From Candidatus Omnitrophota bacterium (lineage in GTDB: Bacteria; Omnitrophota; Gorgyraeia; Zapsychrales; JAHFFX01), in assembly GCA_023247705.1 (NCBI GenBank), contig JAHFFY010000010.1, positions 1 through 33,993 of the forward strand: a DNA stretch of 33,993 nucleotides, in the 5' to 3' direction. The translations under genes and the position numbers were made by a program. Positions within the stretch are counted from its first letter, which is position 1. Every line of letters begins with the position of its first letter. The notes under the pieces were generated by a model that was given only the letters and a program-made list of their open reading frames with translations, had not been told where the DNA came from and made no database searches. Below are positions 1 through 33,993 of the stretch, one piece after another.

Positions 1-795
1 AATCCGCAATCCCGTGAAGATCAACGGCAACGACGATGGAATAATAATTTTAAAAACATGCGTAAACCACCCCAGCTGCAAAACACGAGAGACATTGATC
101 ATATCCCGGTCCACCGAAGCGACCCCCTGCGCAGTGTTAATGATCGTCGGCCACAATGAACACAGAGACACCGTGATCGCCGAGATCAAAAAACATTTCT
201 CAATCATACCATTCTGTACCGTATAGACTGAACTGACAACCAATGTCACCAACGGCAACCAGGCCAGAGGAGAAATCGGTTTAAAAAGTTGAATAAACGG
301 ATTAAACACCGCCATAAGCGTTTTGTTCAACCCGCACATAATGCCGATTGGAATGGCGATGATGGAAGCGATAAAAAAACCGGTAAAGACGGTGAGCAAG
401 CTCGTCACGATCTGGTTGATAAAAGTCGGTTTCCCGGTGTACTTGCGGATTTTCACTTTCGCTTGCGGGTCTTCCTTAAGCTTTTCGGCATTCATTTGTG
501 CCTGTTTCTCATAAAAAGCCTTGGCCTTGTCTTGTTCGCTGAAATGTTCTTTCCACAATTCCAGAGCCTGAAGCCTAACCTGGGTTGGCCCGGGTAATTT
601 TCCCAGACTGGTATCGATCCGGGCCGCAGCGAGAGACCAAACCCAAAAGAAAAAACAGAACGCAATGATGGGGATTCCGATCGATGAATAAACTGTCCCC
701 AAAAATTGAGAAATGTCCACCGGAGAGAACACCTTTTGCAATGGTCCTAATTCGGTCAATTGCCCTTTAGCATTGCGAAGCGTTTTCGATCGCAT
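1..795 (-). CDS. nrtB: Nitrate/nitrite ABC transporter permease (NrtB-like), C-terminus cut by the window edge
   Basis: Minus-strand translation from ATG at 795: MRSKTLRNAKGQLTELGPLQKVF...GKLPGPTQVRLQALELWKEHF...KVKIRKYTGKPTFINQIVTSLLTVFTGFFIASIIAIPIGIMCGLN...; open to window start; directly downstream of the nrtA-like gene. Confidence 0.85.
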   Translation of the reverse strand, partial: MRSKTLRNAKGQLTELGPLQKVFSPVDISQFLGTVYSSIGIPIIAFCFFFWVWSLAAARIDTSLGKLPGPTQVRLQALELWKEHFSEQDKAKAFYEKQAQMNAEKLKEDPQAKVKIRKYTGKPTFINQIVTSLLTVFTGFFIASIIAIPIGIMCGLNKTLMAVFNPFIQLFKPISPLAWLPLVTLVVSSVYTVQNGMIEKCFLISAITVSLCSLWPTIINTAQGVASVDRDMINVSRVLQLGWFTHVFKIIIPSSLPLIFTGLRI

Positions 796-810
796 AGTCA
801 TTTCCTTCCT

Positions 811-2166
811 CTATTTCATGCCAATTTTAAACTTCTTTAAATATTCGTTTGGTTCATGTCCATCGAAGGTCACACCATCAATAAAATTGCTCGAAGGCGG
901 TTTGAACCCGTCGGTTTCAGGAATCTGTGATTCATCCAGTTTCCCTGCCTTGACCAGTTCTTGTGCGGCCTCGCGCCAAATCTCCGGATGGTAAACATCT
1001 TTCACCAAATTTAAATACCATTCATCGGGTTTGGCCTCTAGCTGCCCCCAGCGGCGCACCTGGGTCAACCACCAAATCGCGTCGCTGTAATAAGGATACG
1101 TCGCGTTATTTCTGAAAAATACGTCCCAGTCCGGTTCAGAACGCTTATCACCTTTTTCATATTCAAACGTTCCGGTGAGCATCGGGCGAATCACTTCATA
1201 ATTTGCGCCGACATATTCCGGTTTCGAAAGGATCTTTGCCGCCTCGTCCCGATTTTTCACATCTTCATCCAGCCACTTTCCGGCGCGCATCAAGGCTTTG
1301 ACGATGGCTTTCAATGTATGCGGATTCGCATCGGCCCATTCTTTCGTGACGCCGAAAACTTTATCCGAAATTCCTCCGTTAACGTAATAACTCGAAGTAA
1401 CGGGAACACCGACCCCTTTATCAACAACCTGTTTGTGCCACGGATCGTTGACGCAGATCCCGTAACTTGTCCCGGCTTCCAGTACCGCCGGCATTTGCGG
1501 AGGCGGGGTCACGGACAACTGAACTTCGGCATCGGTCATTCCGCTTGTATCGGTCGCGGTGTAATATCCGGGATGGATACCTCCGGCGGCAAGCCAATAG
1601 CGTAAAACATAATTATGCGTTCCGACCGGATAAGTCATCGACATCTTGAACGGTTTTCCGTCGTTCTTGAATTCTTCAACGACGGGTTTTAAAGCGTCCG
1701 CCTTGATCGGATGGACCAGCTTTCCGTCTTCAATGGCAATATTTGGTTTCATTTTCTGCCAGACTTCATTAGAGACCGCTATCCCGGCGCCGTTGACCGA
1801 CATCACATAAGGAATAATAATATGCGCTTTCGTTAAAAGACCGCTGGTATGTCCGAGCGGTGCCGCGGCCAGCATATGAGACCCGTCGAGCTGCCCATCG
1901 ATGACGCGGTCCATCAGAACTTTCCAGTTGGCCTGGGCCTGCAAGGTCACATATAAGCCTTCTTCTTCAAAAAATCCTTTCTCTTTAGCGATGACCAAAG
2001 GCACGCAATCGGTCAATTTAATAAAGCCGAGGGTGAGTTCGTCTTTTTCCAGCATATCTCCGGCAAACAAAGGACGGGAACTAAAGCATCCCAACAGCCC
2101 TATTCCCAAAATAAGAAACAGGCTGAAAAAAATTCTAGAAACTCGATGACTGATTTGCATAACCAT
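811..2166 (-). CDS. nrtA: Nitrate ABC transporter substrate-binding protein (NrtA/CmpA family)
   Basis: 451-aa ORF with N-terminal signal sequence; [28 protein letters not shown] start typical of the family; next to the permease and nitrite reductase genes. Confidence 0.85.
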
Positions 2167-2223
2167 CTCCTTAATAACGATTTTGAATTTCTAAATTTGA
2201 TCTTTTCTTATAAATTTAATGAT

Positions 2224-2583
2224 TCATAAACCGACCATCGCACAATCTTTTTCCTGTGGCTTTATTTTGGCCGTCGGCCATTCCATGAAAATTTGATCTT
2301 CGTCTTTCCAGACCTTGAAGACACGCACGCACTCGTGCTTTTCTCCTCCCTGTCCGGTGGCCAGATCAAATTTATGTCCGTGCAAAGGACAAATGACCTT
2401 TCCCCCGCCGATGATCCCTTCGGACAAAGGCCCCTGGCGGTGCGGACAGCGATTTTCAATTGCAAAAATTTCCCCGCCTCGGGAACGAAATACGGCAATT
2501 TCTTCGCCGTCGATTAAAAAACTGATCCCTTGTCCTAAAGGAATCCGGTCGATCGGCCCGATATTAACAAATCTTTTTTTCAT
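2224..2583 (-). CDS. nirD: Rieske-type nitrite reductase small subunit (NirD-like)
   Basis: CPHRQGPLSEG...CPLHGHKFDLATGQ Rieske motifs; likely start MKKRFVNIGP at 2583, preceded by GAGGAGG; follows nirB. Confidence 0.85.
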   Translation of the reverse strand: MKKRFVNIGPIDRIPLGQGISFLIDGEEIAVFRSRGGEIFAIENRCPHRQGPLSEGIIGGGKVICPLHGHKFDLATGQGGEKHECVRVFKVWKDEDQIFMEWPTAKIKPQEKDCAMVGL

Positions 2584-2613
2584 AATATTCCTCCTCACTA
2601 AATTCCATAAATT

Positions 2614-5109
2614 TCAGCCGTTATTCTCCGCTTCCCGGAGAACTTCGATTAATCGCGGTCCTTCAAATTGACCCGAATAAGCCGGAATGTCCGCTTCCTT
2701 CCACGGATCTTTATAAGCGGCCACCGCTTGGGCAATCCGTTCATCCAGCTGATTACAAATACCCAAAGAATCTTTCACTAAAATATTTCTCAAAATATCA
2801 ATGCCGATGCGCTCGACAAATCCATACGTCCTCTCGAGATACTTGGCGTGCTCACGGTAATATTGAATAAACCGGCCGATCATGGCGAGAACCTCTTCCT
2901 GCGTCTTGACGGTACAAAGCAAATCTCCTTTTCTCACCGTACTGCCGGCGGCACCGCCGATATAGATCTCCCACGAACCGCCTTCGATCGCAACGGCCCC
3001 GATATCTTTGACATAAGCCTCCGAACAATTGCGAGGACACCCGGCGGTGGCAAGTTTCATCTTATGCGGCGATTCGATGCCCTGAAAACGGTATTCAATC
3101 GCCTGTGCTAAATCAATCGAATCTCCAACGCCATAACGGCAGAAATCCGTTCCCACACAACTTTTACAGGTACGAAAAGCCTTGGTATAAGCGTGGCCAC
3201 TGGGCATTCCCAAATCTTTCCAGATCAACGGGAGGACTTCTTTCTTGACACCCAAAAGATCAATCCGCTGCCCGCCGGTAATTTTAACCATCTTCACTTT
3301 GTATTTAACCGCCGCCTGAGCAATGCGCATTAATTCATCCGGAGTCGTCACTCCACCATAGATACGCGGCACAACCGAAAAAGTTCCGTCTTTCTGAATA
3401 TTGGCATGAACACGGTCATTAATAAAACGGGCGTCGCGTTCGTCTTCATATTCGCCGGGCCAAATCGTTTTTAGCAAAGACGCTAATCCCGCCTTGCTAT
3501 CCGCGTCTTCTTTTCCTTGCGCCAGAATTTCAAAAACACGGCTGACCGACTTTAAACCGCGCGTCTGGATCTCGCGAACCAGCTGAGATTTTTCTAAGGG
3601 AACACCGGTGACATAATAATGTTCGCTCGCATCATAAGATACTTTTCCCAAACAATCTTCAATCAATTGCGCGATCATCCCCCGGCAGGACCCGCAGCCT
3701 TTGCCGGCCTTGGTCTTTCCGCCGACGGCTGCGACACTGGAGCAATTGTTTTCGGTAATCGCATGCATAATCTGTTTTTTGGAAACACCATTGCAGTTAC
3801 AAATTTGCGCGTGGTCCGGAAGGTCGGAGGCCTTGACTAACGCCGCGCCGGAAACGAAACCAAAGAGAAGCTCCGACCGGTTTTGCGGAACTGCTTCTTC
3901 CCGCATGAAAAGCTGCATCAATGTGTCGGCAAATTCCGTATCGCCGAGTAAAATTGCCCCATGGATTTTATTATCACGAACAATCAACTTTTTATAAATC
4001 CCCCGGTTGGGATCGCGGTAAACCAAAACTTCATCCTCGATGCGATCGGTATCTTTCTCTCCCATGGAAGCCAATTCGACACCCATGACTTTTAATTTTG
4101 TTCCGGTCTTTGAACCCATATACACCGCCTGTGGCGCCACCCCGGTAACGATATCCGCCAGTACGCGAGCCTGTTCCCAAATCGGTTCAACCAAACCATA
4201 AAGTTTTCCGCGGTGTTCAACGCATTCCCCCAAAGAAAAAATATCAAAATCGCTGGTGCGCATTTGATCATCACAAACAATTCCTTTATTCACATTCAAC
4301 CCCGACGCTTGCGCCACTTCCGTGATCGGACGGATCCCTGCGCTGACCACCACCATATCAGTTTCAATCGAAGTCCCGTCGGAAAAACCCAACGCGGAAA
4401 TCTTATTCTCATTGGAAATAATTTTGGACGTCTTCATACTCGTCAAAACCCGAATCCCCATTGCCTCCATGGTCCGTTTTAAAATCTGTGCGGATTCCTG
4501 ATCCAGCTGGTTCGCCATCAGTCCGGCAGCCGCTTCGACCACCGTCACTTCAAGCTGATGCGTCAAAAGTCCCCGCGCGGCCTCCAGCCCCAGCAAACCG
4601 CCGCCAATCACAACCGCTTTATGACATTTTTGGGAATACTGGGCGATCGAATGACAATCATCCAACGTGCGGAAAAGAAATGTGCCGGCCTGCCCCCAGC
4701 CTTCAATCGGCGGAACAAAAGGCCTCGAACCGGTGGCGATGATTACGTAATCATAAGGAACAACCATTTCTTCCTGGGTCGCAAATTTTTCATCATGAAG
4801 ATAAGGAACCGCTTCCGGAGATAAAGGTTTGCCTAAAACCACTTTCTTGGTACGGTCAATTTTAAAAGCCTTAACCCCCAAATGAAGAGTGATATGATTT
4901 TCTTTGTACCAGGAAAAGGGATTCATCATGACTTCAGTGGGGTCCTGGGTTTGATTGAGGACATTGCTTAAAAGAATCCGGTTATAATTGCCATAAGGTT
5001 CAGCGCCGAACATCACGATTTCGAATTGATCCGGGGTTCTGGACAAAATCTCTTCCACCACCCTGGCCCCGGCCATCCCGTTTCCGATAACGACTAATTT
5101 CTTTTTCAT
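2614..5109 (-). CDS. nirB: Nitrite reductase [NAD(P)H] large subunit
   Basis: FAD/NAD-binding VVIGNGMAGARVVEE, BFD-type [2Fe-2S] motif CNCNGVSK...GCGSCRGM, siroheme/4Fe4S motifs CKSCVGTDFC...CPRNCSEAYVKD. Start set at MKKKLVVIGNG (5109) with GAGGAG about 8 nt upstream. Confidence 0.95.
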   Translation of the reverse strand: MKKKLVVIGNGMAGARVVEEILSRTPDQFEIVMFGAEPYGNYNRILLSNVLNQTQDPTEVMMNPFSWYKENHITLHLGVKAFKIDRTKKVVLGKPLSPEAVPYLHDEKFATQEEMVVPYDYVIIATGSRPFVPPIEGWGQAGTFLFRTLDDCHSIAQYSQKCHKAVVIGGGLLGLEAARGLLTHQLEVTVVEAAAGLMANQLDQESAQILKRTMEAMGIRVLTSMKTSKIISNENKISALGFSDGTSIETDMVVVSAGIRPITEVAQASGLNVNKGIVCDDQMRTSDFDIFSLGECVEHRGKLYGLVEPIWEQARVLADIVTGVAPQAVYMGSKTGTKLKVMGVELASMGEKDTDRIEDEVLVYRDPNRGIYKKLIVRDNKIHGAILLGDTEFADTLMQLFMREEAVPQNRSELLFGFVSGAALVKASDLPDHAQICNCNGVSKKQIMHAITENNCSSVAAVGGKTKAGKGCGSCRGMIAQLIEDCLGKVSYDASEHYYVTGVPLEKSQLVREIQTRGLKSVSRVFEILAQGKEDADSKAGLASLLKTIWPGEYEDERDARFINDRVHANIQKDGTFSVVPRIYGGVTTPDELMRIAQAAVKYKVKMVKITGGQRIDLLGVKKEVLPLIWKDLGMPSGHAYTKAFRTCKSCVGTDFCRYGVGDSIDLAQAIEYRFQGIESPHKMKLATAGCPRNCSEAYVKDIGAVAIEGGSWEIYIGGAAGSTVRKGDLLCTVKTQEEVLAMIGRFIQYYREHAKYLERTYGFVERIGIDILRNILVKDSLGICNQLDERIAQAVAAYKDPWKEADIPAYSGQFEGPRLIEVLREAENNG

Positions 5110-5134
5110 GAGCACACTCCTCATTCTTCTTTCA

Positions 5135-5175
5135 GAAAACAAAAAGCCCAACCTCCGTCAAACGGTATCGGGCTT
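5135..5175 (-). terminator. Intrinsic terminator just upstream of the nirB RBS
   Basis: RNA AAGCCC-gauaCCGUuugACGGaggut-GGGCUU followed by UUUGUUUUC; ends about 25 nt before the nirB ATG. Confidence 0.7.
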
Positions 5176-5257
5176 CTTCGTCCTTATTGAACTTTTCCTT
5201 ATCGTTTAATAGAAGGAAGCTCAAGAATGTTTCTTCAGCGAAACGATTTCTAAATAT

Positions 5258-5332
5258 AAAGGGCAGACTGTTTCCTATAAATCTTTCATAGGATCTTCCC
5301 ACAAAGGGAGGGAAAAAGAGAGTCTGCCCTTT
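5258..5332 (-). ncRNA. Candidate three-way-junction RNA element in the nirB leader (or bidirectional terminator)
   Basis: 12-bp closing inverted repeat AAAGGGCAGACT/AGTCTGCCCTTT enclosing two internal hairpins (TCCTAT/ATAGGA and TTCCC/GGGAA). Confidence 0.45.
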
Positions 5333-5430
5333 TTTGATAACTCTTATTTACCTCATGGCAAACTCCATTTCTTGATTCCCATTCTGCCGCGTCCTCAACC
5401 TAGGACATCTTCTTAGCTCTTTTTCCCTAA

Positions 5431-5476
5431 AAAGAAAAAGCCCTTCTCAAAAGCGCCCAACGCTTTTAAAAAGGAC
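5431..5476 (-). terminator. Intrinsic terminator 2 in the nirB leader
   Basis: RNA GUCCUUUUUAAAAGCG-UUGGG-CGCUUUUGAGAAGGGC, a continuous 16-bp stem counting G.U pairs, followed by UUUUUCUUU. Confidence 0.8.
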
Positions 5477-5486
5477 CTCATTGTCC
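5473..5486 (-). promoter_or_regulatory. Second ANTAR-like hexaloop hairpin (GGAC-AAUGAG-GUCC)
   Basis: 4-bp stem identical to P2, loop AAUGAG with A1 and G4; its GUCC arm starts terminator 2. Confidence 0.65.
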
Positions 5487-5502
5487 CGGTTTAAGAGGAA
5501 AT

Positions 5503-5540
5503 AAAAAATCCGACATGACTTTACCTTAGCCTTGCCGGAC
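5503..5540 (-). terminator. Intrinsic terminator 1 in the nirB leader, competing with hexaloop hairpin P2
   Basis: RNA GUCCGGCAAGGCU-AAGGUAA-AGUCAUGUCGGAU (one A.A mismatch plus G.U wobbles), followed by UUUUUUAUUU; 5' arm contains the GUCC of P2. Confidence 0.75.
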
Positions 5541-5585
5541 ATCTTTGTCCTACTGAAAACTTCTCAATAACCTTCAATGGTTATT
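5537..5585 (-). promoter_or_regulatory. ANTAR-type dual hexaloop RNA (P1 + P2) in the nirB leader
   Basis: P1 AAUAACC-AUUGAA-GGUUAUU (5566-5585) and P2 GGAC-AAAGAU-GUCC (5537-5550); both hexaloops have A1 and G4; followed by an overlapping terminator. Confidence 0.8.
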
Positions 5586-5605
5586 ACTGGTTAGTGACAG
5601 AGATA

Positions 5606-5634
5606 AATATAAATTTCTTTAGGTGTTTTGTCAA
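5606..5634 (-). promoter_or_regulatory. Sigma70-type promoter of the nirB operon (-35 TTGACA at 5629-5634, 17-nt spacer, -10 TATATT at 5606-5611)
   Basis: Minus strand TTGACA-aaacacctaaagaaatt-TATATT; intergenic, upstream of the leader structures. Confidence 0.75.
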
Positions 5635-5681
5635 GCGGTTTTTATTAAAAAATATCCTCATTACATATTTCTCGTCGATAG

Positions 5682-6446
5682 TTACTTCCCAGTCTTCTTA
5701 ATACTCTTTTGTGAAAGATTACCGCTGACAAAAAGAACTAACTTGGGCCAATTAATAGCCCCTGAAACATGACAATAATCGCTGGTAAACTCACGCAATA
5801 ATCTATTAAATGCATTAGCTTTTTCTTCTTTAAAATTTGTATCATGTTTCTCTGCATCACAACCAAGAGGATCAATAAGATCTATATATAAATTTTCATC
5901 TCCGGAAATTAAATGCCAAAAACTTTGGCCCCCAATATGAAGGTATTCGCCGGTATAAACAGTCTTGAAATTTCCATAACAAATCCCTAACGTAGGCTGC
6001 AACCTTGTTTCTTGATCTGATTGTCGAATTATCTTTACTGCCGTTTTAAAATTTCTTTTCAATTCTAAATGTTGACCTGAATTACCCCAATTTCTTCCTG
6101 ATTTAACAGCGATTAGAAAGCGAACAGAATCCCTTATTAATTCAATATCAATCCCCTGCGCAGCTGATTTATGTCCGCCGCCGGTAATTTCTGCGACATA
6201 AATAGCGAGTTTTTCTAAGAATCCTCCAAACGAACCTTCTTCAGAAGAGGATAAGTGTGCATCTAACAAAGCACTAATCAAATTGGTGGCCAAATTCAAA
6301 TTTTTTGCGCGAAACAGATATGGATTCTTTCGTCGAAGCAAAAGTTTTAGTTCAAGTTTTTTAAGATTTTTAATGCGATTCAACTGAAAGGTAACAATAT
6401 TATCGCGTACAAATTGCTCGATTTTTTTTCTTGTTTCCGTTTTCAT
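5682..6446 (-). CDS. Type II restriction endonuclease, PmeII-like family
   Basis: KNPYLFRAKNL...SSSEEGSFGGFLEKLAIYVAE...KSAAQGIDIE...FLIAVKSGRNWGNSGQH...PTLGICYGN...GAINWPKL; family recalled from general sequence resemblance; adjacent to and overlapping a DNA methyltransferase. Confidence 0.75.
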   Translation of the reverse strand: MKTETRKKIEQFVRDNIVTFQLNRIKNLKKLELKLLLRRKNPYLFRAKNLNLATNLISALLDAHLSSSEEGSFGGFLEKLAIYVAEITGGGHKSAAQGIDIELIRDSVRFLIAVKSGRNWGNSGQHLELKRNFKTAVKIIRQSDQETRLQPTLGICYGNFKTVYTGEYLHIGGQSFWHLISGDENLYIDLIDPLGCDAEKHDTNFKEEKANAFNRLLREFTSDYCHVSGAINWPKLVLFVSGNLSQKSIKKTGK

Positions 6447-7299
6447 TAACTACCGTCTCCTGCCGCTCTTTTTTTATCAAAGTACCCTCTATTTGCTTAA
6501 TATACTCCGGGACGATCTCTATTCCTAAATATGCCCGACCAAGATCATGGGCCGCAACGGCCGTAGTTCCTGACCCCAAAAAAGGATCTAAAACAAGATC
6601 TCCGGATTTTGTGAACAATTTGATAAACCATTTAGGCAACGCTAAAGGAAAAACAGCACTATGATTTTTATTTCCGCATTCTGTACTGAAATAAAGAACA
6701 TTGGTAGGATAAGCCTTTGTCCTCCCTATCCAATTTGCAATCCTCTTTCCAAAACCACTTTGCACTCTTGAATCATCTCTGCGCAAATCTGTATCGCTAA
6801 GATTCTTGAGTCTTGTTTTTGCCCAATCTCCCATAGGCACCATCACTTGATCTTGATACATGGCAAATTGCCTTTGTTTATTAAATTGCAAACATCGTTC
6901 CCATGCATCACGAAATCTATTCGGCCATTTTCCAGGATAGCAATTCTTTTTATGCCAAATAAATTCTTCTGTCCATAACCAACCTTGTCGACGCATGCCT
7001 TGAATAAGATCAATAACATAGGTATGCCGTTCCGCCTCGACAACTTTTTCTTTAATATTCAAAATAAACGTTCCTGAAGGTTTTAATACGCGTTTTAAAT
7101 GAGAAGCAATGGGCAAAAACCAATTAACATATTTATCTGGATGAATACCGCCATAAGTATTCCTTCTGCTATCTGCATAAGGAGGCGACGTCACAATAAG
7201 GTCTACAGAATTTGAAGGGATATCTTGAAGGATTATTAAACAATCCCCTTGTATAACCTGATTTTTCCATTGATTAATATCTTTATTCATTTTAATCAT
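6400..7299 (-). CDS. Site-specific DNA methyltransferase (TSPPY, beta-class-like motif order)
   Basis: Motif IV DLIVTSPPYADSR before motif I DLVLDPFLGSGTTAVAAHDLGRAYLGIE; likely start MNKDINQ; overlaps the endonuclease ORF by 47 bp. Confidence 0.9.
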   Translation of the reverse strand: MIKMNKDINQWKNQVIQGDCLIILQDIPSNSVDLIVTSPPYADSRRNTYGGIHPDKYVNWFLPIASHLKRVLKPSGTFILNIKEKVVEAERHTYVIDLIQGMRRQGWLWTEEFIWHKKNCYPGKWPNRFRDAWERCLQFNKQRQFAMYQDQVMVPMGDWAKTRLKNLSDTDLRRDDSRVQSGFGKRIANWIGRTKAYPTNVLYFSTECGNKNHSAVFPLALPKWFIKLFTKSGDLVLDPFLGSGTTAVAAHDLGRAYLGIEIVPEYIKQIEGTLIKKERQETVVNENGNKKKNRAICTR

Positions 7300-7321
7300 A
7301 TTATTCCTGTTTCAATTTTTT

Positions 7322-8560
7322 CTATTTCTGAAATTCAGACATTAAGATGATCGATTCCGCGATGTCCTTCATCGTCCGGCAGGAATCCATGCTTTTTTTA
7401 TGGATCAGCTTATAGGCGGATTCTTCGCTTAAATTATTCATCCGCATCAGGATCCCTTTGGCCCGCTCAATCAGTTTTCGCGTCTCTAGGGCTTCTTTGG
7501 CCTTGAGCGCTTCTTCCATAAGCTTGGTATTTTCGACCGCGACGGCCGCCTGATTGGCCACCATCTGCAGGACATCGATCTCTTCCTGGCTGAAGTGATG
7601 CGGAGTTTTTGTATAAATATTAATAATGCCGATCGCTTTTTCTTTGACCACCATCGGAACAGAAAGCATCGACGTTAAATCTTCTTTAATCGCCAGATCG
7701 CGATAAACATACCGTTCTTCATGCCGGACATCATAGACCGCGATCGGCTTTTTGGACTTGATGACCTCGCCGCTTAAACTCTTTTCGACTTTGACGTTGG
7801 GTTTCGTTTTATATTCCTTACTTAGACTTTGTGTGGCTTTCATGACCAAATCCTGGCCTTTATCATCCAGAAGCATGATCGAGCAAATCTTGGAATTGAG
7901 CATTTCGGCGGTCACCACCACAATGAGGCTCAAAATTTCATCTAAATAGTGTTCGGAGGTGATTGTTTGGCTCACCTTAATTAAGCTGTCGAACTGTGAG
8001 GCCTTTTGTTTGGTTTCCGTGTAAAGCCGGGCGTTTTCGATGACGCCGCCGATCTGTTTGGCAATGGTCTGGATCAGATTGACGGTGTTAATGGCATATT
8101 CGTGAGGTCTTTTATGCTGCACATTAATGACGCCGATGGCTTTTCCTTTATAAACCACCGGAACGGAAAGGAAGGCCTCATAGCGGTCTTCGGGAAGAAC
8201 ATCAAAATTCTTAAAGCGGGAATCTTTATAGGCGTTCTTTTTGATCGCAACGGGTTTGTTCTCTTGCGCAACCCATCCGGTAATCCCCTCTCCGACTTTC
8301 AAATTGATCTTCCCGAGCATTTTTTCATGCGGGATCTTCGAGGCCAATAGGACCATATTTTCTTTTTGAGGATCCAATAGATAAATGAACACCGAATCGG
8401 CGGACGTCATTTCGGTCACGATCTTAACCACCTCTTTTAGAATCCAATTCAGATCCAGCTCCGAGCTTGTAATGTCGACGATCGTTCTTAAAATCTTAAT
8501 CTCTTGAGATTGAGAGATATGCAATTTCTTATTTTTATTCTGGGTTGTTTTCATTGACAT
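7322..8560 (-). CDS. GAF-GAF-ANTAR transcription antitermination regulator
   Basis: Two GAF-type repeats (VGEGITGWVAQENKPVAIKK...SVPVVYKGKAIGVINVQ; VEKSLSGEVIKSKKPIAVYDV...SVPMVVKEKAIGIINIY) and C-terminal ANTAR helix bundle (RKLIERAKGILMRMNNLSEESAYKLIHKKSMDSCRTMKDIAESI). Confidence 0.9.
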   Translation of the reverse strand: MSMKTTQNKNKKLHISQSQEIKILRTIVDITSSELDLNWILKEVVKIVTEMTSADSVFIYLLDPQKENMVLLASKIPHEKMLGKINLKVGEGITGWVAQENKPVAIKKNAYKDSRFKNFDVLPEDRYEAFLSVPVVYKGKAIGVINVQHKRPHEYAINTVNLIQTIAKQIGGVIENARLYTETKQKASQFDSLIKVSQTITSEHYLDEILSLIVVVTAEMLNSKICSIMLLDDKGQDLVMKATQSLSKEYKTKPNVKVEKSLSGEVIKSKKPIAVYDVRHEERYVYRDLAIKEDLTSMLSVPMVVKEKAIGIINIYTKTPHHFSQEEIDVLQMVANQAAVAVENTKLMEEALKAKEALETRKLIERAKGILMRMNNLSEESAYKLIHKKSMDSCRTMKDIAESIILMSEFQK

Positions 8561-8727
8561 CCCCTATGACGAACCGCAATTGTAAATTGATTTAAGCTCG
8601 CCTATACTAACAGCATGATCGCTATTCTTACCATCTTAATCTTAATTATTTGGTTTTTTTAATGCGGCCGCTCATCAAAGATATCGCCTAATAGCGATAA
8701 CTTCAAGCAATAATTTTCCCCATCCGT

Positions 8728-9825
8728 TTATATTCTCTTAATGATTAAATCGACATCAACGTGGCGCTGCACCAAACGCATCGCTTTGTTAATTTTATCT
8801 TTATCGGTTTTTTCTATTTTACAGATCAGCGATTCGATTTTACCGGCGACCGTGTAGGTGTCGTGTGGGGATAGTAAAACCGGAATCTCGCTTTGTTTTA
8901 ACAACTCTATAATCTTATCATCGGGGATCATGCCGCCGGTCAAAATAATCCCGGCAATTTTAAATTTAATCCCCCGGCTGATAATATGCGTGCTGATCGA
9001 AACCAAAATATTATCGATTCTGTCTCCGGAGGTAATGACTAACGCCCCATCGCGCAGATGCCGAATCATGTTCTGCGGTTCCATCGCCGCGACGATCGTG
9101 TGCTGCACGTGAGCATCAAGATTGCTTGCACCGCACAACAACCCCAGCTCCAACTGATTCATGACCTGCCTAACCGTCGGCGCTTTCAAAATAGGATCCA
9201 GAGGAATTACACCCAACAACGGAATCCCTTTATTTTTTAACCCTTGAGAAAGAATCCTTTCAATCTTTTCAAATTTATCCGGTAAAACCTTATTAATAAT
9301 AACGCCCAAAATCTCGACCTTCTTCAAATCAAATAAAGCTTTATTCAGAATGATCTCATCAATGCTTTTTCCGATTCCCCCCTCGGAAATGATAATGACT
9401 TTCGATTTAAGCAGGCTGGCGACATCTGCATTGGAAAAATCAATCACCGCCCCGACACCGGCGTGGCCTGTTCCTTCCACAATAATGGCGTCCTTGCCCT
9501 TGCTGAGAAAATTAAAAGATTTCTCGATCTCCGCACGCAACATGTCTTGCTGCGGATGAAAAATATATTTTTCGGTGAATCCACGCTCCAGCGTGATAGG
9601 GCTCATCTGTTTGAATTTTCGCCAGCAATGATAAACCTCGCCAATCAGATAAGAATCTTTATCCACCTGGTTGTTCTTGACCCGGACGACCTTCTGGCCA
9701 ACGGGTTTCATAAAGGCGACTTTTAGACCTTTTTCCCGGAGGACATTATACAACCCCAGGGCAATCGTGGTTTTTCCGGCGTTTTGATGGATGGCGGATA
9801 AAAAAAGATTTTTGATTTTTTTCAT
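8728..9825 (-). CDS. BioD/Pta-N-like P-loop ATPase with DRTGG domain
   Basis: Walker A region SAIHQNAGKTTIALGLY; C-terminal DGALVITSGDRIDNILVSI...AGIILTGGMIPDDKI typical of DRTGG domains. Confidence 0.8.
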   Translation of the reverse strand: MKKIKNLFLSAIHQNAGKTTIALGLYNVLREKGLKVAFMKPVGQKVVRVKNNQVDKDSYLIGEVYHCWRKFKQMSPITLERGFTEKYIFHPQQDMLRAEIEKSFNFLSKGKDAIIVEGTGHAGVGAVIDFSNADVASLLKSKVIIISEGGIGKSIDEIILNKALFDLKKVEILGVIINKVLPDKFEKIERILSQGLKNKGIPLLGVIPLDPILKAPTVRQVMNQLELGLLCGASNLDAHVQHTIVAAMEPQNMIRHLRDGALVITSGDRIDNILVSISTHIISRGIKFKIAGIILTGGMIPDDKIIELLKQSEIPVLLSPHDTYTVAGKIESLICKIEKTDKDKINKAMRLVQRHVDVDLIIKRI

Positions 9826-9942
9826 ATGGAAGAATCTCTCTTCCGGTTTTAAAAAATAAATCGTCTTGCATTAAAGGCAAAAGACTAAATAAAAAAGATG
9901 AGAAAATTGTAAGGTATTCTTGGGGCGTTATCAACAGATAAT

Positions 9943-10812
9943 TTATCGAAGCTTCTTTAAAAAAATGGCGGGAATTTCATCCGGACAATCGACCACGGTC
10001 ACTCCGGCTTCTTGGAGAATTTTGATCTTGCTCTCCGCGGAACTGTCCGCGGAAGAGATAATGGCTCCGGCATGCCCCATCCGTTTTCCTTTGGGGGCAG
10101 TTTTGCCGGCGATAAAACCAACCACAGGCTTGGTTACTTTTTCTTTGATAAACTTAGCGGCGATCTGCTCATCTTCACCGCCGATTTCACCGACCATAAC
10201 GATCCCTTTGGTCTCCGGGTCCTTCATGAAAAGGTCCAAAATTTCCACAAATCTCGTCCCGATGATCGGATCTCCGCCCAAACCGACGCAACTCGACTGC
10301 CCGATATTATTCATCGTCAGATTATAAACAACTTCATAGGTCAGTGTTCCGCTGCGCGATATAACTCCGATCGATCCCGGCATATGAATATGCCCGGGCA
10401 TAATCCCGACCTTGCTTTTCCCCGGGGAAATAAGGCCGGGACAATTCGGTCCGATCAATCGTGTTTTACTCTGTTCCAAGACCTGCCGGATTTCAACCAT
10501 ATCCAAAACAGGAAGACCTTCGGTGATGCAAATCACCAGATCCATTCCGGCTGAGATGTCTTCTAGGATGGCGTCCTTCGCAAATTTCGCCGGGACATAA
10601 ATCACGGCGGTATTCGCCTTGGTTACTTTTCTGGCTTCAACAACCGTATTAAAAACCGGTATACCGAAAACATCCTGTCCGCCCTTTCCGGGAGTCACAC
10701 CCGCCACCACTTTGGTCCCATATTCCTGCATCTTTTGGGCATGAAAACCCCCGTCGCGGCCGGTGATGCCTTGGACGAGAAGTCTTGTATTTTGATCGAT
10801 CAGAATACTCAT
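9943..10812 (-). CDS. sucD: Succinyl-CoA synthetase alpha subunit
   Basis: [20 protein letters not shown]...[20 protein letters not shown]...[11 protein letters not shown]...[18 protein letters not shown]. Confidence 0.95.
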
Positions 10813-10818
10813 AATTCT

Positions 10819-11949
10819 CTATTTCGCCAGCTCAACCACTTTCTGCACGGCTTCGCGCATGGTTGAAAAAGTATTAATATTATTTTCCGCTAAAATTTTT
10901 TTCGCTTCCTTTTCATTCGTCCCGGTCAAACGGACGACCAGCGGAACCGGAATATCCAATTCCTTGCGCGCCTGCAAAATCCCCATCGCAATGTCATCGC
11001 AACGCGTGATGCCGCCAAAAATATTAATCAGAATCGATTTCACCTTTTTATTTTGCAAAATAATTCTTAAAGCGTTCAATACTTTTTTGGGATTCGAACT
11101 GCCTCCCACATCCAAAAAATTGGCCGGTTCTCCGCCTAACAATTTAATGATATCCAGCGTCGCCATGGCCAATCCGGCGCCATTAACAATACATCCGACA
11201 TTCCCTTCCATTTTGACAAAACTCAAATCATTCTGCTTGGCCTCGACTTCATCCGGATCTTCATACTTCATGTCCCGTAAAAACTGGATATCGGTGTGGC
11301 GGTAAAGGGCGTTATCATCAAAATTGATTTTAGCGTCGGCCGCGTAAAGTTCCCCTTTATGATCAATCACCAACGGATTGATTTCCGCAAGCGAGCAGTC
11401 GTATTCAAAAAACAAATTTGATAATTTCTGAAAAATCTTGGTGGCTGGTTCTTGTAAGGTCGGATCCGGAAAGACGGCTTTGATAAAAGGCGGCCAACGT
11501 TTTAGATCAATCTCATTGTGGCCATGAAAATAATATTTATGAATCTTCTCGGGATGGCTTTTCGCGGTCTCTTCGATATCAACGCCCCCTTCGGCGCTCG
11601 CAATCAAAACCACATCGTTTTTGACTTGGTCAATCGTGACCGCGGAATAAAATTCTTTCTTAATATCCAATGCCCGGACAATTAAAATCTTATCTACGGA
11701 ATATCCTTTAATAACTAAATTTTTAATTTGATTAAAATGAGCCGTAAGCTCTTCTTTATTTTTGGCGAGCTTGACCCCTCCGGCTTTACCGCGGCCCCCC
11801 ACCAGGACCTGGGCCTTCAAAACAACCGGATACCCGATCTCCTGGGCGATCGCAACGGCTTCGGAAACATTTTCCGCAATCCGCCCGCCGGCAACCGGAA
11901 TTCCAAACTTCCTGAACAGATCTATCGCCAGATATTCGTGAATTTTCAT
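10819..11949 (-). CDS. sucC: Succinyl-CoA synthetase beta subunit
   Basis: MKIHEYLAIDLFRKFGIPV...KAQVLVGGRGKAGGVKLA...GLAMATLDIIKLLGGEPANFLDVGG...NIFGGITRCDDIA; start chosen at the internal Met. Confidence 0.95.
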   Translation of the reverse strand: MKIHEYLAIDLFRKFGIPVAGGRIAENVSEAVAIAQEIGYPVVLKAQVLVGGRGKAGGVKLAKNKEELTAHFNQIKNLVIKGYSVDKILIVRALDIKKEFYSAVTIDQVKNDVVLIASAEGGVDIEETAKSHPEKIHKYYFHGHNEIDLKRWPPFIKAVFPDPTLQEPATKIFQKLSNLFFEYDCSLAEINPLVIDHKGELYAADAKINFDDNALYRHTDIQFLRDMKYEDPDEVEAKQNDLSFVKMEGNVGCIVNGAGLAMATLDIIKLLGGEPANFLDVGGSSNPKKVLNALRIILQNKKVKSILINIFGGITRCDDIAMGILQARKELDIPVPLVVRLTGTNEKEAKKILAENNINTFSTMREAVQKVVELAK

Positions 11950-12076
11950 TTCATAATCCCGCGGCCCATTTCGCACTTATATCCGCAAAAAAGCTTAAAC
12001 AAAAAATAAAAAACAAAAATTAATGTTTGCCATTATATCACAACTTATTTTTTAAAAATATTTTCTTTCTCATTCT

Positions 12077-12781
12077 TTATTGAGCGGCTACGGCTTCGTC
12101 CGAAGATCCGGTGGACAAAGACTCAGGAAGGAACTCGTTAAGCTTGCTTAACGTTTGAAATCCAATCTTCCCATCCACCTGTAAGCCTTTCGATTTCTGA
12201 AACTGCATAATGGCTACTTTAGTTCGATCCCCCATTTTCCCATCAATCTTTCCAGGACTAAACCGCGCGTAAGAAAGCGCCATCTGAAGTTTGGATACGT
12301 CCACCTCGCCTTTCACGATCAATCCGCTGGATGAAAAAGACGTTAATTTTTTCCAACTGACCTGATCCATGAACCGGTTCACGGGTAAATTATTGTCTTT
12401 TTGAAATTTGGCGATGGCGTTCCGGGTATTCACTCCCAATTTTCCGTCAATCAATCCGGGGTTATATCCATACAGCTTTAATAAACGTTGAATCTCCTGA
12501 ATTTTGGGATTAGGCTCGAAGGGAATAATATCGCCCACTAACGCTTTTTCTTCCGCTCCCTCTTTCTGCAATAAACGATAAACCATATCGCATCCGCAGC
12601 AACCCCATAACAAAAAACAATAAACAGCCCAAAGCCCAACTACTTTTCTGTCTTTAAACATAAAAGCTGACGATGGATCGCTCTGTTTTCTTAAAAAAGA
12701 TTCGAACCCGGACAAACTCCAGAACTGATGATTCTTATTTTTCGTCGATAATTTTATAAGGAAGAGACCAGCAAAACGCAT
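12077..12781 (-). CDS. Putative lipoprotein with two peptidoglycan-binding (PG_binding_1) repeats
   Basis: IQEIQRLLKLYGYNPGLIDGKLGVNTRNAIAKFQKDNNLP and KLQMALSYARFSPGKIDGKMGDRTKVAIMQFQKSKGL; hydrophobic segment ending in Cys (LLWGCCGC). True start may be MFKDRK at 12661. Confidence 0.8.
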   Translation of the reverse strand: MRFAGLFLIKLSTKNKNHQFWSLSGFESFLRKQSDPSSAFMFKDRKVVGLWAVYCFLLWGCCGCDMVYRLLQKEGAEEKALVGDIIPFEPNPKIQEIQRLLKLYGYNPGLIDGKLGVNTRNAIAKFQKDNNLPVNRFMDQVSWKKLTSFSSSGLIVKGEVDVSKLQMALSYARFSPGKIDGKMGDRTKVAIMQFQKSKGLQVDGKIGFQTLSKLNEFLPESLSTGSSDEAVAAQ

Positions 12782-12934
12782 TGTTTAGAAACTAACCAGA
12801 TAAGATTTATTTAAAGGATGCTCAATAACGGAGAGATTTTGCTCTAAAAATTTTTTCCCCTGACTACTTAATTATAATTTATTCTTTTTCCAAGATCAAA
12901 CGATTTAACCCGGATTTTATCTGCCGGCTTAGGT

Positions 12935-14434
12935 TTAATCAAATTTAACCAAAGCCTTATAAAATAATTCATACGTGGGCGTCTTAAGAACAAAATCATC
13001 CACCCCGACTTCTTTGGCGTGTTCTTGATCTCTATGCCTCATATGCACCGTAAGCATGATCAGCTTGGGATTAAAATTTTCTATGGCTCTAATCCTGCGG
13101 CAGAGCTCAAAACTGTCCATATTATAAAAACTGCTCATCCCTAAAATAACAATTTCTGGACGGACAGTATATATATTCTCCAAAGCCTCGATGGCCTGGG
13201 AGGCGAAAAAAATCTGCTCATAACCGAAATCCCGGACAATCATATTCATTTGTTCTCTGTCTTCCTGATTAAAATCAACAATAAAGACCTTCTCCATTTT
13301 CTTTTCTGCTCTCTTCGCAGAAAAATAATACCGCGGGATTCTCTCTCTGCCTTTTTGCGTGACGGCTAATTCTTTCGGCAGCTGGAGCATATCCGGATAT
13401 TTCGCGTATTCGCGAGCGGTTTCAACCGTTATAATATTTTCCTTAAACATCTGCGAGAGGCATTGCTCGAGAGAATGCATCCCCACCTCATGCGCCGATT
13501 CCATTTGGCCCCTCAGTTCAAAAAATGATTGCCGGCGGATCAAATTCCTGACCGCAAGGGTTGCGATCATGACTTCAGTAGCCAAAACCCTTTTGGGCGA
13601 ATTTTTGCATGGAACCAAGGTCTGATGAACAACCGCGATCAAATTCGCGGCCAACTGCATACACACCTGCTCCCGGTGCCCGGGAGGATAAACATCGATA
13701 ATACGGTTGATTGTTTCCACGGCATCCGGGGCATGCAAAGTTGTCAGAACCAGATGTCCGGTTTCAGCGGTCGTTAAAGCCATCGCTATGGATTCGTGAT
13801 CTCTCATTTCTCCCACGACAACCACATCGGGATCTTGCCGCAGGGCATATTTCAGGGCCGTTGCAAATCCGTTGGTGTCCGAACCGACCTCGCGCTGAAT
13901 AATCAAACTCTGCTGGGATTCATGAATAAACTCGATGGGATCCTCGATCATAATAATTTTGCACTTTCGCTCCCGATTGATTAGATCGACCAGTGAGGTC
14001 AAGGTCGTACTTTTCCCGCAACCCGCGGTCCCGGCGATAATCATCAACCCTTTTCTCCGGCGAACAATATCTTTAAGCACCGGCGGCAGACCCAAAGCCT
14101 CGGGAGATTCTATATGGTTAGGCATGATTCTGATGGTCGCCGCCAAATTGCCTTTCTCTATATGAAGATTAATGCGCGTCTGACATTCTTTCATAAAAAA
14201 ATAGGAAAAATCCAAATCCTTTTGCTTGTGAAAGATTTCTTTTTGAATTTCGCTGAGCATCGGAAAAATGAGATCTTCGATATCTTCGGTGCGCATGATA
14301 CCCAGATGAAGCGAAGTTAACTCTCCATGGATACGCAGCATCGGCGGCTTGTTGACAACAAGATGGATATCAGAAGCGCTTTGCTGGATGGCTTGAATTA
14401 AAAGATTTTTAATATCGATTTGAGACATAGACAA
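12935..14434 (-). CDS. PilT-family type IV pilus ATPase with C-terminal receiver-like domain
   Basis: ASDIHLVVNKPPMLRIHGEL, Walker A GTAGCGKSTTL, EDPIEF, GEMRD, TTLHAPDAVETINRIID; C-terminal KVFIVDFNQEDREQMNMIVRDFGYEQIFFASQAIEAL...DDFVLKTP. Confidence 0.9.
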   Translation of the reverse strand: MSMSQIDIKNLLIQAIQQSASDIHLVVNKPPMLRIHGELTSLHLGIMRTEDIEDLIFPMLSEIQKEIFHKQKDLDFSYFFMKECQTRINLHIEKGNLAATIRIMPNHIESPEALGLPPVLKDIVRRRKGLMIIAGTAGCGKSTTLTSLVDLINRERKCKIIMIEDPIEFIHESQQSLIIQREVGSDTNGFATALKYALRQDPDVVVVGEMRDHESIAMALTTAETGHLVLTTLHAPDAVETINRIIDVYPPGHREQVCMQLAANLIAVVHQTLVPCKNSPKRVLATEVMIATLAVRNLIRRQSFFELRGQMESAHEVGMHSLEQCLSQMFKENIITVETAREYAKYPDMLQLPKELAVTQKGRERIPRYYFSAKRAEKKMEKVFIVDFNQEDREQMNMIVRDFGYEQIFFASQAIEALENIYTVRPEIVILGMSSFYNMDSFELCRRIRAIENFNPKLIMLTVHMRHRDQEHAKEVGVDDFVLKTPTYELFYKALVKFD

Positions 14435-14763
14435 AATAAGTATAACAGCTATAAATATGCTCTACAAAAAAATTATTAAAATAGAACATTTGACAACAAG
14501 AACGCTCTTCTATAATATTCCATATAAGCCAATTTGATAAATGTTATATTTTATTTTTATGGAACCCCACGGGTACCCTGGTTTGCCCTTCGGGACTTTT
14601 ACAATGCGTCCCTCTTATGAGAGGGTTCCATCCCGAGCCATGCTCCCACGGCCATGGCCGTGGTGCAGGTCGAGGGATTGAGCGTCTCTGCCAAAGCACA
14701 GAGAACATCAAATCTCCCCTTGCCTTATGGCCATTTTAAAGCGAACCGTTATCTCTATTCTCC

Positions 14764-14866
14764 TTCGCAAAAGTAATAGGAGCAGCAGTGTTTGCTTCGC
14801 AGCAATGATTCTGCTCGGAGAATATTGCTGCAAAGCAACACTGGAAAGTTCTATTACTTTTGTGAA
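14764..14866. repeat. Long imperfect inverted repeat (~103 bp) upstream of purU
   Basis: TTCGCAAAAGTAATAG (14764-14779) pairs with CTATTACTTTTGTGAA (14851-14866); inner CAGTGTTTGCTTCGCAGCAAT (14786-14806) pairs with ATTGCTGCAAAGCAACACTG (14824-14843). Confidence 0.75.
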
Positions 14867-14882
14867 AAACAATTAATTCCCT

Positions 14883-15734
14883 ATGTCCAACGCCATTTTC
14901 ACCATCTCCTGTCCGGACCAAAAAGGCATCACCGCCTCTTTAACCAATTTTGTATACCAGAATAACGGCAATATCATTCATGCCGACCAGCATATCGACC
15001 CCCAAACCAACACGTTCTTTATGCGCCTGGAATGGGCGCTGCATGATTTTGCGATCAAACGCGCCGATATTGCCTCGGCCATCCAGCCTTTGGCGCAAAA
15101 ATTCAAGATGCAATGGAATTTAAATTTTACCGATCATCGCCCGCGGGTGGCAATTTTTGTATCCAAAAATCTGCATTGTCTTCATGACCTCCTATTTAGG
15201 ATCCATCTCAACCAGCTTCCATGCGAACCGGTCATGATTATCAGCAATCATCCCCTGGCCCAAACCGTCGCGAAACAATTCGACATCAAATTCCTGGAAT
15301 TTGTCGTGTTAAAAGAAAATAAAACAGCTAAGGAGAAAGACCAGATCAAAATTTTAAAAGAAAACCAGATCGATCTGATTATTTTAGCCCGCTATATGCA
15401 GATCCTTTCACCTCAATTCATCGCGCAATTCCCGTTTAAGATCATTAATATCCATCATTCCTTTCTTCCCGCGTTTATCGGCGCCAACCCCTACGCAAAA
15501 GCCTACCAAAAAGGGGTCAAGATTATCGGAGCGACCAGCCATTATGTTACGGAACAGCTCGATGAAGGACCGATTATCGAACAGGATATTATCCGGGTCA
15601 GCCATCGGGATACGATCGTTGATTTACAACGAAAAAGTGAAGACTTAGAAAGGCTTGTCCTCAGCCGGGCAGTCTTGTGGCATCTGGAAAACAAAATCCT
15701 TGTTTATAACAACAAAACGGTTATCTTCGATTAA
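14883..15734 (+). CDS. purU: Formyltetrahydrofolate deformylase
   Basis: ACT-like N-terminus ISCPDQKGITASLTNFVYQNNGNIIHADQHID; formyltransferase motifs LARYMQILSPQF...INIHHSFLPAFIGANPY...GATSHYVTEQLDEGPIIEQ. Confidence 0.95.
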   Translation: MSNAIFTISCPDQKGITASLTNFVYQNNGNIIHADQHIDPQTNTFFMRLEWALHDFAIKRADIASAIQPLAQKFKMQWNLNFTDHRPRVAIFVSKNLHCLHDLLFRIHLNQLPCEPVMIISNHPLAQTVAKQFDIKFLEFVVLKENKTAKEKDQIKILKENQIDLIILARYMQILSPQFIAQFPFKIINIHHSFLPAFIGANPYAKAYQKGVKIIGATSHYVTEQLDEGPIIEQDIIRVSHRDTIVDLQRKSEDLERLVLSRAVLWHLENKILVYNNKTVIFD

Positions 15735-15743
15735 ACCGCCGCC

Positions 15744-17513
15744 ATGAAAATCGTCCTCCCCGATTCTCTAAAAAACAAAAAAAATCTTCTTATTGCCCTG
15801 TTGTTAATTGTGATCGGCTTTTGCATCTACGCGAACTCCTTTCACAACGAAATGTTTTGGGATGACGATGATTTTATCCTCAAGAACCGTTACATCAAAG
15901 ACTGGAAATATTTTCCGCAATATTTTACAGAAAACGTGATTGCCGGAAACCACCTCAAAAGCAATTACTGGAGGCCAATCCTATTAATTCTGTTCTCCAC
16001 GGAATGGCATCTCTGGAAAAATTGGGCCCCGGGTTATCACGCGGTCAGCACCCTTTTTCATTCGCTCGACAGCGTTCTATTGTTCTCCTTTTTATTTCTG
16101 TTGTTTAAACGCCGCTGGCTGACGTTTCTCACCAGCCTGATTTTTCTGGTCCACCCGGTCCAAACCGAAGCGATTGTTTACGCCAACGCCATGAGTGATT
16201 CAGTAGGTGCTTTTTTCGTTTTGGGAGGATTGATCCTTTACACAAAATATTTACTTTTAAAGAACGAACAAAACCACGCCGAAAAATCTTTATACATATT
16301 ATCGATCCTGATGTATATCCTGGGGCTTTTAAGCCGGGAAACGGCATTTGTCATGCCAGCCTATCTGGTCATCGTGGAATATGTTTTACTGGAAAACAAA
16401 CATGCCATCACGCTAGAAAAAATCCGAAAAATATTTTTTAGGATCCTGCCGTTCATCTTTCTTGCGGGCGTTTATTTGGGATTAAGGGCCACCGTCTTGA
16501 ATTTTATCAACAGTTTCAATTTCTACAATCAGAACAATCTTTTTACGTCGAATTTTCTGGTGCGGCTCTTTACGTTTTTTAAAGTCCTGACGATTTACTT
16601 TAGCCTGCTGTTTCTGCCGGTTGATTTACATGTAGAACGGACGGTACCGCTGGAAACATCGCTCGCATCCGTATCGTCGCTGCAGGGCGCCTTCCTGTTT
16701 TGCGGATTGATCATTCTGGCGTATTGGCAATGGCGGCGTCAGCCGCTAATCACCTTCGGAGTGTTATGGTTTTTTATCGGCATGATGCCTTCTTCAAACC
16801 TTTTGATCCCCATAAACGCCCTCTTATATGAACATTTTCTTTATCTTCCTTTAATCGGGATTTATCTCATCATGATTTATTATGGGATGAATTGGGCAAG
16901 AAAAATCAATCTGGAGAAATGGGCGTTGGCCTTGTTTTTAACCTATATCTTTTTTTTCTGTGCGCTCACTATAAACCGGAACCGCGACTGGAAAAACCCG
17001 ATTACCTTCTATGAAAACCTGCTGAAATACGCGCCGGACAGTTATCGGGTGATTAATAACCTGGGCATGACTTATGCCGACCGTGGTTTTCTCGGCCCCG
17101 CGGAGCAAACCTACAAAAAAGCGCTTGCCTTGTTGCCCAATAATCCCGTCGCGCATCACAACCTGGCCAACCTCTATCGTGATACCGGGCGAACCGACTT
17201 GGCCCTGCAAAGCTACCACGAAGCGCTTCGCCTGGACCCGAAATTTCTGTTTGCTTACGCGTCTTTAGCGCAATTATATCTGGACCAAAAAGATTATCCT
17301 AACGCCCAAAAAACCCTCGAAGCATACCTTGTCTATACCAACGAGAAGGTTTACATCCTCTCATTGTTGGCGGAGGTTGCTAAAAAACAACACAACTGGA
17401 ATCAGGCCCAAAAATATCTTCAAGCGGCCATCAAGCTGGAACCGAAAAATAAAACCTTGATATCGCAGCTTAAAGCGATTGAGCTGGGTCTGCCGATTAA
17501 AGAAACGGAATAA
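15744..17513 (+). CDS. Multi-pass membrane protein with C-terminal TPR repeats (TMTC/glycosyltransferase-like)
   Basis: N-terminal FHNEMFWDDDDFI luminal-type motif, many hydrophobic segments, then TPRs (AEQTYKKALALLPNNPVAHHNLANLYRDTGRTDLALQSYHEALRLDPK). Confidence 0.8.
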   Translation: MKIVLPDSLKNKKNLLIALLLIVIGFCIYANSFHNEMFWDDDDFILKNRYIKDWKYFPQYFTENVIAGNHLKSNYWRPILLILFSTEWHLWKNWAPGYHAVSTLFHSLDSVLLFSFLFLLFKRRWLTFLTSLIFLVHPVQTEAIVYANAMSDSVGAFFVLGGLILYTKYLLLKNEQNHAEKSLYILSILMYILGLLSRETAFVMPAYLVIVEYVLLENKHAITLEKIRKIFFRILPFIFLAGVYLGLRATVLNFINSFNFYNQNNLFTSNFLVRLFTFFKVLTIYFSLLFLPVDLHVERTVPLETSLASVSSLQGAFLFCGLIILAYWQWRRQPLITFGVLWFFIGMMPSSNLLIPINALLYEHFLYLPLIGIYLIMIYYGMNWARKINLEKWALALFLTYIFFFCALTINRNRDWKNPITFYENLLKYAPDSYRVINNLGMTYADRGFLGPAEQTYKKALALLPNNPVAHHNLANLYRDTGRTDLALQSYHEALRLDPKFLFAYASLAQLYLDQKDYPNAQKTLEAYLVYTNEKVYILSLLAEVAKKQHNWNQAQKYLQAAIKLEPKNKTLISQLKAIELGLPIKETE

Positions 17514-17519
17514 TTTTAT

Positions 17520-17837
17520 TTAGGAAGGGACTTCAACCGAAATCTCATCACTAGACAGATGGATTTTGTACGTATTCAATTTATCGAACGCCGGCGCGCT
17601 CAAAGCTTCTCCGGTGGTGAGATCAAACTGCGCGCCGTGCCATGGGCAGGTCACGACCTTCTTTTCTAATTCACCATCGCAAAGCGGTCCGCTCGCGTGA
17701 GAGCATTCATTATCGATCGCGTAAAATTCTCCACCCACGTTAAAAACCGCGATCATTTTGTTTCCAACGGTCACGGCCATCGCTTTCCCCGGAAGTAAAT
17801 CTTTTTTCTCCGCTACTTTAACTAAACTGGCCATCAT
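17520..17837 (-). CDS. Rieske [2Fe-2S] ferredoxin-like protein
   Basis: CSHASGPLCDGELEKKVVTCPWHGAQFDLTTGEAL. Confidence 0.85.
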   Translation of the reverse strand: MMASLVKVAEKKDLLPGKAMAVTVGNKMIAVFNVGGEFYAIDNECSHASGPLCDGELEKKVVTCPWHGAQFDLTTGEALSAPAFDKLNTYKIHLSSDEISVEVPS

Positions 17838-17846
17838 GCCCTCCTT

Positions 17847-18137
17847 TCATGCCCCGCCGACCTGAACATAAATATCAAAATCATTCACCGGGATCGCCGG
17901 GGAAGTTCGAAACGAAATCCCTGTCGACAACGTCAAGCTTGAGGAAACTTTAATCGCGTCTTCAATACTCGGCAAGTCAACGATCAACACAAGGTCGCTG
18001 TCGCCTAAAAGCACGTATTTGTCCTTGATGGTCCCTTGAAATCTTGCCACCAGAAGATCCACATCGCGGGTGCGTTGCGGGCTGGCGTCCTTAAGCGCGT
18101 TTTGAGAATATTTCCCGAACATAAAAAATATCGCCAT
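17847..18137 (-). CDS. GYD-like domain small protein
   Basis: FMFGKYSQNALKDAS...YVLLGDSDLVLIVDLPSIEDAIKVSSSLTLSTGISFRTSPAIPV resembles GYD family proteins. Confidence 0.6.
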   Translation of the reverse strand: MAIFFMFGKYSQNALKDASPQRTRDVDLLVARFQGTIKDKYVLLGDSDLVLIVDLPSIEDAIKVSSSLTLSTGISFRTSPAIPVNDFDIYVQVGGA

Positions 18138-18235
18138 ATTTGTTCCTCCTTATTTAAAATTACCGATTCTACAAGCTTAAAAATATAAATAAGATATTCA
18201 ATCCGTAGAATTCGTTGACCTGACAAACTCGCAAA

Positions 18236-18619
18236 CTAAATAAAAGCAACTGTCTCGATCTCCACCAAAACATCTTTCGGCAATCTCGCCACTTCAATCG
18301 TGCTGCGGGCCGGGGCTGTTTCGGGCTTGAAAAACTCGCCGTAAACACTGTTCATCTCGTTAAAATCATTCATATTTTTAAGAAACACATTGGTCTTCAC
18401 GACTTTGTCAAAGGAAGAACCTGCTTCTTCTAAAACCGCTTTAAGGTTCATCAAAACCTGGCGTGTCTGCTCGGCGATTCCACCGGAACACACTTGATTT
18501 GTTTTGGGATCAATAGGAATCTGCCCGGCCGTAAAAAGAAGATTATTCACGGCCACGGCTTGATTATACGGGCCGATAGGTTGAGGGGCCTGGGGAGATT
18601 TGATAATTCGCTTATTCAT
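18236..18619 (-). CDS. RidA family (YjgF/YER057c/UK114) protein
   Basis: PIGPYNQAVAVNNLLFTAGQIPIDPKT...RQVLMNLKAVLEEAGSSFDKVVKTNVFLKNMNDF...PARSTIEVARLPKDVLVEIETVA. Confidence 0.95.
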   Translation of the reverse strand: MNKRIIKSPQAPQPIGPYNQAVAVNNLLFTAGQIPIDPKTNQVCSGGIAEQTRQVLMNLKAVLEEAGSSFDKVVKTNVFLKNMNDFNEMNSVYGEFFKPETAPARSTIEVARLPKDVLVEIETVAFI

Positions 18620-18804
18620 CGTTCTCCTTTTATAAATGGCTTGTGGAATGATTTTATACCGGATTTAAAATTTAGCAATCTTTTCCTTCAGCGCAATTTT
18701 TGATTTCTTCAAGGAGTTGATTCTGGCGCAATTTTCTGTTAATTTATTCAAGCGAAACATTCCGATGATTGATTATAAAAGCAATAAAAAGATTGAACCT
18801 TTTC

Positions 18805-19392
18805 ATGTCGAAATCAAATATCATTTCCAATCCCGACCACTGGGTCGACCATTACAGCGACAGCCTTTTCGGATTTGCCTTGACGCGCATCCGCAATAGA
18901 GAAGCAGCCGAAAACCTGGTCCAGGAAACATTCCTGGCGGCGCTGCAAGCCAAAGAACATTTTTCAGGGAAATCGTCGGAAAAAACCTGGCTGATCGGCA
19001 TCATGAAACATAAAATTATCGATTATTTCCGTCACAAATACCGGGAAATCCCGGCCACGGATTTACAAACGGAAGAACAGGCGATCAACGCATTCTTTGA
19101 CCGATCGGAACATTTTAAAAAGCAACCGACCCATTGGTCGCCGCAACCCCGCGAAATCGTCGAAAACGGAGAATTCTGGAAAACTTTCGAGAAATGCCTC
19201 CAAAAATTACCCGCTCAAACCGCACAAGCATTCACTCTTCGGGAAATCGACCGGATTGATCATAAAAAAATTTGTAAGGTTCTCAATATTTCTTCGACCA
19301 ATTTGTGGGTGATGCTGCATCGCGCTCGTCTGCAGCTCAGACACTGTTTAGAAAGCAACTGGTTTGAATCTTATGGACCTTTTCTTCATTAA
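18805..19392 (+). CDS. RNA polymerase sigma factor (ECF, sigma-70 family)
   Basis: LFGFALTRIRNREAAENLVQETFLAALQAKEHFSGKSSEKTWLIGIMKHKIIDYFRHKYRE (region 2) and C-terminal HTH (QAFTLREIDRIDHKKICKVLNISSTNLWVMLHRARLQLRHCLE). Start set at the internal Met (MSKSN). Confidence 0.9.
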   Translation: MSKSNIISNPDHWVDHYSDSLFGFALTRIRNREAAENLVQETFLAALQAKEHFSGKSSEKTWLIGIMKHKIIDYFRHKYREIPATDLQTEEQAINAFFDRSEHFKKQPTHWSPQPREIVENGEFWKTFEKCLQKLPAQTAQAFTLREIDRIDHKKICKVLNISSTNLWVMLHRARLQLRHCLESNWFESYGPFLH

Positions 19393-19450
19393 AAGCATTA
19401 AGGTAATCAATATAAGGCCTTCTTTTTAGAGGAGAAAAGGCCAATAAGAC

Positions 19451-19744
19451 ATGAAAAACGAAATCAAAATTATTTCCTGCAAAATCGCGGCCGAACTTAT
19501 TTCCAAAAGTCTGGATCGGAAATTATCACTGTATGAACAGGCCTCGCTGGAAAGCCATCTGGCAATCTGCGGGGCATGCGTTTCTTTTTTAAAACATTTA
19601 AATTTTTTAAATAAAATACTGCCGCAATACCCGCAATTCATCGACAACATCACTCCTCCGGCCGAAGAACTCCTGTCCCAAGAGTCAAAAATCCGCATCA
19701 GGAAAATTCTCCGGGACAAAGATTTCAAGAATGCTGGTTCATAA
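19451..19744 (+). CDS. Zinc-finger (zf-HC2-type) anti-sigma factor, soluble
   Basis: CKIAAELISKSLDRKLSLYEQASLESHLAICGACVSFLKH with Hx3Cx2C; directly after the sigma gene; no transmembrane segment. Confidence 0.8.
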   Translation: MKNEIKIISCKIAAELISKSLDRKLSLYEQASLESHLAICGACVSFLKHLNFLNKILPQYPQFIDNITPPAEELLSQESKIRIRKILRDKDFKNAGS

Positions 19745-19779
19745 AATTTTTGGGGAAGCTGGAATGGCAAAAAGCGCGA

Positions 19780-21285
19780 TTATTTCTTGGCCGTATTTTG
19801 TGAGCCAAGCCAATCGGCGACATCCTGGGAGAAACGCTGCGAAATATTATTTCTGCTTAATATTTCTTGATCGATGCGATCCATATCGTCATTCTTCAAA
19901 ATAATCCTGGCATTTTCTTTGGTCTCGAAAATCGTATACGGTACTTCTTTCCTAGAAAGGATCTGTACAAATTCCTTAAAGGAAAAAAATTTCTTACCGT
20001 TCACTTTTGCAATGATCAAATTAGAATAATTGTGGTAACCGATATTAATATCATCCGGCAGGACGGTCAGCATTACGACAATTTCTTTCTTGTTCTCTTC
20101 GTTTAATCGCCCGAGACCATAATAATAATAAACAAAATCCAGCGGCGGGATCCTCATGCGGTCATCCGACCGATAATCCCACCATTCTTTTAACAAATCC
20201 GCCGTCAGCACGGTAAAAACAAACCCTCCGTAAATGAAATACGAGGGCTTGGGCGCGGCATAAGGGCTGGGCACCAGTGTGTCAAAAGCAAATAACGGGA
20301 AAGAAATGCTTTTTTCTTCCCCATTTCTCACCAGCTTGAGATTAATGGATTCTCCCATTTGTTTTTTAGAAATCAGATAACTGACCCAAAGCCGTTCCAT
20401 CTTACTGAAAGCAAATGTCCCATCCTCCGCAATTGGAACGTGGTCTATCTCTGTAACAACATCCCCTTCTTTCAACTGACCGTCCGCCGGTGAACCCGGC
20501 AGGATCTTGGATAACAAGATCCCGCCTTGTTTATCTTTAATTTTATAATATTCCCTGAGTGCCGGATTATCGGTCTGGTTAAATTCAATCCCTAAAACAG
20601 GAAATCCGTCAAAATGTCCGTCTTCGATGTCATGCAAAAAATGATCGATGATCGTCGTCGGAATGATATATCCGATATTTTCCGCATTAAAAGCCGTCTG
20701 CATTGCGATCCCGACCAACTTCCCGTCCTTAAGCACCGGACCGCCGCTATTACCGGGGTTAAGAGCGGCATCGATCTGCAAGGCGAGTAACCGGCTATAG
20801 CTATGCGCATATTTTGTGACCTCCATTCGGGAGATAACTCCCTCGGTCACCGAGATATCGTCTCCTCCGGTGGGATAACCAAAGACATTGACTTTATCCT
20901 GAACACTGGGAAGTTCCCCTATTTCCAAAGGAGAAACGCCTTCAAAAAAATCTTTATCATCGACCTGCAAAATCGCTAAATCGCAATCATTGCCAATCGC
21001 AAGGATTTTCGCGGTATATTTTTTGGGGCTGGAATGTTTTTTAACCTGAATAAAAGTCTGATCGCTGACAACGTGAGCATTCGTTAGAATACGGTTCTGC
21101 CCGATCACACAACCAGAACCAATGGCAGGCTGGCTCCCTTTGGTTTGCCAGGGATGATAATAATCAATGCGGTTCGTCGTTGTGTAAATCTTGACAACCG
21201 AATCGCGAATGTCCGCGGCGAATAAAGGCCGAGAAGAAAAGACAATAAAATTTAATATTAAAATTAATAAAAATCTCTGTAACAT
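19780..21285 (-). CDS. Trypsin-like serine protease with PDZ domain (DegP/HtrA-like), exported
   Basis: Signal sequence; GSGCVIGQNRILTNAHVVSD, NDCDLAILQVDD, NPGNSGGPVLKDGKLVGIAMQ; PDZ-like GILLSKILPGSPADGQLKEGDVVTEIDHVPI. Confidence 0.9.
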   Translation of the reverse strand: MLQRFLLILILNFIVFSSRPLFAADIRDSVVKIYTTTNRIDYYHPWQTKGSQPAIGSGCVIGQNRILTNAHVVSDQTFIQVKKHSSPKKYTAKILAIGNDCDLAILQVDDKDFFEGVSPLEIGELPSVQDKVNVFGYPTGGDDISVTEGVISRMEVTKYAHSYSRLLALQIDAALNPGNSGGPVLKDGKLVGIAMQTAFNAENIGYIIPTTIIDHFLHDIEDGHFDGFPVLGIEFNQTDNPALREYYKIKDKQGGILLSKILPGSPADGQLKEGDVVTEIDHVPIAEDGTFAFSKMERLWVSYLISKKQMGESINLKLVRNGEEKSISFPLFAFDTLVPSPYAAPKPSYFIYGGFVFTVLTADLLKEWWDYRSDDRMRIPPLDFVYYYYGLGRLNEENKKEIVVMLTVLPDDINIGYHNYSNLIIAKVNGKKFFSFKEFVQILSRKEVPYTIFETKENARIILKNDDMDRIDQEILSRNNISQRFSQDVADWLGSQNTAKK

Positions 21286-21491
21286 CGTGAGCTAATTTAG
21301 CAATAATTCATTGATAATTCAACCCAAAACTAACTTTCAACCTTGATCTTGGTTTTTCTTGACGAATATCGAACCTCTAATAAATTTATCCTCATCATTT
21401 GTCTTGCGAACATCTCTTTATCAAAGTATACTCTTACCCAAAATTAAGATTATGAACTTTGCCGTTTCCGCCAAGCACCCTTTTAAAAAAT

Positions 21492-22136
21492 ATGCAGAAT
21501 TATTTATTAATTTTCGATTTTGATGGAACAATCGCCGATACCTTTCATCATATTCTAATGATCAGCAACCATCTATCCGGCGAGTTCAAATTCAAAAAAA
21601 TAGAACCGCACGAAGTGGAAATTTTAAAAGACAAGACTTCGATTGAAGTCATTCAGCATCTGCAAGTCCCGGTTTACAAAATCCCGGCGATCATTGCTAA
21701 AGCCAAGAATCAGCTCAATAAAGATATTACCGTGGTTAAACCAATCCATGGCATCCGGGAAATGCTTCTCAAGCTAAAATCAATCGGTTACAAGATCGGG
21801 ATTCTGAGTTCTAATTCGACAGAAAATGTTTTAAAATTTCTGAAACATCATGATCTGAACTTCTTCGACTTCATCCATACGACATCGAATATCTGGAGCA
21901 AGAATACGATTTTAAATAAACTGATCAAAAATAATGGGTTTAAAATCAATCAGGTCATCTATATCGGAGACGAAACCAGAGACATCATCGCAGCACGAAA
22001 GGCTGGCGTCAAAGTCGCCGCAGTCACCTGGGGCTATAATTCACGAAAGGCTCTCCAAACCCACAATCCGGATTTCCTGTTCAATCACCCCGAAGATTTA
22101 GTGCAACTTTACATCAAAGACAATAAATTAGACTAA
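21492..22136 (+). CDS. HAD-family hydrolase (phosphoglycolate phosphatase-like)
   Basis: LLIFDFDGTIADTFHH, GILSSNSTENV, YIGDETRDIIAARKAGVKVAAVTWGYN. Confidence 0.9.
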   Translation: MQNYLLIFDFDGTIADTFHHILMISNHLSGEFKFKKIEPHEVEILKDKTSIEVIQHLQVPVYKIPAIIAKAKNQLNKDITVVKPIHGIREMLLKLKSIGYKIGILSSNSTENVLKFLKHHDLNFFDFIHTTSNIWSKNTILNKLIKNNGFKINQVIYIGDETRDIIAARKAGVKVAAVTWGYNSRKALQTHNPDFLFNHPEDLVQLYIKDNKLD

Positions 22137-22155
22137 AGTTTCAGACATCCCTGAT

Positions 22156-23259
22156 CTATTTCAATTCTTCAAATTTTAAACGATCTTTTTGAATTAAATA
22201 ATCGACGACCTTACGATTGGCCAAACCATTAGGGTGATAATCAATCGAAGAAATCGTAAAATCTTTTAAAGAAAAAGTGTCTGCGAAAGCCGGGTACAAA
22301 TCAATACACGAGATACTATATTGCAAACAGACTTCCTTTAAAAGATTGTGAATCGGGACAAACGGATACCGCCCCAAAGAATCTTTATACAACAATGGAT
22401 AGATCGCCACCTGCAGGTCGATCCCGTGCGCAATAGCTGCTTTATTCATTAAACTCAACATGATCATCGATTTCACAAAACGGTCTCTCTTTGCAACAGA
22501 AAAATAGGAATCCAAGTATCTCTTCACGGTCAAATCGCTTTCTTTACGCAAAGCCATGGTCTTTAACAGCATTGTTCCTAATCTGGTTTTTGCTAAAATC
22601 ACATTGATCCAGCCTTGAGGATTTTTCCAGTTCTCCCAGCGGAGATTGTGAAAATCAAGAACTTCTTTACCTAAATCAGGGGTGTTTTCCTGGTCCAGGA
22701 GGTCATTTAAATTATAGAAATAAATTATTTTTTTAATACGGTTGTCTGTCTGCATCAAAATCAAGGCCGTTTGATACGTATAACCGATATCCGCGCCGGG
22801 ATATCCATAATTAGGAAAATTTATCTCCTTAAATTTCGCGCTTAATAAATAGGCTAAGGTGTCTTCATCCTTCAATCCTTCCCCAAAAGCAGAAGAATCT
22901 CCGATAATAACGGCTTTCTTAGTCCTTTCCGGAAAAAATCCTTTGAGTCTTTTATCGACATCATAAAAAATACAATGTGGCGTTTCTTTAACCAGCTGAT
23001 CCCGGAGCGTATCAGGCAGGAGCGGCTTGACCGTATCCCAATCTTTCTGATTTCTTAAATCAAGGGGCAGATAATGTGCGTTATCTGACGTGTAACAGTT
23101 GCCCCATCCACGGGAAGTTAAAACCCAAACCTTCTTCTCTACCGTCGTCAAACCGGTCATTCTGGACAGGACATATTCAACAACACACAAAGTTCCTATC
23201 AACGAAATCAGAAAAATTGAAAAATTGATCAGCCTTTCTGATTTAATAATTTTTTTCAT
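22156..23259 (-). CDS. SGNH/GDSL hydrolase-like protein, membrane anchored
   Basis: N-terminal hydrophobic segment; VIIGDSSAFGEGLKDEDTLAYLL; C-terminal SSIDYHPNGLANR (DxxH-like). Confidence 0.65.
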   Translation of the reverse strand: MKKIIKSERLINFSIFLISLIGTLCVVEYVLSRMTGLTTVEKKVWVLTSRGWGNCYTSDNAHYLPLDLRNQKDWDTVKPLLPDTLRDQLVKETPHCIFYDVDKRLKGFFPERTKKAVIIGDSSAFGEGLKDEDTLAYLLSAKFKEINFPNYGYPGADIGYTYQTALILMQTDNRIKKIIYFYNLNDLLDQENTPDLGKEVLDFHNLRWENWKNPQGWINVILAKTRLGTMLLKTMALRKESDLTVKRYLDSYFSVAKRDRFVKSMIMLSLMNKAAIAHGIDLQVAIYPLLYKDSLGRYPFVPIHNLLKEVCLQYSISCIDLYPAFADTFSLKDFTISSIDYHPNGLANRKVVDYLIQKDRLKFEELK

Positions 23260-23311
23260 TTTGCTATTCAGATATTAAGGAACACGAATTATTAAGAAGA
23301 GGATCCTAAAA

Positions 23312-24280
23312 CTAAAATTTTTCTTCCTGTTTTCTTTTCTCCAAAGCTACAAACAAGCCCTTGCTGTCATCAATAAATTTATCAATTGATCGGGCAGGCT
23401 TAAATTTGATAAACGGAGGACAGAGCTTGGAGTAAAATTCTGGAACGGGATTAAATTCATTCTTAATCACAAAATGAAACTGTAAGCTGATTAAAATAAT
23501 CACTAAAGAAATCATCCCTGAGGCGGCCATTTGTTTTCTTAACGATATGGCCGTCGCCATGGTCAGATGCCCCATCAATAAAACCGCAAACAAAACACCA
23601 AACAAAATCAGTGTCGCGGTTATAACGATCATATGATCGCAGGTGAAAAATCTTATATAACTAGAAAACTCAAATAATATGATCGAAGCAACATAATATA
23701 AAGAAATCCATGACAGCTGCGCACAGAAAAATGTTCGATGTTTAATCAGTCGCCCGACAAACGCCCATGACCCCGCCCAGATAACGACCGTTACGATCAC
23801 ACCGACTGCGACCGAAGCAAGTTTTCCTAACGATAAATTCTTGATGCTATCGAAATACGATTGTAAAACGACAAGTAAAAACAGGATCAGAACCAACCCC
23901 ATCATATTGGGCAAGGCATCGATTCTTTCCCAAAACTTACTGTTGGTCGAGATCGAAACCGCGGATGGGACCGGATGAAGGCTCGATAACAAACGTAAGC
24001 GTGTCTTCCCGATCAAAATCTCACCGCCGGAGGCAAGATGGATTTCCGGAAGCGTTTTGGGATGGCCATAAAGATAAAGACCGTTCTTGCTGTTTAAATC
24101 TTGCGCCACCCAACCTGCGTGATCCTCGACAATTTTTAGATGTTCTTGCGAAACATAGGGGTCATAAAGAATAAGATCATTCTGATACCCACGTCCAATG
24201 CGGACAGGAAAGGAATCAAAGGTTCTGTATTCCTGTAAAACGCCCTGATGATTTATTATTTCGATAATTATTTTTGCCAC
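23312..24280 (-). CDS. FHA-domain protein with C-terminal transmembrane helices
   Basis: FPVRIGRGYQNDLILYDPYVSQEHLKIVEDHAGWVAQDLNSKNGLYLYG is a complete FHA core; hydrophobic helices follow. Confidence 0.9.
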   Translation of the reverse strand: MAKIIIEIINHQGVLQEYRTFDSFPVRIGRGYQNDLILYDPYVSQEHLKIVEDHAGWVAQDLNSKNGLYLYGHPKTLPEIHLASGGEILIGKTRLRLLSSLHPVPSAVSISTNSKFWERIDALPNMMGLVLILFLLVVLQSYFDSIKNLSLGKLASVAVGVIVTVVIWAGSWAFVGRLIKHRTFFCAQLSWISLYYVASIILFEFSSYIRFFTCDHMIVITATLILFGVLFAVLLMGHLTMATAISLRKQMAASGMISLVIILISLQFHFVIKNEFNPVPEFYSKLCPPFIKFKPARSIDKFIDDSKGLFVALEKRKQEEKF

Positions 24281-25602
24281 TTGATTTCCTTCATGAATTT
24301 TTTAATAAAAACCAGCGCTTTGGGCTGACTCACACCATAGGCGTAGACCGTAACCAATAAACCTTGATCCAATTCCTCAACCATAGCCATATTCAAATAC
24401 ATGTCATAAAGTGTGGGGTATTTTTTATATTGCCGGGAACAAAACGCAACTTTCCAGTTCTTATCAGCGACATTGACGAATTTCGTTTCACATTCAAAAT
24501 TCGTCACATCATCTTTATTCGCATTCTCAAAATCATACCGGTCATCAAAAAAACGTTCATAAAGATTATAGAATCGTATGGAATTTAATCCTTTGCTGGT
24601 CAACCAATGATATTGATAAAAAATCCTTCCAGTCGAGAATTCCGATGAAATAAAAATATCATCTTCGATCGAACAGGTCAGCTGGGCGTCTTTATAAAGT
24701 TCATTATCCTTATCCTCGGAATTTCCCCAGCATTTAAAAATCTTGGATATCGCGTCGGGTAAAACAGCCTCGCCGAAAGAAATCGATGGCCAGGAAGACG
24801 GAATGAGCTCATCTAAATAATGTTCTTGATTTTCGTACAGCTGTTGTTCGATATACCGGTCCCAAACGATTTTCTGACCGGAAGGCCTGCTTAAAAATTT
24901 ATCATATAATGTCTTTAAATAATCAACCGGTACCAAAAAACTCACCTGATTGCCCGCGGTAGAAACATTGATGCCGATCACTTGGCCTTTATGATCCAGC
25001 GCCGGGCCGCCGCTCATTCCGGGATTGATCGCTCCGGAAAAAAGAATTTTTCGGTACAACGATTTTTCCATCAATCCATTATAAATCCCTTCAATAATCG
25101 TCATCCCTAAATCAAACGGGTTCCCAAAAGAAAAAATTCGAGCGCCTTTCATGAGCACAGAATCCCCTAGAGATAAATAATGGTGCCCTTCCCCGTCTCT
25201 TTTGACAATCGCTAAATCATGAATGACATCCACATCACGGATCTGCAAATCTCCCGTCGCGCCGTCATGGCCAAGATATTCAACCCGAAACCGTTGCGGA
25301 TGCTGAATCGCATCGGCCAAGACGTGATAATTTGTGACAAGGTATCCTGCGGGGCTGATCTGAAAGCCCGAACCCGTTGTTGATTTATTCCCGGTCGCCA
25401 AATCGATGACACGGATTTGATAAACGCAATCTTGATATTGTTGATACAGCTGTTGCGCCTCATCCGTGATCACCGGATTGTCAGCAAAAACAACATTAAT
25501 TCTTGCGATAAAGATGAGAACCCAGACAACCAAAGACAGGACAAAAAATTTGGGAGGACAGAAATGGACCTTATGAAAAGGAAAATCTATTTTTGGAATC
25601 AT
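24268..25602 (-). CDS. Trypsin-like serine protease, exported
   Basis: GSGFQISPAGYLVTNYHVLADA, DVIHDLAIVKRD, INPGMSGGPALDHKGQVIGINVS; overlaps the FHA ORF by 13 bp. Confidence 0.88.
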   Translation of the reverse strand: MIPKIDFPFHKVHFCPPKFFVLSLVVWVLIFIARINVVFADNPVITDEAQQLYQQYQDCVYQIRVIDLATGNKSTTGSGFQISPAGYLVTNYHVLADAIQHPQRFRVEYLGHDGATGDLQIRDVDVIHDLAIVKRDGEGHHYLSLGDSVLMKGARIFSFGNPFDLGMTIIEGIYNGLMEKSLYRKILFSGAINPGMSGGPALDHKGQVIGINVSTAGNQVSFLVPVDYLKTLYDKFLSRPSGQKIVWDRYIEQQLYENQEHYLDELIPSSWPSISFGEAVLPDAISKIFKCWGNSEDKDNELYKDAQLTCSIEDDIFISSEFSTGRIFYQYHWLTSKGLNSIRFYNLYERFFDDRYDFENANKDDVTNFECETKFVNVADKNWKVAFCSRQYKKYPTLYDMYLNMAMVEELDQGLLVTVYAYGVSQPKALVFIKKFMKEIKWQK

Positions 25603-25732
25603 GCCGCAGCTTTAAATTTACCCCAAGAACGACCGAGATGACAGAAGAAAAAACTTCTGAAGTTAAATCCTCCTTAAACTCTATATTTGTCTTTAGAAAC
25701 CACGATCGCGGCGGCTAAAGACAAATCCAAAA

Positions 25733-25759
25733 TGTGCCGGGAAAATCAAACCCGGCACA
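25733..25759 (-). terminator. Intrinsic terminator downstream of the Hsp20 gene
   Basis: TGTGCCGGG-N9-CCCGGCACA perfect 9-bp stem, followed on the minus strand by TTTT. Confidence 0.6.
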
Positions 25760-25824
25760 CTTCAGAATTCAGTATAATTTTAATCTCAAGAAACTACAAC
25801 TAATTACTTAAATAAACTCAGTCG

Positions 25825-26487
25825 TTACTTGATCTCAATTTTTTTGGATGTCGGTTTAACCGCTGACAAAGCCGCCTTAGGAATTTTAACGGTCAAAACG
25901 CCGCCCTCATAAGAAGCATTGACCTCATCCGTCTTCGCGTCATCCGGCAAAGGAACGGTCCTTGAGAAAAACCCGAACGAACGTTCCTTCCTGCGGAATT
26001 TATTTTGATCGCTTTCCTCAACAGCTGTCTTTTTTTCTCCGGAAATAACAAGGTTTTTATCTTGAACCTCGATATTAATCTGATTCTTGTCCATCCCAGG
26101 GATATCTAATTTCACGATATACCCATTTTGATCTTCTTTCATATCGACATCCGGGTTGAGCATATTCCGGTGATCAAAAAAACCCAGCGTCTCTTGCCCC
26201 CGCCAAAAACTGTCGTTAAACATCCGGTTCATTTCTTTTTGCATGTCTTCCATCTCGGAAAAAGGGTTCCATTCCGGCTCAATCCGCTGACTATAATGAG
26301 CAACGGGAGGTTGAGTCTGTGCTTTAAGCTGTTTTTCCAGCGCGGCGGTCCTTTCTTTTAGGGCCTGAATTTCATCTCTTAAAGCCTTTTGTTCTTCTTG
26401 GGGATTTTGCGAATACGCTTTTAAAGAGACAACTCCCGACATAATCACAAAAATCGTAAGACCAACGATCATTTTTTTATTTTTCAT
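25825..26487 (-). CDS. Hsp20/alpha-crystallin family protein with N-terminal signal sequence and coiled coil
   Basis: N-terminus MKNKKMIVGLTIFVIMSGVVSLKAYSQ; coiled-coil; alpha-crystallin core NPDVDMKEDQNGYIVKLDIPGMDKNQINIEVQDKNLVISGEKK...GFFSRTVPLPDDAKTDEVNASYEGGVLTVKIPK. Confidence 0.92.
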   Translation of the reverse strand: MKNKKMIVGLTIFVIMSGVVSLKAYSQNPQEEQKALRDEIQALKERTAALEKQLKAQTQPPVAHYSQRIEPEWNPFSEMEDMQKEMNRMFNDSFWRGQETLGFFDHRNMLNPDVDMKEDQNGYIVKLDIPGMDKNQINIEVQDKNLVISGEKKTAVEESDQNKFRRKERSFGFFSRTVPLPDDAKTDEVNASYEGGVLTVKIPKAALSAVKPTSKKIEIK

Positions 26488-26508
26488 AGGTCCTCCTTTA
26501 CGAATTTT

Positions 26509-27231
26509 TTACGTTCCGATTAACTGTTTAACTTTATTCAACAAGATCTGATTTCCCTCGGACTTATCAAAATAATCGTCCGCATTAAAGATAAAATATC
26601 TTTGCTGTTCTTCAGAGAACACACTCGACACAATCACTTTGACCCCGGGGCATTCATTGCGAATGATTTCAAAAAATTCCAGACCGCTGATTTTAGGCAT
26701 CGCGATATCAAGGATAACCAGATCAAAATCTTTCATTTTCTCGGCAAGTAATTTATACAATTGATAATCATCCGGGGTTTCTACGGAAATATACCCCGCT
26801 CTGGTCAATAATTTGTTATATAAATTGCGGATATAAGAATCGTCATCAATGATCAAAATCCTTTTTGACGGCGTCTCCCGCAACACTTGCTTAATCTTGG
26901 CTAATAAAACCCCGAGGCTCTCTGACTTGTCATAATAATCGGCGGCGTTTTCGATCATTCGGCGCTGTTCATCCAAAGGCAAAACACTGGACACGACCAC
27001 CTTAGTATTTTTATGGAACGCCTGAATAATTTCATAAAAGACCATGCCCTTCACTTCGGGCATATTAATGTCCAGCAAAATCAGGTCGATCTTTTCTTTG
27101 ATTAATAGCTTATTCGCGCTGACGGCATCGGAAACGGAAAAAATTCTAAAACCTTGTTGAATCAAAATCTTGCTTAAAATATTCCTGAGTTTCTCTTCAT
27201 CATCAACAATAAGAATTGTTTTCATCACCAC
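26509..27231 (-). CDS. Tandem receiver (REC-REC) response regulator without output domain
   Basis: Two receiver domains: VDDEEK...LLLDINMPE...SSV...YYDKSE and IDDDSY...LVILDIAMPK...SSVF...YFDKSE. Confidence 0.9.
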   Translation of the reverse strand: MVMKTILIVDDEEKLRNILSKILIQQGFRIFSVSDAVSANKLLIKEKIDLILLDINMPEVKGMVFYEIIQAFHKNTKVVVSSVLPLDEQRRMIENAADYYDKSESLGVLLAKIKQVLRETPSKRILIIDDDSYIRNLYNKLLTRAGYISVETPDDYQLYKLLAEKMKDFDLVILDIAMPKISGLEFFEIIRNECPGVKVIVSSVFSEEQQRYFIFNADDYFDKSEGNQILLNKVKQLIGT

Positions 27232-27299
27232 CTCCGTTCTTTCAGCTTCAACAAATTAAATTGGGTGGCAGATGAGGGAATCTGCCACCCGCAACGAAG

Positions 27300-27653
27300 C
27301 TATTTCGTAAGAGCTATCATTGAAGCCTCGTTGATTCCATTTTTGATGGAATATTTCACTTTAATATTTTCGCCTGTTTTGATCTGGCTTAACGTGATCG
27401 CTTTGGCATTAGCGTCAGTCACAATCGCTGATGTGGCGAGAAACGTTAATTTATTATTATCGGCGCCTTTAATAATGATTTCTGATTTTGCCGGATCGGT
27501 TAAATTGACAGCATCAACTGTTCCGCTTGCCATCTTCAAGTCTGCGGCCGACGATACCTTGGGCTTGCTGGCCATAGCGCCCTGATCCGCAGCAAAACAA
27601 AGGGAACCTACGGAAATCAAACCAATAAGCGCAATGATAATTTTATTCATCAA
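27300..27653 (-). CDS. Small exported protein of unknown function
   Basis: Clear signal peptide (MMNKIIIALIGLISVGSLCFAADQ); remainder resembles a small beta-rich periplasmic domain; followed by hairpin GGGTGGCAGA/TCTGCCACCC. Confidence 0.6.
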   Translation of the reverse strand: MMNKIIIALIGLISVGSLCFAADQGAMASKPKVSSAADLKMASGTVDAVNLTDPAKSEIIIKGADNNKLTFLATSAIVTDANAKAITLSQIKTGENIKVKYSIKNGINEASMIALTK

Positions 27654-27698
27654 TGTCCTCCTTTTAATTGAACAAATTATTTTTCGAATGAGTGGATC

Positions 27699-27920
27699 CT
27701 ATTTTGACTCTTGTGTCGCATTGTCTGCTTCTTTTTTCTTATGATGTCTCCTCTCCCGCTTGACTTTCTTCTTCTCTTTCGAATCATCTTGTCTGTTTAC
27801 AGATTCTACGCTCTGAGGAGCTTTATTATTTTTGCTCTTTTTTGTTCCCGCATAACTTTTTGAAGATACGCCCGTAAGAAAAAGCAGGAGAACAACAAGA
27901 CCAATAAAAAATTTTTTCAT
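27699..27920 (-). CDS. Small exported, highly basic (Lys/Arg-rich) protein
   Basis: Signal peptide MKKFFIGLVVLLLFLTGVSSKSYAG then KKKVKRERRHHKKKEADN; RBS-like GGAGTGA upstream. Confidence 0.5.
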   Translation of the reverse strand: MKKFFIGLVVLLLFLTGVSSKSYAGTKKSKNNKAPQSVESVNRQDDSKEKKKVKRERRHHKKKEADNATQESK

Positions 27921-28119
27921 TCCAGATCACTCCTTTCCTTCGAGTATTAAATTCTTGAAAAAGCATCGCGCTTTCTCACCTTCTTTTCGTTCTTTTATGG
28001 AGGAAAATATATCAAAAGCAAAATAAAGACACCGTTAAAATAAAGTTAGAATTTTCTTATTTTGGAAAAAGAGAAATCGGAGAAAAAAGAAAGGATTGAT
28101 GAATCGAAATCAGAAAAAT

Positions 28120-29589
28120 TTAGACCAATGGCAAGGTGACCGTAAACGTTGTGCCTTGGCCCAATTCACTCTTAACGTGGATATCGCCATCATGGGCGCG
28201 GGCGATCGAAAGGGCGATCGTTAATCCGAGGCCGCTGCCAAATTCAGGGCTTTGGTCTTCTCCTTTGACGCGGAAGAATTTAGTAAAAATCTTTTTGATG
28301 TCCTCGGGAGAAATTCCTACGCCCGTATCTGCGATGGTTATAACGGCTTGTTTGTCCTGGCGGATCAAACTCATTTGAATTTTACCGTTTTTGGGGGTGA
28401 ATTTGACCGCATTGCCGATCAAATTAAAAAACAAACGTCTTAAATGCACTTTATCACCAGAGATATAAAAATCTTCGTTCGCAATCTGCAAGGTCACATC
28501 GATATTCTTATCTAAAGATAAAATTTTTGAATTTTCATAGATATCCCGGATAAACTCGCTTAAATTGAATTTCTCAAAATTAAAAATATCCGGCTTGTAA
28601 TCCAGTTTGGCCAATAAAAGCAGGTCTTTGATAATTTTAATCAGCCGACTCACCTCTTCTAAGCTCACCTGCAATGCGCGCTTGTACTCTTCTTTATCCC
28701 GGTCATCATTTAAGGCAAGCTCGATTTCTCCCCGGATAATCGCTAAAGGCGTCTTAAGCTCATGGGCGACATGTGAGCTGAATTCATTGATATGCTCAAA
28801 AGATTTTTCTAGCCGAGTTAACATCGTGTTTAAAGAGGCGATAAGGTATTTTATTTCTTGATCGACGGGATATTCTTCAATACGGACACTCAATTCCTTG
28901 TGCGAAATATTATTGGCGATCTCTGTGATGCTTCGAACGGATTTCAAGATGTTCTTGACGAAAAAAGCTCCTAAAAAGCTGGTCAAGAACAAAACCAGGA
29001 TAACAGTCAAAAACATAAAAAGCAGAAGTTTATCCAGCACATGCAAGGCGGAAGAAAGAGGTGTGCCTATTTGAACGACAATATAAAAATTTTCCTTATA
29101 CTTGATAGGAAAATTGATGGCTCTCAGCTTATGATTTTTATCTATTAAATCTTTAAATGTCATTTGCCGGGTTGAAAAGACAAGATTTTTCTTAAAGAGA
29201 GCTTCTATATCTTCTTTAACATTCTCCGAGACTAGAATGGAGTTTCCTGCAGAACTCAGGATGACAATATAATCATTCTTCAAATTCAGCGTCTTTACTT
29301 CTGAATGCCATAATTCGTCAATAATTGTTCTTTTATTTAAACCGACCTGCTCCTGACTAAGAAACTCTGTTATAAAACCGACGGGGTGGCTCTCAATCTT
29401 TCCCAGCTGCTCATAAGCGCGGATGATATCCGAAATCTCATTGGCTTTAATCCTTAAATCTTCGTCCAAGTCGCGGTAGAGAACATTGCGAATATCATAA
29501 TAAATAACCGCGCTGTAAATAAAAAGGACGACCCCCAAAATCGAAGTATAAAGAACGCTGGTTTTAAATCGAAGGGAATTGAATTGCAT
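28120..29589 (-). CDS. HAMP-containing sensor histidine kinase
   Basis: Two TM segments, HAMP, HisKA EFSSHVAHELKTPLAIIRGEIELAL, HATPase NAVKFTPKNGKIQ...ADTGVGISPEDIKKIFTKFFR. Confidence 0.95.
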   Translation of the reverse strand: MQFNSLRFKTSVLYTSILGVVLFIYSAVIYYDIRNVLYRDLDEDLRIKANEISDIIRAYEQLGKIESHPVGFITEFLSQEQVGLNKRTIIDELWHSEVKTLNLKNDYIVILSSAGNSILVSENVKEDIEALFKKNLVFSTRQMTFKDLIDKNHKLRAINFPIKYKENFYIVVQIGTPLSSALHVLDKLLLFMFLTVILVLFLTSFLGAFFVKNILKSVRSITEIANNISHKELSVRIEEYPVDQEIKYLIASLNTMLTRLEKSFEHINEFSSHVAHELKTPLAIIRGEIELALNDDRDKEEYKRALQVSLEEVSRLIKIIKDLLLLAKLDYKPDIFNFEKFNLSEFIRDIYENSKILSLDKNIDVTLQIANEDFYISGDKVHLRRLFFNLIGNAVKFTPKNGKIQMSLIRQDKQAVITIADTGVGISPEDIKKIFTKFFRVKGEDQSPEFGSGLGLTIALSIARAHDGDIHVKSELGQGTTFTVTLPLV

Positions 29590-30263
29590 TATTCTTTCAG
29601 GATATATCCGGTACCGCGGATGGAATGGATCAGTTTTTTAGGGAAACCTTCATCTATTTTATTGCGCAAATAATTAATATAAACATTAATCACATTCGAG
29701 AAACTGTCAAAATTTTCATTCCAGACGTGTTCGGAAATCATGGTCCGGGTCACCACTTGATTGACATGCAGCATTAAATATTCTAAAAGGGCGTACTCTG
29801 TGCTCGTCAAATTAAGTTCTTTGCCGCACCGCTGGACTTTATGAGAAATCTGGTCTAACTCCAGATCCGCCACTTTGAGCTTGGTTGTTTTTTCTTTCCG
29901 TTTCCTGCGCAACAAAACCCGCACCCTGGCTAAAAATTCTTCAAAAGCGAATGGCTTGGTCAAATAATCATCCGCGCCCGCATCGAGCCCCAAAACTTTA
30001 TCATCCACTTCGTCTCTGGCGGTCAGCATCAAGACCGGAACATCCTGATTCTTTTTCCTTAGCTCCTGACAAATCGATAAACCGTTTTTGATCGGAAGCA
30101 TCACATCCAGAATAATTAAATCATACGTGTTGACTTCGGCCAAAAAAAGCCCCTGTTCACCGTCATAAGCGACATCAACGGCATAATGCTGTTCTTTCAG
30201 TCCCCGCTGAATAAAACTGGCCATTTTCTTTTCATCTTCCACTAATAAAATACGCATAATCAA
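29589..30263 (-). CDS. OmpR/PhoB-family response regulator
   Basis: ILLVEDEKKMA...DLIILDVMLPIKNGLSICQELR...LTARDEVDDKVLGLDAGADDYLTKPFAFEEFLARVR; winged-helix LTSTEYALLEYLMLHVNQVVTRTMI; start overlaps the kinase partner by 1 nt. Confidence 0.96.
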   Translation of the reverse strand: MIMRILLVEDEKKMASFIQRGLKEQHYAVDVAYDGEQGLFLAEVNTYDLIILDVMLPIKNGLSICQELRKKNQDVPVLMLTARDEVDDKVLGLDAGADDYLTKPFAFEEFLARVRVLLRRKRKEKTTKLKVADLELDQISHKVQRCGKELNLTSTEYALLEYLMLHVNQVVTRTMISEHVWNENFDSFSNVINVYINYLRNKIDEGFPKKLIHSIRGTGYILKE

Positions 30264-30271
30264 TTAAACTC

Positions 30272-31696
30272 CTATGGAAGAATTTCTACGACTCTCCAAA
30301 CCGGATAATCCGACAGCAAACTACCTAAATAAGTGTGGGCGCTCGTCAAAATTTTATCCGGATTGCCTAACAAATCCATCGGAATAGAGATCGTAATTTG
30401 TTTTAGCTTACGCTTTATTTTAATTCCCTGACCAGGAATTTTCTTGTTTTGATCAAAAATTTGATGAAAAATCGCGCCGATTTTAATGCGCAGCTTGGGC
30501 ATTCGTTCGAAAGAATAATTTTCTTTATAACCAAAAATACATAAAGAAAGACCGACCGTTTTCCCTAACGGACGCGATAGTTTAAAATGAAAATTTAAAT
30601 TAGCACCTTCCAAAGATAGCGTCTGTTCTTCTAATCCGACGAATAAATTTCTCTCTTCTTCGGTCAATACCTCCTTGGCCGGATAACCGTCATTATCTTC
30701 TTGTTTTATGGCCAACTCATGAATGGTTGCGTCCTCCGATATCTTCAAAATTGGAAATTCTCCAAACAATTCATCAGCGCGGACAAACGATTCTAAATAT
30801 TTCTGACTTGAACGGTATTGCGTCGCATGTTGTTTAAGGGCCTCCCGCTTGCGCAAGACTTCTTCTTCAGAAAGAGAATCAATTTTCCAGGCTATTTTTT
30901 CCTTTAATCTTGCCGGCGGCTCCATTTCCTCCAATGGATAATACCCTTTCTTTTTCGCCCACGGAACAAAATGAACAAGATATGGATAAATTTCCGGATT
31001 TATCAAATCTTGGAGATCCCACAAAGCGACGCGCATAAACAAATAAAACGCATTATGATCACCATTATGATCCGCCGGATGAGAAACAAATATTTTTGTA
31101 GGTTTAAAATCACGCAAGATGGTTTCTAAATCCCGAAGAACTTCTTCTCCTTTATAAGCAGCCCCAAACCGAAACGCATTTGGATAAGGGACCGCGTCGA
31201 CTTTAGTGAGCAAACTATGATAGCGATGGCGATCATTCCAATGTTGATACCAGATATTTAATGTTCCAAAATCCGGATAACCTAAGAAGATCACCTGCTG
31301 TGGCCTAAGCCCGAGATAACCAGCTGCTTTAATGGCCTCATTAGAACGGACCAGCCCCATGGATTCGACAGCCCTGGGAACGACGACCGGATGCTTGCGA
31401 TCAATCAAAAAAGCCCACTCATTCGCATCGCCATAGGTCAAAAAAACAATCTGAATTGGAATGTTCCGTTCTTGAGCTTTTTGCAATATTCCGGCGCACC
31501 CTAATATCTCGTCATCCGGATGAGGAGCCAGCACGATGATACGGTCATCTTTATTGAATACTAGCTCGGATCCCGACGATTCTTGAACCGGAGTTTGATC
31601 AGCACTCGCCTGGGGAACCATCATTCTTAAAAACACAAACAGAATGACCAAACAGAAAAAATTCTTATTGAGCAAAACAAATTTAAATTCTTTCAT
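30272..31696 (-). CDS. Exported PIG-L family deacetylase
   Basis: IIVLAPHPDDEILGCAGILQKA...VFLTYGDANEW...SHPADHNGDHNAFYLFMR. Confidence 0.92.
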   Translation of the reverse strand: MKEFKFVLLNKNFFCLVILFVFLRMMVPQASADQTPVQESSGSELVFNKDDRIIVLAPHPDDEILGCAGILQKAQERNIPIQIVFLTYGDANEWAFLIDRKHPVVVPRAVESMGLVRSNEAIKAAGYLGLRPQQVIFLGYPDFGTLNIWYQHWNDRHRYHSLLTKVDAVPYPNAFRFGAAYKGEEVLRDLETILRDFKPTKIFVSHPADHNGDHNAFYLFMRVALWDLQDLINPEIYPYLVHFVPWAKKKGYYPLEEMEPPARLKEKIAWKIDSLSEEEVLRKREALKQHATQYRSSQKYLESFVRADELFGEFPILKISEDATIHELAIKQEDNDGYPAKEVLTEEERNLFVGLEEQTLSLEGANLNFHFKLSRPLGKTVGLSLCIFGYKENYSFERMPKLRIKIGAIFHQIFDQNKKIPGQGIKIKRKLKQITISIPMDLLGNPDKILTSAHTYLGSLLSDYPVWRVVEILP

Positions 31697-31748
31697 TAAT
31701 TAAACCAACACAATAGACATCTGTGCCAATAAAAGCATTAAAAACATT

Positions 31749-32399
31749 TCATAAAGATTTTGCAAAGATATAAAAATAAAATTCTCTTCCCAAATGATAC
31801 TTAAGATATGTTCTTCTTTTTCTAAATAAAAGAGAAAAGCCTGATTTCACGAAGAATTTTTTGGCTTGCTCCGAGACAGTTCCCAAATAAACGCCGGGGA
31901 TATGATTCTGTTTTAAATAATTTAAATAAGCTTCCATCAATCGTGTCCCGACATTTTGTGCTCGGAAATCCCGATAAATATTGATATGCAAAATAGCCGG
32001 GTAAGTCTTTTCTAACGGGGGCATCCAGAATTCCCCCTTGAATGCACTAATCAGGATGCTCCAGAAGAAATTTAAATTATGCGGTTGATATAAAAGTCCT
32101 TTACGCCACGATTTTATTATTATTTGCGGAATAATCTTGCTGGCCATAATTGGTTGCATTTTCTTTGCATCCTTCGCCCCAATTATATAACCAATCACCT
32201 TTTGATCCGCCTGTGCGACAAAGCTGGATTGCGGTTCATAATCGGTAAAATAAATCGTCAAGGCGTCCGCTAAAATATCGTCGTCAAAAAATCGACGTCG
32301 ATTTTCGCCGAGAAATGACGTCTCGCAACTGATCTTTCTGACCGCCTCCCGGTCAGCTGAGTTAAAAGGCCGGATGACGACCTCTGGTTTCTCTGCCAT
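31749..32399 (-). CDS. GNAT family N-acetyltransferase
   Basis: VVIRPFNSADREAVRKISCETSF...AQADQKVIGYIIGA...HINIYRDFRAQNVGTRLMEAYLNYLKQNHIPGVYLGTVSEQAKKFFVKSGFSLLFRKR. Confidence 0.85.
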   Translation of the reverse strand: MAEKPEVVIRPFNSADREAVRKISCETSFLGENRRRFFDDDILADALTIYFTDYEPQSSFVAQADQKVIGYIIGAKDAKKMQPIMASKIIPQIIIKSWRKGLLYQPHNLNFFWSILISAFKGEFWMPPLEKTYPAILHINIYRDFRAQNVGTRLMEAYLNYLKQNHIPGVYLGTVSEQAKKFFVKSGFSLLFRKRRTYLKYHLGREFYFYIFAKSL

Positions 32400-32401
32400 T
32401 A

Positions 32402-33993
32402 TTACAGGTTAGATAGTTTGTGTTGTGTTAAAAGGAAATAAACGCCCGGAACGACAAAAAGCGTAAAAAACGTCGAGAATATCACGCCGCCGATGACAAC
32501 CGTCGCCATCGGTTTCAAAACTTCCGCCCCTGATCCAAGCGCTAAAGCCGGCGGAACAGCGGCGGCAATTGTCGCGAGAGACGTCATTAAAATTGGCCTT
32601 AAACGGATCGGACAGGCCTCTAATAATGCGTCCCGAACATTTATTCCTTTTTCTTTCAATTGATTCGTAAAATTAACCAACAGGATCGAATTCTTTTTGA
32701 CAATCCCCATCAGTAAAATAATACCGATAAAACTATAAATATTCAACGATTGTCCCGTAATCCAAAGCGCGATCAGCGCCCCCGTCACGCTGAAAGGCAA
32801 CGCAATCAAAACCGTAACCGGATCTTTATAACTGTTAAATTGCGATGCCAAAACCATATAAGCGACCAAGATCCCCAGCCACAAGATAAAGAAAAGACTG
32901 TTGAAAGATTCCTGGAATGTTTGGGCGTTCCCGCCGTAGGAAGCGTGATAATGCTCGGGGAGGACCTCTTTGACGATTTTGTTCGTCGCTGCCATGGCGT
33001 CGGACTGAGATATGCCCGGAGCGATATTCGCAAAGATTGAAATCGAGCGTTCGCGGTTGCGACGGGTAATGCTTAAAGGTGTTTTTTCTTCATTTATAGT
33101 TACGACATCTTTTAGCTGAACCATTTCTCCAAAATTATTCCATACCGATAAATTTTCCATGTCCTGGGCCTGAACGCGCTGAGAGGGAATCAAGCGAATA
33201 CGAACATCATAACGATGGCCTCCCTGGGTATATTTGGCCACGCGTTCGCTGGCCATCATCGCGTTAACTGTCCGGCCGATGGCCTCCATATTCACTCCGT
33301 GTTTGGCTGCCTGTTCGCGATTGGGATAGATTCTTATTTCCGGAATCCCTTCCTGAAAATTCGTATCAATGTCCGTCATCAGGCCTGTCGCCGACATTTT
33401 TTCCTGAATTTGAGATCTGAGTTCCGCCAGTTTGGTCCATTCCGGACCAAGAATGGTCAACTCAATGGGAAATCCTCTCTGCGCTGAAAAACCGCTCAAG
33501 GAAGGATCCTGGATGATGACTTTCAAATCTTTGATCTTATTCAATTCTTTTCTAAAAAAGGCCATGATATCTTTTTGTGAAGGTCGGTGTTTATACGGCT
33601 CAACAGCCGGTCGATCGGGAGGTTCTTTAAGCGTGACAAAAATTTGCCCGCGATTCACTTCGCCCCCGCCAAATCCGCCGATCGCGCTGAAATAACGCAA
33701 AACCTCCGGGCGGTTCATGATAAACTTTTCGGCTTCGATAAAACGCTGATCCGTAAATCCGATCGATGATCCTTCCGGCGTCTGCAACCGGCAGAAGAAC
33801 ATGCTTTGGTCCTGAGACGGAACGAATTCTTTTCTTAATTTTGAAATGATCCCCAGCGAAACGCAAAACATAATCGTGGCTATGATAATGACCGCATACC
33901 GGTATTTAAGCGCCGCTGCCAATAACCGACGATAACCCCCAGATAGTCCATGAAAAAATCTATCCATTGTCCGGCCTAACCTCGAACTTCGAT
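32402..33993 (-). CDS. Efflux RND transporter permease (AcrB/MdtB-like), 5' part outside window
   Basis: DAMAATNKIVKEVLPEHYHASYGG...GILVAYMVLASQFNSYKDPVTVLIALPFSVTGALIAL...LLMGIVKKNSILLVNFTNQLKEKG...ACPIRLRPILMTSLATIAAAVPPALALGSGAE; frame stays open beyond the ORF-track Met to the window end. Confidence 0.95.
   Translation of the reverse strand, partial: RSSRLGRTMDRFFHGLSGGYRRLLAAALKYRYAVIIIATIMFCVSLGIISKLRKEFVPSQDQSMFFCRLQTPEGSSIGFTDQRFIEAEKFIMNRPEVLRYFSAIGGFGGGEVNRGQIFVTLKEPPDRPAVEPYKHRPSQKDIMAFFRKELNKIKDLKVIIQDPSLSGFSAQRGFPIELTILGPEWTKLAELRSQIQEKMSATGLMTDIDTNFQEGIPEIRIYPNREQAAKHGVNMEAIGRTVNAMMASERVAKYTQGGHRYDVRIRLIPSQRVQAQDMENLSVWNNFGEMVQLKDVVTINEEKTPLSITRRNRERSISIFANIAPGISQSDAMAATNKIVKEVLPEHYHASYGGNAQTFQESFNSLFFILWLGILVAYMVLASQFNSYKDPVTVLIALPFSVTGALIALWITGQSLNIYSFIGIILLMGIVKKNSILLVNFTNQLKEKGINVRDALLEACPIRLRPILMTSLATIAAAVPPALALGSGAEVLKPMATVVIGGVIFSTFFTLFVVPGVYFLLTQHKLSNL

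Follow-up and report, generated by a model that had tools for sequence, protein, structure and literature searches.

Serial hexaloop-terminator modules form a putative ANTAR antitermination array in the nirB leader of an Omnitrophota bacterium

Introduction

What decides whether RNA polymerase that starts upstream of nirB in a member of the uncultured phylum Omnitrophota reaches the nitrite reductase genes? The initial annotation of a 33,993-nucleotide stretch of this genome (the window) had read the nirB leader as a canonical ANTAR antitermination switch, with two hexaloop hairpins of which the second overlaps an intrinsic terminator. The locus bears on a dispute about ANTAR-RNA recognition: in the 2012 model, one ANTAR dimer needs two hexaloops, whereas in the reading based on the 2022 structure hexaloops are contacted one at a time. 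Our analysis indicates that the nirB leader is very probably a serial ANTAR antitermination array governed by a GAF-GAF-ANTAR protein encoded in the same window.

The nirB operon and its neighborhood

The large subunit of nitrite reductase is encoded by nirB (2614–5109, minus strand; TIGR02374, E = 1.5e-248). On the same strand follow nirD, for the small Rieske subunit (2224–2598; TIGR02378, 76.5 bits against a cut-off of 74.65), and a gene for an NMT1_2-family substrate-binding protein (811–2166; PF13379, E = 2.3e-81) that probably acts in nitrate/nitrite transport, its presumed substrates. The Shine-Dalgarno sequence GAGGAG at 5122–5117 places the nirB start at ATG 5109, not at TTG 5151 as in the ORF list. 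The nearest named relatives of NirB come from assemblies designated 'Candidatus Omnitrophota'.

The gene for the proposed antiterminator, a GAF-GAF-ANTAR protein, lies upstream at 7322–8560 on the minus strand (PF03861, E = 9.6e-21, plus GAF domains). Between it and nirB, a gene for an EcoO109I-family restriction enzyme (PF14511) and a gene for an N6/N4 DNA methylase occupy 5682–7299, also on the minus strand. In two relatives (G001 and G238), the nirB leader directly follows the ANTAR gene without restriction-modification genes, so the pair looks inserted in the window. Farther away, at 12935–14434 (minus strand), a PilT/PilU-family pilus ATPase carries an apparent C-terminal response-regulator receiver domain, an uncommon fusion recognized by weak matches at residues ~381–492.

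The promoter and the first module

A sigma-70 type promoter, TTGACA-N17-TATATT, lies at 5606–5634 on the minus strand, with TTGACA at 5634–5629, a 17-nt spacer, and TATATT at 5611–5606. It matches the consensus at 11 of 12 positions in a consensus scan and gives a predicted transcription start at ~5600–5598 on the minus strand; homologous leaders are also preceded by this promoter type. The first hairpin, P1 (UAAUAACC-AUUGAA-GGUUAUUG, 5565–5586, minus strand), has eight base pairs, a C-G closed loop with A1 at 5578 and G4 at 5575, and a folding energy of -6.3 kcal/mol. A 14-nt linker separates it from P2a (GGAC-AAAGAU-GUCC, 5537–5550, minus strand; A1 at 5546, G4 at 5543). The intrinsic terminator T1 with its U tract spans 5503–5540 on the same strand; its stem (5540–5508) forms 12 of 13 pairs, with U6 behind. 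GUCC is common to the 3' arm of P2a and the 5' arm of T1, which makes the two folds mutually exclusive, as the initial annotation had argued. The promoter, both hairpins, and the terminator sharing the P2 arm lie on the minus strand where they had been placed, and AUUGAA and AAAGAU do carry the A1 and G4 ascribed to them. The P1 hairpin itself stands, with a stem one pair longer than described. The initial observation of this module is confirmed.

The minimum-free-energy fold of 5590–5503 contains P1 and T1 but not P2a (-23.6 kcal/mol, z = -4.0), and 0 of 200 shuffled sequences matched its energy. In isolation, T1 reaches -14.5 kcal/mol versus -4.7 kcal/mol for P2a. Because T1 is far more stable, termination is the predicted default, and P2a should form only if stabilized by something.

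The second and third modules

The nirB leader is ~490 nt long and holds two further hexaloop-terminator modules (5486–5433 and 5183–5139) that had been overlooked. In the second, P2b (GGGAC-AAUGAG-GUCCU, 5472–5487, minus strand) displays an A1/G4 loop with A at 5482 and G at 5479, and its 3' arm is taken into the 5' arm of terminator T2 (5435–5479, minus strand; 20 pairs in the consensus scan). The energies are -24.0 kcal/mol for T2 and -5.5 kcal/mol for P2b. The third module has its own upstream hairpin, P1c (GUUUC-GCUGAA-GAAAC, 5229–5244, minus strand), which resembles P1 hairpins of relatives such as GUUUC-AGUGAA-GAAAC in G238. It is followed by P2c (GGAC-GAAGAA-GCCC, 5170–5183, minus strand), overlapped by terminator T3 (5140–5173, minus strand) ~20 nt upstream of the nirB Shine-Dalgarno sequence. 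P2c is barely stable alone (-0.6 versus -14.2 kcal/mol for T3); its third pair is A-C, as in 11 of 48 aligned modules. Both third-module loops are of the G1/G4 type. All five loops of the leader are closed by C-G, and each of the three terminators is more stable than the P2 hairpin that it excludes. Between T2 and P1c, at 5340–5255 on the minus strand, the inverted repeat GGGCAGACU...AGUCUGCCC encloses two small hairpins and resembles a small insertion or an additional structured RNA. In the earlier label of a canonical ANTAR switch, the ANTAR type is supported; with three modules in series, of which the described one is the first, and a 14-nt linker, 'canonical' is too simple.

Covariance models and the loop rule

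Rfam returned 0 matches in the window at the gathering score, and with E values of up to 10 allowed, the leader gave no credible match; no riboswitch was found there in the same search. The simple pattern GGRCRNNGNNGYCC occurred 31 times in the genome, as did its reversed control, so the hairpin alone is non-discriminating and only matches with an overlapping terminator are meaningful. To build model R1, we aligned 48 modules from leaders of nirB and amtB within the order to which this genome belongs; the model covers the P2 5' arm, the loop, and the terminator. Genome-wide, it gave five strong matches (E from 1.2e-7 to 7.7e-5) followed by a gap to 0.3: three before nirB, one before amtB (contig C58), and one before a 59-residue ORF (contig C27). 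Since the modules of the window belong to its training set and their R1 scores are circular, model R2 was built without this genome, from 44 sequences, all of other genomes. R2 found exactly three leader modules in the window, at 5501–5550 (E = 3e-8 in 40 kb), 5433–5486 (E = 1.4e-7), and 5139–5183 (E = 1e-5); the next best match had E = 0.34. A covariance-model scan had been proposed as a check on the initial reading, and R2, made for this study, does find the first module. It also recovers the amtB and C27 sites. On contig C27 (~60110–60156, minus strand), two hexaloop-terminator modules precede the 59-residue ORF (MSTNRKIENIF...), which has a predicted membrane segment and no Pfam match.

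An alignment of homologous leaders had been another proposed check. The loop residues are kept, which supports the ANTAR reading; the compensatory changes looked for in P2 did not appear, its sequence being nearly fixed (GGRC/GYCC, with the third pair A-C as well as G-U). P2 covariation was accordingly rejected as evidence, and covariation in the terminator helix is inflated and no independent proof because the modules were selected for complementarity.

C-G closed hairpins of at least five pairs were counted by loop size in a region outside model building, the 130-nt stretch that precedes each first module. Sixty-eight of these had six-base loops, against 5–11 for loops of four, five, seven, or eight bases. 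A purine at position 1 and G at position 4 (R1/G4) characterized 62 of the 68 (47 A1/G4 and 15 G1/G4), and P1-like hexaloops occurred in 46 leaders versus 0.5 in shuffled sequences. As read from these hairpins, the loop rule of the lineage is a purine at 1 and G at 4, by which the G1 loops of the third module are acceptable. Past the closing pair, P1 stems are free to vary, a purely descriptive statement given that the hairpins were picked for being paired. The P1-P2 linker ranges from 3 to 66 nt across 67 leaders of the order.

Modules and their targets in relatives

Modules detected with model R1 are present in 79 of the 81 genomes of the order and in all 38 of good quality. Across the order, 126 fetched stretches contained 202 modules in 132 leaders: 72 leaders with one module, 50 with two, and ten with three, so that 60 of the 132 are serial, with neighboring modules often 0–9 nt apart. 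The nirB leaders of several genera share the same elements, usually with two serial terminators. Judged from their predicted products, the targets are mostly nitrogen genes: amtB follows 42 leaders, type-III glutamine synthetase 32, and nirB 16, and the smaller groups include nifH, a glutamate-synthase-like subunit, carA, and a circularly permuted ATP-grasp protein. Some targets are not obvious nitrogen genes, among them two groups of seven without any Pfam match. Serial modules also occur elsewhere in Omnitrophota (contigs C1 and C110 of G074; contig C228 of G257), placing the array architecture in a range wider than the order.

The ANTAR protein

The protein encoded at 7322–8560 is the sole ANTAR protein found in a search of its genome (91% complete). 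Aligned to EutV (PDB 6wsh), with contacts taken from PMC8934654, it keeps most of the RNA contacts: R142, K143, E160, Y164, and M172 are conserved, while K147 is replaced by R, N173 by D (as in NasR), R175 by C, and R177 by T. Instead of a NIT domain, the protein carries two GAF domains that resemble those of NifA and PtsP. This likeness makes 2-oxoglutarate a reasonable guess for the signal, and no more; the protein may respond to general nitrogen status, perhaps through 2-oxoglutarate, by analogy with the NifA GAF domains.

Protein and modules occur together. Within the order, strong modules are present in 67 of 68 genomes with an ANTAR protein versus 6 of 13 without one (p = 3.7e-6), and of 38 genomes outside the order that carry modules, 36 encode an ANTAR protein (p = 3e-4), although both p-values overstate independence because the genomes are related. 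The six module-bearing genomes without the protein are mostly incomplete assemblies. G198, a relative in the order that is 95% complete, has strong modules and no ANTAR protein that we could find; a missing gene, orphan leaders, or another regulator are candidate explanations. A quarter of the leaders (33 of 132) begin within 1.5 kb downstream of an ANTAR gene.

Leaders without P1

In 32 leaders, which we call class II, the -10 hexamer ends 11–21 nt before a GGGC hexaloop hairpin. A -10 element this near predicts a start only a few nucleotides before the hairpin, with no room for a P1. Of the 32 class II leaders, 16 have a C-G closed R1/G4 hexaloop as the apical loop of the terminator, versus 10 of 88 leaders with longer 5' ends (p = 2e-5, for two classes defined after looking at the data). 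This suggests that the terminator can itself display a second ANTAR hexaloop at its tip. The first terminator of the C27 leader has such an apex (AAGGC-AAAGAA-GUCUU, A1/G4), with its -10 element ~50 nt away. We tentatively propose, at somewhat less than even confidence, that ANTAR proteins read single hexaloop-terminator modules in series without a P1, that the class II apex supplies the second hexaloop in a compact switch beginning only a few nucleotides from the transcription start, and that the nirB leader is a hybrid array combining modules with and without a P1. In Nitrospirota, three nirD-nirB leaders (L060, L065, and L066) carry one AGGC-AAAGGC-GCCU hexaloop-terminator each, behind a sigma-54-like promoter, and no P1 is evident; they are a possible P1-less ANTAR switch in another phylum.

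A model for control of the array and its alternatives

In the model that we favor, RNA polymerase starting at ~5600 would meet T1, T2, and T3 in turn. With no active regulator, the terminators would form and transcription would end before nirB. Once activated, the GAF-GAF-ANTAR protein would bind, through its ANTAR domains, the emerging hexaloops of P1/P2a, P2b, and P1c/P2c. Each ANTAR-bound P2 would stay folded, and the terminators would be blocked one after another, allowing expression of nirBD and the transporter gene. Serial terminators multiply, so cooperation of the modules would keep leakage low and make the response to active ANTAR protein steep. Other probable targets of the protein in this genome are amtB and one small ORF, and order-wide it probably governs a nitrogen-assimilation regulon, whose target genes suggest a response to nitrogen limitation. 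The sequences themselves establish the hairpins, their overlaps, the promoter, the conservation, the tandem order, and the co-occurrence; protein binding, antitermination, the signal, and cooperation between modules are inferred.

The strongest competitor to this serial array, possible though clearly less probable, is a strictly canonical mechanism of the EutV/NasR type, in which one ANTAR dimer binds P1 and P2a and each later module uses the preceding hexaloop as its P1. Module 1 does contain every canonical element, and P2a could serve P2b if one dimer contacts successive hexaloops, as Walshe et al. 2022 propose. However, P2a and P2b are 50 nt apart, and a 20-nt linker extension abolished antitermination at eutP (PMC8934654); the class II leaders of relatives, moreover, have no P1 at all.

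We consider it unlikely that regulation is confined to P1-P2a-T1, with T2 and T3 acting as constitutive fail-safe terminators or being decayed copies that matter little. Such a reading would account for the weak P2c, the two third-module loops starting with G, the single P1 serving the first two modules, and the insertion-like repeat between T2 and P1c, but a constitutive T2 at -24 kcal/mol together with T3 would permanently silence nirB. Evidence from relatives points the same way. A search of the 230 nt that follow the first module, which accepted terminators with or without a hexaloop, found a second terminator in 46 leaders, and 35 of these 46 had an overlapping R1/G4 hexaloop hairpin; nearly all hexaloop hairpins at second terminators (35 of 37) followed the rule. 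Conservation of the R1/G4 hexaloop argues against simple fail-safe terminators, which we regard as disfavored, and two modules are found in 11 of the 16 nirB leaders.

It is improbable that the hairpins mainly act as a decoy titrating the ANTAR protein, like EutX/rli55, with control of nirB secondary. Several hexaloops do lie on one short transcript that would accumulate when terminated; against this, almost every leader examined has the 3' arm of its hexaloop hairpin incorporated in a terminator, the array immediately precedes a nitrogen gene that has a Shine-Dalgarno sequence of its own, and EutX is under riboswitch control, for which the nirB leader offered no counterpart in the Rfam search. 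That the terminators merely end the upstream restriction-modification transcript, T1 lying ~170 nt past the restriction enzyme stop codon, and resemble ANTAR elements by chance is hardly credible, given the consensus promoter between that gene and T1, the same leader directly after the ANTAR gene in relatives without restriction-modification genes, and the R2 E-values and order-wide conservation, which exclude chance.

Comparison with known ANTAR systems

The nirB leader is well supported as a genuine ANTAR switch; it belongs to a known kind, in a serial variant that is partly P1-less in relatives. In the open literature, the range of our search, we found no report of tandem ANTAR terminators. 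The array predicts unusually tight and steep control through multiplied terminators, and the survey sketches for the first time a nitrogen regulon of Omnitrophota, centered on one GAF-GAF-ANTAR protein. Single hexaloops are predicted to suffice as binding sites (Walshe et al. 2022, PMC8934654), and the question of two hexaloops or one can be tested directly on natural leaders that have several modules and lack a P1.

The best-known ANTAR leaders are those of eutP, eutG, eutS, and eutA in Enterococcus faecalis, bound by EutV (Ramesh 2012, PMC3369931; Walshe 2022, PMC8934654). The nirB leader shares with them the A1/G4 hexaloops, the P2 overlapping an intrinsic terminator, and an ANTAR protein in the genome, and module 1 agrees with the ANTAR element of Ramesh et al. 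2012 throughout, except for its 14-nt linker. Linkers between eut loops measure 5–12 nt and were left variable in the 2012 search model; a 14-nt linker in a eutP construct impaired or lost induction (PMC3369931). Each EutV leader has one P1-P2-terminator unit, whereas the nirB leader has three modules in series, and EutV is a REC-ANTAR response regulator, in contrast to the GAF-GAF-ANTAR protein and its role in nitrogen assimilation proposed here.

NasR and the nasF leader of Klebsiella oxytoca (PMC7496416) likewise place ANTAR antitermination before nitrate/nitrite assimilation genes. NasR, however, senses nitrate through a NIT domain and has one known operon, while the GAF-GAF protein appears to serve a regulon with amtB that in relatives also covers glutamine synthetase and nifH. 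NasS-NasT (PMC3795266, PMC5424462) is a further case of ANTAR control of nitrate/nitrite assimilation, in which NasT pairs with a separate sensor, NasS. In Desulfotomaculum acetoxidans, a predicted ANTAR regulon has 13 RNA matches in six transcription units (PMC3369931); it too concerns nitrogen, its transcription units carry more than one ANTAR RNA, and it may be the nearest precedent for tandem modules. Both the serial layout and the leaders without P1 exceed what the papers cited here describe for E. faecalis and Klebsiella.
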